Assembly: GCF_008001015.1 (NCBI RefSeq)
Contig: NZ_CP042862.1
Span: forward strand, 992,001-1,056,000
Direction: 5' to 3'
DNA: 64,000 nucleotides
From: Serinicoccus profundi
Lineage (GTDB): Bacteria > Actinomycetota > Actinomycetes > Actinomycetales > Dermatophilaceae
Under the pieces are notes generated by a model. The model had not been told where the DNA came from, did no database searches, and saw only the letters and a program-made list of their open reading frames with translations. The position numbers and the translations under genes were made by a program. Below are positions 1-64,000 of the stretch, piece by piece. How positions within the stretch are numbered: the stretch's first letter is position 1; each line of letters starts with the position of its first letter.

Positions 1-56
1 CCTTCACGGAGGTGTGGCAGGGGCTCGAGGCGATCCGGGAGGAGCTCGCCGGCTGA
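1..56 (+). CDS. 3' end of an unidentified protein
   Basis: Only the last 17 codons are inside the window, reading FTEVWQGLEAIREELAG and ending at TGA 54-56. Codon use is normal for this genome (G/C at third positions), so it is probably a real C-terminus. It is too short to assign to a family. The next gene begins 54 nt later from its own promoter-like box, so the two need not be co-transcribed. Confidence 0.5.
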   Translation, partial: FTEVWQGLEAIREELAG

Positions 57-98
57 GGCGTGGTGCGGGGCGCCCCCGCCCCCGGGCCGGTCCCGATC

Positions 99-104
99 TA
101 CCCT
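99..104 (+). promoter_or_regulatory. -10 box for mtr (leaderless type)
   Basis: TACCCT ends exactly 6 nt before the GTG start at 111. With this spacing transcription would begin at, or within a base of, the start codon. No Shine-Dalgarno sequence is present at a useful distance, which fits a leaderless message. No convincing -35 is visible. Confidence 0.5.
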
Positions 105-110
105 GGCAGG

Positions 111-1541
111 GTGAGCGACACCTCCCACTACGACCTCGTCATCATCGGCACCGGCTCGGGCAACTCGCTGGTCACCCCCGAGCTGGAGGGGCGGCGGATC
201 GCCGTCGTGGAGGACGGTGTCTTCGGCGGCACCTGCCTCAATGTCGGGTGCATCCCCACCAAGATGTTCGTGTATGCCGCGGAGGTCGCCTCGACGATCC
301 GGGACGCCGCGAGGTTCGGGATCGACGCGACGCTGGACCAGGTGCGCTGGGCCGACATCCGGGACCGCATCTTCGGCCGGATCGACCCGATCAGCGACGG
401 CGGCCGCGACTACCGCGTCGAGGGGGAGCACACCGAGGCCTTCCTCGGTCACGCCCGCTTCACCGGCGACCACGACCTTGAGGTCGAGATCACCCGGCCC
501 GGCGGCCACCACGAGCTCGGCTCGGTCCACCGTCTCACCGCCGACCAGATCGTCATCGCGACCGGGGCCCGGCCGCACGTGCCCGAGGTCGTCGTCGACT
601 CCGACGTGCCCTTCCACACGTCCGACACCATCATGCGGCTGCCCGAGCTGCCGACCAGCCTGGTCATCCTCGGCGGCGGCTACATCGCGGCGGAGTTCGC
701 CCACGTCTTCTCCGCGCTCGGCGTGTCCGTGCGGATCGTCACCCGCGGCGACGGCCTGCTGCGGGCGCTGGACGAGGAGGTCTCCCGCGCCTACACCGCC
801 CTCGCCCGCGACCAGTGGGACGTGCACACGGGCGTCGAGGTGGCGTCGGTCGCGCAGGGCCAGGAGGAGGTCGAGCTCAGCCTGACCGACGGCGCGGTGG
901 TCGGCGGGGAGGTCCTGCTCGTGGCGACGGGGCGGGTCCCTCACACCCACGACCTGGGGCTGGAGCACACCGGGGTGCGCACCCACGAGGACGGCCGGGT
1001 GGCCGTCGACCGCTTCGGGCGCACCGACGTGGACGGGGTGTGGTCGCTGGGCGACGCGTCCTCCGAGCACCAGCTCAAGCACGTCGCCAACCACGAGGCC
1101 CGGGTCGTGGCGCACAACCTGGCGCACCCCGAGGACCTGCGGGCCGTCGACCACCGCTTCGTGCCCTCGGCCGTCTTCACCCACCCCCAGATCGCGACCG
1201 TGGGACTCACCGAGGCGCAGGCGCAGGAGCAGGGGTATGCCGTGACGACCAAGGTGCAGCGGTTCGGCGACACGGCCTACGGCTGGGCCATGGAGGACAC
1301 CACCGGCCTGCTCAAGGCGGTCGGTGACGCGGCGACCGGCCGGCTCCTCGGTGTCCACGCGATGGGCCCGCACGCCAGCACCCTCATCCAGCCGGCCATC
1401 CAGGCGCTCAGCCTGGGCCCGGCGATCACCGCGCACGAGCTCGCGCGGGGGCAGTACTGGATCCACCCGGCCCTCTCGGAGGTGCTGGAGAACGCCCTGC
1501 TGGGCCTGCGGGTGCCCGAGGACGTCGGGGACGCCACGTAG
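111..1541 (+). CDS. mtr: Mycothione reductase
   Basis: Cytosolic NADPH-dependent flavoprotein disulfide reductase of about 476 residues that reduces mycothiol disulfide, the actinobacterial counterpart of glutathione reductase. Seen: an N-terminal FAD-binding GTGSGN loop near residues 13-18, the redox-active pair in GGTCLNVGCIPTK (Cys42 and Cys47), a central NAD(P)H-binding domain with GGGYIAAEF, and the C-terminal HPALSE segment carrying the His-Glu base. The reading frame is open from 60, but GTG 111 is preferred because the FAD loop then sits at the usual distance from the N-terminus and a TACCCT box lies 6 nt upstream. Distinguished from lipoamide dehydrogenase by the short spacing and the TGSGN form of the loop. 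Confidence 0.9.
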   Translation: MSDTSHYDLVIIGTGSGNSLVTPELEGRRIAVVEDGVFGGTCLNVGCIPTKMFVYAAEVASTIRDAARFGIDATLDQVRWADIRDRIFGRIDPISDGGRDYRVEGEHTEAFLGHARFTGDHDLEVEITRPGGHHELGSVHRLTADQIVIATGARPHVPEVVVDSDVPFHTSDTIMRLPELPTSLVILGGGYIAAEFAHVFSALGVSVRIVTRGDGLLRALDEEVSRAYTALARDQWDVHTGVEVASVAQGQEEVELSLTDGAVVGGEVLLVATGRVPHTHDLGLEHTGVRTHEDGRVAVDRFGRTDVDGVWSLGDASSEHQLKHVANHEARVVAHNLAHPEDLRAVDHRFVPSAVFTHPQIATVGLTEAQAQEQGYAVTTKVQRFGDTAYGWAMEDTTGLLKAVGDAATGRLLGVHAMGPHASTLIQPAIQALSLGPAITAHELARGQYWIHPALSEVLENALLGLRVPEDVGDAT

Positions 1542-1544
1542 CAT
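1539..1544 (+). promoter_or_regulatory. -10 box for ahcY (leaderless type)
   Basis: TAGCAT overlaps the TAG stop codon of mtr and ends 6 nt before the ATG at 1551. There is no ribosome binding site in the 9-nt gap, so a leaderless transcript starting at the ATG is the simplest reading. Confidence 0.45.
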
Positions 1545-1550
1545 GACCCC

Positions 1551-3014
<1,464 letters not shown>

Positions 3015-3048
3015 TCCCGGTGCAGGGGCACAGACGCAGGAGGAACCC

Positions 3049-3726
3049 GTGAGCGCTCGAGTACTCGTGGTCGACGACGACCAGGCCTTGGCCGAGATGC
3101 TCGGCATCGTGCTGCGCAAGGAGGGCTACGAGGTCGCCACCTGCGCCGACGGAGGTCGCGCCATGCCGATGTTCCGAGAGTTCCGTCCCGACCTGGTCCT
3201 GCTCGACGTCATGCTGCCCTCCAAGGACGGCATCGAGGTATGCCGTGAGCTGCGCGGCGAGTCCGGCGTCCCCGTGGTGATGCTCACCGCGCGCACCGAC
3301 ACCAAGGACGTCGTGCTCGGCCTGGAGGCCGGGGCCGACGACTACGTCGTCAAGCCGTTCAAGCCCCAGGAGCTCCTCGCGCGCATCCGGGCCCGGTTGC
3401 GGCGCACCGACACCGGCGACGACACGCGGCTCCAGGTGGGTGACGTCCAGATCGACGTCGCCGGGCACGAGGTCACCCGGGCCGGGGAGCAGATCCCCCT
3501 GACCCCGCTGGAGTTCGACCTGCTCGTGGCCCTGGCGAGCAAGCCCACCCAGGTCTTCGACCGCGAGTCCCTGCTGGAGCAGGTCTGGGGCTACCGTCAC
3601 GCCGGCGACACGCGGCTGGTCAACGTGCACGTCCAGCGGCTCCGCAGCAAGATCGAGAAGGACCCCGAGAACCCCCAGATCGTGGTGACGGTGCGTGGCG
3701 TCGGATACAAGGCCGGGCACCCCTGA
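3049..3726 (+). CDS. mtrA: Response regulator MtrA
   Basis: OmpR/PhoB-type response regulator of 225 residues, partner of MtrB. In actinobacteria this pair controls cell division, cell-wall hydrolases and osmotic response. The receiver domain shows the acidic pocket DDD at 9-11, phosphoacceptor Asp53 in LLDVMLP, and the conserved Lys in VVKPFKP. The C-terminal winged helix (about 125-222) ends in RGVGYK. A strong Shine-Dalgarno, AGGAGGA at 3038-3044, lies 4 nt before GTG 3049 and fixes the start, in contrast to the leaderless-type genes around it. mtrB overlaps the end of this gene. Confidence 0.95.
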   Translation: MSARVLVVDDDQALAEMLGIVLRKEGYEVATCADGGRAMPMFREFRPDLVLLDVMLPSKDGIEVCRELRGESGVPVVMLTARTDTKDVVLGLEAGADDYVVKPFKPQELLARIRARLRRTDTGDDTRLQVGDVQIDVAGHEVTRAGEQIPLTPLEFDLLVALASKPTQVFDRESLLEQVWGYRHAGDTRLVNVHVQRLRSKIEKDPENPQIVVTVRGVGYKAGHP

Positions 3727-5353
3727 CCCGGTCGCCACCGGTCGGCACCTGCTGACCTGGTGGCGAGGGTCGCTGCGGGCGCGGGTGATCACCTCGACGG
3801 TGCTGCTCGGCTCGTTGCTGGCCATCCTGCTCGGCAGCCTGCTCTACCAGCAGGTGTCCCGCGGCCTGGTGGAGCAGGCGATCGACAGCGCCGAACGGGA
3901 CGCCTCCCAGCAGGTCGCCAACGCCCAGCAGGCCTTCGACTCCACGGACCGTCGTGACGACAGCGGGCTGCGCGGGCTGGCCGAGGAGCAGATCCAGTCG
4001 ATGAGCGGCCCCTCGGCCGAGGACGGCCGGCGCGTGCACCTGCTCCCCGCGCTCGGCAACGACAGCGGGGTGGTGGAGCGGATGGCCACCGGCGTCGCCG
4101 CCGAGGACATCCCCGTCTCCCTGCAGGAGGCGATCGCCGCCGACCCGGCCAACCAGCAGGTCCTCGTGACGCCGGTGTCGCTCGGCGAGGGGCAGGACCG
4201 GGCGACCGCGGTGGTCGTGGGCTCGCGGGTGTCGTTGCTGCGGGCCGGTCCTTACGACCTGGTGCTCGTCTATCCGCTGCTGCGCGAGCAGGAGACCCTC
4301 GACCTCGTCCGCCAGCTGTTCCTGCTCGGTGGCCTCGGCCTGGTCGCGCTCGTCGTCGGCCTCGCGCTGCTGGCGACCCGGATGGTCACCCGTCCGGTCG
4401 AGGAGGTGGCGAAGGCCTCCCAGGAGGTCGCGCAGGGGCACCTGGACGAGCGGCTGCCCGTCGTCGGCAACGACGAGATCGCCCAGCTCGCGACCTCCTT
4501 CAACACCATGGCCGACTCCATCCAGCACCAGATCCGCGAGCTGCGCTCGCTGTCCCAGCTGCAGCAGCGCTTCGTCTCCGACGTCTCCCACGAGCTGCGG
4601 ACCCCGCTCACGACGATGCGGATGGCCGGCGACGTGCTCCACGCCTCGCGCGAGGACTTCACCGCCCCGGTCGCACGCTCCGCCGAGCTGCTCGACCAGG
4701 AGATGGACCGTTTCGAGGACCTCCTCGCCGAGCTCCTGGAGATCAGCCGGTTCGACTCCGGCGCGGTGACGGTCGAGCGGCACGAGGAGGACATCCTGCC
4801 GACGGTCCGGGCCGCGGTGCAGGGGGTGGAGACCCTCGCCGCCAAGGTCGGCACCCTCCTGCGGCTGCACCTCCCGGACGAGCGGGTCGAGGTCTGCATG
4901 GACGGGCGCCGGATCTCCCGCATCCTGCGCAACCTGCTCACCAATGCCGTCGAGCACGGCGAGGGCCGACCGGTCGACGTCACGGTGGCCTGCACCCCCC
5001 AGGTGGTCGCCGTCAGCGTCCGCGACCACGGGATCGGGCTGACCGAGGAGCAGCGGCACCAGGTCTTCGACCGGTTCTGGCGCGCCGACCCGGCCCGCAC
5101 CCGGACCACCGGGGGCACGGGGCTGGGGCTCGCGATCGCCGTGGAGGACGCGCGCGTCCACGGCGGCTGGCTCCAGGTCGGCAGCGAGCCGGGTCGTGGG
5201 GCGTGCCTCCGCCTCGTGCTGCCCCGCACGCATACCTATGTCATCGCCGAGGAACCACCACCGGTGCCGGCCGACCGCGACCTCGACGGCAGAGCCACCG
5301 ACGGCGTCGTGCCCCCGGTCGTGCTGGCGCTGGCCACGAGGGAGGACGACTGA
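3695..5353 (+). CDS. mtrB: Sensor histidine kinase MtrB
   Basis: Membrane sensor kinase of 552 residues. Order: a first transmembrane helix near 31-52, an extracytoplasmic sensor region of about 150 residues, a second helix near 207-230, a HAMP linker (TRPVEEVAKASQEV), an H-box SDVSHELRTPL with phospho-acceptor His299, and a C-terminal HATPase domain (NLLTNAVEHG, GTGLGLAI). It phosphorylates MtrA. GTG 3695 overlaps mtrA by 32 nt and is the only start that gives an N-terminal cytoplasmic tail ahead of the first helix. Its TGA at 5351-5353 overlaps the lpqB ATG by one base, so mtrA-mtrB-lpqB are translationally coupled. Confidence 0.93.
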   Translation: MASDTRPGTPDPVATGRHLLTWWRGSLRARVITSTVLLGSLLAILLGSLLYQQVSRGLVEQAIDSAERDASQQVANAQQAFDSTDRRDDSGLRGLAEEQIQSMSGPSAEDGRRVHLLPALGNDSGVVERMATGVAAEDIPVSLQEAIAADPANQQVLVTPVSLGEGQDRATAVVVGSRVSLLRAGPYDLVLVYPLLREQETLDLVRQLFLLGGLGLVALVVGLALLATRMVTRPVEEVAKASQEVAQGHLDERLPVVGNDEIAQLATSFNTMADSIQHQIRELRSLSQLQQRFVSDVSHELRTPLTTMRMAGDVLHASREDFTAPVARSAELLDQEMDRFEDLLAELLEISRFDSGAVTVERHEEDILPTVRAAVQGVETLAAKVGTLLRLHLPDERVEVCMDGRRISRILRNLLTNAVEHGEGRPVDVTVACTPQVVAVSVRDHGIGLTEEQRHQVFDRFWRADPARTRTTGGTGLGLAIAVEDARVHGGWLQVGSEPGRGACLRLVLPRTHTYVIAEEPPPVPADRDLDGRATDGVVPPVVLALATREDD

Positions 5354-7131
5354 TGCGACGTCACCTGCTCGCGGCGCTCGCCGCCGTGACCCTGGTCGTG
5401 ACCGCCTGCTCCGGTCAGCTGCCGACCACCCCGGAGCCGCGGGCCGGCCTCCCGGTCTCCCAGCAGTCCGAGCGGGAGGTCGAGCGGCTGCTGCCGCCCG
5501 CCCCGCAGGACGCCGGGCCGGTGGAGATCGTCGAGGGCTTCCTGCGCGCCAACGAAGGCTTCGCCAGCGACGACGACGTCTCCCGCACCTACCTCACCTC
5601 CGAGCTCGCCAACAGCTGGGTGCCCACCGCGGCGGTCATGGTCTACGGCGGCGACGCCACGGTCAGCCTCACCGACGACGACGAGGTGAGCGTCCAGCTC
5701 GAGGTCATCGGCCGGCTCGACGCCGACGGGCGGCTCACCGAGCAGGTGCCGCAGACGTCCACGCAGACCTTCGGGCTCACCGAGGTGGACGGCGCGACCC
5801 GGATCAGCACCTTCCCCGACGACGCCGGGCTGTGGCTCTCCGACACCGCCTTCGAGCGCGCCTTCCGACCGACGGTCCTGTCCTACCTCAACGCCCAGCG
5901 CGACGTCTTCGTCCCCGAGCTGCGGTGGCTGGCCGACAGCGAGGGGTTGCCGACCGCCATCACGCGCGCCCAGCTCGCGCCCCTGCCGCCCCACCTGGAG
6001 GGGGCCCTGACCACCGCGGCGACCGAGGAGGTGCGGCTCGCGACCCCGGCCGTGCCGGTCGACCCCTCGACCCTCGTCGCGACCGTCAACCTCCAGGGGG
6101 CCACCCTGGCCCAGGACGACAGCCGGGCCGACGACCTCAGCAGCCAGCTGGCCCACAGCCTCCTGGGGCTGTCCTCGGTCGCGGGGGTGGACGTGCAGGT
6201 GGCGGGTCGGTCGCTGCCGCTGGAGGGCGTCGAGGGTCCGATCACCGGCGCCACGGAGCTGCCCTACACCGAGGTGGAGCGCGAGGTGGCGCAGGTCCTG
6301 CTGCGGGTCGGCGAGCAGCTCACCGTGGCCGACCCCTCGCAGTACGCCCTGCGCGACCTGGAGCCGGCGGAGGACGTCGAGCTGCCGGGTGTCGAGCTGC
6401 GCTGGACCGGGTTGGCCGTGACGGAGGACCTCGAGGACCTCGCGGCGGTGTCGGTGGACGGCGCCGCCTTCCGCCGGTGGCGCGGCGAGCAGGTCCACAC
6501 CAACGAGGGCATCGGTGACGATCTCACCCCGCCGGGCGTCGACCCGCAGGGTGCCTTCTGGCTCGGGGGCATCCATCGCAGCAGCCGGACGCCTCGGGTC
6601 TGGGTGGTCGACGAGACCCGGCTGGACGCCGTGGCGCGGCCGGTGGAGGCCGACTGGCTGGAGGCGGAGGACCGGATCGAGCGGGTGGCGATCTCCCCGG
6701 ACGGCAGCCGGGTGGTCATGGTCGTCCGGCAGACCGTCGGGCAGGACGCCCAGGAACCGCCGCCGCACCGCCTGCTGCTCAGCGGGATCGTGCGGGATGC
6801 CTCGGGTCGTCCGCGCGAGCTGACGGCCCCCCTGCCCCTGGTGCCGCACCTGCGTGACGTCGTCGCGGCCCACTGGAGCGCCGCGGGGGAGCTCGTCATC
6901 GTGGGACAGCGGCAGGACGACACCGAGCCCCAGCCCTTCCGGCTGGAGCTCGGTGGGTGGCTGCAGCACCTGGGGTCGCTCCCCGGGCTCGTCGACGCGG
7001 TGCCGGTCCCACGCGCCACCGGGGTGCAGGTCATCGCCCGCACCGAGGACGGCGGGGTCTACGTGCCGGAGGGGCAGAGCGGGTGGCAGCCGGTCCGCAA
7101 CGGTGACCAGGTGGTCGTCCCCGGGGACTGA
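5353..7131 (+). CDS. lpqB: Lipoprotein LpqB, MtrAB partner
   Basis: Predicted surface lipoprotein of 592 residues. In mycobacteria LpqB binds the MtrB sensor domain and modulates MtrA activity. The signal peptide begins MRRHLLAALAAVTLVV and ends in a lipobox with Cys19 (VTAC). It is followed by an LpqB N-terminal domain, a GerMN-type region in the middle, and a C-terminal beta-propeller-like half rich in WVVDE/ISPDGSRVVMVV repeats. The start is set by the TGATG overlap with mtrB and by the signal peptide; an upstream in-frame extension (from 5203) would bury the signal sequence and is rejected. Gene order mtrA-mtrB-lpqB is the conserved actinobacterial one. Confidence 0.93.
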   Translation: MRRHLLAALAAVTLVVTACSGQLPTTPEPRAGLPVSQQSEREVERLLPPAPQDAGPVEIVEGFLRANEGFASDDDVSRTYLTSELANSWVPTAAVMVYGGDATVSLTDDDEVSVQLEVIGRLDADGRLTEQVPQTSTQTFGLTEVDGATRISTFPDDAGLWLSDTAFERAFRPTVLSYLNAQRDVFVPELRWLADSEGLPTAITRAQLAPLPPHLEGALTTAATEEVRLATPAVPVDPSTLVATVNLQGATLAQDDSRADDLSSQLAHSLLGLSSVAGVDVQVAGRSLPLEGVEGPITGATELPYTEVEREVAQVLLRVGEQLTVADPSQYALRDLEPAEDVELPGVELRWTGLAVTEDLEDLAAVSVDGAAFRRWRGEQVHTNEGIGDDLTPPGVDPQGAFWLGGIHRSSRTPRVWVVDETRLDAVARPVEADWLEAEDRIERVAISPDGSRVVMVVRQTVGQDAQEPPPHRLLLSGIVRDASGRPRELTAPLPLVPHLRDVVAAHWSAAGELVIVGQRQDDTEPQPFRLELGGWLQHLGSLPGLVDAVPVPRATGVQVIARTEDGGVYVPEGQSGWQPVRNGDQVVVPGD

Positions 7132-7182
7132 GCCCTCCTGTGGACAGCCGCCGGTGACGCCCGCACGGTGCGAGGCTGGGGT

Positions 7183-7923
7183 ATGCCGTGGCGACCGGGG
7201 GAGGACCTGCGCGCGCTGGTGGAGCTCGTGGCCCCGGCGCAGTGCCCCGGGTGCGGACGCGAGGGGTCACGCCTGTGCCGGTGGTGCGCCGCGGAGCTGG
7301 GAGGCGGGAGCCCCCGCCTCTGGCGTCCCACGCCGTGCCCGGCCGGGTTCCCGCCGACGTGGTCGGGCCCGGCCTACGACGGCGCGGTGCGGGGGATCGT
7401 GGTGGCGTGGAAGGAGCAGGACCGGGTGGACCTCGGCCCGGCTCTGGCCGTCGTCCTGCGCGCAGCGCTCGTGGCCGCGATCGAGGCCTCGCCGGAGCAT
7501 CGGGAGGCGGTCCGCTCCGGTCGGCCGGTGGCCGTGGTGCCGGCGCCCTCGGCGCGGGCGAGCACCCGCTCGCGGGGGCGCTCGCCGGTGCGCGAGCTCG
7601 CCCTCAGGGCCTCAGGATCGCCCCGTGCGGTGGTCGGTGCCCTGGTCCTGGCCCGCGCCGTCCAGGACCAGGCGGGACTGTCCGCCGGGGCCAGGGCGGC
7701 CAACCTCGGCGGCGCGGTGCGGGTCCGCCCCGGCCTCGGGGACGCCCTCGAGGGGGTCCCGTGCGTCGTCGTCGACGACGTCGTCACGACCGGGGCGACC
7801 CTCGTCGAGTGCGCCCGGGCCCTGCGTGCCGCAGGGTCCGGGGGCGTGGTCGCGGCGACCGTCGCGGCGACCGCACGGCGCGACCGGACCGACCCGAGGG
7901 TGTCCCCTATCGCCGGAGGGTGA
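7183..7923 (+). CDS. ComF-family phosphoribosyltransferase-like protein
   Basis: A 246-residue protein with an N-terminal four-cysteine zinc motif (Cys21, Cys24, Cys32, Cys35 in CPGCGREGSRLCRWC) and a C-terminal phosphoribosyltransferase fold with the PRPP loop VVVDDVVTTGATL. This is the ComF/GntX arrangement. ComF proteins are late competence factors thought to act with a helicase in uptake of single-stranded DNA; GntX-type members have other or unknown roles, so the competence function is inference. ATG 7183 is preferred over GTG 7168 because GAGGCT lies 5 nt upstream as a possible -10 box. The octamer GGTATGCC (7180-7187) covers the start codon. Confidence 0.8.
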   Translation: MPWRPGEDLRALVELVAPAQCPGCGREGSRLCRWCAAELGGGSPRLWRPTPCPAGFPPTWSGPAYDGAVRGIVVAWKEQDRVDLGPALAVVLRAALVAAIEASPEHREAVRSGRPVAVVPAPSARASTRSRGRSPVRELALRASGSPRAVVGALVLARAVQDQAGLSAGARAANLGGAVRVRPGLGDALEGVPCVVVDDVVTTGATLVECARALRAAGSGGVVAATVAATARRDRTDPRVSPIAGG

Positions 7924-8046
7924 GGCGGACTAGTGTGGGTCCATGGAGCACCTCGCGAGCAGACGTGAGGGGGTGAGGCCGGACGAGAGCAGGCGCCGCT
8001 ATCGACGCCATACCCCACACAACCCCGTCGTGCATGGAGGACTTTG
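7924..8046 (+). promoter_or_regulatory. Leader region of hpf
   Basis: 123 nt between the ComF-like gene and hpf. TAGTGT at 7931-7936 could be a -10 box, giving a leader of about 100 nt. A clear Shine-Dalgarno GGAGGA (8036-8041) sits 5 nt before the ATG. No stable terminator-like hairpin is seen. A long leader in front of a ribosome hibernation gene suggests stress control, but nothing in the sequence names the regulator. Confidence 0.3.
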
Positions 8047-8742
8047 ATGGAACTCACCGTGACCGGTCGCAAGAGAGACGTGCCCGAGCGCTTCCGCCGC
8101 CACATCGAGGACAAGCTCGACAAGATCCCACAGCTGGCCCCACGGGTCCGCCGCACCGAGGTGGTGCTGACCCACGAGGCCAACCCCCGGCAGGCCAAGG
8201 AGGCCGAGCGGTGCGAGATCACCTGCTACGTGCACCGCACCGTCGTCCGGGCGGAGGCGGCCGCGGACGAGGACTACGCCGCGCTCGACCTCGCCATGGG
8301 CAAGCTCACCGAGCGGCTGCGGCGGCTGGGTGACAAGCGACGCGTCTCCCACACCGGCAAGCACCGGCTCCCCTCCGTCGCCGAGGCGACCTTCGGGCTG
8401 CCGACCGAGCCGCTGGCCCCCGACGACGACGGCGCCGACCGGCCCGAGCGCAGCCCCGAGGAGGCGGTCGACGAGGCTCTGCAGACGCGTGGCAACAGCC
8501 CGATCGAGATCCGCGAGAAGGTCCACGCCTCCCCGCCGATGACCGTGGGTGAGGCCCTGTCGCAGATGGAGCTGGTGGGTCACGAGTTCTTCCTCTTCCA
8601 CGACGCCGACGCCGACCGGCCGAGCGTGGTCTACCGCCGCCGAGGCTGGTCCTACGGTGTCCTGCGGCTCGATCGCGCCGAGACCGAGGGTGAGGAGCCG
8701 GTCGACCGGGCCGGAGCGCCTGCCGCGGCCGTCGCCTCCTGA
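8047..8742 (+). CDS. hpf: Long-form ribosome hibernation promoting factor
   Basis: A 231-residue protein of the long HPF class. It binds the 30S decoding region and, through its C-terminal domain, drives formation of inactive 100S ribosome dimers in stationary phase or stress. The N-terminal S30AE/RaiA domain is residues 1-100 (MELTVTGRKRDVPERFRRHI), followed by a charged linker, and the C-terminal dimerisation domain is about 165-225 (PMTVGEALSQMELVGHEFFLF, SVVYRRRGWSYGVLRL). Start ATG 8047 follows GGAGGA; the overlapping TTG at 8044 is a poorer choice. It lies close to secA and a ComF-like gene, as in many actinobacteria. A strong hairpin follows at 8766. Confidence 0.93.
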   Translation: MELTVTGRKRDVPERFRRHIEDKLDKIPQLAPRVRRTEVVLTHEANPRQAKEAERCEITCYVHRTVVRAEAAADEDYAALDLAMGKLTERLRRLGDKRRVSHTGKHRLPSVAEATFGLPTEPLAPDDDGADRPERSPEEAVDEALQTRGNSPIEIREKVHASPPMTVGEALSQMELVGHEFFLFHDADADRPSVVYRRRGWSYGVLRLDRAETEGEEPVDRAGAPAAAVAS

Positions 8743-8765
8743 AGCGACCTCTCCGCCTCACCGGG

Positions 8766-8806
8766 CCGGCCCCGGAGACACCCGCTGAGGGTGGCTCCGG
8801 GGCCGG
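8766..8806 (+). terminator. Terminator-like hairpin after hpf
   Basis: Perfect 12-bp arms CCGGCCCCGGAG (8766-8777) and CTCCGGGGCCGG (8795-8806). Inside them, after one mismatch, CACCC and GGGTG extend the stem by 5 bp, leaving a short loop. No T-run follows, which is common in GC-rich genomes. Confidence 0.7.
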
Positions 8807-8824
8807 TCTGTCGGGGGCACCTGG

Positions 8825-8830
8825 CAGGCT
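8825..8830 (+). promoter_or_regulatory. -10-like box for ycaQ
   Basis: CAGGCT ends 7 nt before GTG 8838. It is a weaker match (C in place of the first T) but has the same spacing as the other leaderless-type starts in the window. Confidence 0.35.
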
Positions 8831-8837
8831 GAGCCAC

Positions 8838-10046
8838 GTGCTGACCCTCACCCAGGCCCAGGCCGCCCGCATCGCCCTCGCCGCCCAGGGCTTCGGTCGC
8901 GCCCGGCCCGCCGACCCGGGCACCCGCCAGCTCGTGGGTGTCCTCGACCGGCTCGGGGTCGTCCAGATCGACAGCGTCAACGTGCTCACCCGCAGCCACT
9001 ACCTCCCGTTCTTCTCCCGGCTGGGCCGCTACGACAGCACCCTGCTCGACCGGCTCCGCGACGGCTCGGGCGTCCGGGGCAGGGCGCGGGCGGGCCGCCG
9101 CATGGTCGAGTGCTGGGCGCACGAGGCCTCTCTCGTCCCGCTGGCGACGTGGCCGCTGCTCGGCTTCCGGATGCGTCGCCCACGCACCCTGGCCTGGCGC
9201 GAGGAGCTGCGCGGGCAGCACCCCGGTCTCCTCGACGCCGTCGCCGAGGTGGTCGACGAGCACGGCCCGCTCACCGCCCGTGAGGTGGAGGTGCACCTGC
9301 CGCACGGCGCCGGTCGCCGCAGCGACCCCTGGGGGTGGAACTGGTCGGCCGTCAAGACCTCCCTGGAGTGCCTCTTCGAGACCGGTGAGGTCACCAGCGC
9401 CGGACGCACCAGCCAGTTCGAGCGGCTGTATGCCCCGACCGACCGGGTGCTGCCGCCGGAGGTCCTGCGTCGCGCACCCGGTGAGCCGGACGCGCCCGGT
9501 CAGCACGAGTCCGTGGTCGAGCTGCTCGCGATCTCCTTGCGGGCGCACGGCCTGGGCAGCGCCCGCTGCCTCGGCGACTACTTCCGGGTGCGCGGGCCGA
9601 GGGTGCTCGCGGGGCTGGAGACCCTCGAGGCGCAGGGGAGGGCCGAGCGGGTGCAGGTGCGCGGCTGGGACCGCCCGGTCTGGCTGGACCCGCAGGCGCG
9701 CCGGCCGCGACGGGTGGAGGGCGCCGCCCTGCTCAGCCCCTTCGACTCCCTCATCTGGCAGCGCGAGCGCGTCGAGCAGCTCTGGGGCTTCCGCTACCGC
9801 CTGGAGATCTACGTCCCAGCCCCGCAACGGGTGCACGGCTACTACGTCCTGCCCTTCCTGCTCGACGAGCGGCTCGTGGGCCGGGTCGACCTCAAGGCGG
9901 ACCGCGAGGTCGGCGTGCTCCGGGCCCGGGCCGTCCACTGGGAGCCGGGCACCGACGTGGCCCACGCCGCTCCGCGGCTGGTCACCGAGCTGGAGACGAT
10001 GGCCGGCTGGCTCGGCCTGGGGAGGGTGGACCTCCCGGCGGGGTGA
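8838..10046 (+). CDS. ycaQ: YcaQ/AlkX-type winged-helix DNA glycosylase
   Basis: A 402-residue protein of the HTH_42 (DUF1006) family. Characterised members unhook DNA interstrand crosslinks or excise alkylated bases using tandem winged helices. The catalytic Q-x-D motif typical of the YcaQ branch is visible as Gln43-Ile-Asp45 in GVVQIDSVNVL; the AlkZ branch has Q-x-Q, so this protein belongs to the YcaQ side. Other landmarks are LTRSHYLPFFSR and the C-terminal LLSPFDSLIWQRERVEQLW. The start is GTG 8838, 7 nt after CAGGCT. It is a single-gene unit between the hpf hairpin and the convergent GNAT gene. The substrate in this organism is not known. Confidence 0.85.
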   Translation: MLTLTQAQAARIALAAQGFGRARPADPGTRQLVGVLDRLGVVQIDSVNVLTRSHYLPFFSRLGRYDSTLLDRLRDGSGVRGRARAGRRMVECWAHEASLVPLATWPLLGFRMRRPRTLAWREELRGQHPGLLDAVAEVVDEHGPLTAREVEVHLPHGAGRRSDPWGWNWSAVKTSLECLFETGEVTSAGRTSQFERLYAPTDRVLPPEVLRRAPGEPDAPGQHESVVELLAISLRAHGLGSARCLGDYFRVRGPRVLAGLETLEAQGRAERVQVRGWDRPVWLDPQARRPRRVEGAALLSPFDSLIWQRERVEQLWGFRYRLEIYVPAPQRVHGYYVLPFLLDERLVGRVDLKADREVGVLRARAVHWEPGTDVAHAAPRLVTELETMAGWLGLGRVDLPAG

Positions 10047-10064
10047 GCGTCGGCGACCGGGAGC

Positions 10065-10192
10065 TCGCCGGTCGCCGGGTGGCGCGGCGACGACTCGCGA
10101 ACCGCCGGGTGGCGTTGCCACGGCTCGCTGGGCGCCGGGCCGCAGGTCTGCGGGTGGCGCAGCAGCGACTCGCGGGCCGACGGGCCGCTCTC
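10065..10192. repeat. Degenerate tandem repeat, about 30 bp period
   Basis: The 168-bp gap between two convergent genes holds about three and a half diverged copies of a unit close to ACTCGCGGGCCGCCGGGTGG. Copies start near 10060, 10093, 10126 and 10167; the third carries an insertion. The stretch has no plausible coding sense. Confidence 0.45.
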
Positions 10193-10214
10193 AGCCCCGC
10201 CTGCCGGGCCGCCC

Positions 10215-12023
10215 TCACTCGCGGGTGGGCATCTCCTGCGTGAGCAGGTCGAAGCGCACCAGGTCGTCCACGCTGCCGTCGCGCAGGGTCTCGGCCTGAC
10301 GGTCCCGGCCCACCTCGCGGAGTCCGGCCGCGAGTGCGACGCGCTGGCTCGCGAGGTTGCTGCCCGCTGCCCGCAGCCAGACCCGCGGCAGGCCCAGGCC
10401 CTGCTCCGAGACCGGGGCGACGGCATACCTGATGACCGCGCGCACCGCCGCCGTGCTCACCCCACGGCCACGCGCGTCCGGGTGAGCCCAGTAGCCGAGC
10501 TCCCCGGGCGCCTCAGAGGCCGTCGATGCGCTCAGGCTGACCGCCCCCAGCACCCGATCATCGGCGGCGTCCGCCACGGCCCAGGTGCGGCGAACGCCGC
10601 GCTCGACGGCGGTGGCGCAGGTCTCCATGAACGCCTCAGCCTCCGGCTGGCCGTAAGGGGCAGGCAGTTCGGGAAGGTACTGCTGGGTGAGCGGATCGTT
10701 GACCGCCTCGACGATCCGGTCGGCGTCACCCGAGCGCCAGGGGCGCAGCACCAGCCCGGCCGACCGGAGCGTGGGCAGCACCTCACCGGCGGTGGCGAGC
10801 GGCTCCTGCGCCGATGGGGCGGGGGGCGGGTCCTCCGGCTGCCCCTGCTCGTCCAGGAGCAGGGCGAAGCGGGAGGTGGCATACCTCTGGCCCCCGGCCT
10901 CGTAGACGCACGACGCGGGTTCGGTGACTGTCCACCGGAAGCCGGCCCGCACGAGCGCGCGGTGGGAGGCGGTGTTGCGCTCGTCGGTCTGCGCGGCGAT
11001 CCGGTGCACGCCGAGCTCGGCCGCGGCATACCGGGTGACGAGCCGCAACGCCTGGGTCATCGCGCCTCGACCGCGCCCGGCCGGGAGCAACCAGTAGCCC
11101 ACCTCGCAGCAGCCGCGGGCGAAGGGGTCCTGCAGGTCGAAGAGCGAGATCGAGCCGAGCGCCGCGTCCGAGCGGCCGTCGGCGATGCACCAGGTGAGGC
11201 CATGCCCGAGCAGCGCCGACTCGTGCCGTGACCTCGTCCAGGCGCTCACGGCCTCCTCGCCGACGCCTGGCAGGATCGGGCCGACGAACGCACGGGCCAC
11301 GTCGTCCACCGACACCAGGGCGGCGGTGTCGTCGACATCCGCGCGCCAGGGCCGCAGGCGGATGTCGCCGTCCTCCTCGCCGAGCACCGGGATCTCCCGC
11401 CACAGGTATGCCGGTTCGCGCGGCTCGTCGCGGTGCAGCGTCGCGAGCCACCCGTCGTGCGGCGCGGTGTCCTCGCCCCACCCGGGCAGCAGTCCTCTGA
11501 CCTGCACCGGCACCGAGAAGCCCAGCCGCCATGCGACCCGGCGGGAGGCCCAGTTGCCGACCTCGGCCCGCCAGCGCGCCAGGACGATGCCGTCCTCGTC
11601 GAAGGCGTGGTCGAGGGCCAGGCCGAGCGCCCGGGTGGCGACCCCTCGACCACGGTGGTCCGGGTGGACGGCATACCCGACCTCGGCCGCGCCGTGGCCG
11701 TCCGGGCGGTACTCCACGGTCCCGGCCGGGAGCCATACCGTGCCCTCGCCGTCGTCGCCGTCCTCGCCGTGCTGCTCGGTGACCTCGACCACCCACCGGC
11801 GGGGGGTCCAGGGCTGCGTCCGCTCCCAGCCCTCCTGGGCCACCGCGATCGCCGAACGCGCCGTGCTCTCGTCGCGGACGGGCACCGCGTCGCCCCACCG
11901 CCGGGTCTGCTCGTCCCGGCCCAGCTGCACCAGCATCGGCACGTGCTCCGGCCCCGGCGGGACGATCCGCAGCCCCGTGCTGCGGCGCACCGGCCCCGCG
12001 CTCGATGCGGCATCCTCAGCCAT
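10215..12023 (-). CDS. Three tandem GNAT acetyltransferase domains in one protein
   Basis: A 602-residue protein made of three RimJ/RimL-type N-acetyltransferase domains, at about 18-205, 225-395 and 430-600. Each has its own acetyl-CoA binding motif: HPDHRGRGVATRA, LPAGRGRGAMTQA and HPDARGRGVSTAA. The family transfers acetyl groups to protein N-termini, antibiotics or small amines; the substrate cannot be read from sequence. ATG 12023 lies 7 nt after TAGGCT, which overlaps the secA box on the other strand. The antisense frame stays open into secA as far as 14405, but the methionine at 12023 and the box define the start. Single GNAT proteins are about 180 residues, so this looks like repeated internal duplication; the three copies are well diverged. 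Confidence 0.85.
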   Translation of the reverse strand: MAEDAASSAGPVRRSTGLRIVPPGPEHVPMLVQLGRDEQTRRWGDAVPVRDESTARSAIAVAQEGWERTQPWTPRRWVVEVTEQHGEDGDDGEGTVWLPAGTVEYRPDGHGAAEVGYAVHPDHRGRGVATRALGLALDHAFDEDGIVLARWRAEVGNWASRRVAWRLGFSVPVQVRGLLPGWGEDTAPHDGWLATLHRDEPREPAYLWREIPVLGEEDGDIRLRPWRADVDDTAALVSVDDVARAFVGPILPGVGEEAVSAWTRSRHESALLGHGLTWCIADGRSDAALGSISLFDLQDPFARGCCEVGYWLLPAGRGRGAMTQALRLVTRYAAAELGVHRIAAQTDERNTASHRALVRAGFRWTVTEPASCVYEAGGQRYATSRFALLLDEQGQPEDPPPAPSAQEPLATAGEVLPTLRSAGLVLRPWRSGDADRIVEAVNDPLTQQYLPELPAPYGQPEAEAFMETCATAVERGVRRTWAVADAADDRVLGAVSLSASTASEAPGELGYWAHPDARGRGVSTAAVRAVIRYAVAPVSEQGLGLPRVWLRAAGSNLASQRVALAAGLREVGRDRQAETLRDGSVDDLVRFDLLTQEMPTRE

Positions 12024-12029
12024 GCCCGT

Positions 12030-12036
12030 TAGCCTA
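12030..12036. promoter_or_regulatory. Shared bidirectional -10 box, secA and triple-GNAT gene
   Basis: TAGCCTA. Read on the + strand, TAGCCT (12030-12035) ends 6 nt before the secA GTG. Read on the - strand, TAGGCT (12036-12031) ends 7 nt before the GNAT ATG. Only 18 bp separate the two start codons, so any two promoters here must overlap. Confidence 0.5.
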
Positions 12037-12041
12037 GACGG

Positions 12042-14765
<2,724 letters not shown>

Positions 14766-14890
14766 ACCACTCTCACCGGCCGCTGCGCCGACTGACGGCC
14801 TCCACGTCATCTGACAGCCGCCTCGAGCAGGCTGATGGATGACATCGCGGCTGACAGTCGCTGCACCGAAGAACAGCGCCGTCGCTGCGC

Positions 14891-15418
14891 TCAGCCGAGC
14901 TCGAGGGCGGTGATGAGCCAGCGCCCGTCGACGCCGCTCATCCGCAGCGCCAGGGCGCGGACCCGCCCGTCCAGGTGGACGACGGCCGCGATCTCGCACA
15001 CCCCGTCGGCCGGGTGGCACTCCCGCAGGGCACGCACCCGCGGTGGCTGGGCTCGCTGCGGGCCGCGTCGACGCGCCAGCTGGGCGCGCCGGGCCACCCG
15101 CTCCCGGACCTCGGGTGCCATCCACCGGGAGAGCTGGTCGACCGGTCGCGTCCCGGCATAGATCTCCAGCAGGGCGCGGATCATCCGGTCGGCCCAGGCC
15201 CGGGCCTCGGGGAGGTCGTCGGTAGCCGTGGCCTGCGGGCCGAAGAAGGTGTCGTAGGCCTCCTGCCGGAAGTCGACCGCCAGCGATCCCTGCACGTAGT
15301 CGTCGCGAGCCGGCATCTCCGGCGGTGCTGCCTGCCAGTCCACGCCCTCGGCGGCAGGCTCCGCGGTGCCCACGAGCCGCAGGTGCAGGACCCCGGGGGC
15401 ACGCTCCGCGCCGGTCAT
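14891..15418 (-). CDS. Rv3235-family protein (DUF6459)
   Basis: A 175-residue protein resembling the Rv3235 family, which sits near secA in mycobacteria as here. The function is unknown. The C-terminal two-thirds holds the recognisable part, with the segments FFGPQATATDDLP, WADRMIRALLEIYAGTRPV and a last beta-rich stretch ending in GRWLITALELG. There is no signal peptide or membrane helix. ATG 15418 overlaps the stop of the upstream LysM gene in an ATGA junction, so the two are translationally coupled. In related genomes the pair is often near secA and hpf. Family membership rests on recognition of these segments plus context. Confidence 0.7.
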   Translation of the reverse strand: MTGAERAPGVLHLRLVGTAEPAAEGVDWQAAPPEMPARDDYVQGSLAVDFRQEAYDTFFGPQATATDDLPEARAWADRMIRALLEIYAGTRPVDQLSRWMAPEVRERVARRAQLARRRGPQRAQPPRVRALRECHPADGVCEIAAVVHLDGRVRALALRMSGVDGRWLITALELG

Positions 15419-16206
15419 CGTCGTCCCTCCGAGGCCCCGGGCACGACGAGCTCCTGGCCGGGCAGGAGGAGGTCGGGGTCGGGACCGATGGTGGCGAGGT
15501 TGGCGGCATACCACCGCGGCCACTCCTCGGCGATGTCGGCCGAGGTGGCCCCCGGGCCCAGCGACCGCGCCGCGAGGTCCCAGAGGGTGTCCCCCCGGCG
15601 GACGACGACACTCTCGGGCAGGTCGTCGGCCGGCGCGCCGCTGACCAGGCCGATCTGCCCCGGAGGTCGACTCTCCGACGACGGCGTGCGGGGCGTCCAC
15701 CCCGGGAGCGGCACGTCCAGCGACTCCGATCCATCACCACGCGCTGATGACGGTCCGTCACCGCTCGCCTGCACGGGGCCGGGGGCCGGGTGCTCGGGCA
15801 GGGTGCCCTCGCTCGCGGACAGGGTGGAGGCCGACACCGGCGCGGCGTGCGCCCCAGCTCCCCCCGCCACCCCCGCGCCCAGGGACACGAGCACGGCGGC
15901 GGCGACGCGGACGGCCGCCGAGCGGGAGCGCGCCGCCGCCGCGGGGCGGGCGTCGGGGCGCACGTGCCACGCGGCCGCGATCAGGACGGCGGCGACCCAC
16001 ACGAGCAGTGCGGTCGCGAGCGCGAGCAGCGCTCCGAGGAGGTCGGCGGCGAAACCCTCGGCGCCGGCGCCGACCCACGCGTGCGCCGCCTCGCGTCCGA
16101 CTGCTGCCGCCCCGCCGAGCGCGCCCAGGCTGCCGAGCGCACCCCAGGCGCTCGGGCGCCAGCCGGACTGCCCCGCATCCGCCCTGTGCGCTGTGCTGGT
16201 CCTCAT
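15415..16206 (-). CDS. LysM-domain membrane protein
   Basis: A 263-residue envelope protein. Hydrophobic segments occur at about 57-80 and 100-120, then a proline/serine-rich linker, then a C-terminal LysM domain (about 200-258) with VVRRGDTLWDLAARSLG and LLLPGQELVVP. LysM binds N-acetylglucosamine in peptidoglycan, so the protein probably anchors or senses the cell wall. Start ATG 16206 has a purine-rich AGGGGGA on the coding strand 4-10 nt upstream. It is the first gene of a two-gene unit with the Rv3235-type gene. A palindrome lies directly upstream of the start. Confidence 0.75.
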   Translation of the reverse strand: MRTSTAHRADAGQSGWRPSAWGALGSLGALGGAAAVGREAAHAWVGAGAEGFAADLLGALLALATALLVWVAAVLIAAAWHVRPDARPAAAARSRSAAVRVAAAVLVSLGAGVAGGAGAHAAPVSASTLSASEGTLPEHPAPGPVQASGDGPSSARGDGSESLDVPLPGWTPRTPSSESRPPGQIGLVSGAPADDLPESVVVRRGDTLWDLAARSLGPGATSADIAEEWPRWYAANLATIGPDPDLLLPGQELVVPGASEGRR

Positions 16207-16219
16207 GAGTCCCCCTGCC

Positions 16220-16236
16220 GATGCCTCAGAGGCATC
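16220..16236. promoter_or_regulatory. Perfect palindrome, operator-like
   Basis: GATGCCTC-A-GAGGCATC: 8-bp arms around a single base, in the region between the divergent LysM gene (start 16206) and the unknown gene at 16360. The size and spacing are those of a dimeric repressor or activator site. It lies 14 bp upstream of the LysM start codon. Confidence 0.45.
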
Positions 16237-16246
16237 TGATGTGTCT

Positions 16247-16266
16247 GTTTGAGTTCGTTTGCGTTC
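16247..16266. repeat. Tandem 10-bp direct repeat in promoter region
   Basis: GTTTGAGTTC followed immediately by GTTTGCGTTC (9 of 10 identical), in an AT-richer patch 10 bp from the palindrome. One helical turn apart, the two copies would lie on the same face of DNA. Possible activator or anti-activator site. Confidence 0.35.
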
Positions 16267-16359
16267 GATGACGGCAATCTACGACGAGCCGGTGGGCCCG
16301 TCAAGGTGCCTGTGGACGGCAGCCGCGTGCGGGGACGTGCGGCTGGCAGGATGAGAGGT

Positions 16360-16905
16360 ATGCGGTGGGACCAGCTCTTCGAGGACCTCGAGGCCCAGCA
16401 GGCCGAGTGGGAGCGCCGCGAGCGGGAGACCGAGGCCGCCGAGCACACCAGGGCCGAGCGCGCCCGGGTGACCCTGGGGGACCGGCTCGCGGCCGATGTG
16501 GGGCGTGGGGTGCGGGTGCGTCTGCGGGGTGTCGGCCGGCTCCAGGGCCGGCTCGTCGACGTGGGCCCCGACTGGCTGCTGCTGCACGACCTGCATCAGC
16601 CGGACCACCAGGAGCGTCTCGTCGTCCTGGACGCGCTGCTCGCCGTCGAGGGACTGACCGGACGCGTGGACGACCGCCCCCGCCGGCGGAGCCTGCGTCA
16701 GGCGCTGCGGGCGATCAGCCGGGACCGCTCTCGCGTGCGGGTCCACGACCAGGAGGGCGAGCACCTGAGCGGGACGATCGACCGGGTCCTGGCCGACCAT
16801 CTCGACCTGGCCAGGCACGCCGACGACGAGCCGAGACGGGCCGGGGCCGTGCGTGGCGTGGTGGCGCTGCCCTACGACGGCATCGCCATGATCCAGCGGC
16901 TCTGA
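16360..16905 (+). CDS. Conserved actinobacterial protein of unknown function
   Basis: A 181-residue soluble protein. The N-terminal 40 residues are a charged helix (RWDQLFEDLEAQQAEWERRE) likely to coil. Next come two beta-rich stretches around GVRVRLRGVGRLQGRLVDVG and RVRVHDQEGEHLSGTIDRV that look like repeated small beta-barrel units; the fold assignment is inference. Relatives are sometimes labelled Fis-family regulator, but no helix-turn-helix is visible. ATG 16360 is chosen over ATG 16351 because CAGGAT ends 7 nt upstream, the leaderless spacing. It is divergent from the LysM gene and convergent with the small HTH gene. Confidence 0.65.
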   Translation: MRWDQLFEDLEAQQAEWERRERETEAAEHTRAERARVTLGDRLAADVGRGVRVRLRGVGRLQGRLVDVGPDWLLLHDLHQPDHQERLVVLDALLAVEGLTGRVDDRPRRRSLRQALRAISRDRSRVRVHDQEGEHLSGTIDRVLADHLDLARHADDEPRRAGAVRGVVALPYDGIAMIQRL

Positions 16906-16925
16906 GACGCCGCGGACCTAGACGC

Positions 16926-17141
16926 TCACGGGCCGTCGCCGAGGTGCAGGGACTCGCGGGTCTGGGCATACATCCGCTGGATGTAGGCCTCGAGCTCATC
17001 GGCCTCGACCCGCCACACCCCGCGCCCCCCGAGCTTGACCCCGGGCAGGTCGCCGGACCGGACGAGCGCCTTGACCTGGGAGAGCGAGACGTTGAGGGTG
17101 TCCGCCACGTCGGTGAGCGTCAGGAATCTGGGCCCGGCCAC
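16926..17141 (-). CDS. Small excisionase-type helix-turn-helix protein
   Basis: A 71-residue DNA-binding protein of the MerR-like/excisionase fold: FLTLTDVADTLNVSLSQVKAL forms the helix-turn-helix, and VKLGGRGVWRVEADELEAYI forms the wing and following helix. It has no effector domain. Proteins like this act as small developmental or autoregulatory factors in actinobacteria; the target here is unknown. GTG 17141 is preceded on the coding strand by GAGGAGA (17154-17148) with 6 nt spacing. It is divergent from the SAF/CpaE-like pair, and an inverted repeat lies in the shared promoter region, so autoregulation or control of that pair is a reasonable guess. Confidence 0.75.
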   Translation of the reverse strand: MAGPRFLTLTDVADTLNVSLSQVKALVRSGDLPGVKLGGRGVWRVEADELEAYIQRMYAQTRESLHLGDGP

Positions 17142-17163
17142 GCGGGTCTCCTCTCGTCGTCCT

Positions 17164-17190
17164 GACCAAGATTTTACGGATTCTTTGGTC
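17164..17190. promoter_or_regulatory. AT-rich inverted repeat upstream of HTH gene
   Basis: GACCAA (17164-17169) and TTGGTC (17185-17190) flank a 15-bp AT-rich core in an otherwise GC-rich region. It is 23 bp upstream of the small HTH gene and 93 bp upstream of the SAF gene. Directly after it, TACCGT at 17191-17196 could be a -10 box for the SAF gene. Confidence 0.35.
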
Positions 17191-17282
17191 TACCGTGACC
17201 CGCCTGTGGACAAGATGCAGGCAGGCTGCCTCCGGGACGTTATCGTGCGGAGGGGTTTGACAGGACCGAAGGGGGCCTCGAC

Positions 17283-17966
17283 ATGGGATCGACAGGGTCG
17301 GCAGGCGACGAGCAGGGACGGACGGTGCGTCGGCTCCAGGCGCCGGGGTGGCGTGACCTGCGCCTCGTGGTGGGGCTGCTGCTCGTCGTGCTCTCGGTGG
17401 CCGGCGGCGCCCGCCTCGTCTCGAGCCTCGACGACACCCACCCGGTGTATGCCGCCTCGCGGGACCTCCTGCCCGGCCAGCCGGTGGAGGAGGGCGACCT
17501 CGTCGCCGTGCAGGTGCAGCTGGGGGAGGCGACCTCCGGCTACCTCGACGCCGCGGACCCTGTCTCCTCCGGCACCTACCTCCTGCGGGGAGTCTCGGCC
17601 GGCGAGCTGGTGCCCGCCGCAGCCGTCGGCACGCAGCGCGAGGCCCTCGACAAGACGGTCAACGTCCCCGTCGACGGCTCCGCGGTGTCCGGCCTGCAGG
17701 CCGGGACGGCGGTCGACGTCTGGGTGAGCCGCCGCGACGCCGAGGCGACCGGTGAGGCCTACCTCGACCCTGAGCTGCTCCTGCCCGGTGCTCTCATCGA
17801 CCACGTCGCCGATCAGCCCGGCGGGCTGGGGGCCTCCCTGGGTCGCTCCTCCGTCGCCCTCGTCGTGCCGGCCGACCGGGTGGGTGACGTCATCGGCGCC
17901 GTCGACCAGGACGCCCGGCTGACCCTGGTGCCCGCACCACGCACCCAGGCGGAGCCGGGCGGGTGA
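17283..17966 (+). CDS. SAF-domain membrane-anchored protein (CpaB/RcpC-like)
   Basis: A 227-residue protein with one N-terminal transmembrane helix (about 27-47, LRLVVGLLLVVLSVAGGARL) and an SAF-like domain from about 55 to 120, as in the pilus assembly protein CpaB/RcpC, followed by a C-terminal extension. CpaB proteins work with a secretin in Flp pilus assembly, but none of the other tad genes (TadA ATPase, TadB/C, pilin) are in this window, so a pilus role is unproven. Start ATG 17283. The stop TGA overlaps the GTG of the next gene in a GTGA junction, so the two are coupled. Confidence 0.7.
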   Translation: MGSTGSAGDEQGRTVRRLQAPGWRDLRLVVGLLLVVLSVAGGARLVSSLDDTHPVYAASRDLLPGQPVEEGDLVAVQVQLGEATSGYLDAADPVSSGTYLLRGVSAGELVPAAAVGTQREALDKTVNVPVDGSAVSGLQAGTAVDVWVSRRDAEATGEAYLDPELLLPGALIDHVADQPGGLGASLGRSSVALVVPADRVGDVIGAVDQDARLTLVPAPRTQAEPGG

Positions 17967-19381
17967 GCCGGCCGCTCGTCACCGCCGTGGCCCCTCGCTG
18001 GGAGAGCCAGGTCGCGGCCCTGCTGGGCGGGTCGGTGCAGGCGCGTCTCGTGCGCCGGTGCGCCGACCTGCCAGAGCTGCTCGGCGTCACCCGGGCCGGC
18101 CTCGCCGAGGTGGCCCTCGTCTCCCACGACCTGCGCGGCATGGACCGCGAGTCGGTGCAGGCGTTGGGTGCCGCGGGTGCCCAGGTCGTCGGGCTGCACC
18201 CGCGCGAGGACGACGACGCCGCCCGGACGCTGCGGCGCTGGGGCATCGAGGCGCTGCTGGAGCTGGACAGCACGACCGACCAGCTCGACGCCGTCCTCCT
18301 CGCCCTGCGGGAGCGACCGGGGGGTGAGCACGGCGATCTGGACGACGGTGGCGACCGCGGGGTGAGCGGGTCCACGGATCCGCACGGGGTCGAGGGCGAC
18401 GTCTCCCGACAGCGCTCGGCCGGGCGGACTCCGCTGCTCCTCGACGACGCCCCCCAGGGCCAGGCAGCGCCCGACGGTGACGCGGCACCGGACGAGACCG
18501 ACGACGAGGCGGGGGGCGACGAGCCGTCCGAGGAGGGCCAGGTCGTCGTCGTGTGGGGCCCGCACGGCAGCACCGGGCGCACCACGATCGCCGTCAACCT
18601 CGCCAGCGAGCTGGCCTCACCGACCCAGCGCGTCATCCTCATCGACGCCGACACCTACGGGGCGACCGTCGCCCAGGCGCTGGCCGTGCTCGACGAGTCT
18701 CCCGGGGTGGCGGCCGCGGCCCGCGCCGCCGACCAGGGCACCCTCGATCCCGAGGCGCTGCTGCACCTGGCCCCCCAGGTACGTCCCGGGTTGCTCGTCC
18801 TCACCGGCCTGCCCCGCGCCGACCGGTGGACCGAGCTGCGCGAGACCGCCCTGGCCGACGTCATCCAGCACGCGCGGGCCGTGGCGCGCTGGGTGGTCAT
18901 CGACGTCGCCCCCACCGTGGAGCAGGACGAGGAGCTCTCCTTCGACACCAGCGCGCCCCGGCGCAACGGTGCCACCCTGTGCGCGCTCGAGGAGGCCGAC
19001 CGCGTCCTCGTCGTGGGCTCGGGCGACCCCGTCGGCCTCCAGCGGCTCGTCCGGTCCTTGGACGCCCTCCCCGGCCTCACCGCGGCACGGGCGGACGTCG
19101 TGGTCACCCGCGTGCGCCCCGGCCCGGTGGGCCCTGAGCCGGGGCGTCGCATCAGCGAGACCCTGCGGCGTTTCGCGGGCACCGACCAGGTCCACCTCGT
19201 GCCGGAGGACCGCGACGCGCTCGACGCCGCGCTGCTGCACGGGCATACCCTCTCCGAGACCCGGCCCTCCAGCCCGGCCCGCGAGTCGATCCGGACGCTC
19301 GCCCACCTCGTCACCGGTCAGCGTGGACCGGCCGACCCGGCCCGTCGTCGCCGGTGGTGGCTGCGCCGGGGGGCCTCCTGA
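17963..19381 (+). CDS. CpaE/MinD-like P-loop protein with altered Walker A
   Basis: A 472-residue protein: an N-terminal receiver-like domain (about 1-115), an acidic linker (130-190), and a C-terminal MinD/ParA-like domain. The expected deviant Walker A is present only in changed form: residues 201-208 read HGSTGRTT where active relatives have KGGxGKT, so both lysines are replaced (His201, Arg206). Downstream LIDADTYGATVAQ and VVIDVAP keep the rest of the fold. Similar changes occur in the mycobacterial septum-site protein family. Such proteins help place envelope machines or septa; ATP hydrolysis here is doubtful. Translationally coupled to the SAF gene. Confidence 0.7.
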   Translation: MSRPLVTAVAPRWESQVAALLGGSVQARLVRRCADLPELLGVTRAGLAEVALVSHDLRGMDRESVQALGAAGAQVVGLHPREDDDAARTLRRWGIEALLELDSTTDQLDAVLLALRERPGGEHGDLDDGGDRGVSGSTDPHGVEGDVSRQRSAGRTPLLLDDAPQGQAAPDGDAAPDETDDEAGGDEPSEEGQVVVVWGPHGSTGRTTIAVNLASELASPTQRVILIDADTYGATVAQALAVLDESPGVAAAARAADQGTLDPEALLHLAPQVRPGLLVLTGLPRADRWTELRETALADVIQHARAVARWVVIDVAPTVEQDEELSFDTSAPRRNGATLCALEEADRVLVVGSGDPVGLQRLVRSLDALPGLTAARADVVVTRVRPGPVGPEPGRRISETLRRFAGTDQVHLVPEDRDALDAALLHGHTLSETRPSSPARESIRTLAHLVTGQRGPADPARRRRWWLRRGAS

Positions 19382-19493
19382 CACCCGGCTCCCGCCGTGC
19401 CCCGACCACCGCCAAGGAGGCCGGATCTGACACCATGGCCGTGCGGCCGCAGCACGCGGCCGACCAGGCGGACCGATGACCAGGAGGTCGGCG

Positions 19494-19952
19494 ATGACGA
19501 CCGTGCGCTGCTACGTGCCGGTGGACGCTGCCCAGCTCGTGTCGCTGCGCGACGACCGCACGATCACCGGGCCGCTGCCCGCGACCACGGTGACCGAGGC
19601 GCTGCGTGCCGAGGAGCCGGGAGCCGACACCGACGAGCTGGAGTATGCCGCCGCGCAGGTGGCGGCCGTCCGGCTCGCCGCGTCCGGGGCGCCGGTGCTG
19701 CTGGCCGCGGTCGACGTCGATGCCGAGCGCATCACGACGGCTCCCGACGCGGGAGCCTGGATCGAGGTGTCGTCGGTGGGCCTGCCCAGGGTCGCCGCCC
19801 TGCACCTCGGTGACGACGTCGTCACCGGCGACCGCGCGCAGGTCACGGACGCGCTGGACCAGGGCGTCGAGCTGTCGTGGTTCGACACCACCGAGCTCGA
19901 GCACGTGCTGGAGCTGACCGAGCGCCTGGAGCGCACCGAGACCACCGGCTGA
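19494..19952 (+). CDS. DUF6912 family protein
   Basis: A 152-residue cytosolic protein of a conserved actinobacterial family of unknown function: it begins MTTVRCYVPVDAAQLVSL, has an alanine-rich middle, and ends in acidic helices. No catalytic motif, membrane segment or signal peptide is seen. ATG 19494 is preferred over ATG 19476 because CAGGAGGT (19481-19488) lies 5 nt before it. Upstream is a 112-nt gap after the CpaE-like gene that contains a GC-rich imperfect hairpin (about 19437-19462). pruA follows after 30 nt in the same direction and is probably co-transcribed. Confidence 0.65.
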   Translation: MTTVRCYVPVDAAQLVSLRDDRTITGPLPATTVTEALRAEEPGADTDELEYAAAQVAAVRLAASGAPVLLAAVDVDAERITTAPDAGAWIEVSSVGLPRVAALHLGDDVVTGDRAQVTDALDQGVELSWFDTTELEHVLELTERLERTETTG

Positions 19953-19982
19953 CCCGCCGGTCCCACCAGAGGAGATCACGCC

Positions 19983-21611
19983 ATGGATGGCATCGTCGAC
20001 GTCCCCAGCCCGCTGAACGAGCCCGTGCTCGACTACGCCTCAGGCAGCGTGGAGCGCGGAGCTCTCGAGGTGGCGCTCGCCGAGATGGCGGCGAGCCCCA
20101 CCGACCTGCCGCACCTCATCGGCGGTCAGCGGGTGACCGGTGGGGGTGCCGCGATCGACGTCGTCCAGCCGCACGCCCACGCCGAGGTCCTGGGCACGAT
20201 GCGGGACGGCACCAAGAAGGACGCGCGCGCCGCGGTCGACGCCGCCCTCGAGGCCGCCTCGGCCTGGCGGGCGATGTCCTTCGAGGAGCGCGCCTCGATC
20301 TTCCTCAAGGCCGCCGACCTGCTGGCCGGCCCGTGGCGCGCCCGGATGAACGCCGCGACCATGCTCGGCCAAAGCAAGACGGCCGTGCAGGCCGAGATCG
20401 ACTCGGCCTGCGAGCTGGCCGACTTCTGGCGCTTCAACGTCCACTACGCCCGACAGCTGCTCACCGAGCAGCCGATCCGCAACACCCCGGGCACCTGGAA
20501 CCGTATCGACCAGCGCCCGCTGGAGGGCTTCGTCTACGCCGTCACCCCCTTCAACTTCACCGCCATCGGTGGCAACCTGCCCACGGCCCCGGCGCTCATG
20601 GGCAATGTCGTGGTGTGGAAGCCGGCCCCCACCCAGCAGCGGGCCGCCAGCCTCACCATGGAGCTGCTCATGGAGGCGGGCCTGCCCGACGGCGTCATCA
20701 ACATGGTGACCGGCACGGGCCCGGCGATCTCCGAGGTCGTCCTGGAGAGCCGGGACCTCGCCGGGGTGCACTTCACCGGCTCGACGGCCATCTTTAACAT
20801 GCTCTGGCACGGGGTGGGCTCCAACCTCTCCACCTACCGCTCCTACCCGCGGATCGTGGGGGAGACCGGCGGCAAGGACTTCGTCGTGGCCCACCCGAGC
20901 GCCGATCTCGACGTGCTCCGCACCGCGCTCGTGCGTGGTGCCTTCGAGTTCCAGGGGCAGAAGTGCTCGGCCGCCTCCCGCGCCCACGTCCCCGCCTCGC
21001 TGTGGAAGACCCTGCGCGATGACCTGGCGCAGACCACCGAGGGTCTCTCGGTCGGTGACGTGCGTGACTTCGGCAACTTCATGGGCGCGGTCATCGACGC
21101 CAAGGCCTTCGCCAAGCACAAGGGCGTCATCGACCGGGCCCGGGCCGACTCCGGGGTCGAGATCGTCGCCGGCGGCACGTATGACGACTCGGTCGGCTGG
21201 TTCGTCCGCCCGACGGTCGCGGTGGTCGAGGACCCCACGCACGAGATGGTCACCACGGAGTACTTCGGGCCCATCCTCACCGTGCACGTCTACCCGGACC
21301 GGCAGTGGTCCTCCATGCTCGACCAGATGGAGTCGGTGGCGCCCTACGCCCTCACCGGCGCCGTCATCTCCCAGGACCGCGCCGCCGTCGGCCAGGCCGC
21401 CGAGCGGCTGCGCTTCGCGGCGGGCAACTTCTACATCAACGACAAGCCGACCGGGGCGGTCGTCGGGCAGCAGCCCTTCGGTGGCGCCCGGGCCTCGGGG
21501 ACCAACGACAAGGCGGGCTCCGCGGCCAACCTGCAGCGGTGGGTCAACACGAGGGTGATCAAGGAGACGTTCGTCCCCCCCAAGGACTACCGCTACCCGC
21601 ACATGGGCTGA
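19983..21611 (+). CDS. pruA: L-glutamate gamma-semialdehyde dehydrogenase
   Basis: Second enzyme of proline catabolism, oxidising glutamate semialdehyde (P5C) to glutamate with NAD+. 542 residues, the size of monofunctional PruA; there is no proline dehydrogenase domain. Seen: the aldehyde-dehydrogenase NAD site with TPFNFTAIGGNLPTAPALMG, VHFTGSTAIF, the general-base Glu in GETGGKDF, catalytic Cys in FEFQGQKCSAASR, and the C-terminal GGARASGTNDKAGS. Start ATG 19983 after AGAGGAG. No putA/prodh gene is adjacent. Its product glutamate would feed the large glutamate dehydrogenase encoded 1.2 kb downstream. Confidence 0.95.
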   Translation: MDGIVDVPSPLNEPVLDYASGSVERGALEVALAEMAASPTDLPHLIGGQRVTGGGAAIDVVQPHAHAEVLGTMRDGTKKDARAAVDAALEAASAWRAMSFEERASIFLKAADLLAGPWRARMNAATMLGQSKTAVQAEIDSACELADFWRFNVHYARQLLTEQPIRNTPGTWNRIDQRPLEGFVYAVTPFNFTAIGGNLPTAPALMGNVVVWKPAPTQQRAASLTMELLMEAGLPDGVINMVTGTGPAISEVVLESRDLAGVHFTGSTAIFNMLWHGVGSNLSTYRSYPRIVGETGGKDFVVAHPSADLDVLRTALVRGAFEFQGQKCSAASRAHVPASLWKTLRDDLAQTTEGLSVGDVRDFGNFMGAVIDAKAFAKHKGVIDRARADSGVEIVAGGTYDDSVGWFVRPTVAVVEDPTHEMVTTEYFGPILTVHVYPDRQWSSMLDQMESVAPYALTGAVISQDRAAVGQAAERLRFAAGNFYINDKPTGAVVGQQPFGGARASGTNDKAGSAANLQRWVNTRVIKETFVPPKDYRYPHMG

Positions 21612-21629
21612 GGTCGCCCACGCGCGGGA

Positions 21630-22133
21630 TCAGTGCTCGGCGAGCCACTCCCGGGCGACGACCTCTTCGAGCTGGACGATCTCGTGCACCTGCTCGGCGA
21701 CCATGGCCTCGATGCGACGACCCAGCAGCGGCACGCGCGCCTCGAGGTCTCCGTCCACGACGTGGTCGGTGACCCCGGCCTCGGCGCCGCGGCGCAGGTG
21801 GACCCCGCCGGTGAAGGAGATCGGCAGCCCGGGGAGCTCCAGGCTCATCGCGCCCTCCCGCTCGCCGTCGGCGTCGGGTGAGCCCCACCGCACCGTCTCG
21901 ACCACGAGCAGCTGCGGGCCGACGACGCTCTTGGCGATGTCGGGTATGCCGTCGCTCGGCAGGTGCCGCTGCGTGGTCACCGTCGTCGTGCCGTCCGGGT
22001 CGGACTCGACCTGGACGGTCTGGTCCAGGGCGCCCGAGCGCTCGCAGCGCCGGACCTGGTAGGCGTGGTCGGTCAGCATCTCGAAGGTGCGCTGGGGGTC
22101 CGCCGGGTGCTGGACCGTCTCGGTGATCCTCAT
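21630..22133 (-). CDS. DUF2505 family protein
   Basis: A 167-residue protein of the DUF2505 family, which has a START/SRPBCC-like ligand-binding fold. It begins MRITETVQHPADPQRTFEML and ends with an amphipathic helix ending VVAREWLAEH. Members are common in actinobacteria and unlinked to a proven function; a hydrophobic ligand cavity is expected from the fold. Start ATG 22133 is 4 nt from the stop of the upstream gene on the same strand, so the two form an operon. It is convergent with pruA across an 18-nt gap with no clear terminator. Confidence 0.75.
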   Translation of the reverse strand: MRITETVQHPADPQRTFEMLTDHAYQVRRCERSGALDQTVQVESDPDGTTTVTTQRHLPSDGIPDIAKSVVGPQLLVVETVRWGSPDADGEREGAMSLELPGLPISFTGGVHLRRGAEAGVTDHVVDGDLEARVPLLGRRIEAMVAEQVHEIVQLEEVVAREWLAEH

Positions 22134-22137
22134 GGGC

Positions 22138-22656
22138 TCACCGTACGTCCTGCCCGGGATGCGCCGGCAGCGCCTCGCGCAGCCGCCGTCCCAGGGAGTG
22201 CAGGCGGCGCAGCACGACGCCCTTGTCGGCCCGGCTCAGGGCGCCGCTCCTGGTCCGGTCGGCGACCCGGTCCAACAGGTCGCCGAGGTCGGTCATGATG
22301 CTCGCGGTGTCGCCGGCCCAGCGCGCAGGGTGGGTCTCGAGCGACCGGGCGAGGGACCGCAGCCGTCCCGCGGCCGCGCGGCACCCGGCGTGGTCGGGCA
22401 GCCGGTCAGGTGCGCCGATCGCGCCGACGACGACCGGCTGGGGGCGCGGCTCGGCGCGGCCGTCAGCAGCATCGGCCAGCACGTGGGCGATGCCGTCGAG
22501 CAGCGCCTCCACCAGGCCGCTGGCCTCCGACCACCCCAGGTCGGGTGCCAGACCGGCCACCTCCTGAGCCGCGCGCACCAGGGCCACGGCGCCGGTGTCC
22601 TCGCCGGTCCGCAGCCCGGCTTCGGTGGGCCCGGAGGGCCGGATGCTCCCGGTCAT
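22138..22656 (-). CDS. Uncharacterised alanine/leucine-rich protein
   Basis: A 172-residue, predicted mostly helical, cytosolic protein that I cannot place in a family. Visible features are a long helical stretch VALVRAAQEVAGLAPDLG and a basic C-terminal region with SRADKGVVLRRLHSLGRRLR. ATG 22656 follows TAGGCT (22669-22664 on the coding strand) by 7 nt, a leaderless-type start, and this, with normal third-position G/C, is the main evidence that it is real. First gene of the pair with the DUF2505 gene. Confidence 0.6.
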   Translation of the reverse strand: MTGSIRPSGPTEAGLRTGEDTGAVALVRAAQEVAGLAPDLGWSEASGLVEALLDGIAHVLADAADGRAEPRPQPVVVGAIGAPDRLPDHAGCRAAAGRLRSLARSLETHPARWAGDTASIMTDLGDLLDRVADRTRSGALSRADKGVVLRRLHSLGRRLREALPAHPGQDVR

Positions 22657-22663
22657 GCTGCCC

Positions 22664-22669
22664 AGCCTA
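22664..22669 (-). promoter_or_regulatory. -10 box for the 22656 gene
   Basis: TAGGCT on the minus strand, 7 nt from the ATG at 22656. Further on, TAGGCT at 22711-22716 on the + strand is a candidate -10 for the glutamate dehydrogenase gene, giving it a leader of about 55 nt. Confidence 0.4.
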
Positions 22670-22777
22670 GGCCCGCCCGAGGTCGCGTGCAGGCGTTGTC
22701 CCCAGGCGAGTAGGCTGACCGCGGGTGCACGCCGTGGTGCGCCATACGCCATGCGATCCAAGGAGTGCACGCGCCCG

Positions 22778-25700
22778 ATGACGTCGACTGACACCCTCAA
22801 CGACCGGTTCTTCCACCGCCTGGCTCCCGCCGAGCTGGCGGGCCGCGAGGAGGAGCAGCGGGCGGCGATGGCGGCCTCCATGTCCGAGCTGTCGGCCGGA
22901 CGCGAGGGGGGACGCGCCGCGATCCGGATCCTCAACCCCACCCTCGAGGCCGGGGGGTGGACGATCCGCCAGACCGTGGTCCAGGTGGTCACCGACGACA
23001 TGCCCTTCCTCGTCGACTCGGTGCTGGGCGAGGTCGCCCGGCACCGCCTGGGCGTCCACCAGCTCCTGCACCCCCAGCTCGTCGTCGAGGAGGCCACCGG
23101 TGACGTCGTGGACGTCGACCCGCAGGACGCCGTCGAGGGCCAGCGGGTCGAGTCCTGGATCTACGTCGAGGTCGACCGGGTCCCCGACGAGGAGGATCGC
23201 GAGGAGCTCCGTCGCGGCCTGGAGCGGGTGCTCGCGGACGTCCGACGGGCCTGGCAGGACTGGGGGACCATGCGTCAGCGGGCCCGGGCGATCGTCGCCC
23301 AGCTCGAGATCGGCCCGCCGCGGTCGGTCGACCCTGCCGAGGTGAGCTCGACGGTCGACTTCCTGTCCTGGATCGACGACCACCACTTCACCTACCTCGG
23401 CTACCGCAGCTACGACCTCGTGGACACCGGCGACGAGCTGGCGCTGCAGGCCGTCCCGGGGAGCGGGCTCGGCATCCTGCGGGAGGGCCCGGAGGCTGCG
23501 GCACCGACCGTCCTGCGCCCCGAGGCCGCCCGCACCGCCCGTGACCCGCAGCTGCTCACCGTGACCAAGGCCAACACCCGCGCCACCGTGCACCGGGCGG
23601 TACCGCTGGACTACATCGGGATCCGTCGTTTCGACGACCGGGGCACCGTCATCGGGGAGCACCGCTTCCTCGGGCTGTTCACGCAGAGCGCCTACGCCGA
23701 GTCGACGCAGCGGCTGCCGATCGTCGGGGCCAAGGTCAAGCAGGTGCTCGCCGAGTCCGGGTTCGCCCCGGACAGCCACTCCGGCAAGGACCTCATCAGC
23801 GTCCTGGAGGCCTACCCGCGCGACGAGCTGTTCCAGGCGCCGGTCGAGCACCTGGCGGCCACGGCCGGCGACGTCGTCCGGCTCCTGGAGCGGCCGGCGG
23901 CCAAGGCCTACGTCCGCCCCGATGAGTTCGGCCGCTTCGTCAGCGCGCTCGTCTACCTCCCGCGCGACCGCTACAACACGGCCAACCGGCTCCGGGTCCA
24001 GAAGCTCCTGGAGGAGACCTACGGCGGTGAGCTGGCCGACTACGCCACCCGCGTGGGCGACGGTCCGCTGGCGCAGCTGCACTTCGTCATCACGGTGCCC
24101 CGGGGTGTCGACCTGCCCCAGGTCGACGAGCAGGAGTTCCAGCAGCGCCTGGCCTCGGTCACCCGGACGTGGGTGGAGGGTCTGTCCGACGCCGTCGCGG
24201 CCCACGTCGAGGACGAAGGGGTCACCGGGGACCTCGTGGCGCGGTATGCCGACGCCTTCCCCGAGGCCTACAAGGAGGACTTCGACGGCGAGGCGGCCTA
24301 CCTCGACCTGCAACGTCTCGGAGAGCTCCACGGCAGCGACGCCTCGGCCCGGCCGCACGTCTACCGCGCCGAGGGGGAGGCTGCGACCGAGCGGCGGCTC
24401 AAGGTCTACCGCTCCGAGGAGATGTCGCTCACCCACGTCCTCCCGGTCTTCGCCGACCTGGGCCTGGAGGTCACCGTCCAGCGGCCCTACGAGCTGGACG
24501 GCAGCGACGACGACGGCTCCTCGGACTACATCTACGACTTCGGTCTGCGGGCGGGCTCGGAGTCGGTGTGGACCGGTGGGGAGCACCGCACGGAGGAGGA
24601 GGTCGCCGCCGCCTTCGAGGACGCCTTCACGGCCGTCTGGGGCGGTGCCGCGGAGTCCGACACCCTGAACTCCCTCGTGCTCACGGCCGGGTTGGACTGG
24701 CGCCGGGTCGTCATCCTGCGCACGCTCGTGCGCTACCTGCGCCAGGTCGGCACCTTCAGCCTCGACTACCTCGAGGAGGCGCTGGTCGGCAACCCCGCCA
24801 TCGCGCGGCTGCTCATCGAGCTGTTCGAGGCGCGCTTCGACCCCGACGCCGAGGGGGCGGACCGCGAGACCCGCACCCGCGAGGTCGGCGAGGAGATCGC
24901 CCGCGCGCTCGACGAGGTCGCGAGCCTCGACCAGGACCGCATCCTGCGCGGGCTCGCCGCGGTCGTCCAGGCCGCGTTGCGGACCAACTTCTACCAGCAC
25001 GGCGAGGACGGCGAGCCCAAGGCCTGGGTGAGCCTCAAGCTGCTGCCCCGTGAGCTCGACCTGCTTCCGGAGCCGCGTCCCGCCTTCGAGATCTGGGTCT
25101 ACGCACCCCGGGTCGAGGGCAGCCACCTGCGGTTCGGCCCGGTGGCCCGGGGCGGGTTGCGCTGGAGCGACCGGCGCGAGGACTTCCGCACCGAGGTGCT
25201 CGGCCTGGTCAAGGCGCAGATGGTCAAGAACGCCGTCATCGTGCCGACCGGGTCCAAGGGTGCCTTCTTCCCCAAGAACCTGCCCGACGCCGCCGCAGAC
25301 CGCGAGGCGTGGCTCGAGGAGGGCAAGGCGGCATACCGCACCTTCATCAGCGGGATGCTCGACGTCACCGACAACCGGGTCGGCACCGACATCCAGCCCC
25401 CCACCAGGGTCGTGCGGCACGACGGCGACGACCCCTACCTCGTCGTGGCGGCGGACAAGGGCACGGCGACCTTCTCCGACATCGCCAACGGGGTGGCCCG
25501 CGACTACGGCTTCTGGCTCGACGACGCATTCGCCTCCGGTGGCTCGGCCGGCTACGACCACAAGGGTATGGGGATCACCGCCCGGGGTGCGTGGGAGTCG
25601 GTCAAGCGCCACTTCCGCGAGCTCGGGCTGGACACCCAGAGCGAGGAGTTCACCGTCGTCGGCGTCGGTGACATGAGCGGTGACGTCTTCGGCAACGGCA

Positions 25701-27571
25701 TGCTCCTGTCCGAGCACATCCGCCTCGTCGCGGCCTTCGACCACCGGCACATCTTCCTCGACCCCGACCCGGACGCCGCGGCCTCCTACGCCGAGCGTGC
25801 GCGCCTCTTCGAGCTTCCCCGCTCCAGCTGGGCGGACTACGACACCTCGCTCATCAGCGAGGGCGGTGGCGTCTACCCCCGCACGCAGAAGGCCATCCCG
25901 GTCAGCGCCCAGGTGCGCGAGCGGCTGGGGCTGCAGGAGGGGGTGACCTCGCTGACGCCGCACGAGCTGCTGCGCGGCATCCTGCAGGCCCCGGCGGACC
26001 TGCTGTGGAACGGCGGCATCGGCACCTACGTCAAGGCCTCCACGGAGACCGACGCGCAGATCGGGGACCGCGCCAACGACCCCATCCGGGTCGACGGCTT
26101 GGACCTGCGCGCGCGGGTCGTCGGCGAGGGCGGCAACCTGGGGCTCTCGCAGCGGGGCCGGATCGAGGCGGCCACCCACGGGGTGCACGTCAACACCGAT
26201 GCGATCGACAACTCCGCCGGGGTCGACACCTCCGACCACGAGGTCAACATCAAGATCGCGCTGACCCCCCTGGTGCAGGGGGAGGAGCTGTCCCTGGAGG
26301 AGCGCGACGAGCTGCTCGCCTCGATGACCGAGGAGGTCGGCCGCAAGGTCCTGCGGCACAACTACGACCAGAACGTCCTCATCGGCAACGGGCGTCACCA
26401 GCGCGAGGTCATGGCCACCGTGCACCAGCGCCTCATCCGCCACCTCGGCGAGCACGCCGGGCTGGACCCCGAGCTGGAGTTCCTGCCCGACGAGGCCGAG
26501 TGGGCCCGACGCGAGCGGGCCGGCACCGGCCTGACCAGCCCCGAGTTCTCGGTGCTGGTGGCCTACGCCAAGCTGGGGCTCAAGACCGAGCTCATCGAGA
26601 CCGAGCTCGCGGACGACCCGGCCCTGGTCGACACACTCATGCACTACTTCCCGGAGCCGCTGCGGGCCAGGGCTGAGGCACAGATCCTCGACCACCCGCT
26701 GCGCCGCCAGATCGTCGTCAACGAGATCGCCAACGCCATGGTCAACCGTGGCGGCGTGTCCTTCTCCTTCCGTGCCCAGGAGGAGACCGGTGCGACGGTC
26801 GCCCAGATCGCCCGCGCCTTCCACGTCGTGCGCTCGGTCTTCGCGCTCGGCGACTTCACCGCCGCGGTCGAGGCGCTGGACAACGAGGTGCCGACCGATG
26901 TGCAGACCGAGCTCTACCTCGAGGTGCGCCGCCTGCTCGACCGGGCCACCCGGTGGTTCCTCAACAACCGCTCGCTGTCCACGGGCATGGACGAGGAGAT
27001 CCGCCGCTTCGCCGAGCCGGTGCAGGCGCTCCTTCCCCAGCTCGAGGTGCTGCTCCAGGGGCAGGAGCGGGAGCGGTGGTCGGCGCGGGCCCAGTGGGCG
27101 CGGGACAACGGCATCCCCGAGGAGCTGGCGCAGGCCTACGCCTCGCTGCTCGACAGCTACTCGCTGCTGGACGTCGCCGAGCTGGCCGGCGAGATCGACC
27201 GTGACGTCGAGGAGGTCGCCGAGATCTACTTCGGCGTCTCGGAGGCCTTCCGGATCGACGACCTGCTCACCCACGTCTCCCACCTGCCCCGCGAGGACCG
27301 CTGGTCCTCGCTGGCCCGGGGCGCCCTGCGCGACGACCTCTACGGCGTCATGCGCGGGCTCACGCGCACCGTGGTGGAGCGGACCGACACCGAGGGCTCG
27401 GAGGACTCGCTGGAGCGGGTGCGGGACTGGATGTCGGAGAACCGTGAGGCGCTGGTGCGCACCAGCCAGGTGCTCCGCACGGTCAGCGGCATGAGCCAGC
27501 CTGATCTCGCCCCGCTGTCGGTCGCCCTGCGGACCCTGCGCGGGCTGGTCCGCCAGGGCTCGGCCGACTGA
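22778..27571 (+). CDS. gdh: Large NAD-dependent glutamate dehydrogenase
   Basis: A 1,597-residue cytosolic enzyme of the GDH-180 class that deaminates glutamate to 2-oxoglutarate. The N-terminal 700 residues contain ACT-like regulatory segments (VVQVVTDDMPFLVDSVLGEV, FTYLGYRSYDLV). The catalytic core lies near 790-1,200, with GPVARGGLRWSDRREDFRTE, NAVIVPTGSKGAFF and VVGVGDMSGDVFGNGMLLS. The C-terminal domain is helical. Start ATG 22778 is chosen; GGAG lies 12 nt upstream, a rather long spacing, and ATG 22751 is an alternative in the same frame. In mycobacteria and Streptomyces this enzyme type is controlled by amino acids or by the FHA protein GarA; no such gene is in the window. Confidence 0.95.
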   Translation: MTSTDTLNDRFFHRLAPAELAGREEEQRAAMAASMSELSAGREGGRAAIRILNPTLEAGGWTIRQTVVQVVTDDMPFLVDSVLGEVARHRLGVHQLLHPQLVVEEATGDVVDVDPQDAVEGQRVESWIYVEVDRVPDEEDREELRRGLERVLADVRRAWQDWGTMRQRARAIVAQLEIGPPRSVDPAEVSSTVDFLSWIDDHHFTYLGYRSYDLVDTGDELALQAVPGSGLGILREGPEAAAPTVLRPEAARTARDPQLLTVTKANTRATVHRAVPLDYIGIRRFDDRGTVIGEHRFLGLFTQSAYAESTQRLPIVGAKVKQVLAESGFAPDSHSGKDLISVLEAYPRDELFQAPVEHLAATAGDVVRLLERPAAKAYVRPDEFGRFVSALVYLPRDRYNTANRLRVQKLLEETYGGELADYATRVGDGPLAQLHFVITVPRGVDLPQVDEQEFQQRLASVTRTWVEGLSDAVAAHVEDEGVTGDLVARYADAFPEAYKEDFDGEAAYLDLQRLGELHGSDASARPHVYRAEGEAATERRLKVYRSEEMSLTHVLPVFADLGLEVTVQRPYELDGSDDDGSSDYIYDFGLRAGSESVWTGGEHRTEEEVAAAFEDAFTAVWGGAAESDTLNSLVLTAGLDWRRVVILRTLVRYLRQVGTFSLDYLEEALVGNPAIARLLIELFEARFDPDAEGADRETRTREVGEEIARALDEVASLDQDRILRGLAAVVQAALRTNFYQHGEDGEPKAWVSLKLLPRELDLLPEPRPAFEIWVYAPRVEGSHLRFGPVARGGLRWSDRREDFRTEVLGLVKAQMVKNAVIVPTGSKGAFFPKNLPDAAADREAWLEEGKAAYRTFISGMLDVTDNRVGTDIQPPTRVVRHDGDDPYLVVAADKGTATFSDIANGVARDYGFWLDDAFASGGSAGYDHKGMGITARGAWESVKRHFRELGLDTQSEEFTVVGVGDMSGDVFGNGMLLSEHIRLVAAFDHRHIFLDPDPDAAASYAERARLFELPRSSWADYDTSLISEGGGVYPRTQKAIPVSAQVRERLGLQEGVTSLTPHELLRGILQAPADLLWNGGIGTYVKASTETDAQIGDRANDPIRVDGLDLRARVVGEGGNLGLSQRGRIEAATHGVHVNTDAIDNSAGVDTSDHEVNIKIALTPLVQGEELSLEERDELLASMTEEVGRKVLRHNYDQNVLIGNGRHQREVMATVHQRLIRHLGEHAGLDPELEFLPDEAEWARRERAGTGLTSPEFSVLVAYAKLGLKTELIETELADDPALVDTLMHYFPEPLRARAEAQILDHPLRRQIVVNEIANAMVNRGGVSFSFRAQEETGATVAQIARAFHVVRSVFALGDFTAAVEALDNEVPTDVQTELYLEVRRLLDRATRWFLNNRSLSTGMDEEIRRFAEPVQALLPQLEVLLQGQERERWSARAQWARDNGIPEELAQAYASLLDSYSLLDVAELAGEIDRDVEEVAEIYFGVSEAFRIDDLLTHVSHLPREDRWSSLARGALRDDLYGVMRGLTRTVVERTDTEGSEDSLERVRDWMSENREALVRTSQVLRTVSGMSQPDLAPLSVALRTLRGLVRQGSAD

Positions 27572-27578
27572 GCTTTGC

Positions 27579-27584
27579 GACAAT
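27579..27584 (+). promoter_or_regulatory. -10 box for pdtaS
   Basis: GACAAT ends 6 nt before GTG 27591, within the 19-nt gap after gdh, pointing to a leaderless transcript independent of gdh. Confidence 0.45.
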
Positions 27585-27590
27585 CGCCTC

Positions 27591-29090
27591 GTGGCCATTC
27601 TGCGGGAGACCCTGTCGCGCTCGTCGATGTCGGGAGCCGACGTCGACTGGCTCCACCGTCTGGTGGGCGACTGGCAGATGCTGGCCGACCTGGCCTTCGC
27701 CGACCTCACGCTGTGGCTGCCGGTCCAACGCGACGACGACGCCGACCCGCACGTGTCGCCGTGGTTCCTCGCGGCCCACGCGCGCCCCTCGACCGGACCG
27801 AACTTCTACCACGACGACGTCATCGGGGAGACCCCCGGACCCGACCGTGAGCGCTTCCTCGCGCAGGTCATGGACACCGGTCGGCCGCTCACGCCCGACG
27901 AGGTCGGCTACGTGCGCGAGCAGTACGTCCCGGTGGTGCGCACCGGCCGACCGATCGCGGTGCTGGTGCGGCATACCGACCTGCAGAACATGCGCCAGCA
28001 GGGAGGGCTGGAGGTCAACTACCTCCAGATCAGCCAGCAGCTCTTCTCGATGATCGCCGAGGGAGCCTTCCCCATGGACCACGTCGCGACCGGCGTCGGT
28101 CGCGGCACCCCCCGGGTCGGCGACGGCGTCCTGCGGCTGACCGCGGAAGGCCTCATCGACTACGCGAGCCCCAACGCCGTGTCCGCGCTGCGCCGGTTGG
28201 GGCATACCGACCACGTCAACGGGGCCGACCTCGCCCAGATCGTCTCGACCCGCCTGACCCCCGGCGCCACCGTCGATGAGACCGTCCCGCTGGTGCTCAC
28301 GGGTCGGGCGCCCTGGGGGACCGAGATCGAGACCGCGACGATTAACCTCACCCTGCGCTCGGTCCCTCTCACGCACAGCGGTCGCCGGGTGGGTGCGCTG
28401 CTGCTCATGCGTGACGTCAGCGAGATCCGCCGGCGCGAGCGCGAGCTGCTCAGCAAGGAGGCGACGATCCGGGAGATCCATCACCGGGTCAAGAACAACC
28501 TCCAGACCGTGGCCGCGCTCCTGCGGCTGCAGTCCCGCAGGCTCGATGACCCGAAGGCGCAGGAGGCCCTCGCCGAGGCAGGTCGCCGCCTGGCGACGGT
28601 CGCGCTCGTGCACGACACGCTCAGCCAGGCCTTCACCGAACGCGTCGACTTCGACGACGTCGCCACCCGCATCCTGCGCGCCACCGTCGAGGTCGCCTCC
28701 ACCCAGACGGTGGTGGGCGCCGAGCTGGAAGGGTCCTTCGGTCTGCTCCCCCCGGACGACGCGACCCACCTGGCCATGGTCCTGGCCGAGCTCGTGCACA
28801 ACGCCGTCGAGCACGGCTTCGAGGAGGGGGAGCGCCACGGAGGTGCGTCGCGGGTGGTCGTGACCGCGCAGCGCGCGCACGACGAGGCCGGGACGGACGT
28901 CCTGGAGGTCTCGGTCGCGGACAACGGCAGCGGGTATGCCCCGGATACCTCCACCCGCCAGGGTCTGGGCACGCAGATCGTCGAGGCGCTGATCACCGAC
29001 CTGCGCGGTCAGATCCGCTGGGAGACGGCGAAGCCGCACGGGACCGTCGTGCGGTTCACCGTGCGGCTTCGTGGCTCCGCCACCGGCTGA
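27591..29090 (+). CDS. pdtaS: Sensor histidine kinase PdtaS
   Basis: Cytosolic kinase of 499 residues in the HisKA_2/HWE-like group, partner of the RNA-binding antiterminator PdtaR. Order: an N-terminal GAF-like domain (about 10-155), a PAS domain (about 175-290), then the dimerisation and phospho-acceptor helix EIHHRVKNNLQTVAALLRLQ with His297/His298, then HATPase (LVHNAVEHGF, VADNGSGYAP). In mycobacteria the pair acts in signalling linked to metals and NO. The PdtaR partner is not in this window. Start GTG 27591 is leaderless type. It is convergent with whiB1, with a short hairpin between. Confidence 0.88.
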   Translation: MAILRETLSRSSMSGADVDWLHRLVGDWQMLADLAFADLTLWLPVQRDDDADPHVSPWFLAAHARPSTGPNFYHDDVIGETPGPDRERFLAQVMDTGRPLTPDEVGYVREQYVPVVRTGRPIAVLVRHTDLQNMRQQGGLEVNYLQISQQLFSMIAEGAFPMDHVATGVGRGTPRVGDGVLRLTAEGLIDYASPNAVSALRRLGHTDHVNGADLAQIVSTRLTPGATVDETVPLVLTGRAPWGTEIETATINLTLRSVPLTHSGRRVGALLLMRDVSEIRRRERELLSKEATIREIHHRVKNNLQTVAALLRLQSRRLDDPKAQEALAEAGRRLATVALVHDTLSQAFTERVDFDDVATRILRATVEVASTQTVVGAELEGSFGLLPPDDATHLAMVLAELVHNAVEHGFEEGERHGGASRVVVTAQRAHDEAGTDVLEVSVADNGSGYAPDTSTRQGLGTQIVEALITDLRGQIRWETAKPHGTVVRFTVRLRGSATG

Positions 29091-29102
29091 GGGTCACGGC
29101 CT

Positions 29103-29118
29103 CCTCCGGTGACGGAGG
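29103..29118. terminator. Hairpin between pdtaS and whiB1
   Basis: CCTCCG (29103-29108), loop GTGA, CGGAGG (29113-29118), in the 47-nt gap between convergent genes. Short stem and no T-run; possibly a bidirectional terminator. Confidence 0.4.
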
Positions 29119-29137
29119 GAATCGGGTGCGGTCGGCC

Positions 29138-29386
29138 TCAGCTCGCCCGGCGAGCGCGAGCCTTGCGCCGCTTGAGGGCGCGTCGCTCGTCCTCGGACAG
29201 GCCCCCCCAGACGCCGGCGTCCTGGCCGGTCTCGAGGGCCCACTTGAGGCAGGTGTCGATCACCGGGCAGGTGCGGCAGACGGCCTTGGCCTCCTCGATC
29301 TGCTGCAGCGCCGGGCCGGTGTTGCCGATCGGGAAGAAGAGCTCGGGGTCTTCCTCGAGGCACGCCGCGCGGTTGCGCCAGTCCAT
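29138..29386 (-). CDS. whiB1: WhiB1-type iron-sulfur regulator
   Basis: An 82-residue Wbl protein. Four cysteines, Cys9, Cys37, Cys40 and Cys46, match the [4Fe-4S] ligands, and the signature GVWGGLSEDERRALKRRKAR follows. The opening MDWRNRAACLEEDPELFFP is the WhiB1 form. WhiB1 is an essential, NO-sensitive partner of the main sigma factor that regulates transcription. ATG 29386 has AAGGAG upstream on the coding strand with about 9 nt spacing. The frame is open further upstream (to 29608), but that part has no Wbl similarity and looks like leader. A small hairpin (29408-29423) lies in the leader. Confidence 0.92.
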   Translation of the reverse strand: MDWRNRAACLEEDPELFFPIGNTGPALQQIEEAKAVCRTCPVIDTCLKWALETGQDAGVWGGLSEDERRALKRRKARARRAS

Positions 29387-29407
29387 CAGTGTCTGCTCCT
29401 TGGTCTG

Positions 29408-29423
29408 CGCCCCTCCTGGGGCG
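29408..29423 (-). promoter_or_regulatory. Leader hairpin upstream of whiB1
   Basis: CGCCCC, loop TCCT, GGGGCG, 22 nt upstream of the whiB1 start and just ahead of its ribosome binding site. It could form in the mRNA leader. Confidence 0.3.
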
Positions 29424-29632
29424 TCATCTTGTCCTCGCCCACGACCGGAATCCAGAGATGTACGGCGGGCGACGACACCTCGTTGTTCCGTCTTTGCGGG
29501 CGGTGCCAGGTCAGGGTCGGGCGCCGCCGTCACTGCTTGTGCCAACGCCAGGCCCAAGGACAGTGTTCCCAATCCTCGCATCGCGACACGCCGTAGCACA
29601 AGAGTCACACGCCTCCGATGCTCCCCTGACGG

Positions 29633-29648
29633 GTGAGTGATCAGTCAC
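29633..29648. promoter_or_regulatory. Imperfect palindrome GTGAGTGA/TCAGTCAC
   Basis: A 16-bp palindrome with one mismatched pair centred on TGATCA, 105 bp upstream of the amidohydrolase start and 247 bp upstream of whiB1. A related half, AGTCACAC, occurs 30 bp away. The spacing between GTGA and TCAC is 8 bp, not the 6 bp of a CRP site. Confidence 0.35.
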
Positions 29649-29752
29649 ACTCGCGCGGCGGCGTCCGGACCGGATGCCGGGGTGAGCGCCCGCCGCCGGG
29701 CCCACCGTGCATAGGGTGGATGGTCTGCTTCCCACCGTCGCGAGGAGATTTC

Positions 29753-30958
29753 GTGAGCACCCCCCGTCCGTCCCTGGCCATTGTCGGCGCCCGAGTCGTC
29801 CCTGTCGAGGGCGAGGTGATCGAGGAGGGCACCGTGCTCGTGCGCGAGGGCGTGATCAGCGCCGTCGGGCCGCGTGCGGAGGTCGAGGTCCCGGAGGACG
29901 TCGAGGTCGTCGACGCCGCCGGGCGCTGGGTGCTGCCCGGTCTCATCGACGCCCACGTGCACCTCGGTGTGTGGGAGGAGGGTGAGGGGTGGGCCGGCAT
30001 CGACGGCAACGAGAGCACCGACCCGGTCATGGCCGCCGCTCGGGCCATCGACGCCATCAACCCCCGCGAGCAGGGCTTCGACGACGCCATCACCGCCGGG
30101 GTCACCACCGTCAACGTCAACCCCGGATCGGCCAACCCCATCGGCGGCCAGGCCGTCGCGCTCAAAACCTACGGTCGCTACGTCGATGAGATGGTGCTGC
30201 GCAACCCCTCCGGCGTCAAGGCCGCGCTGGGGGAGAACCCCAAGCGCGTCTACGGCGAGCAGAAGAAGACGCCGTCGACCCGCCTCGGCGTCGCCCTGGT
30301 CCTGCGCAAGGCCTTCTCCGCGGCCCGGTCCTACCAGGCGCGGAAGGCCGCCTCGGACTCGCCGGTGGACACCGATCTCGTGAGCGAGGCGCTGCTGCTG
30401 GTGCTCGAGCGCGAGATCCCGTGGCGCCAGCACTGCCACCGCGCCGACGACATCGCCACCGCGATCCGGCTGGCCGAGGAGTTCGGCTACCGGCTCGTCC
30501 TCGACCACGGCACGGAGGCCTACCTCGTCGCCGACCTCGTGGCGCAGCACGACGTGCCGGTGCTCTACGGGCCGATGATCGTCAGCCGCTCCAAGGTGGA
30601 GGTCCGTCACCGCACCCCGAAGGCTCCGGGCATCCTCGACCGGGCGGGCGTGGAGGTGTCGATCATCACCGACCACCCCGTCGTGCCGATCGACTACCTC
30701 ATCACCCAGGTGGCGCTCGCGGTGCGCGAGGGGATGGAGCGGGACGCCGCGCTGCGCGCCGTGACCATCAACCCGGCCCGGGTCCTGGGTGTCGAGGACC
30801 GCGTCGGATCGCTCGTCGCGGGCAAGGATGCCGACCTCGCGCTGTGGTCCGGTGACCCGTTGGACCTGCAGTCCCGGGTGCTGCGGACCTGGATCGACGG
30901 CGTGGAGGTCTACGCCTACGACGAGGAGGCCGGCTCGGGCCAGGTCCTGCCCCGCTGA
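29753..30958 (+). CDS. Amidohydrolase family protein
   Basis: A 401-residue metal-dependent hydrolase of the imidazolonepropionase-like branch of the amidohydrolase superfamily. An N-terminal beta sandwich leads into the metal-binding DAHVHLG at about residue 65; further ligands are likely in WRQHCHRADD, VLDHGTEAYL and IITDHPVVP, and the C-terminus has the usual NPARVLGVEDRVGSL. The substrate is unknown. GTG 29753 follows CGAGGAGA, a good ribosome binding site. The frame is open from 29633, but the extension has no similarity. Followed by a large perfect hairpin. Confidence 0.82.
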   Translation: MSTPRPSLAIVGARVVPVEGEVIEEGTVLVREGVISAVGPRAEVEVPEDVEVVDAAGRWVLPGLIDAHVHLGVWEEGEGWAGIDGNESTDPVMAAARAIDAINPREQGFDDAITAGVTTVNVNPGSANPIGGQAVALKTYGRYVDEMVLRNPSGVKAALGENPKRVYGEQKKTPSTRLGVALVLRKAFSAARSYQARKAASDSPVDTDLVSEALLLVLEREIPWRQHCHRADDIATAIRLAEEFGYRLVLDHGTEAYLVADLVAQHDVPVLYGPMIVSRSKVEVRHRTPKAPGILDRAGVEVSIITDHPVVPIDYLITQVALAVREGMERDAALRAVTINPARVLGVEDRVGSLVAGKDADLALWSGDPLDLQSRVLRTWIDGVEVYAYDEEAGSGQVLPR

Positions 30959-31000
30959 GGACACTGCAGGCGAACCCCGCACCACCTCGCGCAGGGTGCT

Positions 31001-31055
31001 GTGTCAGGACATCGGTGGCAGCTCTGCATGAGGACTGTCACCGATGTCCTGACAC
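31001..31055. repeat. Perfect 17-bp inverted repeat (hairpin or MITE-like)
   Basis: GTGTCAGGACATCGGTG (31001-31017) and its exact complement at 31039-31055, with a 21-nt loop. It lies 43 bp after the amidohydrolase. It could be a bidirectional terminator, but the length and perfection, and ends starting with TGTCAGGACAT, also resemble a minimal transposon-derived element. No flanking direct repeat is evident. Confidence 0.6.
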
Positions 31056-31088
31056 CTCACCAGACCTTGCGACAACACTCCAGATCGT

Positions 31089-31104
31089 TCGAACATATGT
31101 TTGA
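31089..31104. promoter_or_regulatory. LexA (SOS) box upstream of HNH gene
   Basis: TCGAAC-ATAT-GTTTGA matches the actinobacterial LexA consensus TCGAACnnnnGTTCGA at 11 of 12 positions. It is 84 bp upstream of the interrupted HNH endonuclease gene. 13E12/DUF222 HNH genes in mycobacteria are known members of the LexA regulon, so the placement makes biological sense. Confidence 0.65.
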
Positions 31105-31187
31105 TTTGCGGGTGGATTCGCGGTATCCTGGAGGGACCAGGTCGATCGGGGGATCGGCCATCGAGGTCACCACGGGGGTGAGGGCAG

Positions 31188-31712
31188 GTGCGACGCGACA
31201 GCCAGGGGTATGCCGGGCCTTCCGGGAGCGGGTCCGAGCCCGCGGCGGACAGCGACACTGCGGGTGCGACGGACATTTCGGGCGTGCACGGAGCAGCGGG
31301 TGCGACGGGCACGGCGGGCACGGCGGGCGCGACGAGTTCAACTGCTGCGGATCCTGGGCCGGTGGCTGCGGCGTTGGCGCTGTTGCGGTCGGCGATCGCC
31401 TCCGGTGTCCTGGGCGGGCTGGATGACCAGGGCCGGCTCGAGGTGCTGCATGATCTGGAGTTGCTGACGCGGGCGGCGGCGCTCTCGGTCCGGGTGCAGG
31501 TCGACTTCCGGACCAGTCAGATCGCCCGACAGGTCCAGGACGGGGTAGCACCGTCACGGGCCGGGGCAGCAGTGGCCGGTGACCTGGCGCTGGCGCGGAT
31601 GAGCACGCCCACGATGTCCTCACGGGAGTTGACCAGTGCCCGCGCCCTCACCGGTGAGATGCCGCACACGCTGGCCGCGTTGCAGGACGGGGTGATCAGC
31701 GGGTTCCAAGCA
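31188..31712 (+). pseudogene. DUF222/HNH endonuclease, 5' part, cut by IS256-family element
   Basis: The first 175 codons of a 13E12-repeat (DUF222) HNH endonuclease. After a low-complexity Gly/Ala/Thr start, the DUF222 domain begins near 60 with VAAALALLRSAIASGVL and LTSARALTGEMPHTLAALQDG. The frame reads G-F-Q-A at 31701-31712, where the insertion sits. In the interrupted gene it continues 8 codons into the element to TAA 31734-31736. Removing the element and one copy of the 8-bp duplication restores a continuous frame into 33200 (ISGFQA-RVITETTTCL). The GTG 31188 start is tentative. A LexA box lies upstream. Confidence 0.88.
31705..31712. repeat. Target site duplication, left copy
   Basis: TCCAAGCA, identical to 33192-33199, directly abutting the left end of the IS element. 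An 8-bp duplication is typical of IS256-family insertion. Confidence 0.85.
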
Positions 31713-31739
31713 GAGCTTGTCACGATGTTTGTGTAAGTG
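31713..31739. repeat. IS256-family left inverted repeat
   Basis: Begins GAGCTTGTCAC and ends GTGTAAGTG. Pairs with 33165-33191 at 18 of 27 positions. Confidence 0.8.
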
Positions 31740-31757
31740 ATGTGGGTCACATTGGGT

Positions 31758-33134
31758 TTACAGGTAGGCGTTTACGCGGTCGGGGTAGACGAGGGCGAGC
31801 TCGCCAAGGGCGGCTTTCCAACCGGTGACGGCGGCGCCTTCGATCAGGCGGGGCACCGACTTTCGGTCTTTGCCCTTGCTGGCCTGCTTGGCTCGTTCTC
31901 GGGCTCGTTTGTCCTCGATGTTCATGATTGCCAGCCAGAGCAGCTTGATCACGGCCTCGTCGCTGGGGAAGTGGCCGCGGTTCTTGATGATCTTGCGCAG
32001 CTGGTAGTTCAGGCTCTCGATGCTGTTGGTCGTGTAGATGACCTTGCGCAGCGCGGGCCCGAACGCCAGGAAGGGGATGAACCGGTCCCAGGCGTTCTCC
32101 CAGGTGGCGACCGCAGCGGGGTACTTCTTGCCCAGGTTGGAGTCGGCGAAGGCGGCCAGCGCCATGAGCGCTGCGTCCTCGTCAGCGGCGGTGTAGATCG
32201 GGCGCAGCATCGCGGCGACGGCCTTGCGGTCGGCGTAGGAGACGAACCGCATCGAGGCCCGGATCAGGTGCACCACGCAGGTCTGCACCATCGCGTGCGG
32301 CCAGGTCGCCTCGATCGCCTCGGCCAGGCCGGTCAGCCCGTCGCAGCAGACGATGAGCACGTCCTTGACGCCGCGGTTGGCCAGCTGGGCGCACACGCCG
32401 GCCCAGAACTTGGCGCCCTCGGTGGCCTGGACCCAAATGCCCAGGACGTGCTTGACGCCGTCCATGTCGACGCCGACGGCCACGTGCGCCGAGCGGTTGG
32501 TCACGTGCGACCCGTCGCGGACCTTGACCACCAGGGCGTCGAGGTAGATCACCGGGTAGAACGCCTCCAGCGGGCGGGACTGCCAGGCCTTGACCTCCTC
32601 GAGCACGGCGTCGGTGACGTTGCTGATCGTCTCGTGGCTCAGCTCGGTGCCCAGCGTCGCGCCCAGATGATGCTGGATGTCGCGAACGGTCATCCCGCCG
32701 GCGTACAGGGAGATGATCATGTCCTCCAGCCCGCCGAGGCGGCGGGCGCCCTTGGGCACCAGCGCCGAGGAGAACGTGGAGTTGCGGTCCCTCGGCTGGT
32801 CCAGGGCGATGTCACCGACCTCGGTGCCCACCGTCTTGGGGGTCGTGCCGTTGCGGGAGTTCCCCGAACCTCGGCCGGCCGCGTCGCCCTTGGCGTACCC
32901 GAGGTGGTCGGTCAGCTCGGCTCCCATGCCGCGCTCCAGGACGGTCTTGATCATCTCGGGCAGGAAGCCACCGGCCCCGGTCAAGGACACCCCGCGCTCA
33001 CCGGTCGCCGCGAGCAACTTGTCGACCAGCTCGTCGTCGAAGAACTCCTCACGCAGCCGCGCAGCCGCGGCCCGATGCTCCACCTCGACCTGGTCCAGAT
33101 CCTCGGCCCTCATCTCGTCGTGCGTCATGCTCAC
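31758..33134 (-). CDS. IS256-family transposase
   Basis: A mutator-type DDE transposase of 458 residues, full length. Catalytic residues are visible as Asp in VIYLDALVVKVRDG, Asp in VLIVCCDGLTGL and Glu in TTNSIESLN; the family marker CVVHLIRASMRFVSY is present. GTG 33134 is preferred because AAGGAGA lies 6 nt upstream on the coding strand (33147-33141); ATG 33128 is the alternative. No frameshift or stop is seen, so the enzyme is probably active. The gene runs antisense to the HNH gene it disrupts. Confidence 0.93.
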   Translation of the reverse strand: MSMTHDEMRAEDLDQVEVEHRAAAARLREEFFDDELVDKLLAATGERGVSLTGAGGFLPEMIKTVLERGMGAELTDHLGYAKGDAAGRGSGNSRNGTTPKTVGTEVGDIALDQPRDRNSTFSSALVPKGARRLGGLEDMIISLYAGGMTVRDIQHHLGATLGTELSHETISNVTDAVLEEVKAWQSRPLEAFYPVIYLDALVVKVRDGSHVTNRSAHVAVGVDMDGVKHVLGIWVQATEGAKFWAGVCAQLANRGVKDVLIVCCDGLTGLAEAIEATWPHAMVQTCVVHLIRASMRFVSYADRKAVAAMLRPIYTAADEDAALMALAAFADSNLGKKYPAAVATWENAWDRFIPFLAFGPALRKVIYTTNSIESLNYQLRKIIKNRGHFPSDEAVIKLLWLAIMNIEDKRARERAKQASKGKDRKSVPRLIEGAAVTGWKAALGELALVYPDRVNAYL

Positions 33135-33164
33135 AGTCAATCTCCTTCTCGGTCGGAGACCCGG

Positions 33165-33191
33165 CACTTACACAGACCATCTGACACCCCC
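33165..33191. repeat. IS256-family right inverted repeat
   Basis: On the minus strand it begins GGGGGTGTCAG and ends GTGTAAGTG, matching the left end at 18 of 27 positions. Confidence 0.8.
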
Positions 33192-33199
33192 TCCAAGCA
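33192..33199. repeat. Target site duplication, right copy
   Basis: TCCAAGCA, identical to 31705-31712. Confidence 0.85.
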
Positions 33200-34362
33200 C
33201 GCGTGATCACCGAGACCACGACCTGCCTGACACCGCAAGACCGGGCCGAGGTCGATGAGCGCCTCGCACCCCACCTGGCCCGCTCAACCACCCCCGAGAT
33301 CAGCGCCGCCGCACGCGGGCTGGTCTACGAGATCGACCCCGCCGGGTTCGTCCGACGATCACGCGCAGCCGCCGCCGACCGGGGCTTGTCCCTACGACCC
33401 GCACCCGATGTCATGGCCCTGCTCACCGCCCGCCTCCCCGCAGCCCAGGCCGTCGCCTGCCACCAAGCCCTGCACGAGGACGCCCTCACCCGCCGCACCA
33501 GCGGCGACCCCCGCACCCTGCAACAACTCATGGCCGACGAGCTCTACGACCGCCTCACCGGCCGCAGCGTCGTCGACGGCATCGACATCGAGATCGGCCT
33601 CGTGATGACCGACACCGCCCTGCTCGCCGGAACCTCCGACCCCGCCGACCTCCTCGGCTACGGACCCATCCCCAGCGAAAACGCCCGCGACCTCCTCCGC
33701 CCACCCCACGAGGCACCCGAGGGTGGGATGTCCCTCCCGGTGGGGCGCGACCAGAGCCCAGTCGAGCCAACCAGCGACGATACGGGCCAGACCGAGCCCT
33801 GCCCCGACGGCATCCGGTGCACCACCTTCGAGTGCACCCTGACCCACGGCATCGCGCCACGCACTCGCTCAGCCAGCCCCACCCACACCACGCCCACCAC
33901 CAACGCACCCACCGACACCGGCGGCTCCACGACAACGCAGACCTCTGACGCACCATGCACCGCCGACCCTGCGTCGCGGACCGCCCGGGTCGCCCCGCCG
34001 GGTACGCCACCCACCGACGCCGGCGGCGGCTTGGCGACAGCGGCCAGGGTGTGGGTGCGCCGCCTCTACACCGACCCCGCCGGCGTCCTCACCGCACGCG
34101 ACCCCCGCAGACGCCTCTTCACCGGTCAACTCAGAGCAGCACTCATCGCCAGAGACCGCACCTGCCGCACCCCCTGGTGCGGAGCCCCCATCAGAACCAT
34201 CGACCACCGACGCCGCCACGCCGACGGCGGCCCAACCACACCCGACAACGGCCAAGGACTCTGCACCCGCTGCAACCTCGACCGCGAACGACCACGCCAC
34301 CTGAACCCCCCACCCCACACCTTCCGACCACCCCACCACTCCTGCCACGATTCCTCCGCTGA
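33200..34362 (+). pseudogene. DUF222/HNH endonuclease, 3' part
   Basis: Continuation of the split gene after the IS: RVITETTTCLTPQDRAEVDE, the rest of DUF222, a Thr/Ser/Pro-rich linker (about 33,850-34,020) and a C-terminal HNH nuclease with CRTPWCGAPIRTIDHRRRHA and NGQGLCTRCNLDRERPRHLN, including the zinc cysteines. The true end is unclear. The HNH frame has no stop until 35197, which would run antisense through the whole FhuF-like gene. A TGA in another frame at 34360-34362 lies where relatives usually stop, so I suspect a lost stop or small frameshift after the HNH domain. A GTG at 33203 could allow expression of the fragment. Confidence 0.75.
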
Positions 34363-34432
34363 CGGGCGAGCTGTCGGCGCGAGGCGGCACTCCCAACCCG
34401 TGGAGCGCCGAACGGACCGTGGGGCCTCTGCG

Positions 34433-35238
34433 TCAGTGGCCGGGCGTGACGAGATCCGGCCGGCGTTCGGCCCGCACGCAGTCGGGACACAGGCCGTGCT
34501 CGGGCAACCGGTCGTAGAGGCAGCACCCGCGTCGCATGAAGGCCTCGTCCTGGGTCTCCATCGCACCGCCGGTGCCGGCGGGAAGATCCGCCCTCACGCG
34601 CACCGTGCCCCCCGTGGCGAGGTCGGGCTCGGCGAGCAGGGCCCGGGCGAGCGCCCAGGCCGTCGGTCCGGCCGAGGGCACCTTGGAGGTGAGGACCCGC
34701 GCCGCGCCGACCAGACTGGAGGCCGTGTTGGACCGCAACACCTGCGCCGAGACGCGGCCGACCGCCACGCAGGCGTCGTCGAGCTGGGCCAGAGCGTCCT
34801 GCACGACCACCCCGCTGAGGACGTGAGCAGCCCCGTGCGGGTCGGTCGGGTCGACGGACTGCCCTGCGGTGGGGTCGACCACGCCGAGGGGGACCTTCCC
34901 GCGGTGCACCGGGCTCGCGCGCAAGGAGCGGGAGGAGAGGTCGGGCAGCCACCCGTGCAGGACGACACCGGCCAGCGCCACCGACCACACCCGGGAAGCG
35001 AGGCCCACCTGCAAGGCCGAGACCGCCACCTTGGCGTTCACCTCGTCCACCTGCTGCCCCGTGGCCTGCGCCAGGGCGCCGCGCACCACCTCGATGCGGG
35101 GTCGGAGGGCCTGCGGCTCCAGTGTGTCAGCCCACGGCACCGCGTCGGTGCCGCGCGGCTCGGTCAGCTCGAAGAAACCGCCCAGCTCACGCAGTGACAC
35201 CCACAGGTCCGGCGGCGGCCCGGCCGCGACCGCACCGC

Positions 35239-35242
<4 letters not shown>
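34433..35242 (-). CDS. FhuF-like (2Fe-2S) protein
   Basis: A 269-residue protein whose C-terminus has the FhuF-type iron-sulfur ligands: Cys240-Cys241, then Cys252 and Cys255 in RRGCCLYDRLPEHGLCPDC. FhuF proteins are cytosolic ferric-siderophore reductases that release iron. The N-terminal 200 residues are helical and rather divergent, so siderophore reductase is likely but not certain. ATG 35242 overlaps the ppdK stop (ATGA), so it is translationally coupled to ppdK, an unusual partner. Its 3' end faces the degenerate HNH reading frame. Confidence 0.75.
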
Positions 35243-37917
<2,675 letters not shown>

Positions 37918-37940
37918 CTCTGCGCTCCTCGCGGTGTCGA

Positions 37941-37958
37941 CGGGGCTCCGCTGCCCCG
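37941..37958 (-). promoter_or_regulatory. Leader hairpin upstream of ppdK
   Basis: CGGGGC, 6-nt loop, GCCCCG, in the 61-nt gap between the regulatory kinase gene and ppdK, 24 nt from the ppdK start. It could be an attenuating or stabilising mRNA structure. Confidence 0.3.
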
Positions 37959-37978
37959 AACCTTCGGTGCCCCGGAGC

Positions 37979-38833
37979 CTACCGGGCGCGGTCGGTGCCG
38001 CCGGACGCAGCCTCGCGACGCCGCTGCACCACCTCGATGACCCGCCCGGCGGCCTCCTCCAGCGCCAGGTCGGTGGTCTCGATCACCGGGCAGCCGAGGC
38101 TGCGCTGCAGCTGGGCGACCTCGTCGAGCTCGTCGAAGATCTGGACGAGGTCGGTGTAGCCGTCCCGGTGGTTCTGGGTGCTGCCCATGGCCTTGACCCG
38201 GCGCCCTCGGATCTGCTGCAGCCGCTCGGGGTCGATCGTGAGGCCGACGATCTTCCACCGCTGGACCTCGTGCAGCTGCGCCGGAGGGGCGATCCCGGGC
38301 ACGAGCGGGATGTTGGCGGTGCGGTAGCCGAGGTAGCCGAGGTACATCGACAACGGCGTCTTGCCGGTCCGGCTGACCCCGATGAGGACGATGTCGGCCT
38401 CGCGGAGGTGGTTGGACAGGTTGCCGTCGTCGTTGGCGATCGCGAACTCCATCGCGGCCACCCGCTTGAAGTAGTCCTCACCGACCCCGACCGGGCGGAC
38501 CACGCGCTCGGGGTCCTGGCCGGTGACCGTCGAGAGGGCGGTCACGGCCGGGTCGAGCAGGTCCGCGTGCGGCAGCCCGCGCTCCTCGCAGAGCTGGGTG
38601 ACCCGCAGGCGCAGCGCCTCGTCGACGACGGTGGAGAAGACGACGGTGCGCACCTGCTCGGGCCGCATCCGGGCGAAGGAGTCGTGCAGGCCGTCCAAGG
38701 AGGACTGCCGCGGGTGGCGCAGGATGCGGACGTCGTAGTCGGCGTACTGCGCGGCCGCCGCCCGGGCGACCCGCGCGGCGGTGTCACCGGTGGAGTCGGC
38801 GATGATGTGCAGCTCGATCGGTGGGCGCGACAT
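37979..38833 (-). CDS. ppsR: PPDK regulatory kinase/phosphorylase (DUF299)
   Basis: A 284-residue bifunctional enzyme that inactivates PPDK (or PEP synthetase) by ADP-dependent phosphorylation of the threonine near the catalytic His, and reactivates it by Pi-dependent dephosphorylation. Seen: IIADSTGDTAARV at the N-terminus and the P-loop GVSRTGKTPLSMYLGYLGY. The direct partner is ppdK, 61 bp downstream, which favours the PPDK rather than PEP-synthetase assignment. ATG 38833 lies 7 nt after TACCCT on the minus strand, a leaderless-type start. The octamer GGCATACC overlaps that box. Confidence 0.92.
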   Translation of the reverse strand: MSRPPIELHIIADSTGDTAARVARAAAAQYADYDVRILRHPRQSSLDGLHDSFARMRPEQVRTVVFSTVVDEALRLRVTQLCEERGLPHADLLDPAVTALSTVTGQDPERVVRPVGVGEDYFKRVAAMEFAIANDDGNLSNHLREADIVLIGVSRTGKTPLSMYLGYLGYRTANIPLVPGIAPPAQLHEVQRWKIVGLTIDPERLQQIRGRRVKAMGSTQNHRDGYTDLVQIFDELDEVAQLQRSLGCPVIETTDLALEEAAGRVIEVVQRRREAASGGTDRAR

Positions 38834-38840
38834 AGTTGCG

Positions 38841-38846
38841 AGGGTA
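38841..38846 (-). promoter_or_regulatory. -10 box for ppsR, overlapping the octamer
   Basis: TACCCT on the minus strand, 7 nt from the ATG at 38833. It is embedded in GGCATACCCT, exactly the same ten bases as at the dinG promoter. Confidence 0.45.
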
Positions 38847-38860
38847 TGCCCTCCGCCGGC

Positions 38861-39130
38861 TCAGACCGGCTCGTTGCGGTCCCCGGGCGCCTCCTCGGTG
38901 GCGATCCCCTCGACATCGGCGGCGAGGGCCTCGGAGGCGCCCGACGGCTCGGTCACCTGCTCCTGGACCGCGGCGGGCACCTCGCCCGCGTGGGCCAGGG
39001 GAGCGTCGGCGTCCTGCTCGCTCTCGATCTCCTGCGCCGTGCTGGCAGGGTCCTCAGGGGTGTCGAAGGTGCCACCCACGAAGGTCCCCTCCTGGTCGTC
39101 GCCGCTGGGGGTGCTCGTCTGCTCGCTCAT
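38861..39130 (-). CDS. Small acidic protein of unknown function
   Basis: An 89-residue, strongly acidic protein, MSEQTSTPSGDDQEG onward, rich in Glu, Asp, Ala and Thr, with no hydrophobic segment and no recognisable domain; probably disordered. Evidence that it is real is modest: an ATG 7 nt after CAGTCT, clean third-position G/C, and a divergent arrangement with miaA. Function unknown. Confidence 0.5.
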   Translation of the reverse strand: MSEQTSTPSGDDQEGTFVGGTFDTPEDPASTAQEIESEQDADAPLAHAGEVPAAVQEQVTEPSGASEALAADVEGIATEEAPGDRNEPV

Positions 39131-39136
39131 GCGTGC

Positions 39137-39143
39137 CAGACTG
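39137..39143. promoter_or_regulatory. Shared bidirectional -10-like box, miaA and 39130 gene
   Basis: CAGACTG. CAGACT (39137-39142) ends 6 nt before the miaA GTG; on the other strand CAGTCT (39143-39138) ends 7 nt before the ATG of the small acidic gene. Same geometry as the secA/GNAT pair, with 18 bp between the starts. Confidence 0.4.
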
Positions 39144-39148
39144 CCCGA

Positions 39149-40075
39149 GTGCCTGAGCAGCTGCCACCCGGACCACCCGTCGTCGCGGTGGTCGGGCCCA
39201 CCGCGACCGGCAAGTCGGACCTGGGGGTGCGGCTGGCGCTGGAGCTGGGCGGGGAGGTCGTCGGGGCCGACGCCTCCCAGTTCTACCGCGGCATGGACAT
39301 CGGCACCGCCAAGCTCGATCTCGCTGCGCGCCAAGGGATCCCGCACCACCAGCTCGACGTCCTGGACGTGCGCGAGGAGGCGACGGTGGCGGCATACCAG
39401 CAGAGCGCCCGCGCCAACCTGGAGGCCATCGTCGGGCGCGGCCGGGTGCCAGTCGTGGTGGGTGGCTCCGGGCTCTACGTCCGGGCGCTGCTGGACCACT
39501 TCGAGATCCCGCCGACCGACGCGCAGGTGCGCGCGCGGTGGGAGGCCGAGCTGAGCGAGCGCGGGCCCGAGGCACTGCACGCCCTGCTGGCCGAGCGCGA
39601 CCCGCAGGCCGCCGGGGGCATCGAGCGCCGCAACGGTCGCCGCGTCGTCCGGGCCCTGGAGGTGATCGAGCTGACCGGGGCGCCGTTCAGCGCCAGCCTG
39701 CCGCGTCGGGAGTTCGTCCGACCGACTGTGCTGCTCGGGCTGCGCGCCGACCGGGACGTCCTCGTGGCCCGGATCGAGGAACGCGCCGCACGGATGTGGC
39801 GCGAGGGTCTGCTGGAGGAGGTGCGTGGGCTGCTCCCGCAGGGGCTGCGGGAGGGGCGCACGGCCTCCAGGGCCGTCGGGTACGCCCAGGCGCTGCGCCA
39901 GCTGGACGGCGAGCTCGGCGAGGACGAGGCGATCGCCGAGACGGCGCAGGCGACGCGGCGGTTGGCCCGTCGCCAGGAGTCGTGGTGGCGACCTGAGCCA
40001 CGCGTGGTGTGGCTGGATCACGACGCGCCGGACCTTCTCGAGCAGGCGCTGGCCCGGGTGGCCGGGACGCCCTGA
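39149..40075 (+). CDS. miaA: tRNA dimethylallyltransferase
   Basis: A 308-residue enzyme that adds a dimethylallyl group to A37 of tRNAs reading codons that start with U. The P-loop GPTATGKSDLG has Lys22. Other marks are the substrate loop GADASQFYRGMDIGTAKL, VVVGGSGLYVRALL and RRNGRRVVRALEV. GTG 39149 is a leaderless-type start. The familiar miaA-hflX neighbourhood is kept here, with a decayed antiporter and a methyltransferase gene in between. Confidence 0.95.
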   Translation: MPEQLPPGPPVVAVVGPTATGKSDLGVRLALELGGEVVGADASQFYRGMDIGTAKLDLAARQGIPHHQLDVLDVREEATVAAYQQSARANLEAIVGRGRVPVVVGGSGLYVRALLDHFEIPPTDAQVRARWEAELSERGPEALHALLAERDPQAAGGIERRNGRRVVRALEVIELTGAPFSASLPRREFVRPTVLLGLRADRDVLVARIEERAARMWREGLLEEVRGLLPQGLREGRTASRAVGYAQALRQLDGELGEDEAIAETAQATRRLARRQESWWRPEPRVVWLDHDAPDLLEQALARVAGTP

Positions 40076-40113
40076 GCGCTCGGCCGCAGCGCGGTGGTGG
40101 CTCGCGGCACGAA

Positions 40114-41110
40114 ATGGGTGACGTGGACCTTCATTCGGTGATCCTGGCGACCTCCTCCGCCGCGCTCGACGACGCCCTCGTCTCGCTCTTGTGGATCGCG
40201 AGCGCCCTGGTCGTCTCCCCAGTCGTGGTGCGCGCGACGCGGGGGCTGGTGCCGGACGTCGTCGTGCTGCTCGTGCTGAGCTGCGTCCTGGGGCCGAGCG
40301 TCCTCGCCCTCGCCCAGGTGGAGTCCGGGGTCGAGCTGGTGCGCGAGCTCGGGCTCGGCCTGCTCTTCCTGCTCGCCGGGACCGAGATCGACCCCGCGTC
40401 GCTGCGCGGGCGCCAGGGGCGTGGGGCGATCTGGACCTGGCTGCTGTGCCTGGCGCTGGCCCTGGGCGTGTCCTGGGCCTTCATCCCGGACGCGACCTTC
40501 TCCGCGGCGGTCGTGCTCGCCCTGGCCGTGACCTCCACCGCGCTGGGCACCCTGCTGCCGATCCTCAAGGACCGCGACCAGCTCGGAGGGCCGCTCGGCA
40601 CGGCCGTGCTCACCCACGGCGCCGTCGGGGAGCTGCTGCCGATCGTCGCCATGGCCCTGCTGCTCTCGACCCGCAGCACCCTGGCCTCGGCGGGCGTGCT
40701 GCTCGCCTTCTTCGCCGTCGCGGCCCTGGTGGCGGTGCTCCCGCACCGGCTGGTCCTGCGGGTGCCCGGCATCGGTGCAGCGCTGCGTGAGGGGTCGACA
40801 CCACGTCGCAGACCGCGATGCGGGTCATCTTCTGGCTGCTGCTCACCCTCATGGCCGCCGCCGCCGTCTTCGAGCTCGATGTCGTCCTCGGGGCGTTCGC
40901 GGCCGGATTCATCCTCCGCGCGCTACGGCCCGAGGGCATGCATGCGCTGGAGGAGCGGCTCGAGGGCGCGGCCTACGGCTTCTTCATCCCCGTCTTCTTC
41001 GTCACCTCGGGCATGAATGTCGACGTCGGCGCGATCGCCGGGGCACCGGGCCTGCGGCGCCCTGACGGTGCGGATCTTCCCCTTCCTCGCCCGGCCGCGG
41101 GCGGCGCGGC
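40114..41110 (+). pseudogene. Decayed CPA2-type cation/proton antiporter
   Basis: Remains of a KefB-like Na+(K+)/H+ exchanger. The first part, from ATG 40114 to about 40800, encodes six or seven membrane helices (SLLWIASALVVSPVVVRATR, LGLLFLLAGTEIDP). It then leaves frame after REGST, and the protein continues in another frame from about 40800 (AMRVIFWLLLTLMAAAAVF, GFFIPVFFVTSGMNVDVGAI), consistent with loss of one base near 40795-40802. After GMNVDVGAIAG the remaining helices are missing and only scrambled remnants are left before 41110. About 310 of an expected 390 residues survive. A sequencing error could explain the frameshift but not the truncation. Confidence 0.7.
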
Positions 41111-41112
41111 CC

Positions 41113-41775
41113 TCAGCCGCGGCCGACGCGTAGGACGCGGAACCCCTTGCTGCTCCCCTCACGGGTCACGCGTACCGGCCCCATGACCCCGGGCAGCGTG
41201 GTCGCGAGCCAGGCCTGGAGCGAGTCGGCGCCGAGGTTCTTCTGCACGACGAGGTAGGCCGCAGCCTCCTGGGTCTCGGCGAGCCGCGGCAGCCAGGTGA
41301 GGAGCAGGTCGTGCAGCGCCTGCTTGCCGACCCGGATGGGCGGGTTGGACCAGATGAGGTCGAAGGGCGCGTCGGGGGCGAGCGAGAGGTCGACGTCCTC
41401 GGGGCGGGTGACCTGCACCCGGTCGCAGCCGAGCAGCTCGGCGTTGCGGCGGGTGAGGTCCAGGGCGCGCTCGTTGACGTCGACGGCGTGCACCCACGCC
41501 TCGGGGGAGCGCAGCGCCAGGGTCAGCGCCAGGGGTCCCCAGCCGCAGCCGAGGTCGAGGAGGCGTCCTTGATCAGGGGGCTCCGGCACCTGGTCGAGCA
41601 GCACCCTCGTGCCCTTGTCGATGCCGTCGGGGGAGAAGATGCCCGCGGCGGTGAGCACCTCGACCTCGCGCTCGGCCAGCTGGACGGTGAGCGGGCGCAA
41701 CGCGTCGGCCGAGGCCGGCCGCGCGGAGAAGTAGTGGTCGGTGCCCGTCGCCTGGTCGGGGGAGTGCTCGCTCAT
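41113..41775 (-). CDS. RsmC-like class I SAM methyltransferase
   Basis: A 220-residue methyltransferase with the small-subunit rRNA guanine methyltransferase signature: the SAM loop LLDLGCGWGPLALTLAL and the catalytic SNPPIRVGKQALHDLL (NPPI). RsmC/RlmG-type enzymes methylate N2 of guanines in rRNA. It is a single catalytic domain without the duplicated N-terminal half of enterobacterial RsmC, as usual in actinobacteria. ATG 41775 is assumed; ATG 41784 would add MTA. Its 3' end abuts the decayed antiporter gene. Confidence 0.82.
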   Translation of the reverse strand: MSEHSPDQATGTDHYFSARPASADALRPLTVQLAEREVEVLTAAGIFSPDGIDKGTRVLLDQVPEPPDQGRLLDLGCGWGPLALTLALRSPEAWVHAVDVNERALDLTRRNAELLGCDRVQVTRPEDVDLSLAPDAPFDLIWSNPPIRVGKQALHDLLLTWLPRLAETQEAAAYLVVQKNLGADSLQAWLATTLPGVMGPVRVTREGSSKGFRVLRVGRG

Positions 41776-41920
41776 CGCCGTCATTTTCCCATGCCCCGCC
41801 CGGCCGTGCCTCCCTCGTGCGTGACCTGAGGCAACAAATCGGTGGCCCGCGGCGTTGACCGGTGAGAGGCTGGCGGGGAGCCAGCCGCAGGCATACCGTC
41901 TGCAGGACCCGAAGGAGACC

Positions 41921-43465
41921 ATGACCGCACCACGAACCGACCCGACCGGCACCGACGGCGGCCGCGTGCTGGACCGCCGCGCCGAGGCGCTGAGCGACGA
42001 CGACTCGATCGATCTGCGGGAGGGCAACTGGGGCTCGTGGGGCGAGGAGTCCGAGGGCGCCGGCGCTCGCGAGGGTGGCAGCATCGACGGTGACCAGCTG
42101 GACCGCGAGGAGCGGGCCGCGCTGCGTCGTGTCGGTGGGCTGTCCACCGAGCTCGAGGACGTCACCGAGGTCGAGTACCGCCAGCTGCGGCTGGAGCGGG
42201 TCGTCCTCGCCTCCGTCTGGGAGGACAACGGACAGACCACGCTCGAGGACGCCGAGAACTCGCTGCGCGAGCTCGCCGCGCTCGCGGAGACGGCCGGCTC
42301 GACGGTGCTCGACGGCGTCATCCAGCGCAGGCAGAAGCCGGACCCCGCCACCTACCTCGGCTCCGGCAAGGCCAAGGAGCTGCAGGAGATCGTGGCCGCC
42401 GAGGGCGCCGACACCGTCGTCTGCGACGGCGAGCTCGGCCCCTCCCAGCGCCGCGCCCTGGAGGACGTCGTCAAGGTCAAGGTCATCGACCGGACCGCGC
42501 TGATCCTCGACATCTTCGCCCAGCACGCCAAGAGCCGCGAGGGTCGCGCCCAGGTGGAGCTGGCCCAGCTGCAGTACCTCCTGCCGCGGCTGCGCGGCTG
42601 GGGCGAGTCGATGTCCCGTCAGGCGGGTGGTCGCGTCGCCGGCGGTGAGGGCATCGGCTCCCGTGGCCCCGGTGAGACCAAGATCGAGCTGGACCGGCGC
42701 CGGATCAACACTCGGATCGCCAAGCTGCGCCGCGAGATCAGCGGGATGAAGACGATGCGGGACACCAAGCGGTCCTCCCGCAGGGCCGGCCGGGTGCCCA
42801 GCGTCGCGATCGTCGGCTACACCAACGCCGGCAAGTCCTCGCTGCTCAACCGGCTCACCGGCGCGGGCGTGCTCGTCCAGAACCAGCTCTTCGCCACGCT
42901 GGACCCCACCGTCCGGCGCACCGAGAGCGAGGAGGGGCGCGGCTACACGCTCTCCGACACCGTCGGCTTCGTGAAGCGGCTGCCGCACCAGCTCGTCGAG
43001 GCCTTCCGGTCCACGCTGGAGGAGGCGGCCGACGCCGATGTGCTCCTGCACGTCGTGGACGGCTCGCACCCCGACCCGGAGGGTCAGGTGGACGCCGTGC
43101 ACGCGGTGCTGGCGGAGATCGAGGAGGGCGCTGCCCTGAAGATCCCGGAGATCGTGGCCGTCAACAAGGCCGACCTGGCCGACCCCGAGGTGCTGGACCG
43201 ACTGCGCAGGGCCTACCCCCGCGTGGTGGTCGTGTCGGCGCGGACGGGTGACGGTGTGCCCGAGCTGATCGCCGCCGTCGAGGCCGCGCTGCCGCGCCCG
43301 GAGATCCTCGTCGACGTGCTCCTGCCCTACGACCGCGGTGACCTCGTCGCCCGGCTGCACGACGAGGGCGAGGTCCTCACCGAGGAGCACACCGCCGAGG
43401 GCACCCGGATGGAGGCCAAGGTCGACCCCGACCTGCACGGCCACCTCAGCGACTACGCCGTCTGA
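41921..43465 (+). CDS. hflX: GTPase HflX
   Basis: A 514-residue ribosome-associated GTPase that rescues or splits stalled ribosomes after heat or antibiotic stress. It has an acidic N-terminal extension (1-60), the HflX N-domain (RRQKPDPATYLGSGKAKELQ), a glycine-rich linker GGEGIGSRGPGETKIELDRR, and the G domain with GYTNAGKSSLLN (Lys305), DTVGFVKRLPH and NKADL. Start ATG 41921 after GAAGGAGA. Upstream, a 136-bp divergent region with the methyltransferase gene contains the octamer at 41890. Its stop overlaps the convergent histidine-phosphatase-like gene by 13 bp. Confidence 0.95.
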   Translation: MTAPRTDPTGTDGGRVLDRRAEALSDDDSIDLREGNWGSWGEESEGAGAREGGSIDGDQLDREERAALRRVGGLSTELEDVTEVEYRQLRLERVVLASVWEDNGQTTLEDAENSLRELAALAETAGSTVLDGVIQRRQKPDPATYLGSGKAKELQEIVAAEGADTVVCDGELGPSQRRALEDVVKVKVIDRTALILDIFAQHAKSREGRAQVELAQLQYLLPRLRGWGESMSRQAGGRVAGGEGIGSRGPGETKIELDRRRINTRIAKLRREISGMKTMRDTKRSSRRAGRVPSVAIVGYTNAGKSSLLNRLTGAGVLVQNQLFATLDPTVRRTESEEGRGYTLSDTVGFVKRLPHQLVEAFRSTLEEAADADVLLHVVDGSHPDPEGQVDAVHAVLAEIEEGAALKIPEIVAVNKADLADPEVLDRLRRAYPRVVVVSARTGDGVPELIAAVEAALPRPEILVDVLLPYDRGDLVARLHDEGEVLTEEHTAEGTRMEAKVDPDLHGHLSDYAV

Positions 43466-43869
43466 GCGGCGCCTCCATCCGGGCGTGCGGTCACCCGACC
43501 ACGGTTGCGCCAGCCGTCCCCGTCACGCTCCAGGACCAGACCGGCGCACGGGGCACGGTCCTCGACGGCCCACCCCAGCGTGGGCAGGAGGGCGGTCATG
43601 ACCTCGCCGTGAGTCACGACCACCACGGTCTCGCCGCGGTGCAGGTCGGCGAGGTCCTCCAAGGCGGTGCGCAAGCCGCCTGGGCTGGCATCCAGCCCGG
43701 TGACCACGACCTCCCACGCCGCCGCGAGCGCGGTGGCCGGGTCCAGGGCCCCACATCCCCTGTCCGCGTAGACGTGAGCCACCCGCTCGGCCTGAAGGGC
43801 CTCGGTCGAGGTGTGCGCCACGTCGGCGTCCAGCAGGACGATGCGGGCCGGGCACTGCAGGTCGCTCAT
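43453..43869 (-). CDS. Histidine-phosphatase-like protein lacking the RHG motif
   Basis: A 138-residue protein resembling the C-terminal half of phosphoglycerate-mutase-like phosphatases: HRGETVVVVTHGEVMTALL has the second catalytic His (His87). The first half is abnormal: where active members have the phospho-accepting RHG near the N-terminus, this one reads RIVLLDADVAHTSTEAL, so the nucleophilic His and its Arg are absent. It also lacks about 50 residues compared with the family. Either a pseudo-enzyme or a decayed gene. The stop codon TAG lies within the 3' end of hflX. ATG 43869; 26 nt after the SDR gene, probably one operon. Confidence 0.6.
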   Translation of the reverse strand: MSDLQCPARIVLLDADVAHTSTEALQAERVAHVYADRGCGALDPATALAAAWEVVVTGLDASPGGLRTALEDLADLHRGETVVVVTHGEVMTALLPTLGWAVEDRAPCAGLVLERDGDGWRNRGRVTARPDGGAAQTA

Positions 43870-43895
43870 GCTCGCTCCTGACCCACGGCGAGGCC

Positions 43896-44591
43896 TCAGT
43901 CGCCGGACGTGAAGGCGTCGGAGGCGAGCTCGGTGTCTCCCGCGGCGATGGCTTGCACGATCCGGTCGGCCACGACCTGAGGCTCCAGGCCCTGGGGCAG
44001 ACGCGGTGCGGTGCCGTGGATCGGGCGGTCGGCGAGACCGGTCTCGGTATGCGGCGGACGCACGTCCAGCACCGAGACCGAGGCCCGGCGCAGCTCGCTG
44101 GCGAGCGCCCGGTCGAGACAGGTCATCGCCGCCTTGCTCGCGGCATACACCCCCATCCCGGCCATCGGGCGCTCGGCCAGGATCGCGCTGAGGTTGACGA
44201 CGAACCCCTTCGACTCCTGCAGGAGGGGCAGGAGCCGGCGCAGCAGGAAGGCCGGGCCGATGACGTTGGTGGTGAAGACCTCCTCGATGACCTCGTCCGG
44301 GGTGTCGACCAGCGAGCCGAAGGCGGCGATGCCGGCGGCGTTGACGACACCGTCGAGGCCACCGAGGTGCTCGGTCGCGGCGGCCGCCACCCGGTCACCC
44401 GCGGTGGCGTCGCCGAGGTCGGCGACCACGGTCGGGGCGTCGATCCCCAGCGCCCGGAGCCGCTGCTCGTCGCGGCCCACCAGGAGCAGGCGCGCACCCT
44501 CGTCGACGAGCCGGCGCGCGAGCAGCGAGCCGAGGGCGCCGCTGGCCCCGACGATGGCGATCCGACGTCCGGCGAGGTCTCTGACAGGCAT
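43896..44591 (-). CDS. Short-chain dehydrogenase/reductase
   Basis: A 231-residue classical SDR. NAD(P)-binding GASGALGSLLARRL, NAAGIAAFG, the catalytic Ser in VVNLSAIL and the YAASK pair are all present. The basic residues around GRDEQR after the second strand favour NADP(H). The substrate is unknown. ATG 44591 lies 6 nt after TACCGT on the minus strand, a leaderless-type start. First gene of a pair with the phosphatase-like gene; divergent from the glycoside hydrolase. Confidence 0.82.
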   Translation of the reverse strand: MPVRDLAGRRIAIVGASGALGSLLARRLVDEGARLLLVGRDEQRLRALGIDAPTVVADLGDATAGDRVAAAATEHLGGLDGVVNAAGIAAFGSLVDTPDEVIEEVFTTNVIGPAFLLRRLLPLLQESKGFVVNLSAILAERPMAGMGVYAASKAAMTCLDRALASELRRASVSVLDVRPPHTETGLADRPIHGTAPRLPQGLEPQVVADRIVQAIAAGDTELASDAFTSGD

Positions 44592-44597
44592 GGCTCC

Positions 44598-44603
44598 ACG
44601 GTA
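44598..44603 (-). promoter_or_regulatory. -10 box for the SDR gene
   Basis: TACCGT on the minus strand, 6 nt from the ATG at 44591. In the same gap, CACCCT (44655-44660) lies 7 nt before the GTG of the divergent glycosidase gene at 44668. Confidence 0.4.
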
Positions 44604-44667
44604 GGGCCACGCAGGCCCTGGCGTCCTGACGAGTGCGTCGGCCCGACCGTGTGGCACCCTGGCGGCC

Positions 44668-47346
44668 GTGAGCACCGCAGAGCACGACCGCCTCGCCGAC
44701 TCCGACGACTCGCGCGCAGCCTGGCGCCGTTGGGGTCCCTACGTCTCGGCCCGCCAGTGGGGGACCGTCCGTGAGGACTACTCCGCGGACGGTGACGCGT
44801 GGAACTACCTCCCCTTCGACCACAGCCACCTGCGGGCCTACCGCTGGGGCGAGGACGGCCTGGCCGGGATCAGCGACCTCGACGGCTACCTCAACCTCGG
44901 CCTGGCGCTCTGGAACGGTCGCGACGACCGGCTCAAGGAGCGGCTCTTCGGCCTGACCAACCCGCAGGGCAACCACGGTGAGGACGTCAAGGAGTACTGG
45001 TGGGCGCTGGAGGGCACGCCCACGCACAGCTACGCCTCCTGGCTCTACCGCTACCCGCAGGCGGCCTTCCCCTACGAGGAGCTCGTGCGGGTCAACGGTG
45101 AGCGGGGGATCGAGGAGGAGGAGTACGAGCTCGCCGACACCGGGGTGTTCGAGGGCGACCGCTTCTTCGACGTGCAGGTCCGCCACGCCAAGGCGAGCCC
45201 GAGCGACCTCTGCGTGGAGATCACGGCGACCAACCACGGACCCGACGCGGCCCCCCTGCACCTCGTGCCGCAGCTGTGGTTCCGCAACACCTGGAGCTGG
45301 GGTCTGGACGAGCGGCGGCCCCGGCTGTGGGCGGGGGAACCGCGACAGGGGTATGCCGCCGCCGTCATCGGCGAGCACCACGAGCTCGGCCGGGTGCGCC
45401 TCGAGGCGTCCTCCGGTCCCGGCGCCGAGCAGGTCGAGCCCTCACTTCTCTTCTGCGACAACGAGACCAACGTCGCCGCCCTCTGGGGTGAGGACGCTGC
45501 GCGCGATGGCGACACGGCATACCCCAAGGACGCGGTGAACCGCGCGGTGGTGCACGGCCAGGCGGATGCCGCCAACCCGGCGCAGACGGGGACCAAAGCG
45601 GCGCTCTGGTGGCGCTTCGAGGCCGTCCCGCCGGGGGAGAGCGTCACCGTCCGGCTGCGGCTCACCGAGCTGGAGGGCGCACCGGCCGCCGCCACCGGGG
45701 TCGAGGAGGTCCTCGCGTTGCGGGAGCAGGAGTGCGAGGCGTTCTACGCCCAGGTCATCCCTGCGGGAACGAGCGAGCAGGACGCGCTCATCGCGCGGCG
45801 CGCCTTCGCCGGGCTCCAGTGGGGCAAGCAGCTCTACCTCTACGATATCCGGCGGTGGATCGAGGGTGACCCGGGGCAGCCGCCGCCCCCGCCGGAGCGG
45901 CATACCCGGCAGACCGGGCGCAACACCCGGTGGCGGCACGTCAACCTGGCCGAGGTCATCTCGATGCCGGACGAGTGGGAGTACCCCTGGTTCGCGACGT
46001 GGGACCTGGCCTTCCACTGCGTCGCGCTGGCCCACGTCGACCCCTTCTTCGCCAAGTGGCAGCTGCTGCTCATGTGCCGGGAGTGGGTGATGAACCCCAA
46101 CGGCCAGCTCGCGGCCTACGAGTGGAACTTCTCCGACGTCAACCCGCCGGTGCACCCGTGGGCGGCCTGGCAGGTCTTCAGCATCGACGGCGGCCGCGAC
46201 CGCGACTTCCTCGAGCGGGTCGTGCTCAAGATGCTGCTCAACTTCCCGTGGTGGGTGAACCGCAAGGACTCCGAGGGGTCCAACGTCTTCGAGGGCGGCT
46301 TCCTCGGGATGGACAACGTCGGACTCTTCGACCGGAGCGAGGCGCTGACCGGCGGGCAACGGCTGGAGCAGGCGGACGCCACCGCGTGGATGGGGATGTT
46401 CTGCCTCAAGATGCTGCGGATGTCGGCCGAGCTGGCGCGGCACGACAAGGCGTGGGACGAGGTGTCGACGAAGTTCCTCGTGCACTTCCTGTCGATCGCG
46501 GAGGCGCTGGACGACTTCGGCACGCACCACACCTCCCTCTGGGACACCGAGGACGAGTTCTTTCACGACGTGCTCGTCGACGACGACGGCACGGCGCACC
46601 GGATGCCGGTGCGCTCGATGGTGGGCCTGCTGCCGCTCACCGGCATCTCGATCGTGCCCAACTGGGTCGCGACCGAGCTGCCCGACGTCACCGACTTCTT
46701 CCAGGGATGGACCGAGCGGCGCCCCGAGCTCGCCGACGCACTCATCCACACCAACCACCGCGGGTATGCGCTGCGCACCCTGTCGCTGGTGTCGAAGGAG
46801 CAGTGGTCGGCGCTGCTGCGGCCGCTGCTCGACGAGGGGGAGTTCCTCTCCCCGCACGGGATCCGGTCGCTGTCCGCGGCGCACCGCGACGGCGTGAGCG
46901 TCCACGTCGCCGGGGCCGACCTCTCGCTGCGCTACGTGCCCGGCGAGTCGGACTCGGGGATGTTCGGCGGCAACTCCAACTGGCGCGGGCCGGTCTGGCT
47001 GCCGGTCAACGCGTTGCTGCTCGACGCGTTGCGGATCTACGGCCGCGGGGCCGGGGCCGGCGTCGAGGTGGAGTACCCCACCGGGTCCGGGCAGCAGATG
47101 GGTATGGAGCAGGTCGCCCACGAGGTCGAGGAGCGGCTGATCTCGCTCTTCCGCCCCGGGAGCGACGGCCGCCGCCCCAGCACGCCGCGCCACCACCCGG
47201 GCGGTCCGTTGTGGGACGTCCACCCGACGTTCAGCGAGTACTTCCACGGCGACAGCGGGGCCGGGCTCGGTGCGTCGCACCAGACGGGCTGGACCGCCCT
47301 CGTGGCGCACTTCATCTGCGCGCCGGACGGCATACCGAACCGGTGA
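44668..47346 (+). CDS. GH63/MGH1-like glucosidase
   Basis: An 892-residue cytosolic glycoside hydrolase with an (alpha/alpha)6 barrel, of the family that includes GH63 and mannosylglycerate hydrolase-type enzymes. It opens [20 protein letters not shown] and has [20 protein letters not shown] near the N-terminus. The barrel contains [15 protein letters not shown] and the C-terminal [20 protein letters not shown]. The substrate is probably a small alpha-glucoside or compatible-solute derivative, but I cannot tell which. GTG 44668 is assumed. Convergent with the lipoprotein gene with only 3 nt between stops. Confidence 0.82.
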
Positions 47347-47349
47347 GGG

Positions 47350-48819
47350 TCACGGCGCGCTGTAGGCGGTGAGACCGTGGTCGTGAGCGACGACGCGAGT
47401 CCCGTCGTCGAGCTCGACGCCCACGCCAGGAGGCAGTGGCCAGGCGAGGTCCTCTGCACTCGCGTCCCGGTCTCCACTCACGCGCCAGGTGTCGGCCCCG
47501 GTGACGAAGGAGTAGTCGGTCCCAGGTCGGTCCAGCGGGATACGGGACCGGCTGGGGTACCACACCACGTCGTCCCCGGTCTGCTCCCGGGAGGAGCCGT
47601 CCGCGGTGTCGATGACCTGTCCGGCGACCGCGACGTGCTGCTCGTCGACGACCCCGGGGACGAGGAGGCCGTCGAGGTCACCCTCCATCACGGGCACGCT
47701 CCATCGGGTCTTGCCCGTCTCGGGGTCGAGGCGTACGACACTCACCTCGGTGTCTCGCAGCACCCGGCCGTCGTCGGTGAAGCTGGTCGTGCCGGCGTCG
47801 TAGCGGCACGCCGTCAAGGCGCCGCCGGCGCTGTAGAGGCTCGTGTTGCAGGCCAGATCACTCTTCCGGGAGATCCACCGTCGCTCCCCGGTCTCCGCGT
47901 CCAGCGCGAAGACGGCCGAGCCGGTGAGGTCCATGTCGTCCTGCGCGAAGTCGTGCGTCAGGCCGACGGACCCGATGAGCAGCTCCTTCTTCCACCCGAC
48001 GAACTCCCAGCCGCTGTTCGTCGATGCCGAGGGGCCGACGAGGTCGTTGGTGGAGGCGCTCCAGAGGAGCCCACCCGCACGCAACCGCCCGAGGCGCGGA
48101 TGCTCGCCGCGGGCCAGATCCATCGGACCGATGCGCTCGACGAACGTCATGGCACGGGGGTCGCCACCGGGTGCCCAGTCGTGCGCGCCCGTCCCGTTCT
48201 CGAGGACCTGGGGGAAGTCGAGCTGGCCGTCGGGGGACAGCGGTGAGGTGCAGACGTCCGACGAGCTCCCCGGGCACCGGCTGGGCGCCTGGGCGTGGAC
48301 CCGGTTGGTGAAGTCCTTGGGCCCCTCCGACTCACCACTGCGAGGATCCCTGGCGAGAGCGAGGGCTGCCGCCTCGGACTCACCGTCGGCGCCGAGACCC
48401 GGCTGCAGGTGGACCACTCGGCCGTCAGCGACCTCGACCTGCAGCGGGCGTGCCGGTGTGATGTCGGACGCCGAGGACATCTTGCGCCACAGCTCCGTCC
48501 CGGACTCCGGGTCGAGCGCGACGAGCAGGAGCTGCTCGTTCTCCACGGCATACAGCACGAGAACGCCGTCGACCAGCCTCGGCCCGGACACCGGGGTCAG
48601 GTCCTCGTGCCACGCCACCTGAGCCGAGGGTGCGGTCGGCGCCTCCGTGGTCCGGGCAGCAGTGTCCGGCGGCGACGCCGACGTCTGCACGGCATCGTCC
48701 CCGGCCGATGCGGTCGATGCGGTCGAGGGAGCGGTCTCCTGCCCCACCTCGCCGGCATCGCAGCCCGCTATCGCGAGCAGCAGGGCGAGAGAGGTGATCT
48801 GTGCGGTGCGAATCCCCAT
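47350..48819 (-). CDS. Lipoprotein with PQQ-like beta-propeller
   Basis: A 489-residue predicted lipoprotein: signal peptide MGIRTAQITSLALLLAI with lipobox AGC (Cys20), a disordered Thr/Ala/Ser linker to about 65, then repeated propeller blades of the PQQ type such as VALDPESGTELWRKM, FALDAETGERRWISR and VRLDPETGKTRWSVP. No enzyme site is evident; such proteins usually act as binding or scaffold modules at the outer face of the membrane. Start ATG 48819. The 6 kb around it hold no obvious partner. Confidence 0.75.
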   Translation of the reverse strand: MGIRTAQITSLALLLAIAGCDAGEVGQETAPSTASTASAGDDAVQTSASPPDTAARTTEAPTAPSAQVAWHEDLTPVSGPRLVDGVLVLYAVENEQLLLVALDPESGTELWRKMSSASDITPARPLQVEVADGRVVHLQPGLGADGESEAAALALARDPRSGESEGPKDFTNRVHAQAPSRCPGSSSDVCTSPLSPDGQLDFPQVLENGTGAHDWAPGGDPRAMTFVERIGPMDLARGEHPRLGRLRAGGLLWSASTNDLVGPSASTNSGWEFVGWKKELLIGSVGLTHDFAQDDMDLTGSAVFALDAETGERRWISRKSDLACNTSLYSAGGALTACRYDAGTTSFTDDGRVLRDTEVSVVRLDPETGKTRWSVPVMEGDLDGLLVPGVVDEQHVAVAGQVIDTADGSSREQTGDDVVWYPSRSRIPLDRPGTDYSFVTGADTWRVSGDRDASAEDLAWPLPPGVGVELDDGTRVVAHDHGLTAYSAP

Positions 48820-48876
48820 ACCCCTGAGCAGACCACAGGCGGTCGCGGCGGCGCAGAAGTTGTCCACAGCCTCCCG

Positions 48877-48900
48877 GGTGCCAGGTGCCGGGTGCCGGGT
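48877..48900. repeat. 7-bp tandem repeat, 3.4 copies
   Basis: GGTGCCA GGTGCCG GGTGCCG GGT, ending on the first base of the stop codon of the DUF664 gene. A likely slippage site. Confidence 0.55.
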
Positions 48901-49478
48901 CAGCGGAACCGGTCGGCCGCCTCCTGCACCCTCGCGACGTGCGCGGGCCAGTCGTAGCCGTCCACGACGTTGGTGGCGTCCGGGATCATCCCGATCCGGT
49001 CGTCGATCCTCTCGCGCAGGATGTCGAGATGCCCGGCGTGCCGGTGCGTCTGGGCGACGAGGTGGACGAGCATCGTGTGCAGGGTGGGGTGGCGGCGCTC
49101 CTCGCGCCACCACGGCACCGTCCCCGTCGCCTCGAGCGGGGTCGCGGCGATCGTCTCGTCCGACCATGCCGTCGCGCGTCGGTAGAACGCGAGCGTCTGC
49201 TCCAGGCTCAGCCCCGGGTCGGGCACGAGGTCGGCGTTGGGGTCGGTGGCGGGATCGTCGAAGTCCCACGGCTCGGGCTCGGGGAACGGCCGCCCGAACG
49301 ACGCACCGAGGTAGCCGCAGTCGACCCAGGCCAGGTGCGTCACCACCCCGAGCATGCTGGTGCCGGTCGGGGTGAGGGGCCGGCGGGCGTCATACTCGCT
49401 CAATCCCTCGACCTTCCAGATGACCGCGTCGCGCGCCGACCGGAGGTAGCGGTGCAGGGTGTCTTTGGCCTCGTCCAC
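48900..49478 (-). CDS. DinB-superfamily protein (DUF664)
   Basis: A 192-residue four-helix-bundle protein of the DinB/DUF664 group. Metal-binding histidines are likely in MLGVVTHLAWVD and in HLVAQTHRHAGHLDILRE. Members act as thiol-dependent transferases (mycothiol in actinobacteria) or are uncharacterised; the presence of mycothione reductase shows the organism makes mycothiol. GTG 49478 lies 7 nt after TAGGTT on the minus strand. The frame is open further upstream, but the DinB domain begins with the first helix at DEAKDTLHRYLR. Divergent from fdhD. Confidence 0.75.
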   Translation of the reverse strand: MDEAKDTLHRYLRSARDAVIWKVEGLSEYDARRPLTPTGTSMLGVVTHLAWVDCGYLGASFGRPFPEPEPWDFDDPATDPNADLVPDPGLSLEQTLAFYRRATAWSDETIAATPLEATGTVPWWREERRHPTLHTMLVHLVAQTHRHAGHLDILRERIDDRIGMIPDATNVVDGYDWPAHVARVQEAADRFR

Positions 49479-49485
49479 CCTCGCG

Positions 49486-49502
49486 AACCTACGGGATACC
49501 GT
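49486..49502. promoter_or_regulatory. Divergent -10 boxes, DUF664 gene and fdhD
   Basis: AACCTA (49486-49491; TAGGTT on the minus strand) lies 7 nt from the DUF664 GTG. TACCGT (49497-49502) ends 6 nt before the fdhD ATG. The two boxes are 5 bp apart, so polymerases could not occupy both at once. Confidence 0.45.
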
Positions 49503-49508
49503 GAGGGT

Positions 49509-50345
49509 ATGACGAGGGCCACCCAGCGCAGGCGAGTGCGCCGACTCACCGCCGACGGGGGCGTCCGCGAGCGCGCCGACGTGCTCGCCGGCGAGGAACC
49601 GCTCGAGGTCCGCGTGGACGGGCGGTCCTTCTCGGTGACGATGCGCACACCCGGCGACGACTTCGACCTGGCCGTCGGCTTCCTGCACGGCGAGGGCATC
49701 GTGCACAGCTGGGCCGACGTCGCCCAGATCGACTACCGCTCCGGCATCGGGGCCGATGGCCTGCGCGACTACAACATCGTCGACGTCCGCCTCGCCGACG
49801 GGGTGCCGCCGCCGGACCCGTCGCTGGAGCGGCACGTCTACACCTCCTCCTCGTGCGGGGTCTGCGGCACCGCCTCGATCGAGTCGGTCCGTCGCACCGG
49901 CGCCCACGACGTGGGGGCCGACCCGGCCCGCTTCGCGCTCGCCGATCTGCTCGCCCTGCCCGACCGGATGCGCGAGGCCCAGGCGGTCTTCGACCGGACC
50001 GGGGGCGTGCACGCCGCGGGGCTGTTCCTGCCCGGCGCGGACGGGCTCGGGCTCGCCCGGCTGAGCGAGGACGTCGGTCGGCACAACGCGGTCGACAAGG
50101 TCGTGGGCTGGGCCTTGCGCGAGCACGGTATGCCGCTGGCCGGGGCGGTCCTCCAGGTGTCCGGGAGGGCGTCCTTCGAGCTGGTGCAGAAGGCGGCCCT
50201 CGCCGGCATCCCCGTGCTCTCCGCCGTGTCCGCGCCGTCCTCGCTGGCCGTCGAGCTCGCCGAGGACGTCGGCCTGACGCTCATCGGCTTCAACCGCGGT
50301 GCGAGCCTCAACGTCTACACCCGCGGGGAGCGCCTCGAGGGGTGA
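49509..50345 (+). CDS. fdhD: Formate dehydrogenase accessory sulfurtransferase FdhD
   Basis: A 278-residue protein that passes sulfur from a cysteine desulfurase to the molybdenum or tungsten cofactor of formate dehydrogenase. The reactive CxxC is Cys116 and Cys119 in SSSCGVCGTAS; the cofactor-binding region includes LSEDVGRHNAVDKVVGWAL and SGRASFELVQKAALAGIP. ATG 49509 is a leaderless-type start; the frame is open far upstream, but family proteins begin near here. No formate dehydrogenase genes are in the window. Confidence 0.93.
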   Translation: MTRATQRRRVRRLTADGGVRERADVLAGEEPLEVRVDGRSFSVTMRTPGDDFDLAVGFLHGEGIVHSWADVAQIDYRSGIGADGLRDYNIVDVRLADGVPPPDPSLERHVYTSSSCGVCGTASIESVRRTGAHDVGADPARFALADLLALPDRMREAQAVFDRTGGVHAAGLFLPGADGLGLARLSEDVGRHNAVDKVVGWALREHGMPLAGAVLQVSGRASFELVQKAALAGIPVLSAVSAPSSLAVELAEDVGLTLIGFNRGASLNVYTRGERLEG

Positions 50346-50390
50346 GCCCCGCCCTGTGGACGGTGCGCGCAGGGGGTCGGTGGCACGGCA

Positions 50391-50396
50391 TACCCT
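50391..50396 (+). promoter_or_regulatory. -10 box for dinG, overlapping the octamer
   Basis: TACCCT ends 6 nt before ATG 50403 and is part of GGCATACCCT (octamer at 50387-50394). No LexA box is visible in the 57-bp gap after fdhD. Confidence 0.5.
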
Positions 50397-50402
50397 GAGG
50401 TC

Positions 50403-52631
50403 ATGCCACCCACCGCCGACCTCGAGGACCTCATCGCCGCCGCCGTCGGTGGGGTCGGCGGCAGTGACCGGCCCGGCCAGCTGCAGATGGCCCAGGCGGT
50501 CGAGCGGGCCGTCGAGCGCGAGGAGCACCTCCTCGTCCAGGCCGGCACCGGCACCGGCAAGTCGCTGGCCTACCTCGTCCCGGCGATCGCGCACGCCGTC
50601 CGCACCGGCAAGCCCGCTGTGGTCGCCACGGCGACCTTGGCGCTGCAGGCCCAGATCGTCGACCGCGACCTGCCCCGGATCGCCGAGGCCCTCGCCCCGC
50701 TGCTCGGCCGACGCCCGACGTTCGCGCTGGTCAAGGGACGGTCCAACTACCTCTGCCAGCACAAGCTGGTGGGTGGCTTCCCCGACGACGACGAGGACAC
50801 CCTGCTGGGGATGGGCCAGGTGGACCGGGAGCGTTCGCGGCTCGGCGAGGAGGTCACCCGCCTGCGGGAGTGGTCCGAGCTCACCGAGTCCGGGGACCGG
50901 GACGAGCTCGTGCCGGGTGTGAGCAACCGGGCCTGGCGGCAGGTGTCGGTGACCGCCCACGAGTGCCTGGGCAGCAAGTGCCCGGTCGCCGCCGACTGCT
51001 TCGTCGAGCTCTCCCGCGCGGCCGCCGCGGAGGTCGACGTCATCGTCACCAACCACAGCTTCATGGCGATCGACGCCTTCGAGGGCCGCTTCATGCTGCC
51101 CGAGCACGACCTGCTCGTCATCGACGAGGCGCACGAGCTCACCGACCGGGTCACCTCGACCATCACCGACGAGGTGACCTCCTCGTCGGTGTCGGTGGCG
51201 GCGCGTCGGGCGGGGAAGGGTGAGGCGGCGCAGCGGTTGGCGGAGACCACCGAGCTGCTCGAGTCGACGCTGGCGGACCTGCCCGAGGGCAAGCTCGCCG
51301 CCCTGCCCGACCGGCTCGTCACCGCGCTGCAGCTGGTCCGCGACGCCGCCCGGGCGACTCTCAGCGAGATCAAGCCGGACAAGGGCGCCGAGGCCGACGG
51401 GGCCACGCAGATGGCACAGGCCGCCGTGCAGGACGTCTTCGACACCAGCGAGCGTGTGCTCGGCGAGGCCGACCTCGACGTCGTATGGATCAGCCAGGAC
51501 CAGCGTCGCGGCCCGGTGCTCCGGGTGGCGCCCATGAGTGTGGCGATGATGGTGCGGGACAAGATCTTCGAGGACCGCACGGTCGTCCTCACCTCCGCGA
51601 CGCTGGAGCTCGGCGGCACCTTCGATGCCGTCGCCGGGACCATCGGTCTGCGGGGCGCGGGGGCACCGGCGTGGGAGGGGCTCGATGTCGGTTCGCCCTT
51701 CGACTACCCCGCGCAGGCGATCGCGTATGTCGCCTCGCACCTCCCGCCGCCGGGGCGCGAGGGCGCAGGGCCGGCCGTCTTCGACGAGATGGAGCAGCTG
51801 ATCCGTGCCGCGGGTGGCCGGACCCTCGGGCTCTTCAGCTCCCGGCGGGCAGCCGAGGCAGCGGCCGAGGAGATGCGGGGCAGGTTGTCCGACACCGACA
51901 TCTCCATCCGGTGCCAGGGCGATGACCAGCTCCCGACCCTGGTGCGCGAGTTCGCCTCCGAACCGAGCGCCTGCCTCTTCGGCACGTTGTCGCTGTGGCA
52001 GGGCGTGGACGTGCCGGGCTCGGCCTGCCAGCTGGTGCTCGTCGACCGGATCCCCTTCCCCCGCCCGGACGACCCGCTGACCTCGGCCCGCACCGAGGCG
52101 ATCGGCCGGATGGGCGGCAACGGCTTCATGGCCGTCTCGGCCACGCATGCGGCGCTGCGCCTCGCTCAGGGTGCCGGCCGGCTCATCCGGCGGGCGGACG
52201 ACCGTGGTGTGGTGGCCTTCCTCGACTCACGGATGATCAGCGCGAGGTATGCCGGGTTCCTCCAGCGGTCCCTGCCGCCGTTCTGGCCGACCACCGACAC
52301 CGCCCTCGTGCTGGGCGCCTTGCGCCGGCTCGACGAGACGGCGGCCGAGCCGCTGCCGGTGGCCGAGCCCGGAGCCCGAGGGCTGGGAGGGGCCCCGCTG
52401 GTGCAGGCCGGCGGAACGGTGCCGGTGGCGCGCTCTCCCCGCACTGCCGTGACCGGCGGGCACGCATGGACCGCGGAGCAGGACGAGGAGCTACGCGACG
52501 GCGTCGAGTCCTCGGTCGGGCTGACCGAGCTGGCCGAGCATCTCGGCCTGGCGCCCGACCTGGTCACCGCCCGGCTCAGCCAGCTCGGACTCGAGCTGGA
52601 GCAGGCCGGGTCGGTGACCGGGTCGAGCTAG
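50403..52631 (+). CDS. dinG: DinG-family ATP-dependent DNA helicase
   Basis: A 742-residue XPD-like superfamily 2 helicase. Walker A GTGTGKSLAYL has Lys53, and the DEAH box is VIDEAHELTD. Iron-sulfur cysteines occur around YLCQHKLVGG, HECLGSKCPVAADCF, consistent with a [4Fe-4S] helicase that unwinds D-loops, R-loops or forks. The C-terminal 60 residues add a separate helix-turn-helix-like module (HAWTAEQDEELRDGVESSVG, LTELAEHLGLAPD) that may bind DNA. The start is ATG 50403, leaderless type. No LexA box is seen in front, so SOS control is not supported here. Confidence 0.9.
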   Translation: MPPTADLEDLIAAAVGGVGGSDRPGQLQMAQAVERAVEREEHLLVQAGTGTGKSLAYLVPAIAHAVRTGKPAVVATATLALQAQIVDRDLPRIAEALAPLLGRRPTFALVKGRSNYLCQHKLVGGFPDDDEDTLLGMGQVDRERSRLGEEVTRLREWSELTESGDRDELVPGVSNRAWRQVSVTAHECLGSKCPVAADCFVELSRAAAAEVDVIVTNHSFMAIDAFEGRFMLPEHDLLVIDEAHELTDRVTSTITDEVTSSSVSVAARRAGKGEAAQRLAETTELLESTLADLPEGKLAALPDRLVTALQLVRDAARATLSEIKPDKGAEADGATQMAQAAVQDVFDTSERVLGEADLDVVWISQDQRRGPVLRVAPMSVAMMVRDKIFEDRTVVLTSATLELGGTFDAVAGTIGLRGAGAPAWEGLDVGSPFDYPAQAIAYVASHLPPPGREGAGPAVFDEMEQLIRAAGGRTLGLFSSRRAAEAAAEEMRGRLSDTDISIRCQGDDQLPTLVREFASEPSACLFGTLSLWQGVDVPGSACQLVLVDRIPFPRPDDPLTSARTEAIGRMGGNGFMAVSATHAALRLAQGAGRLIRRADDRGVVAFLDSRMISARYAGFLQRSLPPFWPTTDTALVLGALRRLDETAAEPLPVAEPGARGLGGAPLVQAGGTVPVARSPRTAVTGGHAWTAEQDEELRDGVESSVGLTELAEHLGLAPDLVTARLSQLGLELEQAGSVTGSS

Positions 52632-52638
52632 CCGGCGG

Positions 52639-53358
52639 TCAGTTCTGCTGGCGCCCGCGACCCGCCAGCAGGACCCCACCGAGACCCAGTGCCATGACAC
52701 CGGCACCGAGGCCGATGAGCAGCGGGTCGCTCGAGCCGGCGGCCTCGCCGCCGGTCTCCGCGCCTCCGACGGGGATCTCCTGCAGCTGGCCGCGCACGGT
52801 GCCGGGAAGGAACTCGGCGGTGTGGGTGTCGGCGGAGAAGCCGGCCGGGTTCGCCTCGATCTCTGTCAGCGAGAAGCCCTCGCCGGTGTCGTTGCCGTCA
52901 TCGCCCTCCAGGCCCGTCGTGAACGGTCCCTGCAGGCACCCCGCGCTGGTACGGACGTCGCCGTCACCGGTGGGGTTGGGGAAGGACAGACGCGGCGGGC
53001 CGCCCTCACCGGCGTTGGCCTGGTGGATGTGGGTGGCCGTCTTGGCGGGGCTCTCGTACTCGCCGGTGACGCCGGTGAGCTCGATGTCGTAGCAGATGAT
53101 CTCCTCGTCGGAGTTGATCATGAAGGTGAACATCCCCGTCGCGCCCTCCTCGCCGGGGGCGGGGTTGCCCTCCGCGTCGACGACGGCGTCGGGCGTGGCC
53201 GTGACCGAGTAGGCGGAGGTGAAGGTGTCGGGCATCTCCACCTCGGTCTCGGCGCTGGCGGGCAGAGTGCCGGCGGCGACCAGGGCGAGCGCCCCGAGGC
53301 CACCGGCTGCGGCGGTGAGGCCCCGGCGGGTGGGACGGGCGGTGTTCGTCGTGCGCAT
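52639..53358 (-). CDS. Secreted CHRD-domain protein with C-terminal anchor
   Basis: A 239-residue exported protein. The signal peptide contains a twin-arginine-like TRRGLTAAAGGLGAL and is cut after an ASA motif. A CHRD-like domain follows, with THIHQANAGEGGPP and GTVRGQLQEIP typical of the fold. A C-terminal membrane helix (LLIGLGAGVMALGLGGVLLA) ends in a basic GRGRQQN; there is no LPxTG. ATG 53358 is preferred over ATG 53370 because GGGAG lies 5 nt upstream. The divergent neighbours are an ECF sigma and anti-sigma pair, so this is a candidate target of that sigma factor. Confidence 0.8.
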   Translation of the reverse strand: MRTTNTARPTRRGLTAAAGGLGALALVAAGTLPASAETEVEMPDTFTSAYSVTATPDAVVDAEGNPAPGEEGATGMFTFMINSDEEIICYDIELTGVTGEYESPAKTATHIHQANAGEGGPPRLSFPNPTGDGDVRTSAGCLQGPFTTGLEGDDGNDTGEGFSLTEIEANPAGFSADTHTAEFLPGTVRGQLQEIPVGGAETGGEAAGSSDPLLIGLGAGVMALGLGGVLLAGRGRQQN

Positions 53359-53402
53359 GCTGACTCCCATCGTGGTCGGCCCCGTCGGTCAGGACCGGTG
53401 TG

Positions 53403-53416
53403 CAGGGGGATACGTC
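53403..53416 (+). promoter_or_regulatory. 14-bp element CAGGGGGATACGTC, copy 1
   Basis: In the 169-bp region between the CHRD gene and the ECF sigma gene. Matches the minus-strand sequence at 53501-53488 at 13 of 14 positions. Reads toward the sigma gene, whose ATG is 111 bp downstream. Confidence 0.5.
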
Positions 53417-53487
53417 CACGCGGCCGCCCGCGTTCATCCCGACTTCGGGGCCGTCTGCGAGACTGGTCGAACGCTGGGCCGACCAGT

Positions 53488-53501
53488 GACGTATACCCCT
53501 G
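53488..53501 (-). promoter_or_regulatory. 14-bp element CAGGGGTATACGTC, copy 2
   Basis: Inverted partner of 53403-53416. Reads toward the CHRD gene, whose ATG is about 130 bp downstream. Promoter element or shared regulator site of the divergent pair. Confidence 0.5.
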
Positions 53502-53527
53502 CGACCACCAGCAGGAGGGAGCGGACC

Positions 53528-54097
53528 ATGACCACGGTCGGCCACGCTGTGCTGGACCTCACTGCCCCACGGAAGGCGAGACTGCTGAGCGGACGGGACT
53601 TCGACGTCGCACGCGCCTTCACCGAGCACGGCTCGCTCCTGCTCGGGATCGCGGCCAACGCGCTCGGCGACCGGCACGCGGCCGAGGACTGCGTGCAGGA
53701 GACGCTGGTGCGCGCCTGGCGCGCGCGGGAGTCCTTCAACCCCTCCCGGGGCTCGGAGCGGACGTGGCTGGTGGCGATCACGCGCCACGTCATCATCGAC
53801 ACCGTGCGGGCCCGGGCCCGTCGGCCCGTCGACGTGCGGGCCGCGCTGCCCGAACCGCCGCCGGAGCCAGGCGTTGACGAGCGGGTGGCCGACCGGCTCA
53901 CCCTGGTCGCCGGGCTCGCGCAGCTGAGCCCGGAGCATCGGCAGGTGGTCGTGGAGGTGCAGGTGCGCGGGCTCTCCTACGACGAGCTCGCCCAACGCAC
54001 CGGGGTGGGCGTGGGGACCCTGCGCCGCCGGATGTACTACGCCTTGCGCGCGCTGCGCGCCACCGTCTCCGAGGAGGCCGATCATGACGATGCCTGA
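53528..54097 (+). CDS. ECF RNA polymerase sigma factor (SigK-like)
   Basis: A 189-residue sigma factor of the extracytoplasmic-function class: region 2 with GDRHAAEDCVQETLVRAWRA and WLVAITRHVIIDTVRARARR, a short proline linker, and region 4 with LSPEHRQVVVEVQVRGLSYD and GVGVGTLRRRMYYALRAL. Similarity to the SigK group is an impression supported by context: the anti-sigma gene follows, overlapping by 14 bp, and a secreted protein gene is divergent. ATG 53528 has AGGAGG about 10 nt upstream. It probably senses an envelope signal through the anti-sigma factor and activates its own operon and the CHRD gene. Confidence 0.88.
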   Translation: MTTVGHAVLDLTAPRKARLLSGRDFDVARAFTEHGSLLLGIAANALGDRHAAEDCVQETLVRAWRARESFNPSRGSERTWLVAITRHVIIDTVRARARRPVDVRAALPEPPPEPGVDERVADRLTLVAGLAQLSPEHRQVVVEVQVRGLSYDELAQRTGVGVGTLRRRMYYALRALRATVSEEADHDDA

Positions 54098-54815
54098 CCA
54101 CGAGCGGGAGGACCTGGTGCTGGCGGCCGCCGAGGGCAGGCTGGACGACGCCCAGCGGCAGCGGCTGGACCGCCTCCGGGCGAGCGACCCGACGGTGGAG
54201 GAGGAGGTCGCCGAGCTCCGAGCGGTGCTGCAGTCGCTGCAGGAGCTCGACGGGTGGGACGAGCAGGCGCGGGAGCAGGCGCCGTCGGTGACGGTGCTGC
54301 GCCGGGCGGAGGAGCAGATCGCCGCGGAGTCGGGGGACCGTCGAGCGGCGGCCGGTCACGCCCACGGGCACGGTGGGACCGCGCCGCGGCGACGGGCCCT
54401 CCTGGGGATCGCCGCCGCCGGGCTCGTGGCCACGGGGGCCGTGGGCAGCGACCTCGTGCGCCGGCTGCGCCCCGAGGAACGCGAGGGCGCCCCGGGCACG
54501 CTCGGCGCCCTGGAGCGCGTGCAGGGCCTGGAACAGGCGTCGGGGACCGAGGTGAGGATGGGTCTCATCGCGCATACCTGGGGCACCGAGACGGTCCTCG
54601 AGGTGGCCGGCACCGAGCCCGGCGTCAGCTACGACGTGGTCCTCGTGGACCGGGCTGGCGGACGGACGGGCTCGGGCAGCTTCCTCGGCACCGTCGAGGC
54701 ACTGGACTGCGAGATGAATGCCGCGATCCTGCGCGAGGACGTCGCCGAGGTCCTTCTCCTCACGCCGGACGGACAGACCTGGGCCCGCGCGCAGCTGCCC
54801 GCGGTCCAGACCTGA
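54084..54815 (+). CDS. Membrane anti-sigma factor (RskA-like)
   Basis: A 243-residue protein: a cytosolic N-terminal sigma-binding region (1-75) with no HxxxCxxC zinc motif, a histidine/glycine-rich stretch (AGHAHGHGG), a single membrane segment near 110-128 (RRRALLGIAAAGLVATGAVG), and an extracytoplasmic C-terminal domain with LEVAGTEPGVSYDVVLVDRA, as in RskA-type anti-sigma factors. It holds its sigma factor inactive until proteolysed. ATG 54084 follows GAGGAGG at 6 nt and overlaps the sigma gene, so the pair is translationally coupled. Confidence 0.8.
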   Translation: MTMPDHEREDLVLAAAEGRLDDAQRQRLDRLRASDPTVEEEVAELRAVLQSLQELDGWDEQAREQAPSVTVLRRAEEQIAAESGDRRAAAGHAHGHGGTAPRRRALLGIAAAGLVATGAVGSDLVRRLRPEEREGAPGTLGALERVQGLEQASGTEVRMGLIAHTWGTETVLEVAGTEPGVSYDVVLVDRAGGRTGSGSFLGTVEALDCEMNAAILREDVAEVLLLTPDGQTWARAQLPAVQT

Positions 54816-54851
54816 GCCCGGTGACGGCTCGGGTCTGTCCGTGGCGCGTGG

Positions 54852-54857
54852 CAGGCT
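54852..54857 (+). promoter_or_regulatory. -10-like box for the DUF952 gene
   Basis: CAGGCT ends 6 nt before ATG 54864, in the 48-nt gap after the anti-sigma gene. Confidence 0.35.
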
Positions 54858-54863
54858 GACCCC

Positions 54864-55289
54864 ATGAGCACGGACGAGACCCAGCCGGAGCCCGGGGCGG
54901 CGCTGTGGCACCTGGCTGAGCGCGCCCACTGGGACGCCGCGCTCCGGGTGGGGAGCGACGACCGGTCGACCCGAGGGGGCTCACTGCGTGACGTGGGCTT
55001 CGTCCACGCCAGTCGCCCAGAGCAGCTCCCCGGTGTCGCACGGGCGATCTACTCGCACCACGAGGAGGAGCTCGTCGTCCTCGAGATCGACCCGGCCGTT
55101 CTCGCCGAGCAGGGGGTGGAGGTCCGGGTGGAGCCCTCCGACCCGGCCGACCCCGGCTCCGAGCGCTTCCCGCACCTCTACGGCCCGCTGCCCACGTCCG
55201 CCGTCCGACGCACCCGCGCAGCCAAGGTCGACAAGGGGTGGCTCGAGCTCGGCCCCTGGGAGGACACGGCCATGGAGCGGCAGCGATGA
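54864..55289 (+). CDS. DUF952 family protein
   Basis: A 141-residue cytosolic protein of the DUF952 family, which has an ADP-ribosyltransferase-like fold but unknown activity. Marks are LWHLAERAHWDAAL, DVGFVHASRPEQLPGVARAI and the C-terminal FPHLYGPLPTSAV. The start is ATG 54864. The stop overlaps the holA start (ATGA), so it is coupled to a DNA replication gene; whether that has meaning is unknown. Confidence 0.8.
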   Translation: MSTDETQPEPGAALWHLAERAHWDAALRVGSDDRSTRGGSLRDVGFVHASRPEQLPGVARAIYSHHEEELVVLEIDPAVLAEQGVEVRVEPSDPADPGSERFPHLYGPLPTSAVRRTRAAKVDKGWLELGPWEDTAMERQR

Positions 55290-56260
55290 GCGCGCCCCCG
55301 ACCCTCGCGCTCATCACCGGCCCGGAGGACCTCCTCGCCGAGCGCGGTGTCGACTCCGTCGTGGCCGCCGTGCGCGCCGTCGAGCCGGAGACCGAGGTGG
55401 TGCGGGTCCATCCGATGAGCTACCAGCCGGGGGAGCTGCTCGTGCACGCCAGCCCGAGCCTCTTCGGCGGGTGGAACGTCATCGTCGTGCATGACCTCGA
55501 CGAGGCCGACGACGCGCTCGTCGAGGATCTCGGCAGCTATCTCGCCCAGCCCGCAGATGCCGTCACCCTCATCGTCCGGCACAAGAGCGGCAACCGCGGC
55601 AAGCGCGTCCTCGACGCGCTCAAGAAGGGCGGCGCCCGGGTCATCGAGGCCAAGGCGGTCAAGACCGACCGCGACAAGCACGACTTCGTCACCGGGGAGT
55701 TCCGCGCCGCGCGGCGCAAGATCGCGCCCGAGGCGGTCGGCGCCCTCGTGCTGGCCGTAGGGAAGGACCTGCGCGAGCTGGCCTCCGCCTGCGAGCAGCT
55801 CACGCGCGACGTGGACGGCCTGGTCGAGGTCGAGGACGTCACCACCTACTACGGCGAGAAGGTCGAGACGACCGGTTTCCGGGTCGCCGAGGCGGCGCTC
55901 GCCGGTGACGAGGCCAGGGCGATGGCGTTGCTCCGGCACGCCATGCTCGGCGGGCTCGACCCGGTGCCGATCGTGGCGGTGCTGGCGATGCAGCTGCGCC
56001 AGGTCGGCAAGGTCGCCTCTGCCGGTCGCGGGGGGTCCGCCCAGCTCGCCCGCGACCTCGGGATGGCGCCCTGGCAGGTGGACGCCGCGCGCCGCACCAG
56101 CCAGGGCTGGGACGGCCCCCGGCTCGGCTCGGCGATCCAGGCCGTCGCCCAGGCCGACGTGGACGTCAAGGGCGGGATCCGGACCGAGGCGGCGGTGCGC
56201 AGCCCGGAGTATGCCGTCGAGCAGGCGGTCCTCGCCGTGTGCCGTCAGCGCAACGGTTGA
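55286..56260 (+). CDS. holA: DNA polymerase III subunit delta
   Basis: A 324-residue clamp-loader subunit that opens the beta clamp. It has the HolA pattern: an N-terminal AAA+-like domain without a functional P-loop ([20 protein letters not shown]), [20 protein letters not shown] near 220 and a helical collar with [23 protein letters not shown] 55286 overlaps the DUF952 stop. rpsT follows 190 nt later on the same strand. Confidence 0.92.
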
Positions 56261-56450
56261 CCGGCGACTTGGGTCTGAGCCCGCTGCGCTGCTAGCCTTG
56301 ACCGTTGCGTGCGCGCTGGGTCGTGCGCGCTCGCAGGACCACCGCACCACCCCGCGTACCGGACATCGCCAGGCATCCCCACGCCAGTTCGTCCGCACGC
56401 GGGTGTCGCCCTCACGACATCTGACCAGACGACTGACCAGGAAGTTCTCA

Positions 56451-56717
56451 GTGGCAAACATCAAGAGCCAGATCAAGCGCGTCAAGACCAACGCTGCGCG
56501 CACCGAGCGCAACCGCGCCCACAAGTCCGAGCTGCGCACCTTCCTGCGCAAGTTCCGCGAGGCCGCGGACGGTGGTGACAGCGGCAAGGCCGCCGAGGCC
56601 CTGCACGCCGCGTCGCGCAAGCTGGACAAGGCGGTCACCAAGGGCGTCATCCACAAGAACCAGGCCGCCAACAAGAAGTCGGCCATGGCCAAGCGCTTCA
56701 ACACCCTCGGCGGCTGA
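56451..56717 (+). CDS. rpsT: 30S ribosomal protein S20
   Basis: An 88-residue basic protein, [20 protein letters not shown] onward, ending [12 protein letters not shown]; binds 16S rRNA in the 30S body. GTG 56451 has AGGAAG 6 nt upstream. The 190-nt leader after holA has no other ORF and may hold its promoter or an autoregulatory structure. The gene ends before a strong hairpin at 56739. Confidence 0.97.
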
Positions 56718-56738
56718 GCACCCCTCACCCCGAGCAGC

Positions 56739-56776
56739 CAGCGGGCGTCCACCCCTCCCGGGGTGGGCGCCTGCTG
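56739..56776 (+). terminator. rpsT terminator hairpin
   Basis: A 17-bp stem (56739-56755 with 56760-56776), with two G-U wobbles and a 4-nt loop, 22 nt after rpsT. No T-run. The right arm is followed after 3 nt by TACCAT (56780-56785), the likely -10 box of the leuS leader transcript, so termination and initiation are packed together. Confidence 0.65.
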
Positions 56777-56779
56777 CGC

Positions 56780-56785
56780 TACCAT
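56780..56785 (+). promoter_or_regulatory. -10 box for the leuS leader transcript
   Basis: TACCAT, 9 nt before the leader peptide ATG at 56795. Transcription would start near 56792, making the leader peptide almost leaderless. The upstream -35 region falls in the rpsT hairpin and is not conserved-looking. Confidence 0.45.
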
Positions 56786-56794
56786 GGCCCGATC

Positions 56795-56836
56795 ATGGCG
56801 ACCCGCTGCGAGCTTCTTCTTACCGGGCCGCGCTGA
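56795..56836 (+). CDS. Leucine-rich leader peptide of leuS (attenuator)
   Basis: A 13-codon [16 protein letters not shown] then TGA. Three consecutive leucine codons are all CTT (56813-56821), a codon that is rare in this genome, where leucine is nearly always CTC or CTG. It begins about 3 nt from the predicted transcription start, ends inside the 5' arm of the first hairpin and lies 104 nt before leuS. This is the classic layout of a ribosome-mediated attenuator sensing charged leucyl-tRNA. The ORF is too short to be judged by codon statistics; the case rests on CTT clustering, hairpins and the downstream gene being leucyl-tRNA synthetase. Confidence 0.7.
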
Positions 56837-56863
56837 GCAGAGCACCGACCTGCGAGCGCGGCC
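56826..56863 (+). promoter_or_regulatory. First attenuator stem in leuS leader
   Basis: GGCCGCGCT (56826-56834) pairs perfectly with AGCGCGGCC (56855-56863). The 5' arm covers the leader stop codon and starts 5 nt after the last CTT codon, so a ribosome stalled on the leucine codons would block this stem. Its 3' arm ends at the base before the terminator stem. Confidence 0.6.
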
Positions 56864-56885
56864 AGCCCCTCCTGCGTGAGGGGCT
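56864..56885 (+). terminator. Attenuator terminator before leuS
   Basis: AGCCCCTC (56864-56871), 6-nt loop, GAGGGGCT (56878-56885), followed by TTCGT. A compact 8-bp GC-rich hairpin 55 nt upstream of the leuS ATG, inside the leader of leuS rather than at a gene end, so it is likely conditional. Confidence 0.65.
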
Positions 56886-56940
56886 TTCGTATGCACGAGG
56901 CGAGCACCCACCAGCAGCGAGAACGAGACGAGAGCAGACG

Positions 56941-59868
56941 ATGAGCGAGCGCATCCCCCAGCACCGCTACACCGCCGAGGTGGCCGGCGAGATCGAGCGC
57001 CGGTGGCAGCAGCGGTGGGCGGACGAGGACACCTTCGCCTCCGCCAACCCGGCCGGTCCGTGGGCCGCTCCGGACGACGCACGGCTGGCCGACGGGCGTG
57101 AGCACCGGGTGGTCATGGACATGTTCCCCTACCCCTCGGGGGCCGGGATGCACGTCGGTCACCCCCTCGGGTACGTCGCGACCGACGTCCACGCACGCTT
57201 CCTGCGGACCACCGGCGCCAACGTCATGTATGCCATGGGCTTCGACGCCTTCGGCCTGCCCGCCGAGCACTACGCGGTCCAGACCGGTCAGCATCCACGG
57301 GCCACCACGGAGGAGGCCATGGCGACCTACCGGCGCCAGATGCGGATGATCGGCCTCTCGCACGAGCCGCGGCGCACCTTCGCGACGATCGACCCGGACT
57401 ACGTGCGCTGGACGCAGTGGATCTTCCAACGGATCTACGACTCGTGGTACGACCCGCAGGCGGCCCCGCGTGAGGGATCAGGCCAGCTGGCGCCGGGGCG
57501 CGCGCGGCCCATCAGCGAGCTGGTCGCGCAGTTCGTCTCCGGCGAGCGGGAGCTGCCCGACGGCCGGGCCTGGGAGCAGCTGTCGCCGCCCGAGCGCGCA
57601 CGGGTCCTGGACGACTACCGGCTGGCCTACGTCTCCGAGGCGCCGGTCAACTGGTGCCCCGGGCTGGGCACCGTCCTGGCCAACGAGGAGGTCACCGCCG
57701 ACGGCAAGTCCGAGCGCGGCGACTTCCCGGTCTTCAAGCGCAACCTGTCGCAGTGGATGATGAGGATCACGGCGTATGCCGACCGTCTCACCGACGACCT
57801 GGAGCGGCTGGACTGGCCCGAGCGGGTGCGCCTCATGCAACGCCACTGGATCGGCCGGTCGGCGGGCGCGCAGGTCGCCTTCCCGGTGGCCACCGCGGCG
57901 GGCGAGGCGGCGCAGCTCGAGGTCTTCACCACCCGGCCCGACACCCTCTTCGGCGCGACCTTCATGGTCGTGGCGCCCGAGCACCCCCTCGTCGAGGCGA
58001 TCGTGCCCGAGGCCTGGCCGAGCGGCACCAAGGACGCCTGGACCGGCGGTGCCGCGACCCCGCTCGAGGCGGTCACGGCATACCAGCGGCAGGCCTCGAC
58101 CCGGAGCGACCTCGAGCGCCAGACCGAGGGCAGGGCCAAGAGCGGCGTCTTCAGCGGTGCCTTCGCGACCAACCCGGTGACCGGGACCCGCATCCCCGTC
58201 TTCGTCGCCGACTACGTGCTCATGGGCTACGGCACCGGCGCGATCATGGCCGTGCCCGGGCAGGACCAGCGCGACTGGGACTTCGCCACCGTCTTCGACC
58301 TGCCGATCATCCGCACCGTCCAGCCGGGCGCCGACCACCCGGAGGACGAGGCGTTCACCGGTGAGGGCCTGGCGATCAACTCCGCCAACGACGAGCTCAG
58401 CCTGGACGGCCTGGGGGTCGCCGAGGCCAAGGAGCGGATGCTCGTCTGGCTGGAGGAGACGGGCAGGGGCGAGGCCACGGTGACCTACCGGCTGCGCGAC
58501 TGGCTGTTCAGCCGCCAACGCTACTGGGGAGAGCCGTTCCCCGTCGTGTGGGACGAGGACGGTGTCGCCCACCCCGTGCCCGACGAGCAGCTGCCGGTCA
58601 CGCTGCCCGACGTGCCCGACTACTCGCCCCGCACCTTCGCCCCCGACGATGCTCAGAGCGAGCCGGAGGCACCCCTGGCGCGGGCCACGGACTGGGTCGA
58701 CACCACGATGGACCTCGGCGACGGACGTGGGCCGATCCCGGTGCGCCGCGAGACCAACACCATGCCCAACTGGGCCGGGTCGTGCTGGTACTACCTGCGC
58801 TACCTGGACCCCGCCAACGACGCCGCTCCGGTCGACCCGGCGGTGGAGGAGTACTGGATCGGTCCGCGCGAGCAGACCGTGGCCGGGGCGCCGGAGGGCT
58901 CCGTCGACCCCGGTGGCGTCGACCTCTACGTCGGCGGCGTCGAGCACGCGGTGCTGCACCTGCTCTACGCCCGCTTCTGGCACAAGGTGCTCTTCGACCT
59001 GGGCTACGTCAGCAGTGAGGAGCCCTTCCGGCGACTCATCAACCAGGGCATGATCGAGGCCTACGTCTACCGCGACGCGCGCGGTTTCGCCGTGCCGGCG
59101 GCCGAGGTGGAGGAGCACACGTCCTCCGGGGGCGGGCCCTCGACCTTCACCTGGGAGGGCCAGCCGGTCACCCAGGAGTACGGCAAGATGGGCAAGTCCC
59201 TCAAGAACGTCGTCACCCCCGACGAGATGGTCGACCAGTTCGGCGCCGACACCTTCCGGGTCTACGAGATGAGCATGGGCCCGCTGGAGCAGTACCGTCC
59301 GTGGGAGACCCGCGCGGTCGTCGGCAGTCAGCGCTTCCTGCAGCGGCTGTGGCGCAACGTCATCGACGAGGAGACCGGTGAGGTCACGGTCATCGACGAC
59401 GCGCCGTCGCCGGAGCTGACCAAGGCCCTGCACCGGACCATCGACGCGGTGGCTGCGGACTACGCCGCCCTGCGGACCAACACGGCCATCGCGCGGATGA
59501 TCGAGCTCAACAACCTGCTCACCAAGCTGGATGCCGTGCCGCGGGCCGTCGTCGAGCCGTTGGTGCAGATGGTGGCACCGGTCGCCCCGCACGTCGCCGC
59601 CGAGCTCTGGGAACGCCTGGGGCACGGCGACCTGACCTATGCCCCCTTCCCGCAGGCCGACCCGACCCAGCTCGTGGAGGACACGGTGACGGCCGTGGTG
59701 CAGGTCAAGGGCAAGGTCCGCGACCGGCTCGAGGTGGCGGCGGACATCTCCGAGGCCGATCTGGAGGCGCTCGCGATGGGCAGCGAGAAGGTCCAGCGCT
59801 TCCTCGACGGGGCCAGCGTGCGCAAGGTCATCGTGCGGGCTCCCAGCCTCGTCAACATCGTGGTCTGA
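56941..59868 (+). CDS. leuS: Leucyl-tRNA synthetase
   Basis: A 975-residue class I synthetase that charges tRNA-Leu. HIGH motif HVGH at 71-74 in [16 protein letters not shown]; editing (CP1) domain from about 290; KMSKS in the form KMGKS at 749-753; a C-terminal anticodon-binding and tail domain. Length is somewhat above the usual 860-960 because of inserts around 180-200 and 690-740. ATG 56941 is preceded by GACGAGAG. Expression is probably controlled by the leucine attenuator just upstream. degV follows after 16 nt. Confidence 0.96.
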
Positions 59869-59884
59869 GCCTGAGGCGCGAGCC

Positions 59885-60745
59885 GTGGACGTCGCCCTCC
59901 TCACCGACAGCGCCAGCTGCCTGCCGCCGGGCAGCGCTCCGGCCCTGAGCGTCCTGCCGCTGCACGTCGTCGTGGCCGGGCGGCGTGGGGACTCCCGCGA
60001 GGTGGGCCATGCCGAGCTGGTCGAGGTGCTGCGCTCGTCCTCGCACGGGGTCCGCGTGTCGACCAGCCGGGTGTCGCCCGGCGAGTTCGCCGAGGGCTAC
60101 CGGGAGCTGGTGGCCCGCACCGGGTGTCGTGACATCGTCTCGGTCCACCTCTCCGGTGGGGTCAGCGGGACGGTCGAGGCCGCGCGCCTGGCTGCGCAGG
60201 CGGTGGCCGACGAGGTGCAGGTGCGGGTGGTCGACTCCCGGATGGTCGGTATGGCGTTGGGCTGGGCGACGCAGGACGCGGCCACTCTCGCGGCGTCGGG
60301 CGGCAGCGCCGATGAGGTCGAGGAGCTCGTGCACCGCCGGTTGGAGGGCAGCCAGGCGTGGTTCTACGTCGACACCCTGGAGCACCTGCGGCGCGGCGGG
60401 CGGCTGGCCCGTTCACAGGCCGTGCTCGGGTCGGCCCTCGCGATCAAGCCCCTGCTCACGCTGAGCGGGGGAGAGGTGGTGCTGGCTGAGCGCGTGCGCA
60501 CGCGGGGCAAGGCGCTCTCCCGCCTCGAGGTGATCGTGGCCGACGCCGTGGCACAGGTGCGCGCGGGCGGCGGCCGCCCGCGCCTCGGTGTGCACGAGCT
60601 GGACGCCGAGGAGGCGGCCGCGGCGCTGGCGGGGCGGCTGGGGGAACGGCTGGACGTGGAGACCGTCGTGCTCCCGCTCGACCCGAGCCTGGGCGTGCAC
60701 ACAGGCCCGGGGACGCTCGGGGTCGTCATCGCCGACGCGGGCTGA
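59885..60745 (+). CDS. DegV family fatty-acid-binding protein
   Basis: A 286-residue cytosolic protein of the DegV fold. Relatives (FakB) present bound fatty acids to a kinase. Seen: N-terminal VALLTDSASCLPPG, VSTSRVSPGEFAEGYREL, VVDSRMVGMALGWATQDA and FYVDTLEHLRRGGRLARSQA, all usual landmarks. GTG 59885. The order leuS-degV-comEA-comEC is common in actinobacteria, but the ligand and partner are unknown; no FakA kinase gene is in view. Confidence 0.88.
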   Translation: MDVALLTDSASCLPPGSAPALSVLPLHVVVAGRRGDSREVGHAELVEVLRSSSHGVRVSTSRVSPGEFAEGYRELVARTGCRDIVSVHLSGGVSGTVEAARLAAQAVADEVQVRVVDSRMVGMALGWATQDAATLAASGGSADEVEELVHRRLEGSQAWFYVDTLEHLRRGGRLARSQAVLGSALAIKPLLTLSGGEVVLAERVRTRGKALSRLEVIVADAVAQVRAGGGRPRLGVHELDAEEAAAALAGRLGERLDVETVVLPLDPSLGVHTGPGTLGVVIADAG

Positions 60746-60851
60746 GTCCACCGGTCGACGCGGACGTCGCCGTCCGTCCACATCACCGGACCGCCACCGC
60801 TCTCCGTCCACAGATCTGCGTCAGCCTCTCGCCGGACTCTCGCGATGCTCC

Positions 60852-60857
60852 TAGCGT
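60852..60857 (+). promoter_or_regulatory. -10 box for comEA
   Basis: TAGCGT ends 7 nt before ATG 60865, the leaderless-type spacing. The alternative GTG 60856 lies inside the box. If the box is real, comEA-comEC has its own promoter in the 119-bp gap after degV. Confidence 0.4.
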
Positions 60858-60864
60858 GCCGACC

Positions 60865-61926
60865 ATGGACTCGGGGGACATGGAGGCGCTGCACGAGGGC
60901 CGGCACCGCAGACGACGGATGCTCGCGCCGGACGACGACGCCGAACGGAGCAAGGGCATCGACCCGCGTCTCGTCGAGCCGCGTCCTCGCGCGCAGGTGC
61001 GGGAGAGGGACGTGGCGTCCGAGGACGAGGGGGACGTCGCGGCTGACGCGGAGGTCGCTGACGGCGCCGACGTCGTGAGCTCGTTGCGCCTCGTCGCCGT
61101 GCCGGGGGCGGGACGGGGCGCGGAGATCGGCGTGGGTGCCCGCACGGTCGGGGGCCTGCTGCTGGTCGCCGTCATGGTCCTGGTGGTGCTCGGGGCACGC
61201 TGGTGGTGGGTCGACCAGCAGGCCACCGCGCTGCCGGTCGCCGCTGGCCTCGACCAGGAGGGTGGTTCCGTCCCCGCCGGTGGCGGCGCTGAGGGCGACG
61301 TGGGTGGTCAGGCCGGCGGAGGCGAGAGCCCCGCCCCAGGGGCGGCGGGGGAGGGCGGGTCGCCGGGGACGACGGGGGACGGTGGATCGAGCACCCCTCC
61401 CGCTGCACCCTCCGCCGCGGTCGGTGACGCCTCCGGGCTGGCCGCCGGGCCGGTGCTCGTCCACGTGGTGGGCGAGGTCGCGGCTCCGGGCGTCGTCGAG
61501 CTGCCGGCCGGCGCGAGGGTCGTGGATGCCATCGATGCCGCTGGTGGGCTCACCGAGGCGGCCGACGCCGGCTCGGTCAACATGGCGCGGGCCGTCGTCG
61601 ACGGCGAGCAGGTCTGGGTGGGTGCACCTGGAGAGGATCCGCCGGTGGGGTGGGTCTCCGGAGCCCGGACCGACACCGGCAGCGGCTCCGGCAGCGAGGC
61701 TGGTGGCTCGGCGGGCACAGGCGTCCTCGCGCCCGTCGACCTCAACCGGGCCACGCAGGCCGACCTCGAGGAGCTGCCCGGGATCGGCCCGGTCACGGCA
61801 GGTCGCATCCTCGCCTGGCGGGAGGAGCACGGAGGATTCACCGCCGTGGCCGAGCTGCTCGAGGTGAGTGGGATCGGTGAGCGGACGCTGGAACAGCTGG
61901 AGCCGCTGGTCGTGGTGGGGAGGTGA
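60865..61926 (+). CDS. comEA: ComEA-family DNA-binding competence protein
   Basis: A 353-residue membrane-anchored DNA receptor. A basic cytosolic N-terminus, one membrane helix near 95-115 (VGGLLLVAVMVLVVLGARWW), a Gly/Ala/Ser-rich linker to about 185, an SLBB domain (VHVVGEVAAPGVVELPAGAR) and two helix-hairpin-helix motifs at the C-terminus (VDLNRATQADLEELPGIGPV, LLEVSGIGERTLEQL). It binds incoming DNA at the outer face. The stop overlaps the comEC start (GTGA), so they are coupled. ATG 60865 is preferred over GTG 60856 because of the -10 box. Confidence 0.9.
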   Translation: MDSGDMEALHEGRHRRRRMLAPDDDAERSKGIDPRLVEPRPRAQVRERDVASEDEGDVAADAEVADGADVVSSLRLVAVPGAGRGAEIGVGARTVGGLLLVAVMVLVVLGARWWWVDQQATALPVAAGLDQEGGSVPAGGGAEGDVGGQAGGGESPAPGAAGEGGSPGTTGDGGSSTPPAAPSAAVGDASGLAAGPVLVHVVGEVAAPGVVELPAGARVVDAIDAAGGLTEAADAGSVNMARAVVDGEQVWVGAPGEDPPVGWVSGARTDTGSGSGSEAGGSAGTGVLAPVDLNRATQADLEELPGIGPVTAGRILAWREEHGGFTAVAELLEVSGIGERTLEQLEPLVVVGR

Positions 61927-64000
61927 GCGGACGGGAGGCTCTCGGAGCGTGTGACGCGGGCGGCCCGGCGGAGCGCCACCCCACCGACGACGATGGCGAC
62001 CTTGGTCCCACTCACCGTGCTCAGGTGGGTCCCGGGGGCACGGCGGAGCGACTGCACCAGGAGGGGCCGGGAGAGCCCCCCGACCCTGGGGACGGGCTGC
62101 ACGACGCGCGGCTCCTGGTGCCGGCGCTGGTCGCCTGGGGCGTGCTCGTGGCGGTCCTACCGGGCCCAGGCTGGCTGCCCGGTGCCGTGGCGACGGCCGC
62201 GCTGACCTCGGCCGCCTGGCTCCTGCGGACGACCGGCCGTCGAGACGAGACGCGGCCGCGGTCGCGGATGCTCAATGTGCTCGCCCTCTCCGCAGCGGCC
62301 GTCGGCCTGGTGGCCGGAGCCGCGGCGCTGCACTTTGCCGTCGCGCGGGCGGGACCCGTGCCGGGCTGGGCGCAGGAGCGGGCGGTCGGTCGTGCCGAGC
62401 TGCTGGTGACCACGGAGCCGAGGGTGCTGGCCCGGGGCGACGAGCGGGAGCCGCTCGTCATCCTCGAGGCGCGGGTGCTCGAGGCGTCGGCTCGCGGGAT
62501 GACGAGCCGACCACGCACCCCGGTGCTCGTCATCGCGCCCGGCGGGCAGGGCTGGGGAGACGTCGCCTGGCGGAGCCGGATCGAGGTGCAGGGCCGCTGG
62601 GCTCCGGCCGAGCCGGGGGAGCGGGCGGTCGCAGTGCTCGTGCCTCGCGGTCCGCCGAGGACCCGTGACGCCCCGCCTACGCTGCTGCGGGGCATCGACC
62701 ACGTGCGAGGACGCTTCCGTGAGGCGGTCGACCCGCTGCCCCGCGACGCCCGCGGACTGGTGCCGGGGCTCGTCATCGGTGACACCTCCCTCACGCCGGA
62801 GGACCTCACGCAGGCCATGCGTGACACCGGGATGACCCACTTGAGCGCCGTGAGTGGCAGCAATGTCGCCATCGTCGCCGGTGGCGTGGCGCTGTTGGCG
62901 GCTCGCACGGGGCTGCCGCGCCGCTGGCGGCTGCCGGTCGTGCTCGCCGCGCTCCTGAGCTTCATCCTGCTGTGCCGACCGGAGCCGTCGGTGCTCCGCG
63001 CCGGCGTCATGGGGGCCGTGGGGCTGATCGCCCTGACGGGCGGACGTCGGCGGGCGAGCCTGCCGACCCTCGGGGCGGCGGTCATCGGGCTGCTGTGCCT
63101 CGACCCGTGGTTGGCCCGCTCCTACGGCTTCGCCCTGTCCACCCTCGCCACGCTCGGCCTGGTGCTCTGGGCCCGCCCGTGGGGGTTGGCGATGGCGCGG
63201 GTGGTGCCGCGCTGGGCCTCCCTGCCGGCGCGCGCGGCAGCCGTCCCGCTCGCGGCGCAGGTCATCTGCGCGCCGGTCATCGTCCTGCTGCAGGGCAGCG
63301 TCACCACGGTGGCGGTGCTGGCCAACCTGCTCGCGGCACCTCTGGTCCCTCCCACCACCATCCTGGGCGTGGTGGCAGCGGTCCTGGCGCCGGTCTCGCT
63401 CCACCTGGCGATGGCCGTGGCCTGGCTGTCGGCGGTCCCCGCGTGGGTCATCGGCCGGATCGCCCGGGTGTGCTCGCGGTTGCCTTACGGCACCCTCGAG
63501 TGGTGGGACGGCGCGGCCGGGGCCTGGGCACTGGTCGCGGCGACGCTCGGGCTCCTGCTCACCTGGCGGTGGTGGGGCCTGCAGGTGCGCCGCCACCGGT
63601 GGGGGACCGCCGCAGTGGGCTGCGCCCTCCTCGTCTGGCTGCTGCCCGTGCCCGGCCTGGCCCCGTGGCCGCCCCGAGGCTGGGTGGTCGCGGGCTGTGA
63701 CGTAGGTCAGGGCGACGCCTTCGTCGTCGCCACGGGCCCCGAGCGGGCGCTGGTCATCGACACCGGCCCGGACCCTGCGGCGATGAGCGAGTGCCTGCGG
63801 GGCCTCGGCGTCCGCCGCGTCGATTTGCTGGTGCTGACGCACTTCCATGCCGATCACGTCGGGGGACTCTCCGGGGTGCTGTCGTCCGCGCAGGTCGAGG
63901 AGGTGCTCGTCACGCCGGTGCAGGAGCCGGTCGAGACGGCGACGGCCGTCCTGGACCAGGTGAGGGAGAGCGGCATACCGGTCCGTGCGGCGCAGGTGGG
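61923..64000 (+). CDS. comEC: ComEC DNA-uptake channel, 5' part
   Basis: Multi-spanning inner-membrane protein that passes single-stranded DNA into the cytosol. About 692 codons are present and the gene runs off the window. Order: a soluble N-terminus, a DUF4131-type region (LVTTEPRVLARGDEREPLVI), the competence domain with MTHLSAVSGSNVAIVAGGVA and many membrane helices, and the start of the C-terminal metallo-beta-lactamase nuclease domain with VVAGCDVGQGDAF and LTHFHADHVGGLSG. GTG 61923 overlaps the comEA stop. It ends with the octamer GGCATACC (63972) coding for Gly-Ile-Pro with a rare ATA codon. Confidence 0.92.
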   Translation, partial: MSGREALGACDAGGPAERHPTDDDGDLGPTHRAQVGPGGTAERLHQEGPGEPPDPGDGLHDARLLVPALVAWGVLVAVLPGPGWLPGAVATAALTSAAWLLRTTGRRDETRPRSRMLNVLALSAAAVGLVAGAAALHFAVARAGPVPGWAQERAVGRAELLVTTEPRVLARGDEREPLVILEARVLEASARGMTSRPRTPVLVIAPGGQGWGDVAWRSRIEVQGRWAPAEPGERAVAVLVPRGPPRTRDAPPTLLRGIDHVRGRFREAVDPLPRDARGLVPGLVIGDTSLTPEDLTQAMRDTGMTHLSAVSGSNVAIVAGGVALLAARTGLPRRWRLPVVLAALLSFILLCRPEPSVLRAGVMGAVGLIALTGGRRRASLPTLGAAVIGLLCLDPWLARSYGFALSTLATLGLVLWARPWGLAMARVVPRWASLPARAAAVPLAAQVICAPVIVLLQGSVTTVAVLANLLAAPLVPPTTILGVVAAVLAPVSLHLAMAVAWLSAVPAWVIGRIARVCSRLPYGTLEWWDGAAGAWALVAATLGLLLTWRWWGLQVRRHRWGTAAVGCALLVWLLPVPGLAPWPPRGWVVAGCDVGQGDAFVVATGPERALVIDTGPDPAAMSECLRGLGVRRVDLLVLTHFHADHVGGLSGVLSSAQVEEVLVTPVQEPVETATAVLDQVRESGIPVRAAQV

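Follow-up and report, generated by a model that had tools for sequence, protein, structure and literature searches.

A probable leucine attenuator in front of leuS

The gap between rpsT and leuS in the window (the whole stretch of DNA analysed, 64 kb long) likely holds a transcription attenuator through which a translating ribosome makes leuS respond to leucine, as comparison with relatives suggests. A sequence-only reading of the window had proposed such an attenuator, and the proposal is now supported by a leader that is conserved class-wide and by helices that covary. The parts it had listed (the TACCAT box, the 13-codon ORF, three successive CTT codons, a 9-bp stem over the stop codon and an adjacent 8-bp hairpin) are all present in the sequence, and the relatives in which it had suggested looking do have conserved leucine codons and covarying stems, across the class. 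The features are collected in Table 1.

Table 1. Features of the rpsT–leuS gap and its flanking genes, in window coordinates.
Feature	Position	Strand	Remarks
rpsT (ribosomal protein S20), upstream neighbour	56451..56717	+	GTG start placed by eye; TIGR00029
GC-rich hairpin 3' of rpsT	56740..56774	+	strong, without a T run; by eye
-10-like box TACCAT	56780..56785	+	9 nt from the leader start codon
Leader ORF, 13 codons, predicted near-leaderless	56795..56836	+	ATG 56795, TGA 56834-56836
Leucine codons CTT CTT CTT	56813..56821	+	only the last (56819-56821) conserved
Stem A, 5' arm GGCCGCGCT	56826..56834	+	covers codons P-R and the T of the stop codon
Stem A, 3' arm AGCGCGGCC	56855..56863	+	9 bp with the 5' arm, perfect
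Putative intrinsic terminator hairpin AGCCCCTC-ctgcgt-GAGGGGCT	56864..56885	+	8 bp; arms 56864-56871 and 56878-56885
Short U tract TTTCGT	56885..56890	+	weaker than in many relatives
leuS, leucyl-tRNA synthetase, 975 aa	56941..59868	+	ATG 56941; TIGR00396; presumed regulated gene

The rpsT product scores 100.6 bits against the NCBIfam model TIGR00029 (cut-off 33), and LeuS scores 872.7 bits against TIGR00396 leuS_bact (cut-off 548.4). The genome is a near relation of Ornithinimicrobium: its LeuS is matched best by named loci from there (77% identity), and the leaders of two loci from the window's genus (L258 and L277) are identical to those of the named Ornithinimicrobium loci L033 and L034. 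The hairpin behind rpsT is probably that gene's own terminator. Transcription of the leader is expected to start at about position 56792, some 3 nt ahead of its ATG, since the box lies 9 nt from the start codon here. As in the leuS leaders of the Streptomyces type, a short ORF with consecutive leucine codons precedes leuS and is followed by a hairpin with a (short) U tract, and cognate codons in the leader peptide are also found in trp-type attenuators. No nucleotide separates the terminator hairpin from stem A (0 nt in the window sequence).

Taken by itself, the window sequence provides moderate evidence that the element goes beyond chance. The leader folds with z = -1.63; among 200 shuffles of this one sequence, 13 fold equally well or better. 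When the window was scanned on both strands with a home-made search for stems that lie 0-2 nt from a hairpin with a U tail, this site came first with a score of 23.7, the next sites following not far below at 21.7 and 20.2; as a control, a score of 19 was reached by 1 of 260 shuffled ilvB upstream regions and by 1 of 26 antisense strands. A consensus scan of positions 56400-57100 did not find a sigma-70-type promoter. Rfam 15 gave no match at gathering score in the 64-kb window, and the six sub-gathering matches obtained at E <= 5 for positions 56700-56960 include no plausible leader family, T-box included. That the element is real is confirmed by sequence comparison: it is conservation, not the fold of the single sequence, that decides.

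Distribution of the element

A covariance model (R1) was built from an alignment (A1) of 37 sequences. These are 37 of the 54 sequences listed, the other 17 being omitted because they nearly repeat others or because their terminators were long or could not be parsed; 16 minus-strand loci were absent from the listing from which A1 was drawn. Run against whole genomes of the class, R1 has matches in 181 of 393, representing 68 of 123 genera, and within the window's genus in 30 of 31. When the phylum was sampled with 296 genomes, 23 gave a match, and six of these 23 belong to other classes. The window's own genome has a single match, which is this site. Among 110 loci selected by their LeuS (L003-L112; 30 through a family search and 80 named), 73 carry the element at E <= 1e-3, 37 of which match by construction as they built the model. 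Beyond Streptomyces, the element occurs in Micrococcales, Pseudonocardiales, Micromonospora and others.

The association with leuS is close: 85 of 86 genome-wide matches that were opened (26 loci and 60 regions chosen for variety among the matches listed) have a LeuS N-terminus within 1 kb downstream. In three loci from another class (L287-L289) the element precedes a LeuS with an N-terminus that is 35-36% identical. One genome (G282) has two matches (L153 and L154), each preceding leuS; it has two leuS-like genes with an attenuator each, reflecting either a second gene or contamination. That second matches in general mark extra leuS copies was considered and rejected: of those opened, L186 lies ahead of a citramalate synthase gene. 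R1 found no match in 212 of the 393 class genomes at E <= 0.01 with stricter Infernal filters, a result that does not prove absence, nor in 37 of the 110 LeuS-selected loci at E <= 1e-3, and the element would therefore be dispensable. As a separate observation, an ORF that ends in ...VMVTYHxxQxLIVLGLLR* is conserved ahead of the leuS leader in four loci (L008, L011, L032 and L036), its distance from leuS being about 190-360 nt.

For the comparison of leaders, the 159 matches were reduced by six repeats, by L186 (no leuS), by L196 (contig end) and by L049 (no anchor), which leaves 150. L069 is missing from the analyses of spacing, masking, arm swapping and overlap, which start from 149.

The leader ORF and its last leucine codon

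In the 149 leaders with a linked -10 box (TANNNT or, failing that, TANNNG/C), the start codon is ATG in 119, GTG in 29 and TTG in 1. It lies 6 nt from the box in 105 and 7 nt in 37 (together 142 of 149), compared with 9 nt in the window, and the spacing of 6-7 nt in the relatives fits a leaderless transcript. In 125 leaders translation would stop two codons past CCG (TGA in 124, TAG in 1), and TAG stands directly before the stem in 14; P-R and P-C are frequent peptide ends.

The sequence-only reading had taken the run of three CTT codons as the signal. That part needs correcting, as only the last of them is conserved. The last leucine codon is CTT in 142 of the 150 leaders (CTC in 6, CTG in 1, other in 1), a count that is not wholly unbiased since the anchor prefers CTN three codons before CCG and R1 carries that sequence, and with which the 106 of 113 leaders outside A1 and the 27 of 29 in the genus agree; in the genome-wide set the figure is 73 of 79. 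The codon ahead of it in the same 150 leaders is CTC in 64, CTG in 45, CTT in 37 and another codon in 4. As background, the leuS genes behind these leaders have, in their 5' parts, CTT at 17 of 3177 leucine codons (0.5%). Within the genus (29 leaders, with L286 dropped and L272, cut by a contig end, replaced by L333), the two leaders that do not end their leucine codons with CTT have CTG, and the two codons ahead of the last are mostly CTC, also CTT or CTG. One genus leader (L284) has a single leucine codon left, and this is a CTT. The locus dropped, L286, comes from a divergent incomplete genome; its leader frame has seemingly changed, with no stop at the stem and altered leucine codons, while stem and terminator are kept.

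The same reading had also held CTT to be rare here, and it was right: in a mechanical pick of 26 long ORFs of the window with high GC3, 12 of the 1274 leucine codons are CTT, and of the 67 in this leuS none is. Among the tRNA matches scanned in the own genome (40 of 45), tRNA-Leu with anticodons GAG, CAG, CAA and TAG was found, and by this set and established decoding rules CTT is presumably read by the GAG tRNA-Leu through a wobble pair. Anticodon TAA was not present among these 40 of 45 loci, and none of the 1274 leucine codons counted above is TTA. The idea that CTT is kept so that the leucine codons can pair with the terminator was rejected, as C would outpair U there.

Covariation and folding of the two helices

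The two helices are well supported by comparison. In the MAFFT alignment of the 37 sequences 90.1% of the pair cells are paired, against at most 53.9% when the pairing is slid along the alignment, and both sides have changed in 8 pairs, against 3.8 in shuffles (none of 500 reaches the observed number). Of the five covariation measures, one fails to exceed the shuffles: the count of further pair types, which 97 of 500 shuffles reach. Swapping arms between 91 representatives gave duplex energies with z = -13.0 for stem A and z = -19.5 for the terminator, which served as positive controls among the 23 segment pairs compared. None of the other 21 pairs reaches |z| 2 in these representatives, so that no third coevolving helix was detected by a test that is blind to invariant complementarity and in which two of the 21 (leucine codons with the stem loop, and stem loop with the terminator arm) are uninformative owing to broken swapped energies. 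In one genus locus (L285) stem A has a different sequence and its pairing is kept.

The spacing of the elements is also conserved. Stem A begins 5 nt past the last leucine codon, and the gap between stem A and the terminator is 0 nt in 83 of the 149 leaders, 1 nt in 42, 2 nt in 16, 3 nt in 7 and 5 nt in 1; it is thus 0-1 nt in 125 although the length of stem A with its loop varies from 21 to 65 nt. In 138 of the 149 the two hairpins have no nucleotide in common and neither can be extended into the other. In all four states compared, the terminator is predicted to pair with a median of 0.98-0.99, whether stem A is paired or not, and equilibrium folding therefore yields no switch. The pairing of stem A itself depends on where the ribosome is placed: counted from the first base of the last leucine codon, a mask of 8 nt gives a median of 0.99 and one of 12 nt a median of 0.53, and with the ribosome at the stop codon the median is 0. 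The difficulty of naming an antiterminator pairing, admitted in the sequence-only reading, finds its counterpart here in two hairpins that can coexist and in a third coevolving helix that was not found. In folds with stem A forced open, its free 3' arm pairs most often with the tail downstream of the terminator (68 of 149 lowest-energy folds); as an antiterminator this helix was rejected, with a swap z of +0.2.

The same layout before other genes

Upstream of ilvB, 22 of 26 loci from relatives have a stem adjoining a U-tailed hairpin, the flush spacing of which is not independent evidence because the scan admits 0-2 nt only. In 20 of the 22 a branched-chain codon is the third before the stem, the same place as in leuS; a further Ile codon follows it in three of the 20, and L204 and L209 are out of frame. 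The own genome has, outside the window, an ilvB leader of this layout (L222), MQFSALVLIT, with codons CTC GTA CTT ATT. In the window's ORFs ATT accounts for 4 of 402 isoleucine codons and GTA for 11 of 1262 valine codons. Of the leaders found before genes other than leuS, that of L186, MFYGLLIIGRRAG, is ahead of a fragment best matching citramalate synthase (TIGR00977, 374 bits, under the full-length cut-off of 450), that of L290, MTSTLTLLLLS, is ahead of 2-isopropylmalate synthase (NF002991, 488 bits, cut-off 455), and those of L291 and L292 are ahead of fragments best matching the acetolactate synthase large subunit. Judging by these sequences, the stem-terminator layout is a module used at several genes. 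The leuA leader of the own genome, MTHLLLLGRRSETL (L243), has a run of leucine codons, CTG CTT CTT CTT, of the LEU-element type.

Proposed mechanism and alternatives

Transcription would begin at the leader AUG or within about 3 nt of it, and a ribosome would load on the 5' end of the RNA and translate the leader while trailing the RNA polymerase. With ample charged Leu-tRNA it would pass the leucine codons into the P-R-stop segment, which makes up the 5' arm of stem A. The stem would thereby be kept open, the abutting terminator would close, and most transcripts would stop before leuS. When charged tRNA-Leu is short, chiefly the GAG isoacceptor that reads CUU via a G-U wobble pair, the ribosome would stall at or before the last CUU. 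The mRNA entry site is about 11 nt from the P-site base and would coincide with the base of stem A, which, starting 5 nt past the last CUU, would lie just beyond it and remain folded. A folded stem A, flush with the terminator, would then hinder the closing of the terminator base by contact. We infer that the leader is translated, that a stall on CTT keeps stem A and that folded stem A prevents termination; the direction of the response and the position of the ribosome would follow in the same way, the sign being taken from the geometry and from the consideration that falling charging should call for more of the synthetase. Steric interference is favoured because most of the hairpin pairs neither overlap nor compete at equilibrium, and antitermination by stem A through such contact has, in our estimate, somewhat less than an even chance of being correct.

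The main alternative to the steric step is kinetic pausing. The attenuator would be the same, with a polymerase pause at the terminator loop and the timing of the ribosome making the decision, without contact between the hairpins. A U-G or Y-G step with the folded stem A 10-12 nt behind it does resemble a hairpin pause, by eye and by the pause consensus, and the model for Corynebacterium ilvBNC includes a pause (PMC11857589). Timing alone, however, leaves the spacing of 0-1 nt in 125 of the 149 leaders unexplained, and we regard a purely kinetic switch as rather unlikely, if the most serious competitor.

A trp-type attenuator, in which stem A would be a 1:2 pause or protector hairpin and another helix the antiterminator, seems clearly improbable. 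Its candidates are the stem A 3' arm with the terminator loop, and the leucine codons with the 3' arm of the terminator. By eye, a 3' arm GCGCGG could pair with the frequent loop CUGYGY, GAGGGG is a possible partner of the leucine codons (mean energy of the cognate duplex -7.96 kcal/mol), and a hairpin pause would be compatible with the distance between stem A and the loop. Against this, the swap z is +1.7 for arm and loop and -1.8 for leucine codons and terminator arm, neither of which reaches |z| 2, and 12 of the 17 leaders with an arm GCACGG retain the loop CUGCGC or CUGCGU, which creates an A-C mismatch. The hallmark of the type, an antiterminator that overlaps and excludes the terminator helix, was not found, given that the swap test shows no third coevolving helix, that there is no overlap in 138 of 149 and that the hairpins coexist at equilibrium.

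Two further explanations do without a response to leucine shortage. If stem A were part of a tandem terminator, translation would open it and weaken termination, and the leader would couple leuS to translation instead. Both hairpins do coexist in the predicted folds, and double-adjacent hairpins are counted as terminator sites in PMC8355165, but this arrangement would reduce leuS under leucine shortage and leaves unexplained both the conservation of the last CTT and the branched-chain codons at the same position before ilvB; this opposite sign is less likely than the attenuator, and very improbable in our judgement. That the hairpins merely terminate rpsT, with leuS starting elsewhere and the small ORF accidental, is suggested by the position of the gap between the two genes and by the unremarkable single-sequence fold, and can practically be dismissed in view of the class-wide conservation of leader, last codon and helices, of the leuS that follows in 85 of 86 opened matches, and of rpsT's own hairpin at 56740-56774.

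Returning to the leucine attenuator with contact between its hairpins, a broader reading would be that it belongs to a two-hairpin class in Actinobacteria, with base-disjoint antiterminator and terminator, blocking by contact through a stem that starts 5 nt past the last 'hungry' codon and reaches up to the terminator, a rare last codon and a reused module. The last codon would be kept rare and be read by wobble or by a minor tRNA: CTT for leucine, and ATT, GTA or CTT before ilvB. The module would serve leuS, ilvB and citramalate synthase, with leuA in another class. We offer this generalisation tentatively, as a possibility well short of even.

Relation to known systems

Attenuators before leuS are already known as a type, and what may be new here is a variant of the mechanism. 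The idea itself is not new: Seliverstov et al. predicted in 2005 that leuS has a classical attenuator in Streptomyces avermitilis and S. coelicolor (PMC1262725), and leuL2 was in print in 2021 (PMC8079986). As described in PMC1262725, the Streptomyces leuS regions likewise have a leader with leucine codons and antiterminator and terminator hairpins; that report covers two species, whereas here the taxa are wider and rules for codon and spacing are added. The leuL2 of S. lividans TK24, MRAVRLLLSEPR, is reported as leaderless and before leuS, followed by a hairpin and uridines that seemingly promote Rho-independent termination (PMC8079986). Compared with leuL2 as reported, the peptide of the window differs, and its -10 box is 9 nt from the start codon, which would put the transcript start about 3 nt upstream. 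The main text of a Streptomyces griseus term-seq study does not mention leuS (PMC8914203). The leuL2 peptide recurs in our leader set, for example in L118-L120.

In the leu and trp attenuators of E. coli and Salmonella the hairpins overlap and are mutually exclusive. The control codons are CUA in leu of these species and CUU here. PMC1183508 discusses which codons attenuators use. The E. coli and Salmonella systems likewise have control codons in a leader peptide, an intrinsic terminator and biased codons. A nearer parallel is ilvBNC of C. glutamicum, where the leader start codon is one nt from the mapped start, CUU and GUA are control codons, and the bases of antiterminator and terminator adjoin and compete for a shared GCC, a third hairpin also existing (PMC11857589); an ilvB-II motif is described in PMC10272879. 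The adjoining hairpins and the CUU control codon are shared with ilvBNC as described there, as the predicted near-leaderless start would be, but unlike its hairpins with the shared GCC, those of leuS lack a common nucleotide in 138 of 149 leaders. The LEU element, described in PMC1262725 as a pseudoknot with leucine codons paired with the Shine-Dalgarno sequence and without mention of a terminator, precedes leuA, while the element of the window precedes leuS.

In the actinobacterial literature searched (figures, supplements and most subscription papers aside), we found neither a rule of CTT as the last codon, nor the 5-nt spacer, nor an antiterminator that is flush with the terminator without overlapping it. 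What goes beyond the literature found is the conservation of the last CTT, the fixed spacing of the stem and the missing textbook antiterminator.

With these results, a prediction for two Streptomyces species becomes a class-wide element tested by sequence comparison and without an Rfam 15 match here. It shows how actinobacteria may tune a tRNA synthetase without a T-box, and it provides simple rules for finding and testing such switches elsewhere, namely CTT as the last codon, a 5-nt spacer and a flush terminator. If the contact mechanism is true, a neighbouring helix would be able to block intrinsic termination without competing for base pairs.
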